This document shows, one piece after another, positions 1-64,000 of a stretch of DNA of 64,000 nt. Each line of letters opens with the position of its first letter. Position 1 is the stretch's first letter. The stretch comes from Dissulfurimicrobium hydrothermale (GTDB lineage: Bacteria > Desulfobacterota > Dissulfuribacteria > Dissulfuribacterales > Sh68), in contig NZ_CP085041.1 in the NCBI RefSeq assembly GCF_022026155.1, forward strand, positions 838,306 to 902,305. The letters run 5' to 3'. A model generated the notes under the pieces. It ran no database searches and was not told where the DNA came from. It worked only from the letters and a program-made list of their open reading frames with translations. The position numbers and the translations under genes were made by a program.

Positions 1-1
1 T

Positions 2-49
2 TATCCGCTTGAGGGTATGGGGGAGGAAAGGTGCCTAATTTACGAATAA
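2..49 (+). CDS. nuoC: NADH-quinone oxidoreductase subunit C, C-terminal end (partial)
   Basis: Fifteen codons and a TAA stop are open from the window edge. They read YPLEGMGEE followed by CLIYE. A short YPL-G-type tail directly upstream of nuoD fits the end of NuoC, the peripheral-arm subunit that packs against NuoD. The assignment rests mostly on position, because nuoC precedes nuoD in nearly all nuo operons. The 86-base gap to nuoD shows no other gene. Confidence 0.5.
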   Translation, partial: YPLEGMGEERCLIYE

Positions 50-135
50 ATCCTGAATTCCTTCAAAGGAAGAAGGGCGGTTGGGTTTGTTAAGGTTTGT
101 TCGTAGGCTGGTGTTTTTAAAAACGGAGGGTAAAG

Positions 136-1272
136 GTGTTTCAAGATTCTTCTCTGTCAGGCCATTCTACTGGTGATTATGTCAAAATAAATATTGGGCC
201 GTCTCATCCGGCCATGCACGGCACTTTGAGGGTTGTAGCCTGGACCGACGGGGAGACCGTCATAAAGGCAGATCCTGAGATAGGCTATTTGCATCGCGGC
301 GTGGAAAAGATGGGCGAGTCGCTTACGTATCATCAATTCATCCCACTTACTGATAGATTGAATTACTGTTCCGCCATTTGTAATAACGTTGCATATGAGA
401 TAGCAGTGGAGAAGTTGCTTGGCATTGAGATACCAGAAAAGGCCCAATTGATCCGCATTATAATGATGGAGCTTGCAAGGATAGCCGATCACCAGGTTTG
501 TGTCGGCATCCTTGGCGTTGACCTCGGTGCATTCACGCCGTTTTTTTACCTGATTATCCAGCGCGAAGAGATATATGAAATATTTGAGTGGTATAACGGT
601 GCTAGGCTTACCAATACATTCGGTCGTATAGGAGGGGTCGAGGCGGATCTGCCTGACGACTTTGAACAGAGATGGAAGGAGTTGAGGCCTAATCTTTTAA
701 AGGCGATAGACGAAACCGATAAGCTCCTTACCCATAACCGCATCTGGATGGACAGAACTATAGGGGTTACCGCCTTTTCTCCGGAGGACGCCCTGAATTG
801 GGGGTTTACAGGGCCTTGTCTAAGGGCCTGCGGGGTAAAAAGGGACCTTAGAAAAGACGAACCTTATTATATGTATGATAAGTTTGCCTTTGAGATCCCA
901 GTAGGAAGGCATGGGGATGTCTTTGACCGCTATATGGTGCGCATGAGGGAGATGGAAGAGTCCATAAAGATTATTGACCAGGCATACAAGATGTATAAAG
1001 AGCTCCCGCCTGACGCCCCACTTATGGCAAAGGTGCCTAAGGTTATAAAGCCCCCTGAAGGTGAGGTGTACAGGGCGATCGAATCGCCGAACGGCGAGCT
1101 TGGTTTCTTTATAAAAAGCGATGGTTCTGATAAGCCTTACCGTATAAAGATCAGACCGCCTTGCTATATGGTCTATCAGGCGTTCCCTGAGATGGTTAAG
1201 GGCGAGATGATCGCCGACCTTATAGCCTGTCTAAGTAGTTTAAATGTCATTGCAGGCGAGTTGGATCGATAA
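136..1272 (+). CDS. nuoD: NADH-quinone oxidoreductase subunit D (49 kDa subunit)
   Basis: This is the complex I peripheral-arm subunit related to the NiFe-hydrogenase large subunit; with NuoB and NuoH it forms the quinone-reduction site. The family motif GPSHPAMHG is at residues 21-29, and the protein ends in the usual LNVIAGELDR. Its 378 residues are slightly below the usual length, as expected for a stand-alone NuoD not fused to NuoC. Translation starts at a GTG with a GGAGGG ribosome site about 5 bases upstream. The next gene is nuoH, 18 bases downstream, not nuoE/F/G. Confidence 0.96.
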   Translation: MFQDSSLSGHSTGDYVKINIGPSHPAMHGTLRVVAWTDGETVIKADPEIGYLHRGVEKMGESLTYHQFIPLTDRLNYCSAICNNVAYEIAVEKLLGIEIPEKAQLIRIIMMELARIADHQVCVGILGVDLGAFTPFFYLIIQREEIYEIFEWYNGARLTNTFGRIGGVEADLPDDFEQRWKELRPNLLKAIDETDKLLTHNRIWMDRTIGVTAFSPEDALNWGFTGPCLRACGVKRDLRKDEPYYMYDKFAFEIPVGRHGDVFDRYMVRMREMEESIKIIDQAYKMYKELPPDAPLMAKVPKVIKPPEGEVYRAIESPNGELGFFIKSDGSDKPYRIKIRPPCYMVYQAFPEMVKGEMIADLIACLSSLNVIAGELDR

Positions 1273-1290
1273 GGGGGAGGAGATCTGTCA

Positions 1291-2331
1291 ATGGATGATT
1301 GGTTGATAGCTTTGATAAAGGTTGTGTTCATCTGGGTCTGGGTACTCCTTATCGCAGTGGTTATGACCTGGGTTGAGCGCAGAGGGGCGTCAATGATCCA
1401 GGACCGCCTCGGACCTAACCGGGCGGGGCCGTTTGGGCTGTTTCAGCCACTTGCGGACGGTATAAAACTCTTTACCAAGGAAGACATAGTGCCGGAGAAC
1501 GCGAGGAAGATACTGTTTAATCTCGGCCCTGTTCTCTTTGCTTTGCCAGCCTTTTCGGCTTACGCCGTAGTGCCCTTCGGAGACAAGATTGTCATCGGAG
1601 GAAAAGAAATAATCCTGCAGGTGTCTGATATTAGTGTTGGTTTTCTGTATGTGGCCGCTTTGGGGGCAATGGCTGTTTACGGAATAATAGTGGGCGGTTG
1701 GGCGTCAAGTAACAAATATTCCATACTCGGCGGTCTTAGGTCGACGGCACAGCTTATTTCTTATGAGGTTCCATGGGGCCTTGCACTTCTTGCGATAACT
1801 TTCGTATATGGAACCTTCAGCTTGAGGGAGATAGCACTTGCTCAGCAAGGTACGTTCCTCGGATTTTTGCCCAACTGGGGGATATTCAAACAACCTTTGG
1901 GTTTTATCATTTTTATGGTGACAGCCTATGCTGAAGCAAATCGTGTACCTTTTGACCTGCCAGAGGCGGAAAGCGAGATCGTCGCTGGCTACCATACTGA
2001 ATATGGTTCCATGCGGCTAGGACTATACCTCTTTGGCGAATACGTAAATCTCTGTACCCTCTCAGCTCTTATGGTGACGTTCTATTTCGGCGCATGGCAT
2101 CTGCCTTATATAAATATGGCCGCCTTATTGGGACCTATATCTTATGGCATTGCCTCATTTGTCGTCTTTTTCCTGAAGGTTTCATTTTTTCTTTGGTTGT
2201 TTGTATGGGTCAGATGGACTGTGCCGAGATTTAGGTATGATCAGGTCATGGGCCTTGGGTGGAAGGCATTGATACCTTTGGCCCTTATAAACCTCTTTAT
2301 AACGGCGTTGGCCATTCAACTTACCATATAA
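1291..2331 (+). CDS. nuoH: NADH-quinone oxidoreductase subunit H
   Basis: This is the membrane subunit that joins the peripheral arm to the proton-pumping arm and shapes the quinone tunnel. About eight hydrophobic segments are visible over 346 residues. Family signatures include DRLGPNRAGPFGLFQPLADG near residue 40 and PFDLPEAESEIVAGYHTEYG near residue 220, whose acidic residues line the E-channel. A GGGGGAGGAG ribosome site lies just upstream of the ATG. It follows nuoD with no nuoE, nuoF or nuoG between them. Confidence 0.97.
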   Translation: MDDWLIALIKVVFIWVWVLLIAVVMTWVERRGASMIQDRLGPNRAGPFGLFQPLADGIKLFTKEDIVPENARKILFNLGPVLFALPAFSAYAVVPFGDKIVIGGKEIILQVSDISVGFLYVAALGAMAVYGIIVGGWASSNKYSILGGLRSTAQLISYEVPWGLALLAITFVYGTFSLREIALAQQGTFLGFLPNWGIFKQPLGFIIFMVTAYAEANRVPFDLPEAESEIVAGYHTEYGSMRLGLYLFGEYVNLCTLSALMVTFYFGAWHLPYINMAALLGPISYGIASFVVFFLKVSFFLWLFVWVRWTVPRFRYDQVMGLGWKALIPLALINLFITALAIQLTI

Positions 2332-2351
2332 AAGAAATAGGAGCAGATCTT

Positions 2352-3059
2352 ATGGCCAAACCAGTTGTGGAAAAGAGATATACCTGGGGCGAGCGTGTCT
2401 ATCTCCTTGAGATACTAAAGGGTATGGTGCTTACGTGGAGGCATTTTGTTTTTAACTTTAGGGCATCATTCAGACCTGGGCCGCATACGGTCCCTACGAC
2501 ATGGCAATATCCGGAGGACAGGAGGGAGATATCCCCTGTATTTCGGGGGGAACATATGCTCCTACTGGATGAAGAGGGAAGAGAAAAGTGTATCGGCTGT
2601 GGGATATGTGCAAAGACGTGCCCTGCAAAGTGCATAACTGTAGTGAACGCCAAGGTTCCTGAGGACCTGCAGAGTCATTATGCAGGGAAGACGTATTCCG
2701 CATCTTTTAATATAGATCTCCTGCGGTGCATCTTTTGCGGGTTTTGTGAAGAGGCCTGTCCTAAAAACGCCATAGTGCTTGGTCAAGGGTACGAGCTTGC
2801 ACGTTATACAAAAGATGAATGCCTGCTTACCAAGGAAAGGCTCCTTGAAAATTATAGGCGCGCCAAGGAGTCAGGCACGCTTAAGTCACCGCGTAAGCCA
2901 GCTGTTGCGGCGGAACCAAAGGCAGCGGGTCCGACCGTCCCTGATGCTGCTGTGAAGAAGGCAGCCGGAGGCGTCGAATCCAAAGGCAATGCAGCGACAT
3001 CGCCGAATAAGCCCAAGAAGAAGGCCGTTCCAAGAAATGTGTCGACTGCTCCTAAATAA
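2352..3059 (+). CDS. nuoI: NADH-quinone oxidoreductase subunit I, two [4Fe-4S], extended C-terminus
   Basis: This ferredoxin-like subunit carries clusters N6a/N6b, which pass electrons to NuoB. Two complete [4Fe-4S] motifs are visible: Cys80/83/86/90 (CIGCGICAKTC) and Cys126/129/132/136 (CIFCGFCEEAC). The ATG at 2352 is preferred because GGAG lies 8-10 bases upstream; an earlier in-frame ATG at 2259 would overlap nuoH by 73 bases. The 235-residue product has an unusual tail from about residue 175, rich in Ala, Lys and Pro and of low complexity, which typical NuoI proteins of about 160-180 residues lack. Confidence 0.94.
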   Translation: MAKPVVEKRYTWGERVYLLEILKGMVLTWRHFVFNFRASFRPGPHTVPTTWQYPEDRREISPVFRGEHMLLLDEEGREKCIGCGICAKTCPAKCITVVNAKVPEDLQSHYAGKTYSASFNIDLLRCIFCGFCEEACPKNAIVLGQGYELARYTKDECLLTKERLLENYRRAKESGTLKSPRKPAVAAEPKAAGPTVPDAAVKKAAGGVESKGNAATSPNKPKKKAVPRNVSTAPK

Positions 3060-3122
3060 GGTGCTTGATTTAGGCCGCCAGGGATCTTGGTTTTATTAAT
3101 ATTAAGGTATGTGGTGAGTGAT

Positions 3123-3620
3123 ATGGATCTATATTTTTGGATTTTTGCAGTCATGGCGACTGGCGCTGGTATTTTTATGATAACGTCGCGAGATCCTCTG
3201 CCGAGTGCTTTGGGGCTCCTTACGGTCTTTATCGCACTGGCGAGTCTTTATCTCCACCTGAACGCCCCATTGGTGGCCATTTTCCAGGTGACGATCTATG
3301 CAGGGGCGATATTAGTGCTTGTTGTATTCGTCATAATGCTCCTTATGACACCTGGAGAAAGGTTCGGCGAGAGACAACACAATGTCTCTTATCGGATACT
3401 TGGAGCTATATTGAGTTTTTGTACAATGATACTCATCGGGCTCGGGCTGAAGGGCATATATGACCTTGTTGGCGAACAAACCCTGCCCGAGGGCTTTGGT
3501 AATCCGGGGCAATTTGGCTATCTTTTTTTCAACAATTTTTTACTCCATTTTGAGGTAGCGTCGGTCCTTCTTCTGGTTGCCTTGATAGGGGCAATATATA
3601 TCGCCAAAAAGAAATTGTAG
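3123..3620 (+). CDS. nuoJ: NADH-quinone oxidoreductase subunit J
   Basis: This is a small complex I membrane subunit with about five transmembrane helices. The conserved stretch QVTIYAGAILVLVVFVIMLL (residues 51-70) carries the typical pi-bulge helix of NuoJ/ND6. The start is uncertain. ATG 3123 gives 165 residues, the normal length, and has a purine-rich GGTGAG upstream; in-frame GTG codons at 3111 and 3114 and a TTG at 3087 would add 3-12 residues. nuoK follows 11 bases downstream. Confidence 0.93.
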   Translation: MDLYFWIFAVMATGAGIFMITSRDPLPSALGLLTVFIALASLYLHLNAPLVAIFQVTIYAGAILVLVVFVIMLLMTPGERFGERQHNVSYRILGAILSFCTMILIGLGLKGIYDLVGEQTLPEGFGNPGQFGYLFFNNFLLHFEVASVLLLVALIGAIYIAKKKL

Positions 3621-3631
3621 GTGAGAGCCGC

Positions 3632-3940
3632 ATGGAAACAGTTACATTGAATCACTATATAATCTTGTCATCAATTTTGTTTGGGTTGGGAATAATTGGG
3701 TTCGTGACGAGACGGAACGCCTTGATAGTCTTTATGTCGGTTGAACTCATGCTGAACGCCGTCAACCTGATGCTCGTGGCGTTTTCTAGGTTCAGGGCTG
3801 ATCTGTCCGGCCAGGTAATGGTCTTGTTTATATACACAGTAGCGGCCGCAGAGGTGGCGGTAGGCCTTGCGTTGCTTATTTCTCTGTTTCGTCATATGAG
3901 AACGGTGGATTTAACTAAATTTAATATCTTAAAGGGGTAA
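3632..3940 (+). CDS. nuoK: NADH-quinone oxidoreductase subunit K
   Basis: This antiporter-like small membrane subunit (ND4L) has 102 residues, the standard length, and three hydrophobic helices. Glu residues in FMSVELMLNAVNLMLVAF and in AAAEVAVGLALL match the conserved membrane glutamates needed for proton transfer. It lies between nuoJ (11-base gap) and nuoL (26-base gap). Its ribosome site is weak (GGTGAGAG), so coupling to nuoJ translation is likely. Confidence 0.96.
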   Translation: METVTLNHYIILSSILFGLGIIGFVTRRNALIVFMSVELMLNAVNLMLVAFSRFRADLSGQVMVLFIYTVAAAEVAVGLALLISLFRHMRTVDLTKFNILKG

Positions 3941-3966
3941 GACCCCGCCTGCACAGGGAGTTTTGC

Positions 3967-5952
3967 ATGGAAGGATATATCTGTCTGATACCGTTTTTTC
4001 CACTATTGGGTTTTGTTTTAAACGGTCTGTTTGGCAAAAGGCTGGGCAAGACGTTTGTCTCTTATGTCGGCTGCGCAAGTGTAGGTCTTGCCTTTCTCGT
4101 TTCCCTACTTGTTGCTAATGATGTCTTCTCAAGACTCCCCGAACATAGGCAGCTTATTCAGACCCTCTGGAGCTGGATATCTGTCGGTGATTTTCATATA
4201 GACCTTTCTTTCATGGTCGATCAGCTCTCCTGCGTGATGATATTGGTCGTGACAGGGGTTGGTTTCTTGATCCACATCTACAGCATCGGGTATATGCATG
4301 AAGATGAATCGTATTGGCGATATTTTTCTTATCTCAATATGTTCGTCTTCTTCATGGCCATGCTGGTCCTTGGTGCAAATTATGTGGTGATGTTTGTAGG
4401 TTGGGAAGGGGTAGGGCTTGCATCGTACCTCTTGATAGGTTTCTGGTATCGCGGGAATCAGAATGCCGATGCAGGCAAAAAGGCCTTTGTTGTGAACAGG
4501 ATAGGCGATTTTGGTTTTATTCTTGGGATGTTCTTGATGTTTGTCACCTTCGGTTCATTGTCATATCTCGATGTCTTTCCTAAAGCGTTCCACCTCTATG
4601 AGAGTGGGAGACTTGCTGTTGATAATCCCGTGGTCGTGGCCATATGTCTTCTTATGTTCCTCGGCGCTACGGGAAAATCCGCACAGATACCACTTTATGT
4701 CTGGCTCCCTGACGCAATGGCTGGCCCTACACCTGTTTCGGCCTTGATACATGCAGCTACGATGGTCACGGCGGGTGTCTATATGGTGGCGAGATCCAAT
4801 ATCCTTTATACGTTGGCGCCGACCGCCCTTCTGGTTGTGGCGCTGGTGGCTGCTACTACGGCGCTTATGGCGGCTACTATCGGGATAATGCAAAATGACA
4901 TCAAAAAGGTCCTGGCCTATTCGACCGTGAGCCAGCTTGGCTATATGTTCATGGGTGTCGGTGTGACTGCATATTGGGCCGGGATATTCCACCTGATGAC
5001 CCATGCCTTTTTCAAGGCATGCCTCTTTCTTTGTTCCGGCTCCGTTATACATGCTATGGGTGGCGAACAGGATATGAGAAAGATGGGCGGTCTATCCAAA
5101 AAGATGCCGATTACATATGTAACCATGTTGATAGCTACGTTGGCCATCGCTGGGATACCGCCGTTTGCTGGTTTTTTCAGTAAAGACGAGATCTTGTGGA
5201 AGGCATTCAATTTCCCTTATTTTCCGCAAATCGGCAAGGTTATCTGGTTTATGGGCGTGCTTGGTGCAGGCATAACTGCCTTCTATATGTTTAGGCTTAT
5301 TTTTATGACCTTTCATGGCGAGTTTCGAGGTACCAAGGAGCAGGCCCACCATTTGCATGAGTCACCATACTCTATGACAGGTCCACTCATAATCCTGGCC
5401 TTTTTGTCACTAACAGGTGGCTGGCTGGGCATATCACCCCTTATTGGGAAGAGCCTGGGCGGTGGCATACCTAATATGCTTGAACATTTTCTTGATCCTG
5501 TTTTTGAACATTCCCAGCATATCATCGCATCCGCAACCATTGCACCGCATTATACCCATTCAACAGAATGGGCGCTTATGGCCCTCTCTGTATTGATTGC
5601 TGCGGCCGGTATAATAGGGGCATTCATCGTCTACATGAAAAAATTCCCAGAACTACCTGCGCAGCTGGCAAAGACCTACAGCCTTCACTACAACCTTGTT
5701 TACAACAAATATTATGTTGATGAGATATATTATCTCTTGGTTGTCTGTCCAGTATACTATCTTTCTGTATTTTTGTGGAAGATCGTCGATGTATTCTTAA
5801 TAGACGGTCTTGGTATAAATGGTCAGGCATGGCTTGTGCAACGTGGTTCGAGTGCCGTCAGGAATATCCAGAATGGCGGACTCCAGACATATGCCGCCTT
5901 TATGTTGATAGGACTTGTAGCCATGCTTTGGTATTTTTTAAAGATGAGTTGA
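3967..5952 (+). CDS. nuoL: NADH-quinone oxidoreductase subunit L
   Basis: This is the distal proton-pumping antiporter subunit (ND5). It has 661 residues with many transmembrane helices and the proton-translocation core motifs, including VGWEGVGLASYLLIGFW (conserved Glu), GATGKSAQIPLYVWLPDAM (conserved Lys) and LIHAATMVTAGVYM. The C-terminal part beyond residue 500 is consistent with the lateral helix that runs along NuoM and NuoN. A CAGGGAG ribosome site precedes the ATG. Confidence 0.97.
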   Translation: MEGYICLIPFFPLLGFVLNGLFGKRLGKTFVSYVGCASVGLAFLVSLLVANDVFSRLPEHRQLIQTLWSWISVGDFHIDLSFMVDQLSCVMILVVTGVGFLIHIYSIGYMHEDESYWRYFSYLNMFVFFMAMLVLGANYVVMFVGWEGVGLASYLLIGFWYRGNQNADAGKKAFVVNRIGDFGFILGMFLMFVTFGSLSYLDVFPKAFHLYESGRLAVDNPVVVAICLLMFLGATGKSAQIPLYVWLPDAMAGPTPVSALIHAATMVTAGVYMVARSNILYTLAPTALLVVALVAATTALMAATIGIMQNDIKKVLAYSTVSQLGYMFMGVGVTAYWAGIFHLMTHAFFKACLFLCSGSVIHAMGGEQDMRKMGGLSKKMPITYVTMLIATLAIAGIPPFAGFFSKDEILWKAFNFPYFPQIGKVIWFMGVLGAGITAFYMFRLIFMTFHGEFRGTKEQAHHLHESPYSMTGPLIILAFLSLTGGWLGISPLIGKSLGGGIPNMLEHFLDPVFEHSQHIIASATIAPHYTHSTEWALMALSVLIAAAGIIGAFIVYMKKFPELPAQLAKTYSLHYNLVYNKYYVDEIYYLLVVCPVYYLSVFLWKIVDVFLIDGLGINGQAWLVQRGSSAVRNIQNGGLQTYAAFMLIGLVAMLWYFLKMS

Positions 5953-6001
5953 TGACATCTTCGGTTGGTTTGAGCAAAAATAAGAAACAAGGGATTGACC
6001 T

Positions 6002-7570
6002 ATGGATAACCTTTTGACTTATGTAATTTTTCTGCCTCTAATGGGAGTAATACCGATCCTTTTTATTCCCCAAAAAAGTGACGAAGGAAAAGATGTTATA
6101 AGGGGGATATCTTTTGTTACCTCAATATTGGTTTTCCTGGTATCGCTTAGGATCTTCGCAGGATTTGACGCCAAACAGGCCAGTTTCCAATTTATTGAGC
6201 AATATCCATGGATTCCAAGCTACGGGATAAACTATTTTGTCGGCCTGGATGGTCTGTCTTTCTGGCTTGTTTTGCTCACCACATTTCTTACACCGCTTAC
6301 GATCCTTTCGACATGGAAGGCGATAGACAACAGGGTTAAGGAATTTCAGGTAGCGATGCTTGTCCTTGAGACAGCCATGCTTGGCACCTTCGTTGCGCTT
6401 GATCTTTTCCTTTTTTATGTCTTTTGGGAGCTCATGCTTATCCCAATGTATTTAATAATCGGCGTATGGGGTGGCGAACGTAGGATTTATGCGGCCATAA
6501 AGTTCTTTATATTTACCGCGGTTGGTTCTCTTCTCATGCTTGTCTGCATAATCGGGCTCGTGTATTTCCATGCAGAGGCTACAGGACACGTCACCTTTAA
6601 CCTCTTGTCATTATATGGCACCCATCTTCCTTGGATATATGAAGTCCTTTTCTTCGCCGCTTTTGCACTGGCTTTTGCGATTAAGGTGCCTATGTTTCCG
6701 CTCCATACATGGTTACCTGATGCCCACGTCGAGGCCCCAACAGCCGGTTCCGTTATACTTGCTGGTATTCTTCTCAAGATGGGGACATATGGTTTTTTAA
6801 GATTTGCAATGCCTCTCTTCCCATATGGATCAAGCTTCTTTACCCCTCTCATAGTCGTTTTGTCTATTATTGGGATCATCTACGGCGCCTTGGTGGCCAT
6901 GGTGCAGCCAGATATCAAAAAGTTGGTTGCATATTCATCTGTGTCGCATCTCGGTTACTGTATGCTGGGCCTGTATGTCTTGACACCGCAAGGGGTTGAA
7001 GGTTCCATTCTTCAGATGATAAATCACGGGCTTTCTACAGGGGCACTCTTTCTCTTGGTAGGAATAATATATGAACGCCGCCATACCAGGCTCATTTCTG
7101 AATATGGCGGCATTGCCAGGATTATGCCGATCTACAGTACAATTTTTTTGATAGTGACCCTTTCTTCAATAGGACTTCCCTCAACTAACGGATTTATAGG
7201 CGAATTTTTGATTCTGCTAGGTACGTTTAAGGTCAATAAGCTTGCTGCTGTGCTTGCGGCATCGGGCGTGATTCTGGGTGCCGTTTACATGCTCTGGATG
7301 GTACAGAGGGTCTTTTATGGAGAGGTAACAAATCCAAAAAATTTAAGACTTCCCGATCTTAATATCAGGGAATTCAGCTATCTCGTACCGCTTCTAGTCT
7401 TTATTTTCTGGATAGGTCTCTATCCAAACTTCTTCTTGGATAAGATACACAATTCTGTGGGTGGTTTTATCGACCAGGTTAGGATAGAACAAAAAGTTGA
7501 TCCTGCATATTCATATAATCTCAACCTACCAGCAAAGAAAATCGAGGCCGGCCTCGAGACCCAGGAGTAA
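6002..7570 (+). CDS. nuoM: NADH-quinone oxidoreductase subunit M
   Basis: This antiporter-like proton-pumping subunit (ND4) has 522 residues and about 14 hydrophobic helices. Signatures include [18 protein letters not shown] (conserved Glu in helix 5), [20 protein letters not shown] (conserved Lys) and [16 protein letters not shown]. It starts 49 bases after nuoL and ends 3 bases before nuoN. The ribosome site is weak (AAGGGA about 6 bases upstream). Confidence 0.97.
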
Positions 7571-7573
7571 TAT

Positions 7574-9124
7574 ATGAACGGATTGGAACATGTCTTTAGT
7601 ATAATGCAGTTATGGCGGATAGCCGGTGGCCAGATTATCCTCCTTGCTGTTGGTGTAGTGTTGATTTTTATAGATTTATATCTTGTCAACAATGATGGCA
7701 AAAAGCGTATCTCATGGCTGGGATGGCTGTCCGCTATCGGGATTTCGGCCGCCCTTGGCCATGTGGTCTATAGAGAATGGCATTTGACCAGCATCATCCT
7801 GATGGGCGTCTTTTCCATGGAGAAATTTTCAGTATTTGTAACAGCGGTTGTCTTGACGTCCGGGTTGTTGGCTACGTTGATAAGCATCGGTTATTTGCAA
7901 AACAACAAGCTTTATAAGGGCGAGTATTTTATCCTCCTTGTATTTGCCCTCTATGGGGCAGTTGCCATGGTGCAAGCCGTGGACCTTTTAATGATGTTTA
8001 TAGCCCTTGAGATCATGTCAATTGCGGTATATGTACTTGCCGCCTTCTTAAAAGATGACCCCCTTTCTCAAGAAGGGGCGCTGAAATATTTCCTGCTTGG
8101 AAGTTTCGGGTCAGCCTTTTTCCTCTTTGGAATGGTATTGATCTATGGAATAACAGGGTTTGTAAACCTTACTCATGTTGCCGTCATCCTTTCTAATAAT
8201 TCTAATAATCTCTTTGATAGGCCGGAAGTATTGGTTGCACTGGCCATGATTATGGCCGGTCTCCTCTTTAAGATGGCTATGGTGCCATTTCATATGTGGA
8301 CACCTGATGTATATGAGGGCAGTCCTGCCTCTGTTACAGGTTTTATGGCGACGATGGTCAAGGCGGCCGCATTCGGTGCCTTTATGAAGGTGCTTTTTGT
8401 TGGGTTTACCCCCATGTTAAGTGACAGCGGTAATCCAGCCCTTTGCTCTACCATTAATCTTGCGGCCTTAGGGCTGTATTGGAAGCCTGTCCTGTGGTGG
8501 CTTTCGCTGTTGACTATGTTTTTTGGCAATTTGCTTGCAGTCTCCCAACAAAATTTAAAGCGCATGCTTGCTTATTCTTCCATAGCCCACGCCGGGTATA
8601 TGGCGCTTGGCATACTTGCCGGTAATGACGAGGGCCGCATGGGTGTTCTTTTTTATCTTTTATCATATGCCTTGATGAATATAGGTGCCTTTGGTGTGTT
8701 GTATATCATTGACGGGAATGAAAGGGGTGCGCAGACGCTTGAAGATTATAGAGGGCTTGGCTACAAATATCCAGGTCTTAGTTTTCTTATGTCCCTTTTT
8801 TTGGTCTCTATGGCTGGATTGCCGCCTACGGCCGGATTTATCGCCAAGTTTTATGTCTTTTCCGCAGTGATAAAAAATGGTTATCTTTTATTGGCTGCCC
8901 TGGGCATACTGACTAGCGCGATCGGAGCATATTACTATCTAAGGGTATTATATATATTGTACATGAAAGAGCCAGCCAGAGAGGTGTCGGCTGGTGCGGT
9001 AGCCTTGCCGTCCATGCTTGTGCTGGTTGTTGCGGCCATTGGCGTTCTATATTTGGGTGTCCTGCCTGAAGGGCTTGCAGACATAGCATATGCGGCCCAA
9101 AAGAGTTTATCTATAATATTTTAG
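7574..9124 (+). CDS. nuoN: NADH-quinone oxidoreductase subunit N
   Basis: This is the third antiporter-like proton pump (ND2). It has 516 residues; the motifs FIALEIMSIAVYVLAAF, LFKMAMVPFHMWTPDVYEGS and LAYSSIAHAGYMALG match the family. The ATG follows the nuoM stop by 3 bases and its AGGAG ribosome site lies inside the nuoM end, so the two are coupled. It is the last nuo gene; no intrinsic terminator was recognised in the 157 bases before the next gene. Confidence 0.97.
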   Translation: MNGLEHVFSIMQLWRIAGGQIILLAVGVVLIFIDLYLVNNDGKKRISWLGWLSAIGISAALGHVVYREWHLTSIILMGVFSMEKFSVFVTAVVLTSGLLATLISIGYLQNNKLYKGEYFILLVFALYGAVAMVQAVDLLMMFIALEIMSIAVYVLAAFLKDDPLSQEGALKYFLLGSFGSAFFLFGMVLIYGITGFVNLTHVAVILSNNSNNLFDRPEVLVALAMIMAGLLFKMAMVPFHMWTPDVYEGSPASVTGFMATMVKAAAFGAFMKVLFVGFTPMLSDSGNPALCSTINLAALGLYWKPVLWWLSLLTMFFGNLLAVSQQNLKRMLAYSSIAHAGYMALGILAGNDEGRMGVLFYLLSYALMNIGAFGVLYIIDGNERGAQTLEDYRGLGYKYPGLSFLMSLFLVSMAGLPPTAGFIAKFYVFSAVIKNGYLLLAALGILTSAIGAYYYLRVLYILYMKEPAREVSAGAVALPSMLVLVVAAIGVLYLGVLPEGLADIAYAAQKSLSIIF

Positions 9125-9281
9125 GGATATTTTTTGTCGGAGTTTGGGCCGTATGCTTGACAAATTGTAGCATAGAATTACATTCAAAAATTGTTTAAGT
9201 TAATTGTCACACAAATAGATTGAATGCTAATTTAAGAAGGCTGTATACTTGATTGTCGGCAGTCGGAATATGGAGGAATAA

Positions 9282-10034
9282 ATGAAGATTGAAGAGATAG
9301 AAAAATTGAAAAACGAGGGCGTTGAGCACCTTCCTTCAAAAGAAAGACGTGATTTTTTACGGCTAGGTTTGGTTGTGACAGGTGTCTTTGCAGGAGGCTC
9401 GATTCTTTCATTGATGTCTGCAAAACGCGGTCATGCAGATGTCGAAGGGATTGTATTAAAACAATACAGCTATAAACCTCATTACAGCATGGTGATACGT
9501 CAGGATCGTTGCATAGATTGTCAGCGTTGTATGGATGCCTGTGTAAAGACCAATCACGTGCCGGATTATGGTTATAGGACAACGATTTTAGAAAGGGAGT
9601 TGGTTATCGGCCCTGGTTCAAAACAGCGGGAATTCATGCCTGTATTGTGTAATCACTGCAATCGTCCTCCATGTGTTAGAGTTTGTCCCACCAGGGCCAC
9701 ATATAAAGACAAAAAGACCGGTATAGTCAGAATGGATATCAAAAAATGTATAGGTTGTAAGACATGCATGGCTGCCTGTCCATATAATGCGCGTTATTTC
9801 AATGAAGAGATACGGGCGATCGATAAGTGCGATTTTTGTTGGGAAAATAGGTTGTCAAAAGGTGAGACCCTGACCGCCTGCGCCGCAGCTTGTCCGGCTG
9901 ATGTAAGAATCTTCGGGGACATCTCAGATCCTTCAAGCAGGGTTTATAAATTAGTGCATGAACCAGAGAGGGTGGTTTGGGTATTGAGACCTGAGACAGG
10001 GACCTTGCCTAATGTATTTTACACAAAAGGTTGA
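9282..10034 (+). CDS. TAT-exported ferredoxin with four [4Fe-4S] clusters (HybA/DsrO/NrfC-like)
   Basis: This is an electron-transfer subunit of the DmsB/HybA/NrfC class. A twin-arginine motif (RRDFLRLG, Arg22/23) followed by a hydrophobic stretch predicts folded export to the periplasm. Sixteen cysteines form four cluster sets: 77/80/83/87, 123/126/131/135, 156/159/162/166 and 183/186/200/204. The 250-residue length fits DsrO/HybA proteins. GGAGGA lies 6 bases before the ATG. A triheme cytochrome gene follows, then after a long gap an NrfD gene, so it probably docks on an NrfD quinone-interacting membrane subunit. No molybdopterin catalytic partner is adjacent. Confidence 0.88.
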   Translation: MKIEEIEKLKNEGVEHLPSKERRDFLRLGLVVTGVFAGGSILSLMSAKRGHADVEGIVLKQYSYKPHYSMVIRQDRCIDCQRCMDACVKTNHVPDYGYRTTILERELVIGPGSKQREFMPVLCNHCNRPPCVRVCPTRATYKDKKTGIVRMDIKKCIGCKTCMAACPYNARYFNEEIRAIDKCDFCWENRLSKGETLTACAAACPADVRIFGDISDPSSRVYKLVHEPERVVWVLRPETGTLPNVFYTKG

Positions 10035-10102
10035 TTAAAATTCTATCGATTTTATTGGACGCAAAACGAATAAATAAAACAGAAAATGCGAGGATGTGAT
10101 CC

Positions 10103-10486
10103 ATGAAAAAAATGATCGTAGTAGTTATATGTTCGATTTTTATTTGTTTATCGGTATGCCTTTCATATAAAATAGTTTTGGCTGGTGACGACGATGAAGG
10201 GGGAGGCCCAATACTTTTTACAAAACCTGTCAAGGCAGTACTTTTTGATCATAAAACGCATCTTGGTTTCGGCTATAGTTGCGAAGATTGTCACGATAAA
10301 CTTTTTGAAGAGGCAAAAGGTACGGCAGAGGAAAAAGGAGATTTTACAATGAAATCGCTTTATGCCGGAAAATATTGCGGTGCGTGTCATAATGGCGAGA
10401 CCGCATTTGCTTCAAATACAAAGTGCGCTGTTTGTCATATAGGCGTAAAGGGTATGAATCGTCTCACTAAGACCGGTAAAAAATAA
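10103..10486 (+). CDS. triheme c-type cytochrome, c7/c3-like, exported
   Basis: This 127-residue protein has an N-terminal signal sequence (hydrophobic residues 4-20, cleavage probably near Ala27) and three CXXCH heme sites at residues 60-64 (CEDCH), 92-96 (CGACH) and 108-112 (CAVCH). His50 and His53 in FDHKTH are probable distal ligands. Heme number and spacing match small c7/c3-type cytochromes of Desulfobacterota, not DsrJ, whose heme ligation pattern differs. It lies 68 bases after the ferredoxin gene and ends in a strong terminator, so the two probably form one transcript. Likely role: periplasmic electron shuttle for the ferredoxin/NrfD module. Confidence 0.88.
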   Translation: MKKMIVVVICSIFICLSVCLSYKIVLAGDDDEGGGPILFTKPVKAVLFDHKTHLGFGYSCEDCHDKLFEEAKGTAEEKGDFTMKSLYAGKYCGACHNGETAFASNTKCAVCHIGVKGMNRLTKTGKK

Positions 10487-10535
10487 TATCAAACGGTCTT
10501 TACTTTTAAAACTTTAAAAAATTTTTAATTGATCT

Positions 10536-10566
10536 AAGACCCAGCTTCATGCTGGGTCTTATTTTT
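10536..10566 (+). terminator. intrinsic terminator after cytochrome gene
   Basis: A perfect 10-base stem (AAGACCCAGC / GCTGGGTCTT) with a TTCAT loop is followed by ATTTTT. It lies 50 bases after the cytochrome stop and should end the ferredoxin-cytochrome transcript. Confidence 0.88.
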
Positions 10567-10618
10567 GGTCTTAATTATCTCATTTTAACAAGATTTTAAA
10601 TTCAAAAATTTTTTTAGT

Positions 10619-10661
10619 ACCGGTTTTTGAAAGCGGACCGCTCTCCGCTTTCAAATCCGGT
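10619..10661. repeat. GC-rich inverted repeat in AT-rich gap
   Basis: The inner arms GAAAGCGGA / TCCGCTTTC enclose CCGCTC, and outer arms ACCGG / CCGGT are separated from them by T/A-rich spacers. The element is nearly symmetrical on both strands and has no T-run next to it, so it does not look like a terminator. It may be a protein-binding dyad or a structured RNA element. Confidence 0.6.
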
Positions 10662-10812
10662 TGTCTGTTATCCTCGTCTATTTTTTATGTGTTATCCTAA
10701 GTTTTTTATCAAGCAAAAATAATGCCAAATCTGATTTCTATATTTATTTTTTTAATTAAATCAATAGAATAATTAGCATATAGATTTAAATTAACAAATT
10801 TAATTTATAAAA

Positions 10813-10876
10813 TTATAAAATTTTAGGCTAAAATTGCGCCACTTTTATAAAATTTTAGGCTAAAATTGCGCCACTT
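10813..10876. repeat. two tandem 32-base repeats, each with a palindrome
   Basis: The unit runs from 10813 to 10844 and repeats without change from 10845 to 10876. Each unit holds the dyad AATTTTAG-G-CTAAAATT followed by CGCCAC two bases later. The 32-base period is about three helical turns and puts both dyads on the same DNA face, which suggests paired operators. With two copies and no spacers it is not a CRISPR. Confidence 0.8.
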
Positions 10877-11065
10877 TTTCTTTTATAAAATTTAAAAAAA
10901 AATTTGAAAAAATTTTCGGGATTATTTTGCGTCGTCTATTATTTTTTAATAAATTTATTTTAAAAATTAATAATTTTAATTAAATCAATAAATTATTGAA
11001 TTTTTTTTTAAGATTATGATACATATTAAATGTGTATTTTATAGATATTTAAATTTAAATTTTTA

Positions 11066-11093
11066 TTGACAATTATAACTTATAATTTATATT
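11066..11093 (+). promoter_or_regulatory. candidate sigma70-type promoter for the NrfD transcript
   Basis: TTGACA (11066-11071) and TATATT (11088-11093) are 16 bases apart. They lie about 130 bases upstream of the 41-codon gene and downstream of the tandem dyads. The surrounding AT-richness raises the chance of a false match. Confidence 0.5.
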
Positions 11094-11101
11094 TTTTATA
11101 A

Positions 11102-11200
11102 AAGAGATCTTTAAGAAAATTAAAGAAAGGGGGTGCTGATATTAAGATAAATAAAATAAGATCTCTTCCAAATTTGTTTTGCCCGGCCGCTACCGGGGGG
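11102..11200 (+). promoter_or_regulatory. potentially structured 5' leader upstream of small ORF and NrfD
   Basis: AAGAGATCTT (11102-11111) pairs perfectly with AAGATCTCTT (11158-11167), enclosing a purine-rich AAAGAAAGGGGG. A second GC hairpin follows (CCCGG-CCGCTA-CCGGG, about 11182-11197), ending roughly 10 bases before the GAAGGAGG ribosome site of the small gene. It matches no riboswitch class that I recognise. Confidence 0.5.
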
Positions 11201-11222
11201 TTCTTGAAGGAGGTGCCAACAA

Positions 11223-11348
11223 ATGTTTAAAGGTCTGTTTTTCCTCGTCATGTGGATAGGTTGTGCGTCACTGCATACCTATTTTGATCTAAAGGTCAAA
11301 CCAGTGCTTAGTGAAAAAATAAAGCAATGGAGTGAGACCTATAAGTAA
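11223..11348 (+). CDS. 41-residue single-helix membrane protein, possible NrfD-complex subunit
   Basis: I do not recognise this protein. It starts MFKGLFFLVMWIGCASL, one hydrophobic segment (residues 4-18), followed by a charged amphipathic stretch rich in Lys and Glu. A very strong ribosome site (GAAGGAGG) lies 8 bases before the ATG, which argues that it is translated. It ends 49 bases before the NrfD gene and appears to share its promoter. By position it could be a small accessory subunit of the NrfD membrane complex, comparable to single-helix subunits of other respiratory complexes; this is inference. Confidence 0.65.
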   Translation: MFKGLFFLVMWIGCASLHTYFDLKVKPVLSEKIKQWSETYK

Positions 11349-11397
11349 CTTAAAGTAATTTATTAAAATTTAAATCTTTAAGAAGGAGTGTTATCCT

Positions 11398-12588
11398 ATG
11401 TCCGACGTAAAGACCGCTACATTAGACAAATCGCTGGTCGCAACATCAAGGGCCTATAATGCCGCAATAGCAATATTCGGCCTTTTAGCTGCCATAGGTG
11501 TTGCTTTTGGAATCGATGCCTTCATAGTTGGCCATAATCATGTCTATGGCGTAACCAGAGAGGTACCATGGGGTCTTTTGATCTCTACCTATGTTTTTTT
11601 TGTTGTCACATCGACCGGGTTGTGCCTTGTTTCGTCGATAGGGCATGTCTTTGGCACAGAGAGTTTTATGCCCATAGCCAAACGATCGGTTTTCCTGGCA
11701 ATAGCAACTATTATAAGCGGTTTTATGGTTATTGCATTCGAGATAGAAAATCCCTGGCGAATGGCTATCTATAACGTGATTTCTCCCAATTTGACTTCAA
11801 ATATTTGGTGGATGGGCACGCTCTATGGTGCATATCTTTTCTTCATGTTGATAGAGTTCGCCTTGCTGCAAATTGGACGCTACAAACAGGCATCCATGGT
11901 TGGGCTCTTAGGTGTTATTTCAGGTGTTGCCGCCCACAGCAACCTTGGCGCAGTCTTTGGGTTGCTTGCCGCGCGTGAATTCTGGCATGGTCCGCTTATG
12001 CCGATCTATTTTATTGCATCAGCCATGATGTCAGGCTGTGCCGCGGTCCTGTTTTTTACCTGGATAGCCTATAGGGCAAACGGATGGAAGATGAGCGTTG
12101 CAATGGAACGGTCTCTTTCTGCAACAGGAAAGCTCGGTTTGCTATTAATGGCCGTCATAATGTTTTTTACTTCATGGAAGATACTTGCAGGTATTGCTGG
12201 CAAGCCGCCTGGAGAGTATGAGGCTATGCAGGCCATATTAACAGGTAATTATTCCTTGAATTTTTGGGGCGGGGAGATATTACTCGGCATGGTTCTGCCT
12301 TTCATATTGATCTTAGCGGTAAAGGCAAAGAATCTCAAGGTCATGTTTTTTGCAGGGGCACTTTGTCTGATAGGTATCTTTTTTATGCGCTATGATTTGG
12401 TCGTTGTTGGACAGATCGTGCCCTGGACAGAAGGTATGGGGATAGTAGATATGCCGCGATATTTTTCTTATACTCCAAGTTTCTATGAGATCATGATAAC
12501 CATAGGCGGCTTTAGTTTCTGTGCGATGCTCTTTCTCATGGGAGAAAAACTCTTTAATGGACATCTGTCTGAGGAACATCATGGATAG
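11398..12588 (+). CDS. NrfD/PsrC-family polytopic quinone-interacting membrane subunit
   Basis: This 396-residue protein has about ten hydrophobic helices and the general architecture of NrfD/PsrC/DsrP/HmcC proteins, which exchange electrons between the quinone pool and a periplasmic ferredoxin subunit. Stretches such as VPWGLLISTYVFFVVTSTG near residue 58 and GAVFGLLAAREFWHGPLMP near residue 185 fit the family. GAAGGAG precedes the ATG. Its probable partners are the TAT ferredoxin and triheme cytochrome upstream, although these are on a separate transcript. The composition resembles Cbc-type quinone:cytochrome oxidoreductases of Geobacter. The 3' end overlaps the regulator gene by 8 bases. 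Confidence 0.87.
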   Translation: MSDVKTATLDKSLVATSRAYNAAIAIFGLLAAIGVAFGIDAFIVGHNHVYGVTREVPWGLLISTYVFFVVTSTGLCLVSSIGHVFGTESFMPIAKRSVFLAIATIISGFMVIAFEIENPWRMAIYNVISPNLTSNIWWMGTLYGAYLFFMLIEFALLQIGRYKQASMVGLLGVISGVAAHSNLGAVFGLLAAREFWHGPLMPIYFIASAMMSGCAAVLFFTWIAYRANGWKMSVAMERSLSATGKLGLLLMAVIMFFTSWKILAGIAGKPPGEYEAMQAILTGNYSLNFWGGEILLGMVLPFILILAVKAKNLKVMFFAGALCLIGIFFMRYDLVVVGQIVPWTEGMGIVDMPRYFSYTPSFYEIMITIGGFSFCAMLFLMGEKLFNGHLSEEHHG

Positions 12589-13003
12589 CCTCTTGGGATG
12601 TGCTGTGAGAAGGATTGACGAGGCGGCTGCTACGCCTATTTATTCAATAGGCGTAGCAGCCTATTTGTTGGATATGCATCCAAAGACATTACAGATGTTG
12701 GAGACCGAAGGTCTTGTTTATCCAAAATATAACGGATTTCTTAGATTATTTTCACAAGCCGATATCTATTGGCTTAGATGCCTTACGGCCATAATATATG
12801 AAATCGGTGTGACATTGCCTAGTTTAAAGAGATTGCTCCAACATACAACATGCTGGAAAATCTTAAATTGCAAAACTGAAACCAGGATGAGCTGTAAGGT
12901 CATAATGGGTGACAATCCTGCGATATGTTATACAGAAAGTCCCGGACACCCTCACGATATTTTGGTTGATTGTGCTATTATATCAAAGATTTCAATGAAT
13001 TGA
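12581..13003 (+). CDS. MerR/HspR-family regulator with Cys-rich C-terminus
   Basis: The N-terminal half (residues 19-85) has the MerR-type helix-turn-helix and wing: IYSIGVAAYLLDMHPKTLQM, then an EGLVYP turn and a short dimer region. The second half carries five cysteines (91, 97, 105, 116, 131), including a CWKILNC motif similar to CW-C motifs in other Desulfobacterota proteins, which could sense redox state or bind a metal. Its ATG overlaps the NrfD stop, so the two are translationally coupled and the regulator probably controls this module. A perfect 16-base hairpin lies within its first codons. The total length is 140 residues. Confidence 0.75.
   Translation: MDSLLGCAVRRIDEAAATPIYSIGVAAYLLDMHPKTLQMLETEGLVYPKYNGFLRLFSQADIYWLRCLTAIIYEIGVTLPSLKRLLQHTTCWKILNCKTETRMSCKVIMGDNPAICYTESPGHPHDILVDCAIISKISMN
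12625..12661 (+). repeat. perfect 16-bp inverted repeat inside regulator 5' coding region
   Basis: GGCTGCTACGCCTATT and AATAGGCGTAGCAGCC are exact reverse complements around a TATTC loop, 36 bases after the NrfD stop. No T-run follows. It could be a strong mRNA hairpin that limits regulator translation or stabilises NrfD mRNA, or a DNA operator. Confidence 0.8.
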
Positions 13004-13022
13004 ACGTTAAATGCCGTATGGA

Positions 13023-13059
13023 ATGGGTCTGCATTGTGTTTTAGTCAGACCCATCCTTT
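13023..13059 (+). terminator. intrinsic terminator after MerR-type regulator
   Basis: The stem ATGGGTCTG / CAGACCCAT encloses a 14-base loop and is followed by CCTTTTT. It lies 20 bases after the regulator stop. Its right arm overlaps the 3' end of the convergent leftward gene, so the genes share their terminal region. Confidence 0.8.
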
Positions 13060-13850
13060 TTCCAAATCGCTGCACCGCACAGTTCCGTGAGTCTTGTCAG
13101 AAATATCCCTTCAAGCCTATTGGAATGCTCTTCCGTTTTATTTATTTGCTGTCGCTGGTATCTCTTTATGGAAATTCCAACCAATGTCTGATCCGTGAGA
13201 TTTGTGCGGGCACCGAGGACAAGCTTCCCAATCAAGTCTGACGATGGGAGGTTAATTTGTGACCAATTCCTGTCATCCATAAGCACAGTCTTGTCGTTGA
13301 ATATAGCTTCTTCTGCATAAGCGCGGCAGCCGAAAAAGATCTTTTGTTCATTGAAATTTTGTTTAAATATGTCTTTTAGAATACCAATTGAGTAAAGCCA
13401 TATTTCATCTTTATTTCCAAATAGTTCAGTTTGGTTAGATGTTTTTTTTAGTAAAATTTCGGCCTGTTGGTCTATTGTTTTGCCATAAGGACATCGATTT
13501 TCGTAGTTTAAAAGTGTCCATTCAAAAAGTTTTAGCAAGAGGAAAATTGCCGTTATTTTATCTTGTTTATTTTCTAATTCGCCTAAAAGAAGTCTTGAAA
13601 GCTGAGTTATTGTATTTGCTATATCATTGGGTAAATGATCTTTGAATATTTCTTCATCATATTTGCTTGTAAATGAAACTATTCCTTCTTCTTTTGCTAT
13701 TTTTGCTATAAAATTAGTTAATAAAATTTGTCCAATTTTTTGCCATTTATTAAGATTATCATATAATATATTTGTTAGTGCTATTTTAAATTTATAATCT
13801 TTTTCATTTATTATAGTATTTAATTTACTTTTTATTATTTTTAATTCCAT
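13041..13850 (-). CDS. hypothetical protein, 269 aa, AT-rich
   Basis: I do not recognise this protein. It has no signal peptide or clear membrane segment and looks helical. The C-terminal half has the few cysteines (in NRCPYG, FFGCRAYAEEA and ELCGAA) and moderate base composition, while the N-terminal half is coded by extremely AT-rich DNA. Its start ATG opens a Lys/Ile-rich segment. It is the third and last gene of a leftward AT-rich group (coiled-coil protein, universal stress protein, this gene), 15 bases after the universal stress gene, so co-transcription is likely. Its function is unknown. Confidence 0.7.
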   Translation of the reverse strand: MELKIIKSKLNTIINEKDYKFKIALTNILYDNLNKWQKIGQILLTNFIAKIAKEEGIVSFTSKYDEEIFKDHLPNDIANTITQLSRLLLGELENKQDKITAIFLLLKLFEWTLLNYENRCPYGKTIDQQAEILLKKTSNQTELFGNKDEIWLYSIGILKDIFKQNFNEQKIFFGCRAYAEEAIFNDKTVLMDDRNWSQINLPSSDLIGKLVLGARTNLTDQTLVGISIKRYQRQQINKTEEHSNRLEGIFLTRLTELCGAAIWKKDGSD

Positions 13851-13865
13851 AAAATTTTAGTTAAT

Positions 13866-14333
13866 TTATGTTTTATTTACTGTCCAACCCATAGGTACAC
13901 AAATGATAGGACATGGTAGTAATCTTATTACTTTTTCTACAGTACTTCCAAAAAATATTTCGTCTATTTGCCCTATGCCCATGCTTCCATATCCGCCCAT
14001 AATTATCATATCGGCCTGTAATTCTCTTGCCTTTATTGCTATTTCTTGGAAGGGTCTTCCATATGATACAATTGTGTCTTTGATAAAATTATTTTCTGAT
14101 AATTGAGATAAAAAATTTCTGAAAGATTGTTTTGCTTGATTGATTAAGTGATCTTTAACCTTTTCGATTGGCTCTTTTATATATTCTGCAATATGTTCAG
14201 CATATTTAGAATTGATAACATAAATAAGTATGACATCTGCTTTCCAGATTTTGACAAAATTTTTTGCATAAATTATGCTATTTTTTGCACAATCTGAAAA
14301 ATCAACTGGTATTAAAATCATTGATATTTCCAT
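13866..14333 (-). CDS. universal stress protein, UspA family
   Basis: This 155-residue protein has the UspA fold pattern: an N-terminal MILIPVDFSDCAKNSIIYA strand-helix and a C-terminal ATP-binding signature GGYGSMG followed by a nine-residue spacer and FGST. It is therefore probably the nucleotide-binding type. Codons are strongly AT-rich. It lies 27 bases after the coiled-coil gene and 15 bases before the hypothetical gene. UspA proteins generally respond to starvation or respiratory stress; its target here is not visible. Confidence 0.88.
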   Translation of the reverse strand: MEISMILIPVDFSDCAKNSIIYAKNFVKIWKADVILIYVINSKYAEHIAEYIKEPIEKVKDHLINQAKQSFRNFLSQLSENNFIKDTIVSYGRPFQEIAIKARELQADMIIMGGYGSMGIGQIDEIFFGSTVEKVIRLLPCPIICVPMGWTVNKT

Positions 14334-14360
14334 AGACAGTAATTCTCCAAAAATTATTAT

Positions 14361-15026
14361 TTATTTTTTGATGTGCTTTTTAATCTTGTTCTTTTTTATT
14401 GAAGTTAATTTTGAATTAAGCTCATTAATTTTATTCTGTAATGTAGAGATATTATTTTCTATATCTTCAAATTGCTCTAATGCTAAAGCATTAGTTAAAT
14501 CTTTCCAGGCTAATAGTAATTCATTATATTCTATTGGAATATTATGATTTATTTTTTGATAGTTTTCATGTAATTGTTTTATTTGTAGTGCTAAATTAGC
14601 AAGTTCATTTTTAGCTTTATTTAGTTTTTCATTTTTTATTTTTTGACTAATATTTTTTGCCTGAATTGCTAATATTTTTGTTTTTTTTGCAGCATATATG
14701 GCTTCATAATATTCTTTATTATTAGCATATATATATGCTTTTAATAATAGATTTTGAGCATCAGATATTTGTTGTTTGGCATATATTAAAGCATTATGAT
14801 ATTCTGCATCTTTTACTGCTGATATTGCTTCTTGTCTTGCTATTCTCCATTCTTTTTGTTCTTTGCCTATTGGTGTTTTTTCCCATAATTTTTCGAGTTG
14901 TTCTTGAATAGAATGTTTGATATTTTGAAATGATGGCAAAGAAAACGCTGATGTGGCTAATGTATATAAAACAATAGCCAACACGATAAGATATCTATTG
15001 ATATAGATAATTTTTTTTTGCTGCAC
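14361..15026 (-). CDS. exported coiled-coil protein, DUF4398-like
   Basis: This 221-residue protein has an N-terminal hydrophobic signal (residues 12-30, ending near SAFS). After it come long Lys/Glu/Ala-rich helices with heptad character, and a central repeat-like region (EAISAVKDAEYHNALIYAKQ, then YYEAIYAAKKTKILAIQAKN) that resembles the TPR-like helices of DUF4398 periplasmic proteins. Function is unknown; a periplasmic scaffold or envelope role is a guess. Codons are very AT-rich. Its start lies immediately against the M23 peptidase stop, where base composition changes abruptly. Confidence 0.65.
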   Translation of the reverse strand: MQQKKIIYINRYLIVLAIVLYTLATSAFSLPSFQNIKHSIQEQLEKLWEKTPIGKEQKEWRIARQEAISAVKDAEYHNALIYAKQQISDAQNLLLKAYIYANNKEYYEAIYAAKKTKILAIQAKNISQKIKNEKLNKAKNELANLALQIKQLHENYQKINHNIPIEYNELLLAWKDLTNALALEQFEDIENNISTLQNKINELNSKLTSIKKNKIKKHIKK

Positions 15027-16370
15027 CTATTTAGCCAGAAGATTGTTGATGATATGATCTTTTATCCACTTGTCGTCCCACCATTCTGTTGGATTTATAA
15101 AGACTCCGTGCACCATCATTGCATAGTGCAGATGGTCGCCGCCGCTGAGACCCGTTGAATCGGTAGTGCCAATTATTGTCCCACGTTCCACCCTGGCTCC
15201 AACGGCTGTATTGATTGATTCAAGGTGTCCGTATAGACTGGCAAGCCCAAAGCCGTGGTCTATAATGATTGCGTTTCCATATATACCGAGATATCCGGTA
15301 AAAATTACCTTGCCTGAATTGCCTGCCCGGACAGGGAATTGTGCGAGGGCCGCTATGTCAACGCCCATATGATGGGCTTGTGATATCTCTTTGCCGTTGT
15401 AAAAATAATGTCGCTCGTCCGCGAAGCCAGCCCTCTTGGCCCCTGGCGGCCTTATAAATGCGCCCTGCCACATGATCTTTGGAGAGCTTTTCAGGCATAT
15501 GTTTTTTATCTCCTGGTCGTTTTCGGTTCGTAATTTGCTGTTCACTTGCAAGAATATATTGAGAGGTGTTCCGGTCAAGTCTGGGTACCTCGCAGTGAAC
15601 TCGGGCATTTTTTGTTCAAGGAAGTTGTCGCTGATATTGATCCGATCCACCTTGGGCGCCATGTAGTGGATTTGATATGGGAATCCGGTCTTGGCCACAT
15701 TTCCCGCTGTGTCTACTGCTTCTATATATAATTTGGGCCGTGGGACATCGAATGGGATGGCTATGAGGGCTGAATATTCACCTGCACTGCCTTGCGGTCT
15801 CGGGTATGCCGGGAAAAATATATCATCTACCCAAACGCCTGTTCGTGATATATCCTTGTTGACCTTGTAAGAAACTAGACCAGCGCCGCCCGATATCATA
15901 TTGTGTATTGTGCTAAGTACGGTTATCGACGGCGGTGTGACGTCTATGACGACTTCAGACTGGAAAGTCGTTTCATTTCCATTAAAGTCATTTCTCCACG
16001 AGGCGTCCCTTGCGGTTGCCCTCAAAATGGCCTTTCCCTGATGAAGACCCATGGCAAGCGGCGCCACTTGCCATGATACGATCTTGTCCTTGATGCTAGT
16101 TCCTTTCCACCAGCTTATAACCGGGAATCTTTTTGGTTCGAGTGTTACCACTTTTTTGCCTTGAATGATGGAGGCTGTTATCTCCCTAATCCCTCTGCCG
16201 GAGTCATGAAATCTGAAGCTGATAACTGCCTCCCTGCCGATAACTCGAGGGGCCGAGATGGCGTTGATCTCAGGTGGGGGGCCTTTCAACATCATTGTCG
16301 AGACAATTGTTCCTGCCAGAAGGATGGCGGCTAATACTGCACAGGAAAAATATATGAGAAATTTACCCAT
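15027..16370 (-). CDS. M23-family peptidoglycan endopeptidase with membrane anchor
   Basis: This is a predicted periplasmic zinc metallopeptidase of the LytM/M23 type that cuts peptidoglycan cross-links. One N-terminal membrane helix (residues 4-25) is followed by about 300 residues of beta-rich Ig-like segments and then a C-terminal M23 domain. In that domain HHMGVD supplies His and Asp ligands (about residue 335) and HLHYAM the HxH motif (about residue 413), so the active site looks complete. ATG 16370 has AGAGGT five bases upstream; an in-frame ATG at 16406 would overlap pth. The product has 447 residues. Confidence 0.9.
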   Translation of the reverse strand: MGKFLIYFSCAVLAAILLAGTIVSTMMLKGPPPEINAISAPRVIGREAVISFRFHDSGRGIREITASIIQGKKVVTLEPKRFPVISWWKGTSIKDKIVSWQVAPLAMGLHQGKAILRATARDASWRNDFNGNETTFQSEVVIDVTPPSITVLSTIHNMISGGAGLVSYKVNKDISRTGVWVDDIFFPAYPRPQGSAGEYSALIAIPFDVPRPKLYIEAVDTAGNVAKTGFPYQIHYMAPKVDRINISDNFLEQKMPEFTARYPDLTGTPLNIFLQVNSKLRTENDQEIKNICLKSSPKIMWQGAFIRPPGAKRAGFADERHYFYNGKEISQAHHMGVDIAALAQFPVRAGNSGKVIFTGYLGIYGNAIIIDHGFGLASLYGHLESINTAVGARVERGTIIGTTDSTGLSGGDHLHYAMMVHGVFINPTEWWDDKWIKDHIINNLLAK

Positions 16371-16383
16371 ATTACCTCTTGGA

Positions 16384-16968
16384 TCACAATTTAATTCCTC
16401 TACCATTATAGCCGTTCATGGCCTTTTCTAATCCCTCTTTTATAAAACATATAATACCCTCAAGCGCCATCGTCAGTACATCCTGCAATATCTTTATCTC
16501 GTCTCCTCCAAAAGGTGATAATACATAGTGATCTATTGGAGCGAGGTCTTTGGGGCGTCCTATGCCGATTTTCAGCCTCGGAAATTGATTTGTCCCGATT
16601 GATTCGATGATCGATCTTATACCGTTGTGTCCACCTGCGCCACCCCCCCTTGAAAACTTGAAGGTACCAAGCGGCATGTCGATGTCGTCGTGTATGACCA
16701 TCATGGCTGGCGGTTCAATGTTATAATAGACCAGCATCTTTGCCACGGCATCTCCGCTTTTGTTCATATAGGTAAGCGGCTTTAAAAGGACTATAGGGCG
16801 CTGTTCGATGATGCCCGATCCTATTTCGCACGTGGTCTGTTTGAATCGTTTAAAGGCTATACCATAATTCGACGCCAAGGCATCTAGCGCCATAAAGCCT
16901 ACATTATGGCGGGTCATGGCATATTGAGACCCAGGATTCCCCAGGCCGGCTAACATGATTTTAGACAC
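16384..16968 (-). CDS. pth: peptidyl-tRNA hydrolase
   Basis: It releases peptides from prematurely dissociated peptidyl-tRNA. The 194-residue length is standard. Motifs: LAGLGNPG at residues 6-13, catalytic His21 in TRHNVGF, the YMNKSG segment, and HDDIDMPLG with the conserved Asp. It sits downstream of rplY, the common rplY-pth arrangement. Confidence 0.97.
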   Translation of the reverse strand: MSKIMLAGLGNPGSQYAMTRHNVGFMALDALASNYGIAFKRFKQTTCEIGSGIIEQRPIVLLKPLTYMNKSGDAVAKMLVYYNIEPPAMMVIHDDIDMPLGTFKFSRGGGAGGHNGIRSIIESIGTNQFPRLKIGIGRPKDLAPIDHYVLSPFGGDEIKILQDVLTMALEGIICFIKEGLEKAMNGYNGRGIKL

Positions 16969-17011
16969 TTTAAGGATCGTTTAAGTACGCACCATCAGTT
17001 TATGTGACTCC

Positions 17012-17035
17012 CCCCCTCCTCATATAAGGAGGGGG
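17012..17035. repeat. intergenic hairpin between rplY and pth
   Basis: CCCCCTCCT and AGGAGGGGG pair perfectly around CATATA. Read leftward it follows the rplY stop by 9 bases, but no T-run follows. It may be a weak terminator or a processing/stability hairpin that separates rplY from pth. Confidence 0.6.
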
Positions 17036-17044
17036 CTGGATGCC

Positions 17045-17695
17045 TTATTTGTTTTCGGTCTGAGTGGTTGTAGTTGTCTCCGCTGCTGCCTCGGCCTCTG
17101 TCGTTTCGCTGGCCTTTTCCTCAATCCCTGCGCCTACTATGGTTATAAATGCTGTCTTTGGGTCTTCCATGATTCTTACCCCGGCAGGGGCTACTAGATC
17201 AGCGGCGTGTATCGCCTCGCCGAGCCCTAAGTCAGACACATCGACCAAGATCTCCTTTGGTATGGACATCGGAAGACATGATACCTTTACTGTGCGTTTG
17301 ATGATTTCAAGGATGCCATTTTCTATCTCAACCCCCCTTGCCTTGCCTGTGATTGCAATGGGTACGTCTACCCTTACCTCTTCATTCATATAGACCTCGT
17401 AAAAGTCTATGTGACGGATGCGTTCATTCACTGGGTGGAGCTGCAATTCTTTGACAAGGGCCAATCGACTTGCTTCATCACCGCCAGCTCCTCTGAGGTT
17501 AAGTGAAAACAATATCTGTTCCCCCTTGGAGGTCTCAATAATCCTGTTGAATCTATGTGCGTCTACAGACAACGGAACGGATTTGTTCTTCGGCCCGTAT
17601 AATACGCCCGGGAGCCTCCCCGCGCCGCGCAGTTTTCTCGCCGCCCCCTTCCCAGTCTCGTCACGCATTAATGCATCCAAAGTCACCTGTTTCAT
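17045..17695 (-). CDS. rplY: 50S ribosomal protein L25/general stress protein Ctc
   Basis: This is the long (Ctc-type) L25 that binds 5S rRNA. The N-terminal L25 domain (residues 1-95; GKGAARKLRGAGRLPGVLYG) is followed by the C-terminal TL5 beta domain with HIDFYEVYMNEEVRVDVPI. A low-complexity Glu/Ala/Thr tail ends the 216 residues. It lies 20 bases downstream of prs, the conserved prs-rplY-pth order. Confidence 0.95.
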   Translation of the reverse strand: MKQVTLDALMRDETGKGAARKLRGAGRLPGVLYGPKNKSVPLSVDAHRFNRIIETSKGEQILFSLNLRGAGGDEASRLALVKELQLHPVNERIRHIDFYEVYMNEEVRVDVPIAITGKARGVEIENGILEIIKRTVKVSCLPMSIPKEILVDVSDLGLGEAIHAADLVAPAGVRIMEDPKTAFITIVGAGIEEKASETTEAEAAAETTTTTQTENK

Positions 17696-17715
17696 CTTGT
17701 CAATGCTCCTTTTAA

Positions 17716-18660
17716 CTATACAAAGAGTAAACTTACCGAATCATCATTATGTATACGTCTTATTGCCTCTCCTAAAAGACTGGAGACAGACAGTACCTTT
17801 ATCTTGTCGAACTTTTTGGCCTCTTCATTCAGGGGGATGGTGTTGGTCACCACCAGCGAGTCGAGCACCGACTGCCTTATGCGTTCTATGGCTGGTCCGG
17901 AAAGTACAGGGTGTGTTGCACAGCCGTGCACGCAGCTCGCCCCTTGCGCCATAAGTGCCTCAGCAGCCTTGCAGAGCGTGCCAGCCGTGTCCACCATGTC
18001 GTCCAATATAACGGCAGTCTTGCCTTTTACATCGCCAATTATGTTCATAACCGTTGCCTCATTGGGCCTTTCCCTTCGTTTATCTATAATGGCCAAACCG
18101 GCCCCAAGCCTTTTGGCGAAAGCCCTGGTCCTTTCCACCCCTCCTGCATCAGGAGATACCATCACTACCTGGCCCTGAATATTTGTTTTGAGATAATCGA
18201 GCAATACAGGGGCTGCAAATAGATGATCAACCGGTATATTAAAAAAACCTTGTATCTGGCCGGCATGGAGATCCATGGCAAGAACCCTCCTTGCACCAGC
18301 AGTTGTTATTATATCAGCCACCAGTTTGGCAGTTATCGGTACCCTAGGCGCCGCCTTTCTATCTTGTCGCGCATAGCCGTAATAGGGAAGTACGGCTGTG
18401 ATTCTCCTGGAGGAGGCCCTTCTCAGCGCGTCTATCATGATGAGGAGTTCCATAAGGTTGTTGTTGACAGGAGGACATGTGGATTGGATCACGAATACAT
18501 CGGCCCCCCTTACGTTTTCCCCTATCTCTACAAATACCTCACCGTCGCTGAATGTCTTGACCGTGGCCCTTCCCATCGGCAGTCCAAGATAGTCACATAT
18601 CTCTTGAGACAGTTTGGGATTGGAGTTCCCACTGAATATCTTGATATTATTGACCGGCAT
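17716..18660 (-). CDS. prs: ribose-phosphate pyrophosphokinase
   Basis: It makes PRPP from ribose 5-phosphate and ATP for nucleotide, His and Trp synthesis. Motifs: [12 protein letters not shown] at the N-terminus, [18 protein letters not shown] (metal and ATP loops), [17 protein letters not shown], and the PRPP loop [16 protein letters not shown] 18660 gives 314 residues, the usual length; an in-frame ATG at 18675 would add five. tRNA-Gln lies 34 bases upstream on the same strand. Confidence 0.97.
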
Positions 18661-18694
18661 TTGAAGACACCCCATTAATGGTTGAAATCAGTTA

Positions 18695-18766
18695 CTGGGG
18701 TGGGAGGATTCGAACCTCCGAATACGGGTTCCAAAGACCCGTGTCTTACCGCTTGACGACACCCCA
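18695..18766 (-). tRNA. tRNA-Gln (UUG)
   Basis: This is a complete cloverleaf on the minus strand. The acceptor TGGGGTG pairs with CACCCCA, the anticodon loop is CTTTGGA giving UUG, and the T arm is GGAGG-TTCGAAT-CCTCC. CCA is not encoded. It lies between ispE and prs, a frequent arrangement. Confidence 0.96.
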
Positions 18767-18801
18767 ATCGATAGTTTGTCATGTTAAAATATCTTTAATG
18801 T

Positions 18802-19641
18802 TTAGCCCAAGGCCTTGGTCAAGTATATGCGCTGATTGTCTCTGACGACCAGGCCTGAGGCAGCTGCCTTGGCCTTTTCTGCTGAGGAGAAGACCCCGAA
18901 GACCGTTGAGCCGCTGCCAGACATAAGAGCGGTCTCAGCCCCCAACTCCATGAGCCGATTCTTTATGGCCTTTATTTGGGGATAAATGGGAGTCACGGCC
19001 ATTTCGAGGTCATTAGTCCATCTCCTGACATGCAAGGCTAGCTCGGCGTCAAAAATAGTGTCAAGAGGTCGAGTTGTCAACTCAAAATGCTCATAGACCC
19101 ATTTTGTGCTTATACTAAAACCGGGCCAGACCAGGAGGTAGTGAAACAGCGGGATTTTGATGGCCTTAAGCCTGTTCCCGACCCCGGTTCCTATTGCCGA
19201 TGCCGCATCATGCATAAAGAAAGGGACATCGGCACCAAGCCTACAGCCAATACCATTGAGATCGTCGCTGTTCATGAGGCCCCCTGACAGCTTGTTCAAT
19301 CCCTTTAAGACGGCTGCTGCATCGCTGCTCCCGCCGCCGAGGCCGGCGCCGATTGGGATTTGTTTTTTTAATTTTATGTAAACCCCATAGTCTATGCCAG
19401 TATAATCCAAAAATGCCTTTGCCGCCTTGAACGCCAGATTGTCTTCCATGCCCGGCAGGTTGTCATCACTACATTCTAAACAGATGCCCCTTTCTTTTTT
19501 TGATATGGCCAGTGTTATCTCGTCCCATAGACTGATCTTTTGAAAAATAGTAACGATGTTGTGATACCCGTCCTCTCTCTTTTTTATAATGCGCAGAAAC
19601 AGATTTATCTTGGCAGGGGCCTTTACGGTGAGGTTGTCCAT
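18802..19641 (-). CDS. ispE: 4-diphosphocytidyl-2-C-methyl-D-erythritol kinase
   Basis: It catalyses the ATP-dependent step of the MEP isoprenoid pathway. This GHMP-fold kinase has 279 residues, the conserved APAKINLFLRI start, the glycine-rich phosphate loop PIGAGLGGGSSDAA (about residues 91-104), and a C-terminal MSGSGSTVFGVF. It belongs to the leftward block with tRNA-Gln and prs and starts 10 bases after the DUF1844 gene. Confidence 0.96.
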   Translation of the reverse strand: MDNLTVKAPAKINLFLRIIKKREDGYHNIVTIFQKISLWDEITLAISKKERGICLECSDDNLPGMEDNLAFKAAKAFLDYTGIDYGVYIKLKKQIPIGAGLGGGSSDAAAVLKGLNKLSGGLMNSDDLNGIGCRLGADVPFFMHDAASAIGTGVGNRLKAIKIPLFHYLLVWPGFSISTKWVYEHFELTTRPLDTIFDAELALHVRRWTNDLEMAVTPIYPQIKAIKNRLMELGAETALMSGSGSTVFGVFSSAEKAKAAASGLVVRDNQRIYLTKALG

Positions 19642-19651
19642 CGGGGTATGT

Positions 19652-20059
19652 CTATTGCCTTGAGGCGTTCACAAATCGCAATTGCAGGTCAAAGAGTATG
19701 CTCTCCAGGAGCCTCTTTTCGTCATCTTCAAGATTGCCAGTAGTCTTGTCGCGCAACATGATAAGCGTATCTATCACATGTTTGGCGAGGGGTATGTCTT
19801 TGTCTTTTTTACCAGAGACAGGGTCGGGGATCTCGCCTAGATGCAGCAATGCCGATGTATTAAGTGAGAGTACAAAGGTTGAAAATGTGACCCTTGGGAG
19901 GGGGGTTGATTTTTTGGGACCGGTCTCTCCCTGGCTTCGGTTGTTTTGTTGGTCATTGTGCCGTTCGGTCGTTGAAGCTGAATCGGATGGGTCAAGCCTG
20001 TCTTTTTCCATATCCGCCTCTCTAGTCATAGGTTTGTTTAAACACCCATATGCATACAC
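19652..20059 (-). CDS. DUF1844 family protein
   Basis: This small cytoplasmic protein of unknown function has an acidic, polar and apparently disordered N-terminus (about 55 residues). The conserved core follows: FSTFVLSLNTSALLHLGEIP, then AKHVIDTLIMLRDKT and DEKRLLESILFDL. This core is the DUF1844 signature, often found next to ispE or prs in Desulfobacterota. The start is uncertain; in-frame ATG codons 10 and 16 residues in would only shorten the variable segment. Confidence 0.85.
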   Translation of the reverse strand: MYAYGCLNKPMTREADMEKDRLDPSDSASTTERHNDQQNNRSQGETGPKKSTPLPRVTFSTFVLSLNTSALLHLGEIPDPVSGKKDKDIPLAKHVIDTLIMLRDKTTGNLEDDEKRLLESILFDLQLRFVNASRQ

Positions 20060-20179
20060 ATGTCTTTGGATTCTGGTTTGCTGGCCAATTCCAATAAGAT
20101 AGACTTTATAATGCCAAAGGGTTATAATAAAAACAAGATATAATAAAAAATATGTAATGGATAAAGAGAAGGTGTGATT

Positions 20180-21103
20180 ATGAAATTTTTTTTAATGGGA
20201 GGGACGGGTTTTATTGGTACCCACCTGACAAGCTATTTATTGAAAAAGGGTCATGAGGTTACAGCACTTGTCAGGCGTCCCGTAAAGGCAGAGGAATTTC
20301 CGCCTGGCGTATCTATAATCCAGGGTGACCCTTTGCATGCAGGTAGCTGGCAGGATGTGGCATCGCAGAGAGATGTGATAGTAAATCTGGTGGGAAAACC
20401 AATCTTGACCAGATGGACGGATGAGGCGCGTGAGGAGATACTCGAAAGTCGTGTGCGTTCCACCCGTTTGGCAGCCGATGTTGCATTAAAAAGAGGTCCT
20501 GGCATAACACTCATAAATGCAAACGCCGTAGGCTACTATGGGGACGGAGACAGAGATGCGGTATTTACTGAAGAATCAGCCTGCGGTACAGGTTTTCTTG
20601 CGGAAGTGACCATGAAATGGCAGGAAGAGGCGATGAGGGCATCAGAAAATGGGGCAAGGGTAGTTGTAGCCCGCTTAGGTGCAGTGCTAGGCATGGGTGG
20701 TGGGATGCTCGCCCAGATGATCCCTGTGTTCAGGCTTGGGGTGGGAGGCCGCCTTGGAGACGGAAGGCAGTGGTTTTCTTGGATACATATCCATGATCTC
20801 TGTCGAGCCGTACTTTTTATTGCTACAAACAAGAAAGTGTCCGGTACGGTAAACATGTGCGCTCCGAATCCTGTCACTAACATGGAATTTACAAAAACCC
20901 TTGCAGGCATCCTTGGTCGCCCAGCCATCCTCCCTGTGCCTGGGTTTGCCTTGAGGCTTTTTATTGGTAATGCGGCTGATGTGGCGCTCAAGGGGCAGAG
21001 GGTCGTACCGGCAGTACTTGAGAGGGAAGGTTTCGCCTTTGATTTTCCGACGATCAAAGATGCCCTTGAAGACCTTTTGGGAAAATGCTATGGAAGGCGG
21101 TAG
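20180..21103 (+). CDS. TIGR01777-type NAD-dependent epimerase/dehydratase-like protein
   Basis: This Rossmann-fold extended SDR protein of the YfcH/SulA group has 307 residues. It starts MKFFLMGGTGFIGTHLTSYL, with the nucleotide-binding GGTGFIG, and has the family motifs NANAVGYYGD (near residue 116), RLGAVLG and WFSWIHIHDL. Its reaction is not established for this group. ATG 20180 has GAGAAGG 7 bases upstream and is preferred over GTG 20174. Its end is 2 bases from the convergent ftsY stop. Confidence 0.9.
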   Translation: MKFFLMGGTGFIGTHLTSYLLKKGHEVTALVRRPVKAEEFPPGVSIIQGDPLHAGSWQDVASQRDVIVNLVGKPILTRWTDEAREEILESRVRSTRLAADVALKRGPGITLINANAVGYYGDGDRDAVFTEESACGTGFLAEVTMKWQEEAMRASENGARVVVARLGAVLGMGGGMLAQMIPVFRLGVGGRLGDGRQWFSWIHIHDLCRAVLFIATNKKVSGTVNMCAPNPVTNMEFTKTLAGILGRPAILPVPGFALRLFIGNAADVALKGQRVVPAVLEREGFAFDFPTIKDALEDLLGKCYGRR

Positions 21104-21105
21104 GT

Positions 21106-22224
21106 TTAGTCTCTGGAGAAGATAGCCTCTGCAAACTCCTGTGAATCAAAAGGACGCAGGTCTTCCATGCCTTCACCTATACCTATAAAACGTATAGGTA
21201 TCCGCATCTGGTGGGCAATGCTTATGACGATCCCGCCCTTGGCTGTTCCGTCGAGCTTGGTGAGCACTATGCCTGTTACGCCAGCAGCTTCCTTAAACAG
21301 TTTGGCCTGGGAGATAGCGTTTTGTCCTGCCGTAGCATCCAATACAAGCAATGTCTCATGAGGGGCGTTCGGTATCTTTTTTGCTATCACCCTCCTTATC
21401 TTTTTCAGTTCTTCCATGAGATTGACCTTTGTATGGAGCCTTCCGGCCGTATCTATAATGATAACGTCTGAATCCCTTTTGAGCCCTGCCTCAATGGCGT
21501 CGTAGGCTACGGCTGAAGGATCGGCGCCTGTCTGGTGTTTTATTACCGGGATGCCAGTTTTCTCCCCCCATGCCTCGAGTTGTTCGATGGCTGCTGCCCT
21601 GAAGGTGTCGCCAGCGGCGAGCAGGACCCTTTTTCCATCTTTTTTTAGCTTGTAGGAGAGTTTAGCTATGGTGGTGGTCTTGCCTACGCCGTTTACGCCA
21701 ACGATTAAGATCACAAAGGGGTGCGCCAGCTCCAAATTCATTGGTGGGGCGTCAACCTGCAAAAGACCCGAGATTTGTTCTTTGATGCGCTCTCTGAGCA
21801 CATTGGGGTCGCTCAGCTCGCGCTTTTTTACCTCGTCTCTGATCCTGGTGAATATTTCTTGGGTTGTGGAAACGCCTATATCGGCTGTTACAAGCACCTC
21901 TTCGAGCTCATCCAGGAGTTCAGGGTCTATCTCCTTTTTACCAAGGATCAATTGATCGATCTGGTGTACAAACCCTTGACGGGTCTTGTTCATCCGTTCC
22001 TTGAGTCTGCTAAATAGACCAAGGCTGGGCGTTTGACTTGTCTGGGTAAGGTTTTCTTCCTGGGTTGCATCTGTCTTTTTACAGATCACCGTTGTTTCTG
22101 ACTGAGCAGGCTCTGTGAAATCCTTAATCCCTTGCGCCTCAGTGGCGTTGCCGACGTCGCCCAATCCCTCAGGTTCGGTCTGTTTGTCCCAGTTTTTTAT
22201 CCTTTGCAGCCATTTTTTTATCAT
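21106..22224 (-). CDS. ftsY: signal recognition particle receptor FtsY
   Basis: This SRP GTPase receptor delivers ribosomes translating membrane proteins to the translocon. A variable acidic A domain (about residues 1-75) is followed by the N domain and the G domain with [25 protein letters not shown] and [10 protein letters not shown]. The C-terminal [20 protein letters not shown] is typical. The 372 residues are within the normal range. It is divergent from the HU gene. Confidence 0.97.
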
Positions 22225-22324
22225 GAAGATCTCGATAGATTTATCTCGTGTCCACCCCCTTGCCGCCTTTTATCAGATATATTAGTTTTTAAAAGGGATC
22301 TGCTAAGGCTAAGATGGAATAACT

Positions 22325-22353
22325 TTGATATTAACGTAACTCTGAAATATAGC
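22325..22353 (+). promoter_or_regulatory. candidate sigma70 promoter for HU/IHF gene
   Basis: TTGATA (22325-22330) and TATAGC (22348-22353) are 17 bases apart, about 85 bases before the GTG start. The match is fair, not perfect. Confidence 0.4.
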
Positions 22354-22437
22354 AATATATTTAAGAATTAATTAAAGACGATTTTTAGGGGTCTTATATT
22401 TAAGATCAAACCGAATGGGGAATGGGGGAGAGGGCCG

Positions 22438-22731
22438 GTGAACAAATCAGAGATCATAGAGGCGTTGGCTCAAGAGGCAGGCCTAAACTACGGTGTGGCT
22501 GAATTTGTAGTGAACGAGGTCTTTACCGCCATAACAGAGGCCCTCATAGATGGAGAGGGTGCGGAGGTGCGCGGTTTCGGCAGTTTTGTGGTCAGAGAGT
22601 ATAAGCCATATACGGGTAGAAATCCGAAGAGCGGCGAAAAGATCCCGGTTGGACCTAAAAAGTTACCCTTTTTTAAGGTAGGCAAGGAGTTGCGGGAAAG
22701 GGTCATAAAGAATTGGGACAAAAAGGCATGA
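22438..22731 (+). CDS. HU/IHF-family DNA-binding protein (IHF beta-like)
   Basis: This is a 97-residue nucleoid protein. The core EVRGFGSFVVREYKPYTGRN is followed by GEKIPVGPKKLPFFKVGKEL, the beta-arm and its anchor. The RNPKSGEKIPV arm resembles IHF beta more than plain HU. It starts with GTG after GGGAGAGGG. Such proteins bend DNA and help activate sigma54 promoters. It is convergent with purM, 11 bases apart. Confidence 0.93.
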   Translation: MNKSEIIEALAQEAGLNYGVAEFVVNEVFTAITEALIDGEGAEVRGFGSFVVREYKPYTGRNPKSGEKIPVGPKKLPFFKVGKELRERVIKNWDKKA

Positions 22732-22742
22732 CTGGTCAGTAA

Positions 22743-23792
22743 TCAGTATTTAAATACCACCGGCTGTTCACCAGCCGCCTTCGTCTCTACCCGACCTATA
22801 ATAAAGGCCTTCTCACCGACGACTTGGCTCTGGAAAACGACGTCCTGGGCTTCGGCCTCTGGAACGATCAAGATCATACCTATCCCATAATTAAATATGT
22901 GCATCATCTCTTCTGTCTCAATGCCACCCTTTTTTTCTAGGAATGAAAAGATAGGTGGGACCGGCCAGCTTCCGATATTTATTACAGCCTTGCATGAATT
23001 CGGGAGTATGCGCGGGATGTTGTCTTGAAAGCCGCCGCCGGTCATATGTACCATTCCATTTATCTTATGCTGTTTTAACAGGTGCGCTATGGTTGTGGCA
23101 TAAATACGCGTTGGGGTCAGTAATAATTCACCCAGGGGTCTGTTGCCCAATTCAGGGATGTTGTCCGATATTGAAAGCCCTAAATCATCAAAACATATCT
23201 TTCTTACGAGGGAGAATCCATTGCTGTGCAACCCGCTGGAGGAAAGCCCGACAAGGATATTGTCCACGCTGATTTCAGAGCCATCGATAATCTTGTCGCG
23301 CTCGACAACGCCTACAGCGAAGCCAGCCAGATCGTATTCATTGTCGGCATAAAATCCGGGCATCTCGGCTGTCTCGCCGCCAATAAGGGAGCAGCCGGCT
23401 ATCTTGCAGCCTTCCACAATGCCTTTTATTACGCTTATCGCGACATCTGGCGCGAGTTTCCCTGTTGCGAAGTAGTCCAGAAAGAAGAGGGGCTGAGCGC
23501 CGCATACAATTATGTCGTTTATACACATAGCCACTAGGTCTATACCTATAGTGTCGTGTATGTCAGACATAAACGCGATTTTTAATTTGGTGCCCACGCC
23601 GTCTGTAGAAGAGACCAAGACTGGACTTTGGTATCTTGCAGTATCAATGGCAAAGAGACCTGCAAATCCCCCTATCTCGGTGAGCACTCCGCGTTTGAAA
23701 GTGGAAGAGACGAGCGGTTTTATATTTGATATAAATTCATTGGCCTTATCTATATTTACGCCAGCCAAGGTGTAATGTGATTTATTGTTCAA
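22743..23792 (-). CDS. purM: phosphoribosylformylglycinamidine cyclo-ligase
   Basis: This is the purine-synthesis enzyme that closes the imidazole ring to form AIR with ATP. It has 349 residues; the motifs SSTDGVGTKLKIA, GIDLVAMCINDIIVCGAQPL, LIGGETAEMPG and the C-terminal NYGIGMILIV are all present. The product starts MNNKSHYTLAGVNID, the usual YxxAGVDI opening. Confidence 0.97.
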   Translation of the reverse strand: MNNKSHYTLAGVNIDKANEFISNIKPLVSSTFKRGVLTEIGGFAGLFAIDTARYQSPVLVSSTDGVGTKLKIAFMSDIHDTIGIDLVAMCINDIIVCGAQPLFFLDYFATGKLAPDVAISVIKGIVEGCKIAGCSLIGGETAEMPGFYADNEYDLAGFAVGVVERDKIIDGSEISVDNILVGLSSSGLHSNGFSLVRKICFDDLGLSISDNIPELGNRPLGELLLTPTRIYATTIAHLLKQHKINGMVHMTGGGFQDNIPRILPNSCKAVINIGSWPVPPIFSFLEKKGGIETEEMMHIFNYGIGMILIVPEAEAQDVVFQSQVVGEKAFIIGRVETKAAGEQPVVFKY

Positions 23793-23994
23793 TGTCCCAC
23801 CTCGTATATGTTAAAAAACAAACTATTAACTAAACGTTATGGCGGGTAAAGTCAATCTCGATTTGTTGCCCTGATATCTTTTCTCACGCTGTTACATACA
23901 GCAAATATGAAAATGCGGCGTTTTTTGAAATCAAAAGACAAGGCTTGATTCTTTTTCAGGCAGATGCCCATTTAAAATTTAGAAGGATTGTTTT

Positions 23995-24069
23995 ATGATG
24001 AGTTTGATCCATGTTTATTGTAAGAGGGGTTGCACCCTCAAACTCCTTAGAATTCGAAGGGGATGTTAG
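23995..24069 (+). CDS. possible 24-codon leader peptide
   Basis: ATG at 23995 follows AGAAGGA by 7 bases and opens 24 codons (MMSLIHVYCKRGC, then a basic Leu/Arg tail ending in Cys) up to TAG 24067-24069. The stop is 3 bases before the TTG start of the next gene, so coupling is possible. The peptide itself is not recognised, and chance cannot be excluded for such a short frame. Confidence 0.3.
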   Translation: MMSLIHVYCKRGCTLKLLRIRRGC

Positions 24070-24072
24070 ATA

Positions 24073-24579
24073 TTGTTGGGTATTGATCATCCGATTGATA
24101 AAAAGATCGAATGGGCACAAAAAATTATGAGGACCGTTGGATCCGTGATTTTGGAAGACACGGAAATCTCAGGTCTCATTGAAGGCTATCGAGTTGCTAT
24201 CAAAGATACCTGGAGCGCGATGTCGGAGGCCGGGGTGTCGGCCCAATGCATGGACTGTGCCATAAATGATGGTGGAAGCTGCTGCGGCAGGGGTATTGAA
24301 GACCGATTTGACGCCACATTGCTTCTTATAAACCTCTTTATGGGGATCCGATTGCCGACCGCCAGATTTGACCAGACCGGATGTATGTTTCTTGGCGAGA
24401 GAGGCTGTCTGATTGCCGCCCGCCATTTGATCTGTGTAAACTATATCTGTAAAAGGCTCAATGAACGGATTGCCAAAGACGCCATTATGCGTGTTAAGGA
24501 GAAGATAGGGAGGGAGGCAGTGGCGGGTTTCGCCCTAGAAGAGGCGTTGAAGAAATGGCTGATTGGACATGGATTCTGA
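24073..24579 (+). CDS. Cys-rich hypothetical protein, possibly distant YkgJ-type
   Basis: I do not recognise this 168-residue cytoplasmic protein. Eight cysteines (59, 62, 70, 71, 104, 112, 121, 126) sit in the order CxxC, CC, C, GC, C, C. That order and the segment GCMFLGERGCLIAARHLICV resemble the YkgJ/zinc-iron chelating family, so metal or cluster binding is likely. The start appears to be TTG at 24073 or 24076, about 10 bases after GAAGGGGA. It is followed after 69 bases by the deaminase and radical SAM genes on the same strand. Confidence 0.65.
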   Translation: MLGIDHPIDKKIEWAQKIMRTVGSVILEDTEISGLIEGYRVAIKDTWSAMSEAGVSAQCMDCAINDGGSCCGRGIEDRFDATLLLINLFMGIRLPTARFDQTGCMFLGERGCLIAARHLICVNYICKRLNERIAKDAIMRVKEKIGREAVAGFALEEALKKWLIGHGF

Positions 24580-24648
24580 ATAAGATATGGAAACGTGTAA
24601 CGGGCTGGTAGCCTGTCGGCCCTTGACAATTTTGTAGGGTGTCAATGC

Positions 24649-25251
24649 ATGGTTATGCAAGGCAGTTGTGATTTTAATGATGAAAGGTGGATGGGCAAGG
24701 CGCTGGAGCTGGCCTCCCGCGCCTTGTCAAATGGGGAATTTCCTGTGGGATGCGTCCTGGTCTCCGGCGAACGGGTGGTTGGAGAGGGTATGAGGCTCAA
24801 TAGCAAGGGGGGCAGTGCAAATGAGCTGGACCATGCGGAGATCATTGCGCTCAGAGATTTGGTAAGGAGGGAGGCGTGTATTACGGCTGCCGGCTGCGGA
24901 GATAGGCATGATTTGACCGCATACAGCACGCTTGAGCCGTGTCTTATGTGTCTTGGGGCATTGGTTCTTAACGGCGTAAAAAGGATTGTCTTTGCCTATG
25001 AAGATGTAATGGGGGGGGCCTGCGGCCTTGATCTGTCTACATGCAATTCAGTATTTTTGGTCTCACGTGCAGAAGATCCTGTCAGATTTTATACCGAATC
25101 TTTATATAATAGAATGGCCCATGTCAAGGTCATAGGCGGGGTCAGAAGGGGCGAAAGCCTTTCGCTTTTTAGGGCATTTTTCTCTGATCCGGCAAACAGC
25201 TATTGGAGGGGCAGTTTGTTTGCCGCCTATACGGAGCTGCCGAATAAATAG
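24649..25251 (+). CDS. CMP/dCMP-type zinc deaminase, TadA-like
   Basis: This is a zinc-dependent nucleoside/base deaminase fold. His-Ala-Glu in LDHAEIIAL supplies the zinc His and catalytic Glu, and EPCLMC supplies the two zinc cysteines. VKRIVFAYEDVMGGACG resembles the TadA substrate loop. At 200 residues it is longer than the usual 150-170 of tRNA adenosine deaminase, and the C-terminus only partly matches TadA, so a different substrate is possible. It is followed 4 bases later by a radical SAM gene. Confidence 0.8.
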   Translation: MVMQGSCDFNDERWMGKALELASRALSNGEFPVGCVLVSGERVVGEGMRLNSKGGSANELDHAEIIALRDLVRREACITAAGCGDRHDLTAYSTLEPCLMCLGALVLNGVKRIVFAYEDVMGGACGLDLSTCNSVFLVSRAEDPVRFYTESLYNRMAHVKVIGGVRRGESLSLFRAFFSDPANSYWRGSLFAAYTELPNK

Positions 25252-25255
25252 AAAG

Positions 25256-26320
25256 ATGGACCTGATGCGCCGTACCGTTGAATTCAAGCCTGACACCAGA
25301 AACGTCTTCCTGCATATTCTAACAAGATGCAATCTGAAATGCCGTCATTGTTACATTAATCAAGACGAGCATGGCGCGGACATCCTTGATGCGGATACTA
25401 TAAAAGAATGGCTAGGTTTATTCGTCTATAAGCCAGGTAGGCCGCAATCCGCCTTAAATCACATAAATTGGGCGGATAAGACCAACTTGATCTTTCTGGG
25501 TGGGGAACCAACCTTGAATCAGGCCCTTCCCTTGGCGATCAAAGAGGCCAAAAGGCTTGGTTACGGTTCCATTACGGTGGATACGAACGGTTTTCTTTTT
25601 TACGATATCCTGGATAAGATAGGGCCTGATGAGCTCAATTACTTGAGTTTTAGTTTGGATGGTTCATGTCCGGAGGTCAATGACCCCATCCGTGGCAGTG
25701 GTGTGTTCAAGATCTGTACCGCCGGTATAAGAAAGGCCGTTTCAAGGGGCTTCAATGTAAGTGTTATATTCACAGCGAGTAGAATGAATCTCTATGATCT
25801 GGCAAATATGCCAGGGCTTCTTAAAAGATTGGGCGTCAAGCGTTTTTTCATCCAGGTGATAGGCATCAGGGGCAGGTCGTCCGAGGTCGATTCTAGAACA
25901 GTGTCGCTTCAGTTTGAGCGTAACGAATGGGAGCAGGTGATGCCGCGTGTTGCTGTGGCTGCAGCCAAGATGGGCATCCATGTTACTTATCCAAAGGTGT
26001 TTTTAGGGCCGGATGAGCCTTTCATATGCGCAGGCGTGGCCGCCATGAATTATTTTGTATTTCCAAACGGCAGGGTATACCGTTGTCCGCTCTGTGAGGA
26101 CTACCCTGTGCATTCATTTGAGATAAAAGGCGGACATCTCCTTGAGAGGCCGCCTCTTACCGAAAGAGAGCTGTTTCAGCTTACGATACCAGAGGGGTGC
26201 GTATTCAACCGCATTCTTCATCCAGGCAATATCCAATATGACGAGAAGGGAAGACCTGTCTCACGTATAGCTTGCTGCATGCTCAAGGAGGAGGTCCTGC
26301 CAGAAGGTTTTGCAGATTAA
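25256..26320 (+). CDS. radical SAM protein with SPASM-like C-terminal cysteines
   Basis: The radical SAM [4Fe-4S] motif is CNLKCRHC (Cys25/29/32), followed by LGGEPTLN and LSFSLDG, typical of SPASM/Twitch-type enzymes. A second Cys group near the C-terminus (CAGVAAMNYFVFPNGRVYRC, PLCEDY, then EGCVF and ACCM) suggests extra clusters. The substrate is unknown; no peptide precursor or other substrate gene is evident beside it. ATG 25256 (354 residues) begins 4 bases after the deaminase stop, though no clear ribosome site is seen. Its 3' end overlaps the convergent substrate-binding protein gene by 38 bases. Confidence 0.83.
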   Translation: MDLMRRTVEFKPDTRNVFLHILTRCNLKCRHCYINQDEHGADILDADTIKEWLGLFVYKPGRPQSALNHINWADKTNLIFLGGEPTLNQALPLAIKEAKRLGYGSITVDTNGFLFYDILDKIGPDELNYLSFSLDGSCPEVNDPIRGSGVFKICTAGIRKAVSRGFNVSVIFTASRMNLYDLANMPGLLKRLGVKRFFIQVIGIRGRSSEVDSRTVSLQFERNEWEQVMPRVAVAAAKMGIHVTYPKVFLGPDEPFICAGVAAMNYFVFPNGRVYRCPLCEDYPVHSFEIKGGHLLERPPLTERELFQLTIPEGCVFNRILHPGNIQYDEKGRPVSRIACCMLKEEVLPEGFAD

Positions 26321-27326
26321 CATAGCGATGCATAAGGCCTTGGGCCATCATGATATCTTCGGTCTCCTGCCATGCCTTTTTATCTATTCTGCCGATGGGG
26401 CCTTTGCCGTTCTGCGGCAGCACCAAACTTCTTGTGGCCGCGAGCTGCCTTTTGATGATCTCTATTGGCGTTGTCTCGTCCATCTCATGGATGGCCTTCG
26501 CTGCATCCTGTTCATGCCCCTTTGAGAGCGCCTCCTGCCAGCCTTTGATCACGGCTTGGGTAAATTTTTTTACCAGCCCTGGTCTTTTTTTATATAATTT
26601 TTCTGAGGTGATAAGCGAATTTGCCACGAAACTCACACCAAACGCCGCTGGGTCAAAAAACATAGGCTTGGCCCCATTTTGGATCATCTTTTCAGCGAGT
26701 ATTATACCCTCTACATTGCTGTAAACAGGCCACAAGTCGGCTTCGCCCCTCCAGAAAGGGCCATAGTCCTGATGGACTGCGTAGGTTTGTATATCATCCT
26801 TGCTGATATCATACCGGGCGATGAGCGCCTTGAAGATCGCCTCATCGTTTCCGCCATAGGTGATACCGATTTTCAGGCCTTGCAGATCCTTTGGCGTTTT
26901 TATATGTATCCTTGACGAATTGTAGATCCATTTGAGCGGATTTTTCTGGAATATCTGGGCGATGACCACTATGTGCGCCCCCTTTTCGCTGGCCCTCAAT
27001 ACCTGGTCGGCCGATGCCACGCCGAAGTCGGCCCGACCGAGCTCTAAATCCCTTATTGCGTCGTGTTCGAGCCCACCTTCTTTTAATTCTACATTCATCC
27101 CTTCTTTTTTAAATATACCGCTCTGTTTGGCCCATATCTCACCTGCAGCGCTGACGTTGGGAAGCCACTTCAGTCGGCAGACTATCTGCTCTACCGCCCT
27201 ATTGCCGGTTTTTTGTCTCCGTCCACCATTTTCTGATGAGCATCCAGAAAGACCGAGGACCAGAATAATTGATGTGATTACAATACCTGCAAACCCTATA
27301 AGGCTGGGGTATGTTTCAGTCCTCAT
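26283..27326 (-). CDS. ABC transporter substrate-binding lipoprotein, NMT1/THI5-like
   Basis: This is a periplasmic solute-binding protein of the SsuA/ThiY/TauA type. A lipoprotein signal with lipobox LGLSGC precedes a polar linker. The mature part starts VCRLKWLPNVSAAGEIWAKQ, the thiamine-precursor/NMT1-like opening, followed by GRADFGVASADQVL and LQGLKIGITYGGN. The ligand cannot be told: pyrimidine precursor, sulfonate and nitrate-type ligands are all possible. It is the last gene of a leftward ATPase-permease-binding protein operon. Confidence 0.85.
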   Translation of the reverse strand: MRTETYPSLIGFAGIVITSIILVLGLSGCSSENGGRRQKTGNRAVEQIVCRLKWLPNVSAAGEIWAKQSGIFKKEGMNVELKEGGLEHDAIRDLELGRADFGVASADQVLRASEKGAHIVVIAQIFQKNPLKWIYNSSRIHIKTPKDLQGLKIGITYGGNDEAIFKALIARYDISKDDIQTYAVHQDYGPFWRGEADLWPVYSNVEGIILAEKMIQNGAKPMFFDPAAFGVSFVANSLITSEKLYKKRPGLVKKFTQAVIKGWQEALSKGHEQDAAKAIHEMDETTPIEIIKRQLAATRSLVLPQNGKGPIGRIDKKAWQETEDIMMAQGLMHRYVNLQNLLAGPPP

Positions 27327-27333
27327 TCGGCGG

Positions 27334-28092
27334 CTACCCTGTGTCCCCTTGGACCTTTGCTGTTATTACGGCCCCTATCGTTTCTATTACGGACAGATAC
27401 ATGGATGAACACAGCCCGATCAGAAAGAGGGCAAGGAGTATATCTGCAAGATTGTCTTGATACAGGGCCTTTTTTATTTCATAACCTATTCCATGCGTCG
27501 CGGCAAGGAATTCGGCCACAATGGTACCTACCATGGCCATTGTGCCACTTCCTACCAGAACGGTTATGAGCTTTTCGATGTTTTCAAAGATCCGGATCCC
27601 GAGTCTCAACTTCCAGTTCATTCGACCTGTTTCGTTGAAGAAATGTTCGACATCCTCTACGGGCTGAGAAAATATGCCAAGAAGGCTTAAGAGTAGGGGG
27701 AAATAACAGATAAGGGCAGCGATGAGGAGTCTCGATGCCAGGCCGTCCCCCAAAAATATGAATATAATGGGACTGACTGCTACAATCGGGTAGGCCTGGA
27801 GGTTGTATGCCGCAGTCTTGGTGACCGCGCCTATTGTGGAGCGGAGGCTCCCTACGAAGCCCACCGTTCCGGCAAGGAGGATGGCTGCAAAATGCCCTTC
27901 GATTGCCACCAGGAGGGTGTCCAGCGAGGCCATGAGATAGTTCGGTCCGTCATCCCTTGCTGCCCGAAGTAGATCAATGGGTGCTGGTATAAGATAGTCA
28001 GAGAGACGCATGGCGTATTTTGCAGTCCACAGAAGCCCGATGGACAGGCAATAGATGATTATGAATTGGATTAGGCGGCTGAGCATCTTCAC
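27334..28092 (-). CDS. ABC transporter permease, SsuC/ThiX type
   Basis: This 252-residue integral membrane protein has about six hydrophobic helices. The segment ILLAGTVGFVGSLRSTIG and the region around GSGTMAMVGTIVAEFLAATHGIG correspond to the binding-protein-dependent permease fold with its cytoplasmic coupling helix. It overlaps the upstream ATPase gene by 4 bases and ends 7 bases before the binding protein start. Confidence 0.88.
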   Translation of the reverse strand: MKMLSRLIQFIIIYCLSIGLLWTAKYAMRLSDYLIPAPIDLLRAARDDGPNYLMASLDTLLVAIEGHFAAILLAGTVGFVGSLRSTIGAVTKTAAYNLQAYPIVAVSPIIFIFLGDGLASRLLIAALICYFPLLLSLLGIFSQPVEDVEHFFNETGRMNWKLRLGIRIFENIEKLITVLVGSGTMAMVGTIVAEFLAATHGIGYEIKKALYQDNLADILLALFLIGLCSSMYLSVIETIGAVITAKVQGDTG

Positions 28093-28805
28093 CTTGTTGA
28101 ATCTTCTCCTGCACTTGCAGCTCTTAATATCTCATATATCTTTTTTTGGACCATTTCGTCCGATGGGCTGCGGTTGGCCTGCTGGTCAAGGCCGCTTATT
28201 TCGATAAGACCTGTCGCACCGTCGGGCGCCTGGGGCAATACGAATATGGTCTTGGAGAAACGCGCTACTTCTATGGCATTATGAGAGATATAGAGGAACA
28301 TTTTTTTTGGAAATATATGTTTCATGGATCCAAGTATCCCATATCTGGTCGGTTCATCCACGTTGGCGAGTACTTCATCGGTAATAAGTAAGTCAAAGTC
28401 TTGCACGAGGTAGCGGATGAGGTTCGCCCTGTTTCTTTGGCCCATAGATAGGGATGTGAATCTGCGGGAGAGGGACTCTTTGAGGCCATAGTCACTTATA
28501 AGGCCTTGAAGGAGCTTGGCGTATTTATTATCGGCTATCTTCTTGAAGTGGTCTCCTATCGTAAGCCATCCAGGCAATCTCTCAGAGTCATGGGCGTAGA
28601 GTATTCGGCCAAGGTCGGTCTCCACCCTGCCGCTTTCCGCGGTAAGTCCATTGCTTAAAAGTCTTGCAAGTGTGCTTTTGCCTACTCCGGAAAGCCCGAA
28701 GAGAGAGAAAAACCCAGGTCCTCTTAGGGAGCAATTGATTCCCTTGAAGACATGAGTCGGTACCCCGGGATAGGAATAGGAAAGGTCTTTACATGTAATG
28801 TACAT
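28089..28805 (-). CDS. ABC transporter ATP-binding protein with atypical signature motif
   Basis: The Walker A is GLSGVGKST, so nucleotide binding is intact. The signature reads SLSMGQRNR instead of LSGGQ, and Walker B is LLITDEVLANVD, where the usual LLLDEP is replaced by an Asp-Glu-Val. A SHN His follows for the H-loop. At 238 residues the length is normal. It is the first gene of the leftward transporter operon and overlaps the permease by 4 bases. Confidence 0.85.
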   Translation of the reverse strand: MYITCKDLSYSYPGVPTHVFKGINCSLRGPGFFSLFGLSGVGKSTLARLLSNGLTAESGRVETDLGRILYAHDSERLPGWLTIGDHFKKIADNKYAKLLQGLISDYGLKESLSRRFTSLSMGQRNRANLIRYLVQDFDLLITDEVLANVDEPTRYGILGSMKHIFPKKMFLYISHNAIEVARFSKTIFVLPQAPDGATGLIEISGLDQQANRSPSDEMVQKKIYEILRAASAGEDSTR

Positions 28806-28829
28806 AGGGGGAGTGGCGCATCATGCCCC

Positions 28830-29720
28830 TTACCAAGCCGCAAACCTTTTATTTTTTCTTTTTTCAAGTGTCTTTTTAATTTGGTTGTTCAGGATATCTT
28901 CCTTTAACCTCAAGCTGTTTGATTCCACACCGAATATTGCCTGCTTGAGGTACTCGAAACCAAATTGCATAAGGGCAACGTCATCTTCGAGTATTTCCTT
29001 TAGGATCTCATCTTTCACAATATATGTATTTAAAAAACGGCTTTCAAAGACAAATGCCCTGAAGCGCTCCATGTTTGTCGTCACCATATAAAATAGCTGT
29101 CTAGCCTTCGGTGGCATCTCAGTCTCCTCGCCGAATGAGCATTTGCGTAGGAGCAGCTCGAGCCAACCTCTGTTCATCGAGTCATAGAGATCGGCCTCTT
29201 GATCTCCTCTCCACGCGTCAACCGTCCATTCTGTCTGTTCTTTAAAGCCATGGCAGTGGCTTTCTTTGATCAGAAAGAAGAACTCCTCCCCTTCAGATGC
29301 CCCTTTGTCCTGCTTGAGACTCGCGATGCCTATCGGGTAATACCTGCAGCATACAGGTCGATCGGTATATACCTGGCAGCCGTCAGGGGTTACAAATGGG
29401 CACTTGCCGTCTTTTTCAAGCATCTTTAAACGTGCTACAGGGACACCCGTTTGGGCGAGTATTTCAGGCTGGGCATAGAGGTGCAAAAAGAGATTAGAAG
29501 GCATGCCGAGTCTTTTTTTGAGTCTGATGATGTCATAAGGCGTAAGGATTATATTCATATTGCGGCAGCAATGCGTAAAACAAGACACACCAGGGTGGCA
29601 GCGGAATCTGAACGTATCTTTTTTTTCAAGACGTACCGGGTCTATCACGCTCCCCAGCTTTTCTCTTTTAAGCGCCATATCAGCCTTTTTTTTGGCCTCT
29701 GAAATGTCCATAATAGTCAT
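28830..29720 (-). CDS. YkgJ-family zinc/iron-chelating domain protein
   Basis: This 296-residue cytoplasmic protein carries the YkgJ Cys pattern. CHPGVSCFTHCCRNMN near residue 40, with LTPYDIIRLKKRLGM, is followed by CPFVTPDGCQVYTDRPVCCR near residue 108. This arrangement is thought to bind a metal or Fe-S cluster; the biochemical role is not known. It is 24 bases upstream of the ABC operon on the same strand. Confidence 0.83.
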   Translation of the reverse strand: MTIMDISEAKKKADMALKREKLGSVIDPVRLEKKDTFRFRCHPGVSCFTHCCRNMNIILTPYDIIRLKKRLGMPSNLFLHLYAQPEILAQTGVPVARLKMLEKDGKCPFVTPDGCQVYTDRPVCCRYYPIGIASLKQDKGASEGEEFFFLIKESHCHGFKEQTEWTVDAWRGDQEADLYDSMNRGWLELLLRKCSFGEETEMPPKARQLFYMVTTNMERFRAFVFESRFLNTYIVKDEILKEILEDDVALMQFGFEYLKQAIFGVESNSLRLKEDILNNQIKKTLEKRKNKRFAAW

Positions 29721-29760
29721 CCCGGATTGTTTTTTAGAGACTTAGATATATCTTTTTACC

Positions 29761-30423
29761 TTAGTGCATGATGCATGGCTTGGCAACGCCAGATTCATCT
29801 GATGATATAACACGCTTCAGGGTCTCAAGCTCATCTCTTGTGTTGGCGCTCTTAAGGCATGAGAGATCAGGGCAGAATCTTTTTATGTCTTCGGGCGGCA
29901 CCTCATGCCTCGGTATATTTGTAAGGAATTTTTGAAGACCCAACCGGTTGTGTCTGATCGAATGTTCGATGAGCGGGATAAGTGATCTGTGATATATTGC
30001 ATGTAGCGGCTCAATCCTGCCCGGTGTCTTTGGGATGACGACAGGGGCCCAGGTCTCGATACACCACATCCATTCTATGAGTCCTGGGTTTAAGAGCGGC
30101 ATATCGCAGGCAGTGATAAAGACCCTGTTGCCATTTGCGCTTTTGAGTGCGCCCAATATCCCGCCTATCGGGCCAGTGTTGACCACGGCGTCTTTTATGA
30201 TCGGTAGGCCCAGATATTTATAGGACCCAGTATCATTTGAGACGATAAAAATTTCATCCGAAACGATGCGGGCCGCCGATATGACGGCATCTATGACATT
30301 TCCGCCCAGCCAGCGTGCGAGGGCCTTGTTGTCTCCGAAGCGGCTGCTCCTGCCCCCAGCAAGCACAGCCATGGTTCTGAATCCACATTTATGTCCATAA
30401 GGTTTTTTGGGCATCTTAATCAT
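29761..30423 (-). CDS. mobA: molybdenum cofactor guanylyltransferase
   Basis: It attaches GMP to molybdopterin to form the bis-MGD cofactor. The nucleotidyltransferase signature LAGGRSSRFGDNKALARWLGG is near residues 21-41, followed by GPIGGILGAL and TACDMPLLNPGLI with the metal-binding Asp. The 220 residues fit MobA. The start is uncertain because the first 15 residues are poorly conserved in appearance. It implies bis-MGD enzymes elsewhere in the genome. Confidence 0.87.
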   Translation of the reverse strand: MIKMPKKPYGHKCGFRTMAVLAGGRSSRFGDNKALARWLGGNVIDAVISAARIVSDEIFIVSNDTGSYKYLGLPIIKDAVVNTGPIGGILGALKSANGNRVFITACDMPLLNPGLIEWMWCIETWAPVVIPKTPGRIEPLHAIYHRSLIPLIEHSIRHNRLGLQKFLTNIPRHEVPPEDIKRFCPDLSCLKSANTRDELETLKRVISSDESGVAKPCIMH

Positions 30424-30701
30424 ACCTTAGGCGTTTTTGTAAGGAATCCAAAAATGATTGCCAATTCAGTTTTGATGGCGTTGTACAGGCGTCTTGTTTA
30501 AGGTAACGGCCTATTTTAAACTGATTGCATAGGCTACCTTATTAATCAATCATCTTTTTTGCAAGTCATGGTCTCTGTCATCGGAGTCTGGCAAAGAAAT
30601 TTTTTGAAATTCTTTGTGATCAGCCTAATTTTTATCTATAATGGCGATCCAAATAAGGCTCTTCTTTTTTTGGTCTTCTGTTCAGTTACCGTATTTTCCC
30701 C

Positions 30702-30730
30702 TTGACAATTCCTGTGACTGTGAATATAAA
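30702..30730 (+). promoter_or_regulatory. strong sigma70-type promoter of sat
   Basis: TTGACA (30702-30707) and TATAAA (30725-30730) are exactly 17 bases apart, in a 476-base gap between divergent mobA and sat. The predicted leader is about 160 bases and contains a hairpin TACTGAA-GAGTAA-TTCAGTA just after the promoter. Nothing else clear was seen in the gap 30424-30899. Confidence 0.75.
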
Positions 30731-30899
30731 ACAACTACAGTACTGAAGAGTAATTCAGTAGTTGACAGGTAATTTTGGCCGTCAGGGATGTCGAGATCAT
30801 CAAAGTAGAAAGATATGTATGGCCGGTCTCTAGTCCGATCTAATTTTGGGATCCGGTAATTTTATAACAAATTAAAATGTCGAAAGGAGCAAGAAGATC

Positions 30900-32156
30900 A
30901 TGGCGTTAGTCAATCCACACGGATCGAAGAAAAAGCTTATGCCGCTTTTGCTTACGGGTAAGGAGCGTGAAGAGGAGATAAAGCGTGCTGGCAAGATGAA
31001 GAGGGTCGATATAACCTCCAAGGAGTCAGGAGACATATTGATGCTCGGGATGGGCGCCTTTACCCCCCTCAATGGATTTATGTGCAAGGATGATTATGAA
31101 GGCTGTATAGAGGAGATGAAGCTTCGCAAGGTTGACCCAGGGACCATGTGGCCTCTGCCGGTTACACTTGCTGTTGACGAAGAGACTAAGAAATCCCTTA
31201 AAGTTGGTGAAGAGGTTGCCCTTTATGACAAAGAGACAGGGGACCTGATGGCCACAATGAAGGTCGAGGAGATATGGGAGCCTGACAAGCGCAAGGAGTG
31301 CGAGCTCTGCTTCAAGGGCGCCGGTCCTGACTCAGAGAAGTTCTGGGAGGTTGCGGAGGCGGATCATCCAGGTGTACAGCAAATAATGAATTCGGGCAAG
31401 TATTATGTCGGCGGCCCGATCAAGGCCCTTTCTGAAAAGGATTTCAGGCAGAAATACGGTGACGCCTATATGCATCCGGCTGTCGCAAGAAAACTTTTCG
31501 AAGACAAGGGTTGGAGCCAGGTGGCTGCATTCCAGACCAGGAACCCGATCCATCGTTCACACGAATATCTATGCAAGATAGCCCAGGAGGTCCTTGACGG
31601 CGTATTCATACATGCCCTTGTCGGCAAACTCAAGCCAGGCGACATCCCTGGCGAGAAGCGTATGGAGTGCTACAAGGCGCTTCTTGACAACTATTTCAAC
31701 ATGGAGCGCACTGTCCTTGGCGTGTATCCATTAGAGATGCGCTATGGCGGCCCGAAAGAGGCCCTGCTCCACGGCATCTTCCGTCAGAACTTTGGCTGCT
31801 CACACCTGATAATCGGCCGTGACCATGCCGGTGTCGGTGACTTCTATGGTCTGTTTGAGGCCCAGGAGATATACGACAGGCTCTGGCCGGGTGCCCTTGA
31901 GCTTAAACCCCTGAAGATCGACTGGACCTTCTGGTGCAAGAAGTGTGGCGGCATGGCCTCTCTCAAGACCTGTCCTCATACCAAAGAGGACCGCGTTGTT
32001 GTCAGCGGCACCAAGTTCCGCCGCATGATGAGCGAGGGTGGGGAAGTACCGCCTGAGTTCAGTCGTCCTGAGGTGTTGGCCATCTTGAGGGATTATTATC
32101 AGAATCTCGAGACCAAGGTAAAGATAAAGAAGGGTGCGTTTGAGGAGCTTAAGTAA
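30900..32156 (+). CDS. sat: sulfate adenylyltransferase (dissimilatory)
   Basis: ATP sulfurylase converts sulfate and ATP to APS and pyrophosphate, or runs in reverse during sulfur oxidation or disproportionation. This is the homo-oligomeric Sat type of 418 residues. Active-site motifs are FQTRNPIHRSHEYL and GRDHAGVGDFYG. A zinc-binding segment WCKKCGG with a second Cys/His pair in LKTCPH is present, as in prokaryotic dissimilatory Sat. AAGGAGC lies about 10 bases before the ATG. It begins the sat-aprBA-qmoABC cluster. Confidence 0.97.
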   Translation: MALVNPHGSKKKLMPLLLTGKEREEEIKRAGKMKRVDITSKESGDILMLGMGAFTPLNGFMCKDDYEGCIEEMKLRKVDPGTMWPLPVTLAVDEETKKSLKVGEEVALYDKETGDLMATMKVEEIWEPDKRKECELCFKGAGPDSEKFWEVAEADHPGVQQIMNSGKYYVGGPIKALSEKDFRQKYGDAYMHPAVARKLFEDKGWSQVAAFQTRNPIHRSHEYLCKIAQEVLDGVFIHALVGKLKPGDIPGEKRMECYKALLDNYFNMERTVLGVYPLEMRYGGPKEALLHGIFRQNFGCSHLIIGRDHAGVGDFYGLFEAQEIYDRLWPGALELKPLKIDWTFWCKKCGGMASLKTCPHTKEDRVVVSGTKFRRMMSEGGEVPPEFSRPEVLAILRDYYQNLETKVKIKKGAFEELK

Positions 32157-32184
32157 TTGCAAGTGGGCTGTTGTGTGTGCATAC

Positions 32185-32207
32185 AGGGAGGGGATGGACC
32201 CCTTCCT
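32185..32207 (+). terminator. hairpin between sat and aprB (attenuator or processing site)
   Basis: AGGGAGGGG and CCCCTTCCT pair with one G-U around ATGGA, 28 bases after the sat stop; TATAAAAATTTT follows. It may partly terminate or protect sat mRNA while allowing read-through into aprBA. Confidence 0.5.
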
Positions 32208-32260
32208 TATAAAAATTTTGGTTAAGAAAAATTAAAAAATAAAAGTCAGGAGGTAATGTT

Positions 32261-32695
32261 ATGCCAAGCTTTGTCAACCCGGAAAAGTGTGATGGTTGCA
32301 AGGGCGGGGACAAGACAGCATGTATGTACATCTGCCCCAATGACCTCATGGTCTTGAACCCGGATGCCATGAGGGCCTACAACCAGGAGCCGGATCAGTG
32401 TTGGGAGTGCTATTCTTGTGTCAAGATCTGCCCCCAGGGCGCCATCGAAGTGCGTCACTATGCCGACATAGCCCCGATGGGTGGTTATGTTCAGCCCATG
32501 CGCGGTACCGATTCCATCATGTGGACGGTCAAGTTCCGCAACGGCAATATGAAGCGCTTTAAGTTCCCGATCAGGACGACCGCAGAGGGTTCGATCAAGC
32601 CCTATGCAGGAAAGCCTGAGGGCGGCAATCTCGACGATGGTCTTCTGTTTACCGAAGCAGGCAAGAAACTTGCCACGCCAGCTGACTACAAGTAG
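32261..32695 (+). CDS. aprB: adenylylsulfate reductase subunit beta
   Basis: This is the iron-sulfur subunit of dissimilatory APS reductase and relays electrons to the FAD of AprA. It has 144 residues with two [4Fe-4S] sites: Cys10/13/21/25 with the long insertion typical of AprB (CDGCKGGDKTAC) and Cys47/50/53/57 (CWECYSCVKIC). The C-terminal tail that wraps AprA is present. AGGAGGT precedes the ATG. aprA follows 59 bases later. Confidence 0.98.
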   Translation: MPSFVNPEKCDGCKGGDKTACMYICPNDLMVLNPDAMRAYNQEPDQCWECYSCVKICPQGAIEVRHYADIAPMGGYVQPMRGTDSIMWTVKFRNGNMKRFKFPIRTTAEGSIKPYAGKPEGGNLDDGLLFTEAGKKLATPADYK

Positions 32696-32754
32696 GTCGT
32701 CCGCTTGATTAGTTTTTATTAAAAAACAAAATTATTTTTTATAAGGAGGAAGAT

Positions 32755-34743
32755 ATGGCGTTACCTAATAAACCAAATTGGGAACTCCTGGCTGAGCCGG
32801 ATCTATCCAAGGTCCCGGTTGTTGAGCATGAATATGATGCCCTTATTGTCGGTGGTGGTATGGCTGCTTGTGGTGCGGCTTACGAGATAGGCAAATGGAT
32901 GCCAAAAGGTTCCAAGGTGGCCTTGGTTGACAAGGCGGCGTTGGAGCGTTCCGGTGCAGTTGCGCAGGGTCTTTCAGCCATCAATACATATATCGGGGAG
33001 AACACACCTTCCGATTATGTTCGTATGGTAAGAAATGACTTGATGGGTGTTGTGCGTGAGGATTTGATCTTCGATTTGGGCCGTCACGTGGATGATTCCG
33101 TTCACCTCTTTGAGGAGTGGGGTCTCCCCGTCTGGAAGAAGAAGGGTTCTGAGGGCAAGAAGCTGGTCGAGGGTGGTGAGCCTGTCCGTACCGGCAAGTG
33201 GCAGATCATGATCAACGGCGAGTCATATAAGTGCATAGTGGCCGAGGCGGCAAAGGCGGCCCTTGCTGAAATGGGTTATGATCTGTTCGAACGTATCTTC
33301 ATCGTCAAGTTGTTGCTGGATGCCAACAAGCCCAACACCATCGCCGGTGCGGTTGGCTTCAGCGTCCGTGAAAACAAGGTTCATGTCTTTAAGGCCAAGG
33401 CGATGTTGGTGGCCTGCGGCGGTGCGGTCAACATCTTTCGCCCGCGCACCACAGACGAAGGCAAGGGTCGCGCCTGGTATCCCGTATGGAATGCCGGTTC
33501 CACCTACACCATGTGCATGCAGGTCGGCGCCGAGATGACCATGATGGAAAACCGTTTCACCCCATCCCGCTTCAAAGATGGCTACGGCCCGGTTGGTGCG
33601 TGGTTCTTGCTCTTTAAGGCTACTGTCACCAACGGCAAAGGTGAACACTATATAAAGAGCGACGCCGCCAAGGCCGAGCTAGCCAAATATTCTCCATATG
33701 GTCAGGCTGCTGTCACGCCGACCTGTCTGCGTAACCACCTCATGCTCTTTGAGATGAAAGAGGGCCGTGGCCCCATCTTTATGGACACAGCGGCCGCCCT
33801 TAAGGCCTTCCTCGAGGAGAAGAAGGCGTCCGGCATGGACGAAAAGGAGCTCAAGAAGTACTGGAAAGAGCTGGAGAGCGAGGCATGGGAGGACTTCCTT
33901 GACATGTCAGTCGGCCAGGCCGGTCTCTGGGCGTCTATGAATATAGAGCCCGAGAAGGTCGGTTCCGAGATCATGCCCACTGAGCCTTACATGCTTGGTT
34001 CACACTCAGGCTGCTGCGGTATCTGGGTGTCCGGTCCAGATGAAGACTGGGTCCCGGCTGATTACAAGTGGGGCTATAACCGTATGACTACAGTCAACGG
34101 TCTCTTTACTGCAGGTGACGGCGTAGGTGCATCCGGTCACAAGTTCTCATCAGGTTCTCATGCAGAAGGTCGTATCGCGGCCAAGGCCATGGCCAAGTAT
34201 ATCCGTGACAATGCAGGCTTCAAGCCCACCCTCAAACAGACCGCTGAAGAGCTGAAGGCCGAGATATATAGGCCTGTGAAGGTCTACTACGAGAACTATC
34301 AGAAGACCACGCACGAAATGGTAAACCCCAACTACATCAAGCCCCGTCACATGATGGAGCGCTTGATGAAGTACACAGACGAGTATGGCGGTGGTTGGTC
34401 ACCATACTACATGACAAACGGCAAGCTCCTTGAGATCGCCATGCATCACCTCCAGATGCTCCGTGAGGACTCTGACAAAATGGCCGCAGGCGGTCTGCAT
34501 GAGCTGCTTCGCGCGTGGGAGAATCTCCATCGTATATGGTGCGTCGAGGATCATCTCCGCCATATCCAGTTCCGTGAGGAGAGCCGTTATCCCGGTTTCT
34601 ACTATCGCGGTGACTATAACAACGTCAGCGACACTGACATGGATCAGGGCGGGTGGAAGTGCTTCGTCAACTCCCAGTACAATCCCGAGACCGGGGAGTG
34701 GAAGACCTTCAAGAAAAAGCTTCACAAGATTATAGCTGATTAA
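32755..34743 (+). CDS. aprA: adenylylsulfate reductase subunit alpha
   Basis: This flavoprotein subunit reduces APS to sulfite and AMP, reversibly. It has 662 residues. The FAD-binding fold starts ALIVGGGMAACGAAYEIGKW near residue 31, and the substrate-channel region includes MENRFTPSRFKDGYGPVGAW and LGSHSGCCGIWVSG. The fumarate-reductase-type C-terminal domain is complete. GGAGGAAGAT precedes the ATG. A strong terminator after it separates aprBA from qmoABC. Confidence 0.98.
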   Translation: MALPNKPNWELLAEPDLSKVPVVEHEYDALIVGGGMAACGAAYEIGKWMPKGSKVALVDKAALERSGAVAQGLSAINTYIGENTPSDYVRMVRNDLMGVVREDLIFDLGRHVDDSVHLFEEWGLPVWKKKGSEGKKLVEGGEPVRTGKWQIMINGESYKCIVAEAAKAALAEMGYDLFERIFIVKLLLDANKPNTIAGAVGFSVRENKVHVFKAKAMLVACGGAVNIFRPRTTDEGKGRAWYPVWNAGSTYTMCMQVGAEMTMMENRFTPSRFKDGYGPVGAWFLLFKATVTNGKGEHYIKSDAAKAELAKYSPYGQAAVTPTCLRNHLMLFEMKEGRGPIFMDTAAALKAFLEEKKASGMDEKELKKYWKELESEAWEDFLDMSVGQAGLWASMNIEPEKVGSEIMPTEPYMLGSHSGCCGIWVSGPDEDWVPADYKWGYNRMTTVNGLFTAGDGVGASGHKFSSGSHAEGRIAAKAMAKYIRDNAGFKPTLKQTAEELKAEIYRPVKVYYENYQKTTHEMVNPNYIKPRHMMERLMKYTDEYGGGWSPYYMTNGKLLEIAMHHLQMLREDSDKMAAGGLHELLRAWENLHRIWCVEDHLRHIQFREESRYPGFYYRGDYNNVSDTDMDQGGWKCFVNSQYNPETGEWKTFKKKLHKIIAD

Positions 34744-34796
34744 GAATGGATCTTTTTGTGCTTGTAATTGAGAGATCTATTGATTAGATTAAACAT

Positions 34797-34832
34797 CCAG
34801 GCGCTGGTCTGAACCGGCGCCTGGTATTTTTT
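34797..34832 (+). terminator. intrinsic terminator after aprA
   Basis: CCAGGCGC(T)GGT and ACC(G)GCGCCTGG pair around CTGA and are followed by TATTTTTT, 54 bases after the aprA stop. Confidence 0.9.
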
Positions 34833-34953
34833 CCTTGTGTTTCGGCGTCAATCCGTGCTCGGCGTATTGGCTGGTTTTCCCCAGGCAGAACGCGGATCAC
34901 TGGCTGGCGATGTCGGCAGTGCCAATTAAAGAAAATTAAAAAGGAGCGGGCAG

Positions 34954-36201
34954 ATGAGTGGAAGCATACTCGTGGTAGGCGGTGGCTTTAGTGGGCTGAC
35001 AGCCGCCGTTGAGGCCGCTGAAATGGGCTATGATGTCTATTTGGTAGAAAAGGAGAGTTATCTAGGCGGGAGAGTGGCTCAGCTTAACAAGTATTTCCCG
35101 AAGTTATGTCCACCAACATGCGGTCTTGAGATCAATTTCAGGCGGGTTAAAACCAATCCAAGGATCATCTTTTACACACAAGCTGATGTGCGTTCGATTT
35201 CAGGCGGCCCTGGGGATTTTAAGGTTGAAATCAACATAAATCCGCGCTACACCGCACCGCAGTGCAATAACTGCAAGCCAGGGGAGGCGGTTGCGACAAC
35301 TGAGCTGCCCAATGAATTCAATTTCGGCATGGATAGGCATAAGCCAATCTATATGCCGCATCCGATGGCATTTCCAAATCAGTGCGTAGTAGATTCATCG
35401 ATTGTCGGGTCCGATGAGGCAAAGAAGATTAAAGAGGCGATGCCACCGGGCCATGTAGACCTTGAGCAGAAGTCTGAGATGGTGACATTGAATGTAGGGG
35501 CCATAATAGTAGCTACTGGTTGGAAGCCATACGACGCTACTAGAATGGACAGGTTGTGTTTTGGCAAGTATCCAAATATCGTCACCAATATGATGATTGA
35601 GAGGATGGCTTCTCCATCTGGACCTACAGGGGGCAGGATACAACGTCCATCTGACAAGGCAGAGCCAAAAAGTGTTGGTTTCGTGCAGTGCGCTGGCTCC
35701 CGTGACAAGGATCACCTGCCTTACTGTTCTTATATCTGTTGTATGGCAACCTTGAAACAGGCCCTCTATCTCAGGGAGCAGTCACCAGATACCGAGATCT
35801 ATATATTTTATATAGATATACGTTCTCCGGGCATGAAATATGAAAAATTTTATAAAAAGGTAAAGGAAGATAAAAAGATACATTTTATCAAAGGTAAGGT
35901 GGCCGAGGTAAAAGAAGGTTCATCGCCAGGGAATATTATACTCGTCGCTGAGGATACGATCGGTGGTGGCAAGATCGAGCAAGAGGTTGAGCTTGCAGTG
36001 CTGGCGACTGGAATGCAGCCTACGGGCGCCTTTGATCCGATCCCGGGCATTGAATATGATGCCGACGGTTTTGTTGTGTCAAAAGATGGGATTATACCTT
36101 GCGGGTGCGCAAAAAGGCCGATCGATGTGGTTTCTTCAGCGCAGAGCGCGACTGCGGCGGCATTAAAGGCTATACAGACGCTGGTCAGGAGGGCAGGCTA
36201 A
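34954..36201 (+). CDS. qmoA: quinone-interacting membrane-bound oxidoreductase subunit A
   Basis: This HdrA-like soluble flavoprotein of the Qmo complex passes electrons between quinol and AprBA. It has 415 residues. The N-terminal FAD motif VVGGGFSGLTAAVEAAEMGY is followed by LVEKESYLGGRVAQL and the QmoA-typical CPPTCGLEINFRR. FVQCAGSRD and a C-terminal DVVSSAQSATAAALKAIQTL complete the FAD fold. GGAGCGGG lies upstream. Its stop overlaps the qmoB start by one base (TAATG). Confidence 0.97.
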   Translation: MSGSILVVGGGFSGLTAAVEAAEMGYDVYLVEKESYLGGRVAQLNKYFPKLCPPTCGLEINFRRVKTNPRIIFYTQADVRSISGGPGDFKVEININPRYTAPQCNNCKPGEAVATTELPNEFNFGMDRHKPIYMPHPMAFPNQCVVDSSIVGSDEAKKIKEAMPPGHVDLEQKSEMVTLNVGAIIVATGWKPYDATRMDRLCFGKYPNIVTNMMIERMASPSGPTGGRIQRPSDKAEPKSVGFVQCAGSRDKDHLPYCSYICCMATLKQALYLREQSPDTEIYIFYIDIRSPGMKYEKFYKKVKEDKKIHFIKGKVAEVKEGSSPGNIILVAEDTIGGGKIEQEVELAVLATGMQPTGAFDPIPGIEYDADGFVVSKDGIIPCGCAKRPIDVVSSAQSATAAALKAIQTLVRRAG

Positions 36202-38522
36202 TGGCAAATAAGATTGGACTTTACATATATACAGGGGATGGTATTGCCGATGCCATTGATGTGGAAAGGCTTGTGAAATTGGCATCGGGCGAGCTCAATG
36301 TGCCGATAGTCCGTACGCATGCGGATCTTTATTCGCCGGACGGCGTGGCGATGGTTGAAAAAGACATTAAAGATGAAGGCATAAATGCCGTGGTACTGGC
36401 TGGCATATCGCCAAGATATGAGTATAAGGCATTTGATTTCCCTGGGGTATTGCTTGAAAAGGCAAGTCTCAGGGAGCTGGTCGTCTGGAGTCACAAGATA
36501 GCCCCTGACGACGAGAAGGCAGATGCCAAAAAGGAGCATATACAGGAACTGGCCGAGGATTATATCCGCATGTCTGTTACGAGGCTGACCAAGGCCCAGC
36601 TACCGACTCCTGACAAGCTTGAGAATCCCAGCAGGCGGATATTGGTGATCGGTGGCGGCGTAACGGGCATGACTGCAGCCATCGAGGCGGCTGAAGCCGG
36701 CTATGAAGTTACAATTGTTGAGAGGGAGGCCGAGCTTGGTGGATATGCTGCAAGGCTTAGAAAGCAGATCCCTCTTGGTCCAAACTATTCCGAGCTTGTC
36801 GCTCCAATAGTCCAGGATATGGTCGCAAAGGTCAAGGCTAACAACAAGATACAGGTAAAGACTAGCACAGAGGTTGCCCGTATAGGAAATGCCCCAGGCC
36901 AGTACAGGGTGAGTTTTAAGGCTGCTGGTGCCAAGAGCGAATGGGATGCCCCTGTGCCGCTTACCCCTGAAGAAAAGTTGGATGCCAACGGTAAAGAGCT
37001 CTCGGCCGAAGATCAAAAGAAGATATATGCCGCCAAAAACGAGGGTCGCAATGATTACATGCAGCAGGACCCGAATGCCGAGATATTTGGTGCCGTTGTC
37101 CTTGCCTCTGGTTGGAAGCCTTATATACCAGCGGAAGGTGATTATCCGCATTTATCATGGGGGCATCCAAATGTCATTACAAATCACCAGCTTGAACAGA
37201 TCGCAAAGGCAGGCAAGATAATCCGCCCATCAGATGGTAAAGAGGTAAAGACTATTGCATTTATCCAAAGTCCGGGTGGCAATAACGACGATGCTGACTT
37301 TCCTTATGCATCGGCTGTGACCAGTATGGTGGCCCTTAAGCAGGCTAAATATCTTCGCGAGGATCAGCCTCAGGATGGCCGTGCCTATGTATTTTATCAG
37401 CATATGCGCACCCCTGGACAGTATGAGTATTTTTACAAGGGTCTCCAGAATGACCCAGGCATATTTTTAACTAAGGGCTCTGTGACCGAGGTAAAAGACA
37501 ATGGTGAAGGCGGCCTTACTGTCAATGTTGAGAATACATTGATTGGCGGAAATATCTCGGTTGATGTGGATATGGTCGTCTTGGCAACAGGCATGATTCC
37601 AACCACAAAAGATGAGGCGGTTATCAATCTTGCCTATCGCCAGGGTCCTGCCTTTAGGGATCTCGAACTCTTCGGCGGATACTGTGATTCAAATTTCATA
37701 TGTTTTCCATATGAGACGAGGCGGACTGGTATTTATGCAGCAGGGCCTGTGCGCCGTTCAATGACAATCGAAGAGTCGATGGAAGATGCAGCAGGCGCTG
37801 CCTTGAAGGCCATTCAGGCGGTGAAGGCGGCCGAAGATGGTCATGCGGTACATCCGCGTACTTGGGATTTTGATTATCCTGATTTTTATTTCCAAAGATG
37901 TACGCAATGCAAGCGCTGTACGGAGGAGTGTCCTTTCGGTGCCCTTGATGATGACGAAAAAGGTACGCCGAAACCAAATCCAACCAGATGTAGACGTTGT
38001 GGCACATGTATGGGTGCATGCCCTGAGCGTATAATAGGTTTCAAGGATTACAATATCGATGTCGTCGGATCGATGATCAAGTCGATTGAAGTCCCTGATG
38101 ACGATGAAGAAAAGTTGCGCATGGTAATTTTCGCCTGCGAGAATGACGCCTATCCGTGCCTTGATATGGCGGCGGCAAAGGGTTTGACCTGGTCGCCCCT
38201 GCCTAGAATCATCCCGGTCAGATGCCTTGGATCCGTCAATGTTGCATGGATCAAAGATGCGATGTCGAGCGGCATAGACGGTGCCTTGCTTCTTGGTTGT
38301 AAGTTTGGTGATGACTATCAGTGTCATTTTGTAAAGGGCAGTGAACTTGCAAATCGTCGGATGGAAAACGTAGCCGAGACGTTAAAGTCCCTTGGCATGG
38401 AACCCGAACGTGTTAAATTGGCGCAGGTCGCCATCGACGAATATGACGCCGTGCCAAAGGTGATCGATGAATTTGTCGAAGAGATTGTATCAATGGGACC
38501 AAATCCATTTAAAGGTTTCTAG
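36201..38522 (+). CDS. qmoB: quinone-interacting membrane-bound oxidoreductase subunit B
   Basis: This is an HdrA-like flavoprotein fused to iron-sulfur and MvhD-like domains, 773 residues. The FAD motif VIGGGVTGMTAAIEAAEAGY is near residue 150. Two [4Fe-4S] motifs follow near residues 569-615 (CTQCKRCTEECPFGAL and CRRCGTCMGACP). The last 130 residues (FACENDAYPCLDMAA, then RCLGSVNVAWIKDAM and GCKFGDDYQCHF) form the MvhD-type [2Fe-2S] domain. ATG 36201 shares its A with the qmoA stop, so translation is coupled. Confidence 0.97.
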   Translation: MANKIGLYIYTGDGIADAIDVERLVKLASGELNVPIVRTHADLYSPDGVAMVEKDIKDEGINAVVLAGISPRYEYKAFDFPGVLLEKASLRELVVWSHKIAPDDEKADAKKEHIQELAEDYIRMSVTRLTKAQLPTPDKLENPSRRILVIGGGVTGMTAAIEAAEAGYEVTIVEREAELGGYAARLRKQIPLGPNYSELVAPIVQDMVAKVKANNKIQVKTSTEVARIGNAPGQYRVSFKAAGAKSEWDAPVPLTPEEKLDANGKELSAEDQKKIYAAKNEGRNDYMQQDPNAEIFGAVVLASGWKPYIPAEGDYPHLSWGHPNVITNHQLEQIAKAGKIIRPSDGKEVKTIAFIQSPGGNNDDADFPYASAVTSMVALKQAKYLREDQPQDGRAYVFYQHMRTPGQYEYFYKGLQNDPGIFLTKGSVTEVKDNGEGGLTVNVENTLIGGNISVDVDMVVLATGMIPTTKDEAVINLAYRQGPAFRDLELFGGYCDSNFICFPYETRRTGIYAAGPVRRSMTIEESMEDAAGAALKAIQAVKAAEDGHAVHPRTWDFDYPDFYFQRCTQCKRCTEECPFGALDDDEKGTPKPNPTRCRRCGTCMGACPERIIGFKDYNIDVVGSMIKSIEVPDDDEEKLRMVIFACENDAYPCLDMAAAKGLTWSPLPRIIPVRCLGSVNVAWIKDAMSSGIDGALLLGCKFGDDYQCHFVKGSELANRRMENVAETLKSLGMEPERVKLAQVAIDEYDAVPKVIDEFVEEIVSMGPNPFKGF

Positions 38523-38539
38523 GAGCAGGAGGTAAGGTA

Positions 38540-39778
38540 ATGGCTGAGTATACGAAGGTACAGCCCGATCTGTCTTTTGTAAGAAACGTTATAGATTCGG
38601 GCGGGGATACGGTAAAGTCATGTTACCAATGCGCTACTTGTTCAGTGGTATGTCCGCTGTCCACCCCTGAGAGTCCGTTCCCTCGCAAGGAAATGCTTTG
38701 GACACAATGGGGCTTGGCCGACAAGGTCGCAGGTGATGTGGATGTATGGCTGTGCCATCAATGTGCGGATTGCACTGTTTATTGTCCTAGGGATGCCAGG
38801 CCAGGGGATGTGCTCGGGGCAGTCCGTGCCAGCGCTATTCGCTATTATGCTAAACCAAAGGCCCTTGCAGATATGCTTAGCAGCCCTGGAGGCGTCATAG
38901 GCGCAATAATTGCTGCTGCAGTGCTGGTTTTGGTAGTGGCTGCCGCATGGTCGCAGGTTACAGGTGAAGGCTTTCCGTTCCCTGAGGGAGACGTGGTGTA
39001 CCACAAGTTCCTGAGTGTAATCCCCATTGATGCGATATTCTTATCTATAGCAGCTTTTGTGCTTTTTGTTTGCTATAATGGCGTTACTAATTTCTGGTTA
39101 GATATAAGCAAAGGGGCCGGTCTGCCAACATCTTATACCGGTTCAGTGCCTGTCCCACCGTTCGGTGTGCTTATTGGGAGGTATACCTGGCCAGCCATCC
39201 TTGAGATATTAAGCCATGCCCGTTTCAAAAAATGCGGCCAGACCGTCGAAAGGGCAAGGGGTCATTTGTGGCTACTCTGGGCCTTTATAATCCTGTTTTT
39301 GGTTACGAACTTTGTATTTATAGCAGAAGACCTGCTGCATAACGCCTTACATCTAATCGGCCCTGTAACCCCGATGCCTCTTTATCACCCCGTTAAGTTA
39401 CTAGCCAACTTTGGGGCGATCTTGATGATAAGTGGTATCTGGCTTATCAAGACTATGCGCGATAAAAAGACAGAAGAAAAGGTGCTCAAAAGTTCATCTC
39501 AGGACTGGATACTTATATGGTTGATATTTGCGGTCGGTGCTACTGGTATAGCATCAGAAGTATTTAGGCTCATCAATGTGGCACAGATAGCATATCCGAT
39601 ATATGTCTTTCACCTTGCCTGCGTTGCCGTACTATTCCTGTCGCTCCCATATACAAAGTTTGGGCATCTTGTATATAGGACGACAGCTTATATCTTTAAA
39701 ATGTGGGCGGATGACGTAAAGGCTGGGAAGGCTGGATTTGGCCTTGAGAAACCTATAGCAGTTGAAGAGGCCCATTAA
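38540..39778 (+). CDS. qmoC: quinone-interacting membrane-bound oxidoreductase subunit C
   Basis: This is the membrane anchor of Qmo, with an HdrC-like N-terminal domain fused to a heme b membrane domain like HdrE. Cys28/31/34/38 (CYQCATCSVVC) and Cys72/75/78/82 (CHQCADCTVYC) bind two [4Fe-4S]. About six transmembrane helices follow from residue 115, with membrane histidines suitable for heme b and quinol oxidation. At 412 residues it is complete. It begins 17 bases after qmoB with GGAGG upstream and ends in a terminator. Confidence 0.97.
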   Translation: MAEYTKVQPDLSFVRNVIDSGGDTVKSCYQCATCSVVCPLSTPESPFPRKEMLWTQWGLADKVAGDVDVWLCHQCADCTVYCPRDARPGDVLGAVRASAIRYYAKPKALADMLSSPGGVIGAIIAAAVLVLVVAAAWSQVTGEGFPFPEGDVVYHKFLSVIPIDAIFLSIAAFVLFVCYNGVTNFWLDISKGAGLPTSYTGSVPVPPFGVLIGRYTWPAILEILSHARFKKCGQTVERARGHLWLLWAFIILFLVTNFVFIAEDLLHNALHLIGPVTPMPLYHPVKLLANFGAILMISGIWLIKTMRDKKTEEKVLKSSSQDWILIWLIFAVGATGIASEVFRLINVAQIAYPIYVFHLACVAVLFLSLPYTKFGHLVYRTTAYIFKMWADDVKAGKAGFGLEKPIAVEEAH

Positions 39779-39806
39779 CTTATTTATTAGCCAATTTGGC
39801 AATGCA

Positions 39807-39850
39807 TTAAAAGCGGCGTAAGATATGGTCTATCTTCGCCGCTTTTAATT
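39807..39850 (+). terminator. intrinsic terminator after qmoC
   Basis: AAAAGCGGCG and CGCCGCTTTT pair, with an inner AAGATA/TATCTT extension; the T-rich right arm serves as the tail. It is fairly symmetric. Confidence 0.85.
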
Positions 39851-40051
39851 ACTTTATTAGTACCCTCTGCTATTTAAGCCAGGCGTCCAGGTCCGATCAT
39901 TTATGGAGCAGTGGGGAGACCTGCGTTATTTCGTTGGATCCAGATCCAGTATGTAAAGACAAAGGAAGAAAGGCAAGACATGGACTTTAGAGATCTCGAT
40001 ATAATCATGTAATCTGCTTTACAGATATTGCTGTGCTGAGAGTGGAAAGAC

Positions 40052-40079
40052 TTGCTTTTTTCAAAGAGCACGCTATTAT
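40052..40079 (+). promoter_or_regulatory. candidate promoter of the tRNA-tuf block
   Basis: TTGCTT (40052-40057) and TATTAT (40074-40079) are 16 bases apart, ending 21 bases before the first tRNA. The rest of the 250-base gap after qmoC shows no gene. Confidence 0.55.
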
Positions 40080-40100
40080 ACCCTTTTTAAGTCAGGGACG

Positions 40101-40175
40101 GCTGGCGTAGCTCAATGGTAGAGCAGCTGATTTGTAATCAGCAGGTTGCGGGTTCGAGTCCCATCGCCAGCTCCA
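40101..40175 (+). tRNA. tRNA-Thr (UGU)
   Basis: The acceptor GCTGGCG pairs with CGCCAGC, the anticodon loop TTTGTAA gives UGU, the T arm has GGTTCGAGTCC, and CCA is encoded. It is first of a four-tRNA cluster upstream of tuf. Confidence 0.97.
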
Positions 40176-40184
40176 TTTCATTTA

Positions 40185-40269
40185 GGAGAGGTACCCGAGT
40201 GGCCAAAGGGGGCAGACTGTAAATCTGCTGGCGACGCCTTCGGAGGTTCGAATCCTCCCCTCTCCACCA
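40185..40269 (+). tRNA. tRNA-Tyr (GUA)
   Basis: This 85-base gene has a long variable arm, acceptor GGAGAGG/CCTCTCC, anticodon loop CTGTAAA giving GUA, and an encoded CCA. Confidence 0.97.
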
Positions 40270-40299
40270 TGATCATAAGAGATTGGGATGATTATGAAG

Positions 40300-40375
40300 G
40301 CGGGAATAGCTCAATGGCTAGAGCATCAGCCTTCCAAGCTGAGGGTTGCGGGTTCGAGTCCCGTTTCCCGCTCCA
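40300..40375 (+). tRNA. tRNA-Gly (UCC)
   Basis: The acceptor GCGGGAA pairs with TTCCCGC, the anticodon loop CTTCCAA gives UCC, and CCA is encoded. Confidence 0.97.
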
Positions 40376-40393
40376 GTTGTTAAGCGGGCCAGT

Positions 40394-40469
<76 letters not shown>

Positions 40470-40529
40470 GCATCTGGATTATATGCGAGGTTAATACATA
40501 ATTTTTATTTCAGGAGTGGAAATAGAGTC

Positions 40530-41720
40530 ATGAGCAAGAAGAAGTTTGAGCGTACAAAACCGCATGTTAACGTAGGCACGATAGGCCATATCGATCATGG
40601 CAAGACGACGCTGACTGCAGCTATAACAAGGGTGCTGGCCGAGAAGGGCAAGGCTGAGTTCGTTCCGTTCGACCAGATAGACAAGGCCCCTGAGGAGCGT
40701 GAACGTGGCATAACCATAGCCACCGCCCATGTAGAATACGAGACCGACAAGCGCCACTATGCCCATGTGGACTGCCCTGGCCATGCCGACTATATAAAGA
40801 ATATGATAACCGGTGCCGCACAGATGGATGGCGCCATATTGGTGGTAGGCGCTGATGACGGCCCGATGCCCCAGACCAGGGAGCACATACTCCTTGCCCG
40901 TCAGGTAGGCGTGCCGGCCATGGTGGTGTTTCTGAATAAGTGTGATATGGTGGACGATCCGGAGCTCCTGGAGCTCGTAGAGCTCGAGTTAAGGGAGCTC
41001 CTTACCAAGTACGAGTTCCCGGGCGATGAGGTGCCTATAATAAGGGGTAGCGCCCTTGAGGCCCTCAACAACCCAACTGATCCTGAAAAGACCAAGTGCA
41101 TCTTGGACCTTATGGATGCAATAGACAACTACATACCAGAGCCCAAACGCGACATAGACAAGCCCTTCCTGATGCCTGTCGAGGATGTCTTCAGTATAAG
41201 CGGCCGCGGCACTGTGGTCACCGGCAGGGTGGAGCGCGGTGTGATAAAGGTGGGTGACGAGGTGGAGCTTGTAGGTATACGCCCCACACAAAAGACTGTA
41301 TGTACAGGCCTTGAGATGTTCAGGAAGATACTTGACGAAGGCCGGGCCGGAGACAACATAGGTGTACTGTTGAGAGGTACCAAGAGGGACGAGGTGGAGC
41401 GCGGCCAGGTGGTTGCAAAGCCGGGCAGCATCACCCCTCACAAGAAGTTCAAGGCGGAGGTCTATGTCCTGAGCAAGGAAGAGGGCGGCAGACATACCCC
41501 GTTCTTCTCGGGTTACCGTCCCCAGTTCTATTTCAGGACCACGGACGTCACCGGAATAGTTACGCTTCCTGCAGGGGTTGAGATGGTCATGCCTGGGGAT
41601 AATGTCTCCATAGAGGTTGATATGATACAGCCCATAGCCATGGAAGAAGGCCTCAGGTTCGCCATCCGTGAAGGGGGCCGTACCGTAGGCGCAGGTGTGG
41701 TGAGTAAGATTATAGAATAG
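40530..41720 (+). CDS. tuf: elongation factor Tu
   Basis: This GTPase brings aminoacyl-tRNA to the ribosome. ATG 40530 opens [16 protein letters not shown] and has CAGGAG upstream; 396 residues is the standard length. GTP motifs: [24 protein letters not shown] and NKCD. It is co-transcribed with the upstream tRNAs, the classic Thr-Tyr-Gly-Thr-tuf order. Confidence 0.98.
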
Positions 41721-41730
41721 GAGGTTGGAT

Positions 41731-41880
41731 GTGCGAGAGATAATTACCTTGGCCTGTACTGAATGTAAGCGCCGTAACTATACAACCACTAAAAATAAAA
41801 AGACGACCCCGGATAAATTACAACTTAAAAAATATTGTCGTTTTGATAAGAGACATACTCTCCATAAAGAAACTAAATAA
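41731..41880 (+). CDS. rpmG: 50S ribosomal protein L33
   Basis: This is a small ribosomal protein of 49 residues, starting at GTG with GAGG upstream. It opens [17 protein letters not shown] and ends HTLHKETK, the L33 signature. Cys9 and Cys12 form one CxxC, but the second zinc pair has only one Cys (KYCRFDKRH), so the zinc-binding set is incomplete. It lies between tuf and tRNA-Trp. Confidence 0.95.
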
Positions 41881-41915
41881 TTGGTGTCGATTTGCTGCTG
41901 ATTTGTTGTATCGAC

Positions 41916-41991
41916 AGGCCAGTAGCTCTAACGGTAGAGCACCGGACTCCAAATCCGGCTGTTGGGGGTTCGAATCCCTCCTGGCCTGCCA
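41916..41991 (+). tRNA. tRNA-Trp (CCA)
   Basis: The acceptor AGGCCAG pairs with CTGGCCT, the anticodon loop CTCCAAA gives CCA, and the 3' CCA is encoded. It stands between rpmG and secE, the usual place. Confidence 0.97.
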
Positions 41992-42044
41992 GGGGCAAGG
42001 GCACCGTGGGTTGTTTGCTCCGTCGATGGGCAAGGGGGTTTATA

Positions 42045-42329
42045 GTGGCTAATAAGGTAAAAAACATAAAAGCCGAAGATGTTGATTCATTAGATATAAA
42101 GACAGGCCTTGCAGGTGATCGGATGGGCGAGATCAAGGGATGGATTCCAAAGGCCAGGTTTTTCTTGAGAGATGTGAAGACCGAGTTTGACAAGGTTAAT
42201 TGGTCAAATAAAAAGGAGACCGTTTCTATGGCTATGGCCGTTTTGGCTATATCGATCTTTTTTGCGGCATATCTTGGCGTAGTCGATCTAATATTATCTA
42301 AACTTGTAAGATTTCTTATAAAGGGCTAG
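42045..42329 (+). CDS. secE: preprotein translocase subunit SecE
   Basis: This is the essential SecYEG subunit. GTG 42045 with AAGGGGG about 6 bases upstream gives 94 residues; the frame is open further upstream, but that part runs through tRNA-Trp. The conserved FLRDVKTEFDKVNWSNKKET amphipathic segment is followed by one transmembrane helix (AMAVLAISIFFAAYLGVVDL). Confidence 0.95.
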   Translation: MANKVKNIKAEDVDSLDIKTGLAGDRMGEIKGWIPKARFFLRDVKTEFDKVNWSNKKETVSMAMAVLAISIFFAAYLGVVDLILSKLVRFLIKG

Positions 42330-42353
42330 TTGATTGAGGCAGTCGTGGAAGGA

Positions 42354-42404
42354 ATGGCTGATTCTAAAGAAAAAGATGTCAGGCCTTGTTTGCGGCTGAA
42401 TTAA
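42354..42404 (+). CDS. possible 16-codon leader ORF upstream of nusG
   Basis: ATG at 42354, directly after GGAAGGA, opens MADSKEKDVRPCLRLN and stops 5 bases before the nusG ATG, in a different frame. nusG itself has no evident ribosome site, so translation could be coupled through this frame. It could also be a chance frame. Confidence 0.3.
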   Translation: MADSKEKDVRPCLRLN

Positions 42405-42409
42405 AAATT

Positions 42410-42943
42410 ATGGCGCAAAGATGGTATATAATACATACATACTCCGGCTTTGAGACTAAAGTAAAAGAAGCCCTTGAAGAGAGGATAAAGCAGCATGGCC
42501 TTGAAGGATATTTCTCGAGCGTTGTCATCCCTACAGAAAATGTGATAGAGATTATCAAGGGGGATCGTAAGACATCATCTAGAAAGATTTATCCAGGCTA
42601 TGTCCTTGTAAGAATGGAATTTAACAATGAGACATGGCATTTGGTTCAAGAGACCCCGAAGGTTACCGGATTTGTAGGAGGGCATGATCACCCTGTGCCG
42701 CTTTCGGATGAAGAGGCTGAAAAGATTATACATCAGATGGAGGAACGGGCGCAGAAGCCGGTGCCTAAATATAGTTTTGAAAAAGGTGATAGTGTGACTG
42801 TAATTGAGGGTCCCTTTGCCAATTTTCATGGTGTTGTTGAAGAGGTCAAGCCTGAAAAGGGCAAGGTCAGAGTTTTGGTCTCTATATTCGGCAGGTCAAC
42901 CCCTGTTGAATTGGAATTCGCGCACGTCCAAAAGGTTATGTAG
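42410..42943 (+). CDS. nusG: transcription termination/antitermination protein NusG
   Basis: It couples RNA polymerase to the ribosome and Rho. The N-terminal NGN domain starts MAQRWYIIHTYSGFETKVKE, and the C-terminal KOW domain has KGDSVTVIEGPFANFHGVVE. ATG 42410 gives the normal 177 residues; an in-frame TTG at 42386 is less likely. It lies between secE and rplK. Confidence 0.97.
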   Translation: MAQRWYIIHTYSGFETKVKEALEERIKQHGLEGYFSSVVIPTENVIEIIKGDRKTSSRKIYPGYVLVRMEFNNETWHLVQETPKVTGFVGGHDHPVPLSDEEAEKIIHQMEERAQKPVPKYSFEKGDSVTVIEGPFANFHGVVEEVKPEKGKVRVLVSIFGRSTPVELEFAHVQKVM

Positions 42944-42967
42944 GGGCGGCGTTTAAAGGAGAAGGAA

Positions 42968-43393
42968 ATGGCAAAAAAGATATCCGCATATATAAAATTG
43001 CAGCTACCTGCAGGTCAAGCCAACCCATCGCCTCCTGTTGGTCCTGCCCTGGGACAACATGGCGTCAATATTATGGAATTTGTGAAGGCTTTTAATGCAA
43101 AGACGCAGGATCAGGCAGGCATGATTATACCCGTGGTTATAACGGTTTATTCGGACAGGTCTTTTAGTTTTGTACTCAAGACCCCGCCTGCGTCTGTCTT
43201 GCTCAAAAAGGCGGCAAAGATAGAGAAGGGTTCCGGTGTTCCGAACCGAGATAAAGTGGGGACTGTCACTAAAAAACAGGTTGAAGAGATAGCTAGGCTT
43301 AAGATGCCCGATCTTACGGCAGCAACCATTGATGCTGCAATCAGGACCATTGCAGGTACGGCCCGTAATATGGGGATAGATATAGTTGATTAA
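42968..43393 (+). CDS. rplK: 50S ribosomal protein L11
   Basis: This protein of the GTPase-associated centre has the standard 141 residues. The N-terminal [20 protein letters not shown] proline-rich motif is intact, and the C-terminal RNA-binding domain ends in [12 protein letters not shown]. Confidence 0.98.
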
Positions 43394-43405
43394 AGGAGAA
43401 ATTCA

Positions 43406-44104
43406 ATGGCTCAGCACGGCAAAAAATATCGTTTATCCAGAGACAAGGTCGACAGAGTTAAGAGGTATCCGCTGGAAGATGCCGTAAGGTTGGTTCTTGA
43501 GACACATTACGCCAAGTTTGACGAAAGTGTAGATGCTGCTGTGATTTTAGGCGTAGACCCTAAAAAGGCTGATCAAAACATTCGCGGTTCCGTGGTGCTC
43601 CCACATGGAACAGGTCGTACTCCTCGAGTTTTGGTCATCTCAAAGGGCGAAAAACTCAAAGAGGCTGAAGAGGAAGGAGCCGATTTTGTAGGCAGTGAGG
43701 AGCTGATTGCAAAGATACAGGAAGGCTGGCTTGATTTCGATCGTGTTATTGCGACGCCGGACGTGATGGGCATGGTCGGAAAGGTGGCCAGGATACTTGG
43801 TCCAAGGGGATTGATGCCGAATGCAAAGACAGGCACTGTCACATTTGATGTAGCAAGGGCTGTGAAGGAGATCAAGTCAGGTAAGGTTGATTTCAGGGTC
43901 GACAAGGCTGGTGTCGTCCATGTCCCATTGGGGAGGGTGTCTTTCGGGCAGGAAAAGATCAGAGAAAATTTTATGGCCTTTTTGGATACCCTGAATCGTC
44001 TAAAACCATCGACAGCAAAGGGCGTTTATATTAAAGGCATATCGCTTTCTTCAACAATGGGGCCAGGCATAAAGGTAGATTCCGCAACTACCAGATTGAA
44101 CTAA
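43406..44104 (+). CDS. rplA: 50S ribosomal protein L1
   Basis: This L1-stalk protein has 232 residues. The motifs [17 protein letters not shown] and [18 protein letters not shown] are typical. It follows rplK by 12 bases, and the rplJ leader lies downstream. L1 commonly represses its own rplKA operon; no specific operator was checked here. Confidence 0.98.
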
Positions 44105-44139
44105 TAATATATTATTTTGATTATTAATTTTTACAGGTC

Positions 44140-44250
44140 AAAGACAGTAGGTACGCCTAAGTGTTTAATGGGATTTTTGGTTGTCCCACCTACCGAGACA
44201 GGTGCAGCCTCTGCCTTTGGCAGTATAAAAACTGCCTGTGGGTAGAAGGG
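44140..44250 (+). promoter_or_regulatory. ribosomal protein L10 leader RNA
   Basis: The 156-base gap between rplA and rplJ holds AGTAGGT pairing with ACCTACC, followed by CCGAGACAGGTG, which resembles the conserved L10 leader core bound by L10(L12)4. A hairpin GGCAGT-ATAAAA-ACTGCC (44219-44236) follows just before the ribosome site. It probably gives autoregulation of rplJL. Confidence 0.75.
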
Positions 44251-44260
44251 GGTGATAAAT

Positions 44261-44782
44261 TTGGCTTTGAAGCGTAAACAAAAAGAGGCCATGCTTGAGA
44301 GTATGCATGGTAAGTTTGCCAGATCAACCGCATTGGTGATGGTTGATTATTCTGGGCTCAAGGTGTCCGATTCTGATAGTTTGCGTAAGACCCTTAGAGA
44401 GATAGACGCCGAGTTCAGGGTTTCTAAAAATACCATATATAAAAAAGCGGTTGAAGGGACGCAAGCCGAGGTCATCAAAGACCTCTTTGAGGGACCAAAG
44501 GCTGTGGCCATCTCATATGGCGACCCTGTAGCTATGGCTAAGGTTCTTGTAAATTTCACTAAGGCAAATGAGGCCCTTCAGATAAAAGGCGGCGTACTTT
44601 CTGGCAAATTGATTGATGCAGCCGGTGTTGCTGCCTTGTCGGCTATGCCGAGCCGTGAGTTTCTTTTGGCCCAATTGCTTTCTGCGTTGGTTGCCACTCC
44701 GACCGCCTTTGTAAATGTATTGGCCGGGGTGCCGAGGAAACTGCTTTATGCCTTAAAGGCGATTGCCGAAAAGAAGGCATGA
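44261..44782 (+). CDS. rplJ: 50S ribosomal protein L10
   Basis: This is the base of the ribosomal stalk. TTG 44261 has AAGGGGG 8 bases upstream and gives 173 residues; the in-frame GTG 44252 has its ribosome site directly adjacent and is less likely. The N-terminus resembles ALKRKQKEAMLESMHGKF, followed by VDYSGLKVSDSDSLRKTLRE, and a C-terminal helix for L7/L12 binding is present. Confidence 0.96.
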   Translation: MALKRKQKEAMLESMHGKFARSTALVMVDYSGLKVSDSDSLRKTLREIDAEFRVSKNTIYKKAVEGTQAEVIKDLFEGPKAVAISYGDPVAMAKVLVNFTKANEALQIKGGVLSGKLIDAAGVAALSAMPSREFLLAQLLSALVATPTAFVNVLAGVPRKLLYALKAIAEKKA

Positions 44783-44836
44783 CATCATAATTATCAAGCT
44801 TTGGAGATTTTTTAAAATTTAAGAAGGAGATTTGCA

Positions 44837-45229
44837 ATGTCTATTACAAAAGCTGATGTAATTGATTTCATTTCCAATATGACGGTACTAGAGCTATCTG
44901 AGCTCATAAAGGAACTTGAAGAAAAATTCGGCGTAAGCGCCGCCGCCCCTGTGGCGGTGGCCGCTGCCCCTGGGGCCGGCTCTGCGTCTGCTGAAGGAGC
45001 GGCCCAGGCTGAGGAACAGACCGAATTTAGTGTCATACTTACCGATGTGGGCAGCCAGAAGATTCAGGTTATCAAAGAGGTTAGGGCCGTCACCGGCCTT
45101 GGCTTAAAAGAGGCTAAGGATTTAGTTGAGGGTGCTCCGAAGCCCATCAAAGAGGGTGTTTCCAAGGAGGAGGCTGCCAAGATCAAGGAGATTATAGAGA
45201 AGACAGGCGCAAAGGTTGAGATTAAGTAA
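44837..45229 (+). CDS. rplL: 50S ribosomal protein L7/L12
   Basis: This stalk protein recruits translation factors. It has 130 residues: an N-terminal dimer domain, an Ala/Gly/Pro hinge (about residues 40-60), and a C-terminal domain with the [20 protein letters not shown] motif. AAGAAGGAG precedes the ATG. Confidence 0.98.
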
Positions 45230-45281
45230 TCTCTTGATCTTGAAGCGTTTCATAAATACGGCATTGTCATATATTAAGACG

Positions 45282-45317
45282 CCCGGTCTGGAGGGTTAGG
45301 TGCGCCCACGGACCGGG
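45282..45317 (+). terminator. hairpin in rplL-rpoB gap (attenuator or processing site)
   Basis: CCCGGTC and GACCGGG pair around a 22-base loop, 53 bases after rplL, with no clear T-run. The rplL-rpoB gap carries a partial terminator or RNase site in many bacteria, so a similar role is likely. Confidence 0.5.
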
Positions 45318-45431
45318 TTAAATTCATTTCGGCTGTTCAGTTTTTGAGAATTCAATAAAAAATAGTTTTCTGAAGAATTTAATTTTTAATTAAATTTTCA
45401 ATTTTTTAAAGCCAATCTGAGGCGGCATCCT

Positions 45432-48400
45432 ATGAATCAATTGCAATTATTACCTGTGAGAAAAAGATTTGGCCGTGTCAAAAAGGTCATAGATTATCCA
45501 TACTTGATCGAATTGCAAAAACGTTCTTACGAAAGATTTTTGCAGAGGGACAGTGAGTTTGATGTCAAGGAGGATGCAGGACTCAAGGCTGCATTCAAAA
45601 GTGTCTTCCCTATAACTGATTTTACTGGCACCTTTTCCCTTGAATTTGTCCAGTATTCAATCGGCGATCCCAAGTATACGGTTGAAGAGTGTATGTCGCG
45701 CGGGGCGACTTATGAGGCACCGGTCAAGATAGTGGTCAGGCTCTTGTCATATGATATAGACAAGGAAAGCGGGGTCCAGAGTATACGTGATATAAAAGAA
45801 CAGGAGATATATTTCGGGACCATACCACTCATGACCGACACCGGCACATTTATTATCAACGGTACAGAAAGGGTGGTCGTGAGTCAACTCCAAAGGTCCC
45901 CGGGCATCTTTTTTGATCATGACGGCGGCAAGGTACACGCCAGCGGGAAGCTCCTCTATTCGGCAAGGATCATCCCTGTACGTGGGTCATGGATTGATTT
46001 TGAATTCGATGTCAAGGACATCTTATACGTCAGGATAGATCGTAAGCGTAAATTCCCTGTGACCGTACTGCTTAAGGCCCTTGGGTATGAAGATATTTTA
46101 GGTAGTTTTTATGACAAAGATAACTATCTGATAGAGGGTCAACTCATTTATCGCAAAGTGAATCCAAAGACGATGCAGGCGCAAAAGGCGAGTATGGATG
46201 TCTTGCATCCGCAGACCGGCGATGTCTTAGTAAGAAAGGACCTGAAGTTTTCAAAAACAGTACTTAAAAAGCTTGAGGATCTCGGTGTGACGCGCATCCC
46301 TGTCGATGAACAGGAACTTATTGGAAAGATCGTCGCGGAGGATGTTGTAGATCCCTTAACCGGTGAGGTGCTTTTGGGCAGCAATACGGAGATCAAGGCC
46401 GAAGATCTTAATCTATTGAGGGAAAAGGGGATATCTCAGGTATCAACCCTTTTTATCGATGGTGTAAAGGTCAGTTCATCCATACGTGACACATTGTTGC
46501 TTGACAAGACCCGGAATCGAGAAGAGGCCATTATTGAAATATATCGCAGGCTCCGCCCAAGTAGCCCACTCATAATAAATGTCGCTGAAAAATTCTTTCA
46601 ATCCCTTTTCTTCAATCCTGATACATATGATCTCTCCGAGGTCGGCAGGTACAAAATAAATCAGAGATTTAAAACCGATATACCACTCAATGTAAAAACC
46701 CTTACACCAGAAGACATCCTTAATACAATCAAGGAGCTTGTTAGGTTGAAAGACGAGAGAGGGCCTGTTGATGACATAGATCATCTTGGCAATAGGAGAG
46801 TGAGGTCTATCGGTGAATTGATAGAAAACCAGTACAGGATTGGGTTGGTCAGGATGGAGAGGGCAATAAAAGAACGGATGACCCTCCAAGAGGTGGAAAC
46901 CCTTATGCCTAATGATCTTGTCAATCCAAAGCCTGTAAATTCTGTTATGAAGGAATTTTTCGGCTCCAGTCAGCTTTCTCAATTTATGGACCAGACAAAT
47001 CCCCTTTCAGAGGTTACTCATAAGCGGAGGCTCTCAGCCTTGGGCCCGGGTGGACTTTCAAGGGAGAGAGCAGGATTCGAAGTGCGGGATGTGCATCCAA
47101 CCCACTATGGACGTATATGTCCTATTGAAACCCCTGAAGGGCCCAATATAGGCCTTATAGTATCTCTTAGCACATTTGCTCGTGTAAACGATTATGGCTT
47201 TATAGAGACGCCTTATCGCATAGTCAAGGACAGGAGGGTTACCGGTGAAGTGGTCTATATGACCGCGTCCGAGGAGGACCATGAGACTATAGCCCAGGCG
47301 ACGATTGAGCTCGATGCGAACGGGAGGATTGTTGATGATCAGGTTGGTGCGAGGATCAAAGGCGAGTTCTTAATGGTGCCCGCAGATGAAATAACTGCCA
47401 TAGATGTGGCGCCGAATCAGTTAGTGAGCGTATCAGCCGCCTTGATACCTTTTCTTGAGAATGATGATGCAAACAGAGCGCTTATGGGTTCCAATATGCA
47501 GCGCCAAGCCGTTCCTCTCCTTGTGTCAGAGGCCCCGCTGGTCGGGACAGGAATGGAGGCCACCGTAGCCAAGGATTCGGGCGTTGCGATTATAGCGAAA
47601 CGGGACGGGTGGGTGGATTATGTCGACTCGACCAGACTCGTCGTTGTCTATGAAGGAGATGAGGCGGAGGGTAGGCCTATTGAGGTCGAGATACATAAGC
47701 TCAAGAAGTTTCAGAAGTCAAATCAGACCACCGTATTGAATCAGAAACCCTTAGTTCACCCAGGACAAAGGATCAGAAGGGGTCAGGTGCTTGTGGATGG
47801 GCCTTCAACGCATAGGGGCGAGCTTGCGCTTGGCAAGAATGTAGTTGTGGCGTTTATGCCCTGGCTAGGTTACAATTTTGAAGACGCGATCATTATAAAT
47901 GAACGGATCGTCAAAGAAGACGTCTATACGTCTATCCATATTGAGGAATTCAGCGTAGAGGCCAGAGACACCAAGCTCGGTAAGGAGGAGATAACAAAGG
48001 ATATACCGAATGTCGGGGAAGAGGCGCTGAAAAATCTCGACGAGAGCGGGATTGTCCGCATAGGTGCCGAGGTCAAGGCTGGCGATATCCTTGTAGGAAA
48101 GGTAACGCCCAAGGGTGAGACATTGCTGTCGCCTGAGGAAAAACTTTTAAGGGCCGTTTTTGGTGAAAAGGCGGGCGACGTCAAGGATACGTCCTTGAGG
48201 GTGCCGCCTGGCATAGAAGGTGTGGTAATAGACGCCAAGGTATTTTGTAGAAAGGGCGTAGAAAAAGATGCAAGGGCCCAGGCCATTGAAGATGTTGAGA
48301 TAGCCAGCATCCAGAAAGACCAGGCGGATGAGCTCAGTATAATACAGCATGTCGCCATAGAGAAGTTGGTAAGACAACTTGCCGGGAAGAGGCCGGCTGT

Positions 48401-49520
48401 TTCCATAAAAGACAGCAGGGGTAATGTCCTCCTTGAGGCCGGCAAAGAGATGAACGCCGAGGCCGTGAGAAGGACGCCTATCTATCGTTTCCAGGAATTG
48501 ATTCTTGAGGGCCAGAAGAGGCTTGATCCTGCAGTGGCCGATATCTTGGCTTGGTATAATAAAGAAGATGAGCGTATAAGAAGGCATTTTGAAGGCAAAA
48601 TCGAGCGTCTCAAAAAGGGTGACGAGCTACCGCCAGGTGTCATCAAGATGGTAAAGGTCTATGTGGCCATGAAGCGCAAGCTCCAGGTAGGCGACAAGAT
48701 GGCCGGACGGCATGGAAACAAGGGCATCGTGTCGAAGATCGTACCGATTGAGGATATGCCGTATTTTGAAGACGGGACGCCGGTTGATATTATCTTGAAT
48801 CCACTCGGCGTGCCATCGCGAATGAATGTTGGACAGATTATGGAGATACATCTTGGCTGGGCGGCCAAGAATTTGGGTGAGCAGGTGGCACGTCTTGCAA
48901 GGGAAAATGACATAAAAAGGGTCAAGGCAAGGCTTGGTGACATCTTTAAAGGAGATGGCGAATTGGAGGCCATGCTTGACAAGATGGATGACGATAGTCT
49001 TAGACAGTTTGCAATGGGACTTGAGCATGGGATCCCGATGGCAACGCCTGTCTTTGATGGTGCCGATGAGTCGGTCATCAGGGGTTTGCTTGTTGATTCA
49101 GGACAATCCGAATTGGGTCAAGTTACACTTTATAATGGACAGACGGGTGAGCCGATAGCCGAACCTGTAACAGTAGGGGTTATGTATATGCTCAAGCTTC
49201 ATCATCTTGTTGATGATAAGATACATGCCCGTTCAACAGGTCCTTATTCATTGGTCACGCAGCAGCCGCTCGGAGGTAAGGCCCAGTTCGGTGGTCAGCG
49301 CTTGGGTGAGATGGAGGTCTGGGCCCTTGAGGCCTATGGTGCAGCACATGCCCTCCAGGAGTTCCTTACAGTCAAGTCTGACGACGTAGCCGGGAGGTCA
49401 AGGATGTATGAAAAGATAGTCAAGGGTAACAATTTCCTTGAGGCCGGCCTTCCGGAATCATTTAATGTTTTGGTTAAAGAACTCCAAGGTCTTTGCATGG
49501 ACATGGAACTTATTGAATAG
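45432..49520 (+). CDS. rpoB: DNA-directed RNA polymerase subunit beta
   Basis: This is a full-length beta subunit of 1362 residues. The rifampicin region reads [20 protein letters not shown] followed by [13 protein letters not shown]. The later motifs KVGDK-type ([15 protein letters not shown]) and the C-terminal [20 protein letters not shown] are intact. The rifampicin-pocket residues look wild-type. rpoC follows 12 bases downstream. Confidence 0.99.
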
Positions 49521-49532
49521 AGGGTTTATCGA

Positions 49533-52500
49533 ATGGAAGATCTCCTTTCTTTTTTTTCAAAACCGAAAGATCCTTTAAATTTTAAGGCGGTCAGGATATC
49601 TATAGCCTCACCCGAAAAGATGCTCGAGAGGTCTTTTGGTGAGGTTAAGCAGCCTGAGACCATAAATTATCGTACCTTTAAGCCTGAAAGGGATGGCCTT
49701 TTCTGTGCCAGGATATTCGGTCCTATAAAGGACTATGAGTGCCTGTGTGGCAAGTACAAACGAATGAAGCACAGGGGTGTAATCTGCGAGAAATGTGGCG
49801 TAGAGGTCATTCAGGCGAAGGCTAGGCGCGAACGTATGGGCCACATAAGCCTTGCCGCCCCTGTGGCGCATATATGGTTTTTAAAGAGCCTTCCGAGCAA
49901 GATTGGCGCCCTTCTTGACCTTAGTCTCAAGGAACTGGAAAGGGTCCTGTATTTTGAATCCCATATAGTGCTCTCTTCCCAAGTGCCTGAACTTGCTGTG
50001 GGCACCATATTATCAGAGGAACTTTACACAAAAAACCTTGATCTTTACGGCTCCAAGTTTGAAGTAGGTATAGGTGCAGAGGCCATCCAGATGCTCCTTG
50101 CAAGGATAGATCTCGATTCCCTTTCAAGGGAGCTGAGAGACGAGATGATCAAGACCAAGTCGGAGGCGAAACGCAAGAAGCTCGGGAAGCGCTTGAGGGT
50201 GATAGAGGCCTTTAAAGACTCGGGCAACCGACCTGAATGGATGATACTTAATGTCATCCCTGTGCTTCCGCCGGACTTGAGGCCCCTTGTTCCCCTTGAC
50301 GGTGGACGCTTTGCTACATCTGACCTCAATGATCTATATAGAAGGGTCATAAACAGAAACAACCGCCTCAAGAGGCTCCAGGAGCTCGACGCCCCTGATA
50401 TCATCGTGCGTAACGAGAAGAGGATGCTCCAGGAGGCGGTTGATGTACTGTTCGACAATGGACGCAGAGGGCGTGTTGTGACTGGTCCCAACAAAAGACC
50501 TCTTAAGTCCCTTTCTGACATGCTGAAGGGGAAACAGGGACGTTTCAGACAGAATCTCCTTGGCAAGCGTGTCGATTATTCGGGCCGCACAGTAATTGTC
50601 GTTGGTCCCGAACTGAGACTGCACCAGTGTGGCCTTCCAAAACGTATGGCGATTGAGCTTTTTAAGCCCTTCATCTACAATAAACTTGAAGAAAAGGGCC
50701 TTGTGACCACTATAAAGAGTGCGAAGAAGATGGTGGAAAAAGAGGTTCCAGAGGTCTGGGACGCCTTGGATGAGGTGGTGAAGGAATATCCCGTTATGTT
50801 GAACAGGGCACCTACATTGCACAGGCTGGGTATTCAGGCGTTTGAGCCTATTCTTGTCGAGGGTAAGGCCATTCACCTGCACCCACTAGTCTGTACTGCA
50901 TACAATGCAGACTTTGACGGCGACCAGATGGCGGTCCATCTGCCTCTGTCTGTCGAGGCCCAGACCGAGGCAAGGGTACTTATGATGTCCACCAACAACA
51001 TACTTTCGCCCGCGCACGGTGAGCCTATTATACAGGCCAGTCAAGACATTGTGCTCGGTATCTATTATATGACCAGGGAACGGCCAGGCGTAAAGGGTGA
51101 GGGCAAGATATTTGCTTCAAAGGAAGAGGTGATTCAGGCCTGGGATGCCAGCATCGTGCACTTGCAGGCGAAGATCAAGGCAAGAATTAGGGACGAGCTT
51201 GTAGAGACCACCGTAGGAAGGGTGATATTGTCTGACATCCTCCCTGAATATGTGCCATTTTCATATATTAATAAAGTAATGCGTAAAAAGGATATAAACA
51301 AGCTTATTGATATAAGCTACAGACTTGCTGGTGCCAAGCAGACCATCATATTGGCTGACGCCTTGAAAAATATGGGTTACAGGTTCGCTACATTGGCAGG
51401 CATTTCTATTTGCATAAACAATCTCGCCGTGCCTGTGCGCAAGGAAGAGATACTTGAGAAGGCCCAGGAAGCCGTTTCAGAAGTTGATAGGCAGTACAAG
51501 GAAGGTCTGCTTACGGAGAGCGAGAGATATAATAATGTTATAGATATCTGGACAAGGGCTACTGACGAGGTCGCCTCAGAAATGATGGAAGGTATCTCCG
51601 TTGAGTACCATCGCAACGCTAATGGTGAGGTGGTTTCATCACCAAGCTTTAATCCGGTTTTCATCATGGCTGATTCAGGTGCAAGGGGTAGCAAGGACCA
51701 GATAAGGCAGCTTGCCGGTATGCGTGGGTTGATGGCTAAGCCGTCCGGCGAGATCATTGAGACGCCTATAAAGGCCAATTTCCGTGAGGGTTTGAGCGTG
51801 CTTGAATATTTTATCTCTACTCACGGCGCAAGAAAGGGTCTTGCAGATACGGCGCTGAAGACAGCCAATTCCGGCTATCTGACTAGAAGGCTCGTTGATG
51901 TGGCCCAAGACTCTACGATATATGAAGAGGATTGTGGTACCATTGATGGGATTGAGATGGAGCATCTTATAGAGGGCGGTGAGATCATACAGCGTCTCGG
52001 AGAACGCATATTGGGTCGTGTAGCCCTCATGGATATTGTGGATCCGGTTACTGGCGAGGTATTGGTCAAGGCCAATGAGGAGATAGATGAAGATGCTGTA
52101 GTCAAGATAGAAGACGCCGGGATCTCCAGGGTTGAGATCAGGTCGGTTCTTACCTGTCGGTCGCCTTATGGGGTGTGCGCTAAGTGTTACGGGCGTGACC
52201 TTGCAAGAGGGCGCATGGTAGCTATTGGTGAGGCTGTAGGTATTATAGCCGCAGAGTCGATCGGAGAACCTGGTACACAGCTTACCATGAGGACATTCCA
52301 TATAGGTGGCGCAGCTGGTGGCAAGGTCGAGCAGGCGGATATCAGGGCAAGAGGGGGTGGAGTCGTGCGTTATGAAAGGATTAGCGCGGTGCGCAATCCT
52401 GCAGGGCGCATGGTGGTGCTAAACAGGAACGGCGAGCTGGTGATCATGTCACATGACGGCAGGGAGAGGGAGCGTTATCCAGTAATATACGGGGCAGAGC

Positions 52501-53615
52501 TATTGGTTGAAGATGGGGCGGCTGTTGAGCCGGGTCAAAAGTTGGCTGAGTGGGATCCGTTTACAAACCCAATCCTTGTAGAGGTGTCTGGAAAGGTGAA
52601 ATTCGGGGATCTTATAGATGGGGTCACTATAGAAGAAAAGGTGGATCAGCTTACGGGTAGGGCGAGTCGTGTGGTTATACAACATCGGTCTTCCGACTAT
52701 ACGCCTCGAATTTCGATTAAGGATGAGCGGGGAAGGACATTGAAGTTGCCAAGCGGCAAGGGAGATGCCCGCTATCTTCTTCCGGTTGGTGCCATCGTTG
52801 TAGCGAATGAGGGTGACGAGATCAGGGCTGGAGAGATTATTGCAAAGATACCTAGGGAGACGACAAAAACAAAGGATATTACAGGAGGTCTTCCTAGGGT
52901 TGCGGAGCTCTTTGAGGTGAGAAAGCCGAAGGAATATGCGATTATATCCGAGATAGACGGTGTTGTGTCTTTCGGTAAGGACCTAAAGGGCAAACGGCGT
53001 GTGATCATTACCCCTGAAGTCGGCGAACCCAAGGAATACATGATACCGAAAGGCAAGTATATAAATGCCCACGAAGGTGACTATATACGTGCAGGCGAAC
53101 CACTAATGGATGGCGTAATCAATCCGCACGATCTCCTGAGGGTCAAGGGTATAAAGGCCTTGGCCCGTTATATGGTAAATGAGATCCAAGAGGTCTATCG
53201 GCTGCAGGGTGTCAAGATAAACGACAAACATATCGAGGTGATAGTCAGGCAGATGGTGCGCAGGGTTAAGATTACAAGCGTGGGCGACAGTACGTTTATG
53301 CTCGGCGAACAGGTGGAACGCTATAGATTTGAAGAGGAAAACGAGAAGTTGATCGCCGAAGGCCGGCAACCTGCAACCGCTGAGCCGATGTTGCTCGGCA
53401 TAACTAGGGCCTCTTTGACGACTGACAGCTTTATATCTGCAGCTTCGTTCCAGGAGACGACGAAAGTCCTTACCGATGCATCAATTGCCGGCAAGATAGA
53501 TTATTTGAGGGGTCTTAAGGAAAATGTCATAATGGGCCGATTGATTCCGGCGGGGACAGGACGGGTCTTTTATGACGAGAAAGAGTGCCGCAGGGCCGCT
53601 GCTGCAACGTCATGA
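49533..53615 (+). CDS. rpoC: DNA-directed RNA polymerase subunit beta'
   Basis: This is a full-length beta' subunit of 1360 residues. The N-terminal zinc site is [19 protein letters not shown], the catalytic magnesium motif is [16 protein letters not shown], and the second zinc site is [11 protein letters not shown]. The C-terminus contains the usual GRLIPAGTG. Its TGA overlaps the start of the downstream methyltransferase gene. Confidence 0.99.
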
Positions 53616-54328
53616 ATACAGAACCAGAACGATCGATGTCGGAGCTTATACCTCCTTGTGTAAAGTCGGTTTATGAACGTCTGGATTCCAGATATTCATT
53701 GGAATTTGAACCACTGACTGTAAGGGGCAGGCATTTTAATTTTCTCCATCCAGGCGATATAGAACCGCTGATCAAGGGGAGAGACATCTTCGCTGACGTA
53801 TCCGATTTTCCTTTCTGGGTCAAGATATGGGAGGCGGCGGTCGTGCTTGCGGATTTTATGGCGAGGATGCCGACGGACCCTGGTAGGCGTATCCTTGAGC
53901 TCGGGGCCGGTGTGGGTGTGGCCGGTATTGTGGCGGCTGCTTTTGGCCACTGTGTTACGGTAACGGATTTTGACGATGAGATATTGGATTTTGCAAGGGT
54001 ATCTGCCGCGGTCAATGGCTGTGAAGGCGTGTTTCAAAAGAGGCTAGATTGGCTTGAGCCTGACGGCTCACTCGGTAAGTTTGAGATTATAATAGGTTCT
54101 GAGATACTCTTTAACTCAAGGTTCTTCGCACCCCTCCTGAAGGTGTTTGAGATATTTCTTGCGCCGAATGGCGTGATTTATCTTTCCCATGACAAAAGAC
54201 GCAAGAGCCTTGCAGGGTTTTTGGGGTTCTGTTCGGGGTGCTACGATATCGCTATAAAAGAAGTTACACTCCATTCAGGTGAAGACGAGTCTTTTCAGAT
54301 CTTACTTACGAGGCTTACTCCCAAGTAA
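53612..54328 (+). CDS. class I SAM-dependent methyltransferase, protein-lysine type
   Basis: The Rossmann core is visible: [20 protein letters not shown] (motif I), [11 protein letters not shown] (motif II) and [10 protein letters not shown] (in place of the DPPY-like motif IV). The preceding [18 protein letters not shown] matches the METTL21/ETFB-lysine methyltransferase group (Methyltransf_16). Its substrate is unknown. ATG 53612 overlaps the rpoC stop (ATGA) and gives 238 residues; ATG 53636 is an alternative. Coupling to rpoC suggests constitutive expression. Confidence 0.78.
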
Positions 54329-54351
54329 AGATAAAATAGGTGGCTGTTTTT

Positions 54352-54642
54352 CTATTTCTCTCTGTTATGACCCGATAGTTCAAATGTGGCGCAGCTGCCC
54401 GACCCGCACGACCTTTCCTGTATAGTGCACCCGGTAGATGCCTTAGACGTAGCCATTGATCTTGACATATTTGTCTTTTTATTCCCTCCGTCTGCCACGG
54501 ATATGTTGGCTGCGCTTAAAACCTTTTGAACATCAGGGCTTTGGCACATCGGACATCGCACATCTACTATTTCTACCTTACTTATGAGTAGCAGTTCAAA
54601 GTCGGAATTGCAACTTCTGCATCTGAATTCATGTATCGGCAT
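54352..54642 (-). CDS. FmdB-family zinc ribbon protein
   Basis: This 96-residue protein starts MPIHEFRCRSCNSDFELLL, with a second CxxC in CPMCQSPDVQKVLSA. These form the FmdB/regulatory zinc ribbon. The C-terminal half is Ser/Lys-rich with extra cysteines (TGCTIQERSCGSGSC). FmdB proteins are putative regulators, but the target is unknown. A terminator separates it from the upstream porin gene, so it needs its own promoter or read-through. Confidence 0.88.
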   Translation of the reverse strand: MPIHEFRCRSCNSDFELLLISKVEIVDVRCPMCQSPDVQKVLSAANISVADGGNKKTNMSRSMATSKASTGCTIQERSCGSGSCATFELSGHNREK

Positions 54643-54657
54643 AGCTTATCCCTCTAT

Positions 54658-54689
54658 AAAAAAGGGGAGGCGAAGCCTCCCCCTTTTTT
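54658..54689 (-). terminator. bidirectional intrinsic terminator after porin
   Basis: GGGGAGGC and GCCTCCCC pair around GAA, flanked by A6 and T6. It can work on both strands; leftward it ends the porin transcript. Confidence 0.9.
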
Positions 54690-54718
54690 ATATTATCTTC
54701 CTGGTTGATTCGATGGTT

Positions 54719-56374
54719 TTAGAAGTATACCTCGAAGGTCAGGTAGGCGTTATCCATGCGGTCAACCCCTGGCTGGCCCATGTAAGAGGCATTCTGTGGA
54801 TCCTTCAGGTTGTCGATATCAATCGGTTTACCCACCCAGTTTCCACTTCCTGTGTAGTTTATCCAGTAATACTGATAGCCTGCCCTGATGAATGCGCGGC
54901 CAAGCTTTGAAAGTGGTGTGTCTGGAATATCCCATATCCAGTAGATCTCGCCTACATGACCACGGGTGGCGAGTTTTGACAGATAAAGGTCATCGGATGC
55001 AGGAGTGAAGTTGATCCAGTACCGTGAGCCATAGTTATACTCAACGCCAAGCTTGCTGCGAAGCTGCTCGATAGGTACCCTAAAGCCTACATACGCTGCC
55101 CAGCCCCAGTGTTTTTGATCCTCACCCGGGTTGTTAAGTAGTCCGTAGCCGCCTATACCCTGTGATGGGTCACCTGGATTGATAAGACCTATATATTCCC
55201 TGCTTACGCCGCGTGGGTCAGTATAGCTCATGCCAGCGCTCAGGAAGTAATCGATATTCAAGAACTGTGCGGGAAGTTTGTGCATGAATACACCGCTCAG
55301 ATGATAGATATCACCCAGGTTGTTCGACGGTTTGCCAAACATGACCAAGTTATTGTAAGCATTAACTGGGGAGAACATTGTGCTTATGTTTTCCATTGTA
55401 TCCGGGATGTCTCCGGCCTTGAAGAGCTGGAGGTTTGCGAACATGTCTCTATCAGGGTCGTCGATTACATCCCAGCTTATACCGTATAGATCGACATTGT
55501 CTATCTTCTGCTGATAGGGGACATCTTGGAATCCTGTCTGATAACCGCGGCCGTAGCAGATCCTGATTTTACCTGGGAATGGATTAGAATAGGCGTAGCC
55601 AACGGTTGCGCCGTCAAAGGTCCAGTCCACGCCAAGGGCTGTAGGGGTTGCATAGCGGTGCAGCAAGTTTTCCTTGAGCTGGAGCGGAGGCCCGTCAACA
55701 GTCGGCCTACGGCCAACTGAGAACCATATCGGATACCCGCCTATATTTGTCCAGTTCACATAGGCCATCTCAACCCTGACTGTGTTGTCGTTTGGCCTGC
55801 GGCTAATGTTTGGATCCCAGAGATAGCCGTTTGAGGCGAAGAACGGGGCGGCTGTTGCATTAGCCGTCTCCATGCCCCATATCTTGTACATGGCAAGACG
55901 GCCCTTGAACATTATGTTCTCGGTTGCCTTGGCGCTCATGTCCAGACGGAGCCTTGTGGTGTAGAGGTCGTCATTTTTCGGGCTATAGCTCCTCTGATAA
56001 AATTGGTTAATAGTCGGCATCGGGCCCTTCATGCCGCCCTGCTGCCATGCCTGCAAGGCGCTCATGTACTGCATTTCATCATAGTAACCAGGCACATGCG
56101 CCCTGGTTGAATCCACCCTGAATCTGAAATCGCCTCCGTCGAAAGAGAAGTTGGTCTTGGCCAGTCCGCCTCCCACCTTCTGAGAGACCTTCTCGACTGT
56201 CTGGCTGGTTTCTTGCTGTTTGGTCTGGACATTTTCCAGTTCCGACTTCACCTTTGCGAGCTCAGCGTTAAGCGCGTCGATCTTTTTCATGAGCTCTTCT
56301 GGCGTAGGTGATGCCAATACCATGGCCGGTATCAGCATGACCAATACCATGATCCCTACTAACAGTTTCTTCAT
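54719..56374 (-). CDS. outer membrane porin-like protein, DUF3373 type
   Basis: This is a predicted outer-membrane beta-barrel of 551 residues. The signal peptide (residues 1-21) ends ALVLAS-like (MVLASP), and a coiled coil follows at residues 25-65 (LNAELAKVKSELENVQTKQQ). The rest is rich in aromatic, Gly and alternating polar residues, and the C-terminus ends in AYLTFEVYF with the terminal Phe typical of barrels. It resembles DUF3373 proteins found in Geobacter and sulfate reducers. AAGGAGGGC precedes the ATG, so expression is probably high. Its substrate is unknown. Confidence 0.82.
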   Translation of the reverse strand: MKKLLVGIMVLVMLIPAMVLASPTPEELMKKIDALNAELAKVKSELENVQTKQQETSQTVEKVSQKVGGGLAKTNFSFDGGDFRFRVDSTRAHVPGYYDEMQYMSALQAWQQGGMKGPMPTINQFYQRSYSPKNDDLYTTRLRLDMSAKATENIMFKGRLAMYKIWGMETANATAAPFFASNGYLWDPNISRRPNDNTVRVEMAYVNWTNIGGYPIWFSVGRRPTVDGPPLQLKENLLHRYATPTALGVDWTFDGATVGYAYSNPFPGKIRICYGRGYQTGFQDVPYQQKIDNVDLYGISWDVIDDPDRDMFANLQLFKAGDIPDTMENISTMFSPVNAYNNLVMFGKPSNNLGDIYHLSGVFMHKLPAQFLNIDYFLSAGMSYTDPRGVSREYIGLINPGDPSQGIGGYGLLNNPGEDQKHWGWAAYVGFRVPIEQLRSKLGVEYNYGSRYWINFTPASDDLYLSKLATRGHVGEIYWIWDIPDTPLSKLGRAFIRAGYQYYWINYTGSGNWVGKPIDIDNLKDPQNASYMGQPGVDRMDNAYLTFEVYF

Positions 56375-56482
56375 CGTTTCTTGCCCTCCTTTTGTTTTTT
56401 TAGTTCTCTTTTTTAGTCTACTACATTAAAGGAAACAGCTAAAGCGATCGCGGCCTTCAAGAAGATTAACGCCCGATCAACA

Positions 56483-56498
56483 GGTGACATTTGTCACA
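56483..56498. promoter_or_regulatory. CRP/FNR-family operator-like site between divergent genes
   Basis: GGTGA-CATTTG-TCACA matches the TGTGA-N6-TCACA consensus of CRP/FNR-type regulators at nine of ten half-site positions. A wider pair, GTTGACAT (56501-56508) and ATGTCAAC (56536-56543), lies 2 bases further. It could control the porin, the MoaE-like gene or both. Confidence 0.55.
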
Positions 56499-56585
56499 CA
56501 GTTGACATTTCATTAAATATAATTAAATCGTCATTATGTCAACATTAAAATTCCTTAAAAATTTTTTAAAGTAAGGAGAAACGTT

Positions 56586-56942
56586 ATGAATATAGACTCA
56601 TTCTTAAAAAGACTTAAAGATGCTGCAGGTGGCAAGGCTGGCATGGTGCTCATCCATAACGGAGTTGTACGGGACCATTCAAGGGATGGACGTCCTGTAT
56701 GCGCAGTGGATATCGAGGTCGATCGCAAGCGTCTAGATGAGATTATCAGGGATGCAATGCGGCTTCCCGGCGTTGTCGCTGTTGATACAGAGATACGTGA
56801 GGGGCGCTTGAATGTGGGCGATGATGTCATGCTCCTCGGCGTGGCCGGTGATATAAGGGACAATACGATCAGTGCGCTTTCGTTGACCCTTAACCGCATA
56901 AAAAAAGAGGTCACAAAGAAAAAGGAATATTATATTATATAG
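56586..56942 (+). CDS. MoaE-like molybdopterin synthase large-subunit family protein
   Basis: This is a 118-residue protein, short against the roughly 150 of MoaE. GMVLIHNGVVRDHSRDGRPV corresponds to the MoaE N-terminal region, and VGDDVMLLGVAGDIRDNTIS to the core. The C-terminal KKEVTKKKEYY keeps the basic character of the active-site region. It may be a true MoaE or a relative with another role; moaD is not adjacent. TAAGGAG precedes the ATG. Confidence 0.7.
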   Translation: MNIDSFLKRLKDAAGGKAGMVLIHNGVVRDHSRDGRPVCAVDIEVDRKRLDEIIRDAMRLPGVVAVDTEIREGRLNVGDDVMLLGVAGDIRDNTISALSLTLNRIKKEVTKKKEYYII

Positions 56943-56992
56943 TTGCACATTGGGATCGGGGCGCAACAAGATGAATTCCGAGGTATTTTAAA

Positions 56993-57622
56993 TTGAGCGT
57001 CAATATAGAAATGGCCGGCCTTCGCAGGTCGATGGTGCTTGTCTGCAGGCTGCTTTATCAGAAGGGGCTTATTGCTGGGCCGGATGGCAACGTGAGCGTC
57101 CGACTTGGAAATGGTTTTATCTTGATTACACCAACCGGTGCACACAAGGGCATTTTGTCTGAAAGTGACCTCGTCATGGTGGACGAGAAGGGTGATCCAG
57201 CAGGCGATGCCGGTAAGGATCAAGGGCAAAGGCCGTCTTCCGAAATCTCGCTTCATCTCGCCATTTATAGAAAGGATTCAGGTGCAATGGCCGTGGTGCA
57301 TACCCATGCCCCGTGGACAATGGCCTTGAGTCTTGCAGGGTTTAAGTTTACCCCTCACCTCATGGTCGAGGGAATGATGTTCTTGGGTGAAGTCCCTGTG
57401 GTAGGGTATGCACCGCCTGGAAGCAAATTGCTTGCCGATGCCGTAGCTGGGGTCCTTGACAAGGGGCCAGCCCAGATACTCGCGCACCACGGCGCGATAA
57501 CCCGCGGGCCGAGTTTGATGAAGGCCTTCGAGCTGATGGAATGCCTTGAACATACTGCAAAGATCACAGCCTTGGCGAGGCTCCTTGGCGAGCCCGTTCC
57601 CCTGGCGGACAGCGGCGGCTGA
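56993..57622 (+). CDS. class II aldolase/adducin-family protein (fuculose-phosphate aldolase-like)
   Basis: This predicted zinc-dependent aldolase or epimerase has 209 residues. GPDGNVSVRL and ITPTGAHKG form the phosphate-binding region, HTHAPW the first zinc His pair, EGMMFLGEVPVVGY the central segment and AHHGAITRG the third His. TTG 56993 has GAGGT 8 bases upstream. The substrate cannot be told; methylthioribulose-phosphate dehydratase-like or sugar-phosphate aldolase roles are both possible. It lies 50 bases downstream of the MoaE-like gene. Confidence 0.82.
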   Translation: MSVNIEMAGLRRSMVLVCRLLYQKGLIAGPDGNVSVRLGNGFILITPTGAHKGILSESDLVMVDEKGDPAGDAGKDQGQRPSSEISLHLAIYRKDSGAMAVVHTHAPWTMALSLAGFKFTPHLMVEGMMFLGEVPVVGYAPPGSKLLADAVAGVLDKGPAQILAHHGAITRGPSLMKAFELMECLEHTAKITALARLLGEPVPLADSGG

Positions 57623-57627
57623 TATTC

Positions 57628-58506
57628 CTAAGCCGGGGCTAGTATGCCGACATCGCCGTTCAATTCATATACACCCCCGAGAAGCATCGGAAAGTTGTCT
57701 TCGCCGTGGCCTGCAGGGATATCTATGATTACCGGGATATCCAGGCTGGAAAGCCTGTCTTTGAGGAGCTGTTCAGGGCTGAAATCTGAAGACTGGTCCT
57801 TTGTGAGGCGTCCGACGGCAATGCCAGATACCTTTGAGAGTCGTCCAGAGGCCACAAGATGGGTGAGCATGCGGTCAAGCCTGTACGGTGCCTCATTATA
57901 ATCTTCAATAAACAGGATGGCATCGTCCCATGGCGGTTCGTAAGGGGTCGCCAGGGTATGGACAAGGCATGTAAGATTCCCGCCTATCAACCTGCCGTAA
58001 ACGAGCCGGTTTTTTCCTTTTATCAACGGTCTGGCAGGAAGTGGCGGGAACTTGCCTTTTTCAAGACAGGACCAGAGCGCAGCCCTTGACGCCGGGCTTG
58101 TCTTCGGAAGTGTGGTTATAAGCGGGCCGTGGATGGAACGCAGCCCCCTTGAGTTGAGTGCGGCATGTAGGAATGTGATATCGCTGAAGCCTATAATTAA
58201 AGGATGCGCAGATCCCGCCACTCTGCCCCAATCGATCTTATCTATCCATCTCGACGACCCATAGCCGCCCCGCATGGTCCAGATAAAATCGTTTGAGACA
58301 TCCTGCATATATTTGGAAAAACGGGCGGCCTGTACTTCATCGTCTTCGGCCAGATAGTCGAACGGTCCACTGCGAGATGTTGGTCCAAAGGGGTCTCTGG
58401 TCCATATCAGTTCAGGTCCTTCAATGTCGATTATTTCAAGTCCTTCCTTGATTTTTTGCGGATCAGGTGGGCTTGAAGGGGCAAAGGGCGCTATTTTTAG
58501 GGACAT
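57628..58506 (-). CDS. LD-carboxypeptidase (peptidase S66 family)
   Basis: This cytoplasmic serine peptidase trims the terminal D-Ala from recycled murein tetrapeptides. It has 292 residues. The nucleophile Ser lies in MRGGYGSSRW (near residue 97), with GRLIGGNLTCL and EDYNEAPYRLDRMLTHL downstream, and the C-terminal His in DIPAGHG completes the Ser-Glu-His triad. It is convergent with the aldolase gene, 5 bases apart. Confidence 0.92.
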   Translation of the reverse strand: MSLKIAPFAPSSPPDPQKIKEGLEIIDIEGPELIWTRDPFGPTSRSGPFDYLAEDDEVQAARFSKYMQDVSNDFIWTMRGGYGSSRWIDKIDWGRVAGSAHPLIIGFSDITFLHAALNSRGLRSIHGPLITTLPKTSPASRAALWSCLEKGKFPPLPARPLIKGKNRLVYGRLIGGNLTCLVHTLATPYEPPWDDAILFIEDYNEAPYRLDRMLTHLVASGRLSKVSGIAVGRLTKDQSSDFSPEQLLKDRLSSLDIPVIIDIPAGHGEDNFPMLLGGVYELNGDVGILAPA

Positions 58507-58622
58507 ATAATTTCAACCTGTTCTTTTAAGAGGGTCTACCTTGACTTTGTGCTGCATATCATTAAATTGAAATGCAAATTTTATAATATTTCAATGAGTT
58601 TTAATAAATTTTGGATGCAGAT

Positions 58623-59591
58623 ATGGAAAATGCAAAGGATTATTACAAAGTACTAGGGGTATCAAAGACCGCAACCCCCGATGAGATAAAAAAGGCCTTT
58701 CGTAGGCTTGCAATGAAGTATCATCCTGACAAGAACAAGGGCGATAGGGCCGCGGAGGAACGTTTCAAGGAGATAAACGAGGCCTATGCGGTTTTAAGCG
58801 ATCCTGAAAAGAAGAAACAGTATGATACCTTCGGTTCTTCTGAATTCAACCGTCGTTATACTCAAGAAGATATATTCAGAAACTTCGATTTTGGTGATAT
58901 CTTCCAGGAATTCGGCATCGGCGGCAAAGGCGGGGCCAGGGCGTGGAGGGTCAGTTTTGGCGGGAGACCGGGTGGCGTAGGCTCATTCGACGATTTGATT
59001 AGCCAGATCTTCAGTCAGGGGACAGGTGGCGTAGGCGAAGGATATGAAAAGGCGGACCGCTTTGCCTCCGCTCGGCCTGGCGAGGATATAACGCTTGAGA
59101 TACCCCTTTCTCCAAGAGAGATGTCTGAAGGTTGTGAAAAGAGGCTTGCCTTTGATGCCGGCGGGCTTGAGGAACGGATATCTGTAAAGATACCACCTGG
59201 GGTTGGCCCAGGGAAAAAGATCCGCGTGGCTGGGAAGGGCGGGGTTGGAGCAGGCGGCATAAGAGGGGACCTCTATCTCGTGGTCCGTCCACAGGTTGAC
59301 AGTCGCTTCAGGGTCAATGGATTGGACCTGGAGATAGATCAGCCGATAAGTTTCAGCAGCGCATGCCTCGGTGGAGAGATCGAGGTTCCGACTGCATTCG
59401 GCGGCAGTGTCAGGCTCAAGATACCACCCGGGACCGGGCCTGGAAAGAAGCTGCGTATAAAGGGCAAGGGTCTGCCTGATGGCAAAGGGGGGAGCGGCAA
59501 TCAATATGTGCGGCTCATGGTGGACGTCCCGAAGAGGCTTACCGTCGCCCAGAAGGAGCTTGTACTCAAGTTACAGAATGAAGGATTGTAA
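58623..59591 (+). CDS. DnaJ-class co-chaperone, CbpA-like (no zinc finger)
   Basis: This Hsp40 stimulates DnaK. The J domain occupies residues 1-70 with HPD at 34-36. A Gly/Phe-rich linker follows, then two beta-sandwich C-terminal substrate domains. No CxxCxGxG repeats are present, so it is a type II CbpA/DnaJ. ATG 58623 (322 residues) is preferred; an in-frame TTG at 58611 would add four residues. Confidence 0.92.
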
Positions 59592-59757
59592 TAAAGGCAA
59601 ACGGACAGCCCGATATTTTATTCATATCCAGTATTGGTGATCTGTCTTGTTGCGCTGCGGCATTAAGTCCATGTATTTCAGTTTTTCATTGATATCCTTA
59701 CAGGATCTCTGTCTTTTTCATCGGGCCCTTTTGAATCTTGACCCCGCAGGACCGAGA

Positions 59758-61371
59758 TCAGTGGAACAAGATGCGCTTTGTGATCGTTGACCCCGTCAGT
59801 TTCCGGATGCCTTGGCGGATTTGCTGGCCAGGGCGGTACGCCCTGGCCAGCAGCAGTACCAGTGGTATGATACTCAAAAACAGTAGGCCAAACACCCAGG
59901 ATATATCGTTGTATGTCAGCATGGTTGACTGCATGTCCACAATCCGATTTGTCAGCGCATAAATTGTATGCTGCACACCCTGGGTATTGAGTCCTGCATG
60001 CCTTAGTGCGGTTCCGGCAATTCGATTGTATTCGGCATAAGGCATATTAAAGGGGTTTACATGATCGACCAGATAGGATCGGTGGATCTGCTGGCCACGA
60101 TCCACCATCGTGGCCGCCAGCGCGTATCCGATGTTGCCACCGACCCGACGCGCCAGGGTGTAAAGGCCGGTTGCATCAGTCATGTCAGGGCTGGGTACAG
60201 TGGACAGTGAAAGGGTGCTTAAGGGCACGAACACGAACGGCATGCCAATACCCATGATCAAGAGCGTGGGGACAAGGTTCCAGAACCCTGCGGCAAGCGA
60301 CAATCCGGCGAGATCATAATAGGACCAGAAGGTGATCCCGACGCCGAATATCACCAGCACCCGTGCATCGATATGGTTGTAAAGTCGGCCCACGATTGGC
60401 ATGAAGAGCAGCAGCATGAATGCCCGCGGCGCAATCACCAGCCCTGCCTGGAACGCAGGATATTCCAGCAGGTCCTGTGTAAATTGAGGCAGAATGAATG
60501 TAGTGCCAAAAGGGCGATGCCAAAGATTATCCCTATGGCAGAGCCGATGGCCAGCGGGGCATTGCGCAGGATCCGGAAATTGATTACCGGTTCCGGCGCA
60601 ATCAGTTCCCAAATCACTAGGCTGATCAGCGCCAGTACACAAACAACGGTCCCTAGCACAATCAGGCGCGAATCGAACCAGTTCTCTCTTTGTCCCCGTT
60701 CCAGTACGATCTGCATGGTGGTCAGGGCGACCGCCAGCAGACCGATGCCGATCCAGTCGATTTTCTGATCCCGCGCCGCAGATACGGCGGATCGTGAACA
60801 AAGGCGCCGATCATGAAAATACCGATGATGCTTATCGGGATGTTGATGAAAAAATCCAGGGCCATCCATAGTAATCCGTCAGCCAGCCGCCCACAATCGG
60901 TCAATCGCTGGTGCCAGAACGACCCCCATGCCAAATATGGCCATGGCCATCCCCTGCTCCTCCTTGGAAAACGACTCCCGAAGAATTGCCTGCGAAACTG
61001 GGATCAGCGAACCGCCGCCGATCCCCTGCAGCACCCGGTAGAACAACATCTGTGGAAACGAAACCGCTGTACCGCACAGAACCGACCCTACCGTGAACAT
61101 TGCGAACGACCACATTAGAGCTTCTTGCGGCCGATGAGCGTACTGAACCAGCCGGCCATGGTCACCAGATTTCGGCGATGCTGTAGGCTGTGGATACCCA
61201 GGTTATCGATGAGAGATCCTCGGAAAAGGTACCCATCATGTGCGGCATGGCCACATTGACGACACTGACGTCCATGACTGCCATGAACGCGCCGAACATG
61301 ACCGTGACTGCCACCAGCCATTTATTTACCTCGATTAACTTGGTGGTGGTATTTTCGGATGCGCCGTTCAT
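59758..61371 (-). pseudogene. EmrB-like MFS (DHA2) drug efflux transporter, six frame changes
   Basis: Fragments of one 14-helix DHA2 transporter lie in order on the minus strand: MNGASENTTTKLIEVNKW (start), VTMAGWFSTLIGRKKL, MWSFAMFTVGSVLCGTAVSF, PIVGGWLTDYYGWPW, FFINIPISIIGIFMIGAF, DQKIDWIGIGLLAVALTTMQ and FGTTFILPQFTQDLLEYPAF to the C-terminus. The frame changes lie near 61165, 61115, 60895, 60855, 60775 and 60515, each equal to one lost base. At least three are in shortened T or G runs. The total span is the length of an intact gene. It overlaps the EmrA stop (ATGA). Arg CGG/CGC and Ile ATC codons dominate, unlike the rest of the window. It is either decayed or mis-sequenced. Confidence 0.8.
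59822..59852. repeat. perfect 14-bp inverted repeat in emrB 3' coding region
   Basis: TGCTGGCCAGGGCG and CGCCCTGGCCAGCA pair around GTA, about 65 bases inside the stop of the EmrB-like gene. No T-run follows on either strand. Confidence 0.75.
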
Positions 61372-62741
61372 TTTATTGCTGCGGCCCCACTCTTCGTGTG
61401 GAGCGGAGCCTTGTTTTTCGAGATATATTTCGATCCGTCGGACGGCCATCCCACGGCGCCGATATCCACGTCTGGTACCACTGACATCCCCGGGACCAAC
61501 AGCACTTTTTAGTCTCTTGCGGACGGTCGAAAACAATTTTGACCGGTACCCGCTGGACGACCTTGACATAATTGCCTGTGGCGTTTTCCGGCGGAAGCAG
61601 ACTGAAGCGGGCGCCCGACCCATGCTGGATGCTGTCCACATGGCCGTGGAAGGTGAAATTTGGGTATGCATCCACCGAGATTTCAACCGGCTGGCCGGGT
61701 CGCATGTGTGTCAGCTGTGTTTCCTTGAAATTGGCCGTAACATATACATTCCGAGGCACCAGTGCCATGAGCGATTGTCCGGGCTGCACGAACTGCCCGA
61801 GCTCGACATCTTTTTTGGTCACAAAACCGTCGCATGGCGCATAAATCTTTGTATAGGAAAGATTCAGACTGGCCTGGGCGACATTGGCCTTGGCCTGGTC
61901 GATATCAGCACTAGATACTTTCGCTTGAAAACGGCTCTGTTTGATCTGCTGGGGTGCGGACTGTGCCGCAGTCAAGCGGGCATTGGCCTGTCGCTGGCTG
62001 GCTTCTGCAGCCTTGATCGCCGCCTTGGCTTCACGAACAGATGCTTTTGTCAACCTTCTTTTCCGCCGCCCTTAAATCTGCAGCGGACATTTGTTCAGCG
62101 GCTACGGCGCGATCAAGGTCTTGAAGTGATACTGTTTTCGTCTTCGCCATCTCGCGGTACCGCTTTAAGTTCGTCGCATCCAGCCGATACCGCCCCCTTG
62201 CGGATTCGGCCTCTGCCTTTGCTTGGGCGAGTGCTGCTTCACACAGGGCAAGTCGTGCCTTGGCCTCCTGAACTGCCGCTCTTGCCGATTCCACATTGTC
62301 TTTGGCTTCATTCAATTCGGCCGTGGCGGTGATCCGGGTTAGTTCGACACTGATGTTGCGTGCCCGATTAGCGGCTTTTGCCGCTTCCAGCGCGGCCTCC
62401 GCCCCATCCAGACGGGCCTGGAAATCATGCGGATCCAGATCGACCAGCAGATCGCCTGCCTTGACCCATTGGTTGTCCTGCACATAGATATGGGCTACAT
62501 AGCCGGACACCCGCGGGCTTATTGGAATGATATCTCCATCGATAAAGGCATCATCGGTGGATTCGTGAGATAATGAATGGATATAGTAAGGGATGCCGAT
62601 GATCAGTGCTAGAATTACCAGCCCGCCCGCCGTCCACCAGACGATTTTTTTACGGTGGAAAGGCCCTGCCGAGGAACTGTTGGGTCCCATAGATTCCGTT
62701 TCATTGGCGGCTATATCGCTATTTCGGCTTTTTTCTGTCAT
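61368..62741 (-). pseudogene. EmrA-like membrane fusion protein, two frame changes
   Basis: This is the periplasmic adaptor of a tripartite efflux pump. The start is MTEKSRNSDIAANE, with one transmembrane helix (IVWWTAGGLVILALIIGIPY), then STDDAFIDGDIIPISPRVSG (lipoyl-like domain) and a long coiled-coil hairpin. A frame change near 62045 (net one extra base) leads to SVREAKAAIKAAEASQRQAN and the second half (IYAPCDGFVTKKDVELGQFV). Another near 61500 (net one lost base) leads to the C-terminus VVPDVDIGAVGWPSDGS. It overlaps both neighbours, as in an intact operon. Confidence 0.8.
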
Positions 62742-64000
62742 CTCTACCCATTTCATTAGGTTCAAGAAAGTTGTTTTTTGTAGGTGGTGGCATAAGGAAA
62801 AGTTCTGGATTCAATTCTCCTGTCACGCGCAAGAGTTTCAAATAATCAACATCTTGATTGAATTTTGCAGTTGAAAGGGACAGTTCCGCGGATAGCAGAC
62901 CCTCTTGGGCAATTAGCCGCTCAAGGTTTGTTCCAAGTCCGGCATTGAATGCGGCTGTTGCCTGCCGCACCCCTTCCCGGGCCGCTTTGACCTGGATATC
63001 GAGCTGATCGATCTGTTGCCTAGCCCTTTGGAGATTTTCCACAGCCATTCGTAGATCCTTCAATATCTGCCGGCGGATATACATCTCGGAGAGTCGAGCT
63101 TGCCGCAGGCGCGAATAAGCGGTGCGGACATCCGCATGAATCAATCCGGCTGAAAAATAGGGACATTGACCTGGATCATGGAGGTCCAATCCACATCGTT
63201 GGGGAAGGTATCCCGGGACAGGTAGCGCATCAAGTTGAGGGAGACCGACGGGAAATATTCGCCCCAGGCCGCTTCCAGTGCGGCGGCCGCAGCCTTCACC
63301 CGTTCATGGGCAGCCGTTAGGTCTTGTCGATGCGTCTCGGTTAGCTTCAACAAGGTGTCGATGTGCCAGTTTATCGACGGAATTTTCAGTCCGCCGGTGA
63401 GCGGTCCCTTGACTGCCGGTACACCGATTAAAAATGCCAGCATCGCCCGGCCGTTTTTTACATCGGCCTTGGCTTGAATCAACTCGTTTTGCGTCTTCGC
63501 CAGCTGTGATTCGGCTAGAAAGACATCCACCGGCCGTGCCACACCAGTCTTCTCTTTCACTTGAATGTCTGCGAGCCGCTGTCGGGCGACTTTGATTGAA
63601 TACTTTAAAACCGCAACCTGCTTTTCTGAGTGCATCACTTGAAAATAGGTCCTGGCCACATCCAGCATGAGAAGGGCCTGGCGATCCAGGAGTACCGCCC
63701 GCTGCATCTTAGCGAAAGCCCCGGCTGTTTGTAGGGCCGGCACATCGCGGAACAGGTGCAGATCCATATTTCCAGCCACTGGCAGATCGGTCGTGTGATT
63801 GGGTTCAAACTCGGCGATCAGGGGGTTATTGGCCGCATATGCAGTCTTCCCCTGGAGCATGAATGTTGGAGCAAAGCTGATGGTCGGTAGAAAGGCGGCA
63901 AAGGCGCGATCCTTGTCGATCAATGTCTGAAGGTAATCCTCACCGGCTATGGCCATCTGCTCGTTATGCGTATTGGCCAGTATCAGGGCGTTCTTTAACG
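62719..64000 (-). pseudogene. TolC-type outer membrane efflux protein, one frame change, truncated by window edge
   Basis: This is an outer-membrane factor with repeated alpha-helical hairpin segments (LMLDVARTYFQVMHSEKQVA and LTAAHERVKAAAAALEAAWG). The frame is open to the window edge, so the N-terminus lies beyond 64000. Near 63150 the frame breaks in a T5 run where T6 would restore QVNVPIF-SAGLIHADVRTAY. The C-terminal half (ARLSEMYIRRQILKDLRMAV and following) ends at 62719, overlapping the EmrA start. It is the first gene of the leftward efflux operon. Confidence 0.8.

Follow-up and report, generated by a model that had tools for sequence, protein, structure and literature searches.

The genome of Dissulfurimicrobium hydrothermale Sh68T carries, within the 64,000-nucleotide window analyzed here, a gene set composed of a TAT ferredoxin with four [4Fe-4S] clusters, a c7-type triheme cytochrome, a 41-residue membrane protein, an NrfD protein, and a divergent MerR protein. 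The features of the locus, numbered from the first nucleotide of the window, are these:

9157–9184, + strand, promoter-like TTGACA-16-TACATT 5′ of the ferredoxin gene (consensus match alone)
9282–10034, + strand, TAT-exported ferredoxin with four [4Fe-4S] clusters, DsrO/NrfC/TtrB type
10103–10486, + strand, periplasmic triheme c7-type cytochrome (PF14522/TIGR04257)
10535–10561, + strand, intrinsic terminator 3′ of the cytochrome gene, 11 bp stem and U tail
10626–10655, no strand assigned, hairpin H1 with a 12-bp stem and the loop CCGCTC (+) or GAGCGG (−), z = −6.2
10813–10876, no strand assigned, perfect tandem 32-bp direct repeat in an AT-rich spacer
11066–11093, + strand, promoter TTGACA-16-TATATT of the transcript for the 41-residue protein and NrfD, matching consensus at 11 of 12 positions
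11129–11135, + strand, purine box GGGGGTG (AAAGGAGGTG in relatives), 58 nt 5′ of the H2 loop
11182–11197, + strand, leader hairpin H2, CCCGG-CCGCTA-CCGGG, 21.7 bits (this copy is itself in the training set)
11223–11348, + strand, 41-residue single-helix membrane protein with the conserved motif HT(Y/F/I)xDLKxKP
11398–12588, + strand, NrfD1, predicted quinone-binding membrane subunit of the NrfD family (PF03916, 112.7 bits)
12581–13003, + strand, MerR/HspR-like regulator, a divergent copy with a C-x5-C-x5-7-C tail (PF13411), overlapping the NrfD stop codon

The open reading frames and families given in a preliminary description of this DNA are confirmed by the ORF list and profile models, and its gap of 735 bases between the cytochrome and the 41-residue protein genes measures 736 bases (10487–11222). 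Two RNA hairpins lie inside this gap and were absent from that description. As it had claimed, no catalytic subunit is encoded at the D. hydrothermale locus. The gene set is conserved in other genera, and the module is therefore not a chance association; in G001, the nearest relative, however, no MerR gene was detected after the NrfD gene.

The ferredoxin contains 16 cysteines across four cluster motifs and the TAT motif SKERRDFL. It scores 172 bits against the DsrO model, under the cut-off of 200, and 101 of 400 bits against the QrcC model, which places it outside QrcC orthology. The cytochrome possesses three CxxCH motifs, with two bis-His hemes and one probable His-Met heme (M83); H50 and H53 are conserved at 100% and M83 at 98%. 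Its best match among solved structures is 3ov0, a cytochrome c family protein, and no DsrJ model matches it, in agreement with the earlier view that it is not DsrJ-like.

NrfD1 belongs to the NrfD/PsrC superfamily by its PF03916 match, its 8–10 helix fold, and its quinone-site residues, and the best match of its structure model is ActC (TM 0.80), with PsrC also matched. In the phylogenetic tree the family groups as one clade with SH-aLRT 97, and the HmcC, Hmc/Nhc-like (the Nhc-like references having been picked by gene content), Hyb, QrcD, and DsrP sequences fall outside it. Of the families named in the preliminary description, DsrP, HmcC, and QrcD are thus separate from this NrfD. Model scores agree: NrfD1 reaches 50 of 350 bits against DsrP, the genome's own DsrP lies outside the clade and shares 20% identity with it, and 55.6 of 550 bits against HmcC argue against HmcC orthology. 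The clade adjoins molybdoenzyme NrfDs, and the basal branch within the family is likewise molybdoenzyme-linked. At the quinone-site positions D70, D120, and S138 of QrcD (PMC13059093), the family has an invariant Y65, E117, and an invariant S134, respectively. A 21-residue match to the 41-residue protein at window position 42431 is taken as chance.

The preliminary description went too far in suggesting a type not yet described, as enzyme-less modules of NrfD, ferredoxin, and cytochrome are already known from Nhc, Cbc4 (CbcSTU), SirCD, and a cable-bacteria locus. NhcABCD, described as a TpIc3:quinone oxidoreductase, combines a multiheme cytochrome, a four-cluster ferredoxin, an NrfD-like protein, and a small subunit (PMC8076601), and thus resembles the present gene set of cytochrome, ferredoxin, NrfD, and small membrane protein without a catalytic subunit. 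It differs in its nine-heme NhcA, in an Asp at the QrcD D70 position where the module has Tyr, and in a membrane part that is here split and duplicated; moreover, the module NrfD falls outside the HmcC/NhcC clade, whose Nhc-like references were set by gene content. HmcABCDEF differs in its 16-heme HmcA, and the module lacks an HmcC orthologue. The cable-bacteria TMH1-DsrOhPh-tetrahaem locus, also from sulfur metabolisers, encodes a one-helix protein, a ferredoxin, an NrfD, and a c cytochrome without a catalytic subunit (PMC13047784), but its NrfD clusters near DsrP and the module NrfD does not. Neither a DsrP-type NrfD nor a DsrJ cytochrome links the module to DsrMKJOP. Alternative complex III, which likewise has two NrfD-like subunits, supplies the closest structural match in ActC; however, no ActB molybdo-like domain, pentaheme ActA, or ActE is encoded at the locus, and the module's second NrfD is separately regulated.

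The module is common in the Desulfobulbales, Dissulfuribacterales, and Thermodesulfobacteria, with cultured carriers including Desulfobulbus elongatus, D. rhabdoformis, Desulfogranum mediterraneum, and Thermodesulfatator autotrophicus. Ferredoxin and NrfD family occur in the identical 27 of 41 genomes of the order, usually with one ferredoxin and one to five NrfDs, although some genomes carry two or three ferredoxins. Across 395 Desulfobacterota genomes the ferredoxin is found in 43, all 43 of which encode the NrfD family and none QrcC, against 14.7 expected; these co-occurrence and exclusion figures are raw counts that ignore kinship. Six genomes of the phylum hold a family NrfD without the ferredoxin, and a molybdoenzyme-like subunit lies alongside in 4/4 loci read, so that the NrfD family alone does not imply the absence of an enzyme. 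Exported [NiFe] hydrogenases are encoded in 22 of the 27 module genomes versus 3 of the 14 others.

The Desulfobulbales, Thermodesulfobacteriales, and Dissulfuribacterales are reported to lack both Qrc and Rnf (PMC10553843), and the absence of Qrc raises the question of how periplasmic electrons enter menaquinone in these three orders. We propose, with a probability of roughly two in three, that the module, which encodes no catalytic subunit, is a menaquinone:cytochrome c oxidoreductase that probably stands in Qrc's place; it offers a concrete, conserved candidate for that entry in cultured strains. In this scheme menaquinone would bind to NrfD within the membrane, and the exported ferredoxin would link the quinone site to the triheme cytochrome by electron transfer; the cytochrome would in turn trade electrons with the pool of periplasmic c cytochromes. 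The 41-residue protein is a putative small accessory membrane subunit. Electron flow would be reversible in principle, and the module would probably do the work of QrcABCD by supplying menaquinone with electrons from donors in the periplasm: hydrogenase, and possibly formate or electrons derived from sulfur. The resemblance to QrcABCD lies in this proposed position between periplasmic c cytochromes and menaquinone and in two of the three probed quinone-site positions, which are conserved or conservatively replaced; the module differs in lacking a QrcB-like subunit, QrcD occupies a separate clade, and the two systems never share a genome in the sample. The electron donor is uncertain, because some module genomes have no recognised exported hydrogenase and D. 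hydrothermale is an obligate disproportionator.

An unlikely alternative is that the module is an ordinary Cbc4 menaquinol oxidase, moving electrons from the quinol pool through c7 cytochromes to an extracellular or periplasmic acceptor. Cbc4 of Geobacter is an enzyme-less menaquinol:cytochrome complex, and SirCD is also enzyme-less (PMC11434368); the three gene types, c cytochrome, ferredoxin, and NrfD, are the same (PMC11434368, PMC10989804), a likeness drawn from published descriptions of the complex. NrfD-ferredoxin-cytochrome operons occur in families where PpcA-like cytochromes are also present, and D. hydrothermale itself has an NrfD3 gene close to genes for a decaheme cytochrome and for an MtrB-like porin. 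However, PpcA-model scores fall under the cut-off, CbcS of G. metallireducens is tetraheme where the present cytochrome is triheme, a paralogue switch is not reported for Cbc4, and most carriers live by sulfate reduction or disproportionation and are not known to perform extracellular electron transfer.

Quite improbable is a detached electron-transfer part that serves an unlinked periplasmic sulfur or molybdenum enzyme. The molybdoenzyme linkage of the nearest outside clade and of the basal in-family branch would fit this, as would a 1074-residue TAT protein encoded elsewhere; yet an NrfD and a ferredoxin of its own are encoded next to that protein, the cytochrome supplies the module with an electron exit, and in related lineages of other families NrfD, ferredoxin, and cytochrome form one compact operon without a catalytic gene. 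Because of these direct operons we infer that the three proteins form one complex. That the two transcripts are mere neighbours forming no complex is very improbable: they are split and separately promoted in D. hydrothermale, and ferredoxin-cytochrome and NrfD-MerR stand apart in several relatives, but against this are the identical presence in 27/41 genomes, the direct operons elsewhere, and some loci of Desulfobulbales type (L160, L162, L163) in which NrfD1, ferredoxin, and cytochrome genes form a run.

Since related lineages keep the same genes in one compact operon, the split in D. hydrothermale is probably derived. The split is nevertheless meaningful: one ferredoxin-cytochrome pair would serve several NrfD paralogues, acting as the shared soluble part with the paralogues as exchangeable membrane parts. 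NrfD2 as a dead ActF-like subunit is ruled out, for it retains the quinone-site residues. In D. hydrothermale NrfD2 adjoins a PAS/sigma-54 activator (located by tblastn) at 992–996 kb, about 145 kb from the NrfD1 locus; the locus has been divided, and NrfD1 sits beside ferredoxin and cytochrome.

The idea that the soluble and membrane parts are regulated separately is supported in relatives. TTGACA is kept 5′ of NrfD1 in 57 of 72 leaders versus 8 expected, followed by a covarying leader hairpin with the loop CCGCCA, and the leaders of NrfD2 and the divergent FtsH gene fold into a hairpin whose loop, UGGCGG, is its exact complement; rows of alignment A3 were selected by stem, which biases its pair counts, and those of A2 by loop alone, with a few ambiguous rows omitted by hand. 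Together with the sigma-54 promoters of NrfD2, these leaders suggest that the quinone subunit is swapped under regulation, a system that in D. hydrothermale would be partly eroded. The leader hairpins, a covarying RNA element, gave nothing above threshold in Rfam. The D. hydrothermale leader alone is no more stable than shuffles (z −0.4), and support for H2 is comparative; H1 occupies the position at which relatives have the FtsH or NrfD2 leader hairpin. No conserved open reading frame lies on a consistent strand between the two hairpins.

The preliminary claim of a linked regulator stands insofar as the MerR gene overlaps NrfD. This divergent copy is probably not the working regulator in D. 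hydrothermale, scoring 34.7 bits against 63.6–69.9 for the genome's other four, and no MerR operator palindrome 5′ of the 41-residue gene is common to the leaders compared. In relatives the choice of NrfD may be set by the PAS/sigma-54 activator, MerR proteins, and the leader hairpins. With their opposite hairpins, the paralogues hint that the subunit reacting with quinone can be replaced within a respiratory chain. Tentatively, and on balance doubtfully, the activator might switch on NrfD2 and FtsH, whose transcripts would both start from sigma-54 promoters; their UGGCGG leaders might then kiss and silence the CCGCCA leader of NrfD1, with FtsH removing NrfD1 and the ferredoxin-cytochrome pair swapping its quinone partner. 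If true, RNA would help to control which quinone subunit a respiratory complex contains. NrfD2 of relatives has sigma-54 promoters. Such sites are near chance 5′ of the ferredoxin (2/68) and NrfD1 (2/72) genes, and the ferredoxin-cytochrome transcript is therefore probably not under sigma-54 control, its activator neighbour notwithstanding.

ORF and domain analysis bears out the gene set named in the preliminary description (a four-cluster TAT ferredoxin, a triheme cytochrome, a 41-aa membrane protein, an NrfD and a MerR regulator) on the single 2,025,450-base contig of Dissulfurimicrobium hydrothermale Sh68T, an obligate sulfur disproportionator (PMC8780430). The ferredoxin carries a TAT signal and four cluster motifs, with 16 cysteines in total. 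The cytochrome consists of a triheme domain of the c7 type (top solved match 3ov0); given that its only histidines outside CxxCH are H50 and H53, each invariant, and that M83 is 98% conserved, its sequence suggests that one heme is probably His-Met. A terminator lies 3' of the cytochrome gene and a good promoter 5' of the 41-aa gene; the AT-rich spacer 5' of the NrfD transcript also holds a perfect tandem 32-bp repeat (10813-10876). The window MerR is the weakest in its genome, and a C-x5-C-x5-7-C tail is common to these MerR proteins (114/115). A further MerR with the same tail (1,161,597 of the genome), longer and more cysteine-rich, lies apart from the NrfD genes found. A 269-aa protein without a Pfam match (13041-13850, minus strand) is kept (26-45%) near NrfD1-MerR in other Dissulfuribacterales.

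The window NrfD matches PF03916 strongly, and none of the NCBIfam equivalogs HmcC, DsrP, NrfD and HybB comes near cut-off for it. In a 98-row tree, 68 family members form a single clade (SH-aLRT 97) separate from HmcC, Hmc-like, Nhc-like, Hyb, QrcD and the genome's own DsrP, so that the check proposed earlier against HmcC, QrcD and DsrP places the window protein outside all three; apart from HmcC and Qrc, the references were labelled by gene content, and several of their branches are long and uncertain in exact placement. The nearest rows outside are molybdoenzyme NrfDs. A basal branch inside the family serves molybdoenzyme-like subunits (loci L086, L087, L186 and L187), with the molybdopterin domain confirmed in L087. 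The remaining sub-clades are an operon type and three represented in D. hydrothermale:

11398-12588 of the window, NrfD1
994,833 of the genome, NrfD2
469,002 of the genome, NrfD3

Quinone-site positions of QrcD tested by mutation (PMC13059093) are retained or conservatively replaced in NrfD1, and its AlphaFold model (pLDDT 83) has structural matches in PsrC and in the alternative complex III subunit ActC (TM 0.80).

The 41 genomes compared are that of D. hydrothermale, one from its family and 39 from its order. Exactly 27 of them encode the ferredoxin, and these 27 are also the only ones with a family NrfD; most hold one ferredoxin, along with one to five NrfDs. At phylum level, 43 of 395 genomes encode the ferredoxin; each of the 43 also has the NrfD family, which is present in 49. 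Among the named bearers are Desulfobulbus elongatus, D. rhabdoformis, D. alkaliphilus, Desulfogranum marinum, Desulfogranum mediterraneum, Desulfofustis and Thermodesulfatator autotrophicus. QrcC occurs in 0/43 ferredoxin genomes (chance 4e-9 and 3e-4, uncorrected for phylogeny), its bearers among the 395 numbering 135 at E <= 1e-60 and 65 above cut-off. According to Murali et al. (PMC10553843), the three main orders in question lack both Qrc and Rnf. An exported [NiFe] hydrogenase accompanies 22/27 module genomes versus 3/14 others (p = 4e-4, uncorrected). One family, mostly without the module, we infer to be similar to the syntrophic Seep-SRB2 group. Directly observed are the gene content, the clade, the conserved quinone site and the co-occurrence, together with the promoters and hairpins; we propose that the module may transfer electrons between menaquinone and cytochrome c, that it would take the place of Qrc, and that several NrfDs could use one ferredoxin-cytochrome pair in common.

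The arrangement of these genes varies. Other families have direct NrfD-ferredoxin-cytochrome operons. Desulfobulbales carry the 41-aa gene, NrfD1 and MerR1, a PAS/sigma-54 activator, ferredoxin-cytochrome, and then another small membrane protein with NrfD2 and MerR2; the activator is transcribed divergently from the ferredoxin, and in 32/56 the pair is both divergent and close together. Relative to this order, that of Dissulfuribacterales is rearranged; in D. hydrothermale an activator orthologue (66%) lies at 992-996 kb with a MerR, NrfD2 and another MerR. Sigma-54 sites precede NrfD2 in 27/44 loci (0.12 in shuffles), the D. hydrothermale NrfD2 having a weaker GG-N10-GC site, AGGTATCCATCTTGCA; upstream of ferredoxin and NrfD1 such sites stay near chance (2/68 and 2/72). 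In Desulfobulbales (L079, L080, L151 and other loci) an FtsH-type membrane protease, identified by its AAA and M41 domains, lies left of the 41-aa gene, divergent from NrfD1, and in some loci an octaheme cytochrome follows it.

NrfD1 leaders carry a hairpin whose loop, CCGC(C/T)A, is present in 63/72 of them (3.1 expected); RNAalifold recovers this hairpin unaided, with compensatory change at 9/9 pairs and a covariation score of 0.907 versus 0.257 in shuffles and <=0.26 when slid. Under one strict rule, sense-strand UGGCGG-loop hairpins occur in 11/42 NrfD2 leaders and 25/31 divergent FtsH leaders and never in NrfD1 leaders, while CCGCCA never occurs in those 42 and 31 leaders; ferredoxin leaders have neither loop. 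The two loops are exact complements (-9.9 kcal/mol); in the variant CCGCUA, pairing persists via G-U. Against 26 whole genomes, the UGGCGG model gives 13 matches at E < 1e-3, of which 11 fall at these NrfD loci; the five module-less genomes yield no such match. NrfD1 may be exchanged for NrfD2 through an RNA link that would involve FtsH. In the window, the leader hairpin before the 41-aa gene (11182-11197, CCGCTA) is intact in sequence, and a very stable hairpin remains at 10626-10655 (z -6.2), whose minus-strand loop, GAGCGG, could form five of six pairs with it; a function for this second hairpin in D. hydrothermale is doubtful, because its FtsH and NrfD2 neighbours are lost. A AAGGAGGTGA box, with no obvious start codon nearby, lies 40-80 nt 5' of the CCGCCA hairpin in S41-NrfD1 leaders (e.g. 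L126, L095, L036); it matches the 16S 3' end and resembles a stabiliser Shine-Dalgarno.

NrfD modules without an enzyme, as in D. hydrothermale, are known in Nhc, Cbc4, SirCD and the cable-bacteria TMH1-DsrOhPh-tetrahaem locus, so the preliminary suggestion of a type not yet described was too strong. The NrfD clade, the design of shared soluble and multiple membrane parts, and the leader hairpins appear to be new; the papers searched contain no account of these three, which is not proof of absence.

At 4808-9663 of locus L026 (genome 460,500-478,500), NrfD3 has in its vicinity a decaheme cytochrome and an outer-membrane porin of MtrB/PioB type; this set, which a Mutator-type transposase adjoins, is a possible extracellular electron conduit in this obligate sulfur disproportionator. 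In one relative (G020, loci L040/L069), a run of hexaheme cytochrome, NrfD, ferredoxin and 19-heme cytochrome is a possible outward electron route.
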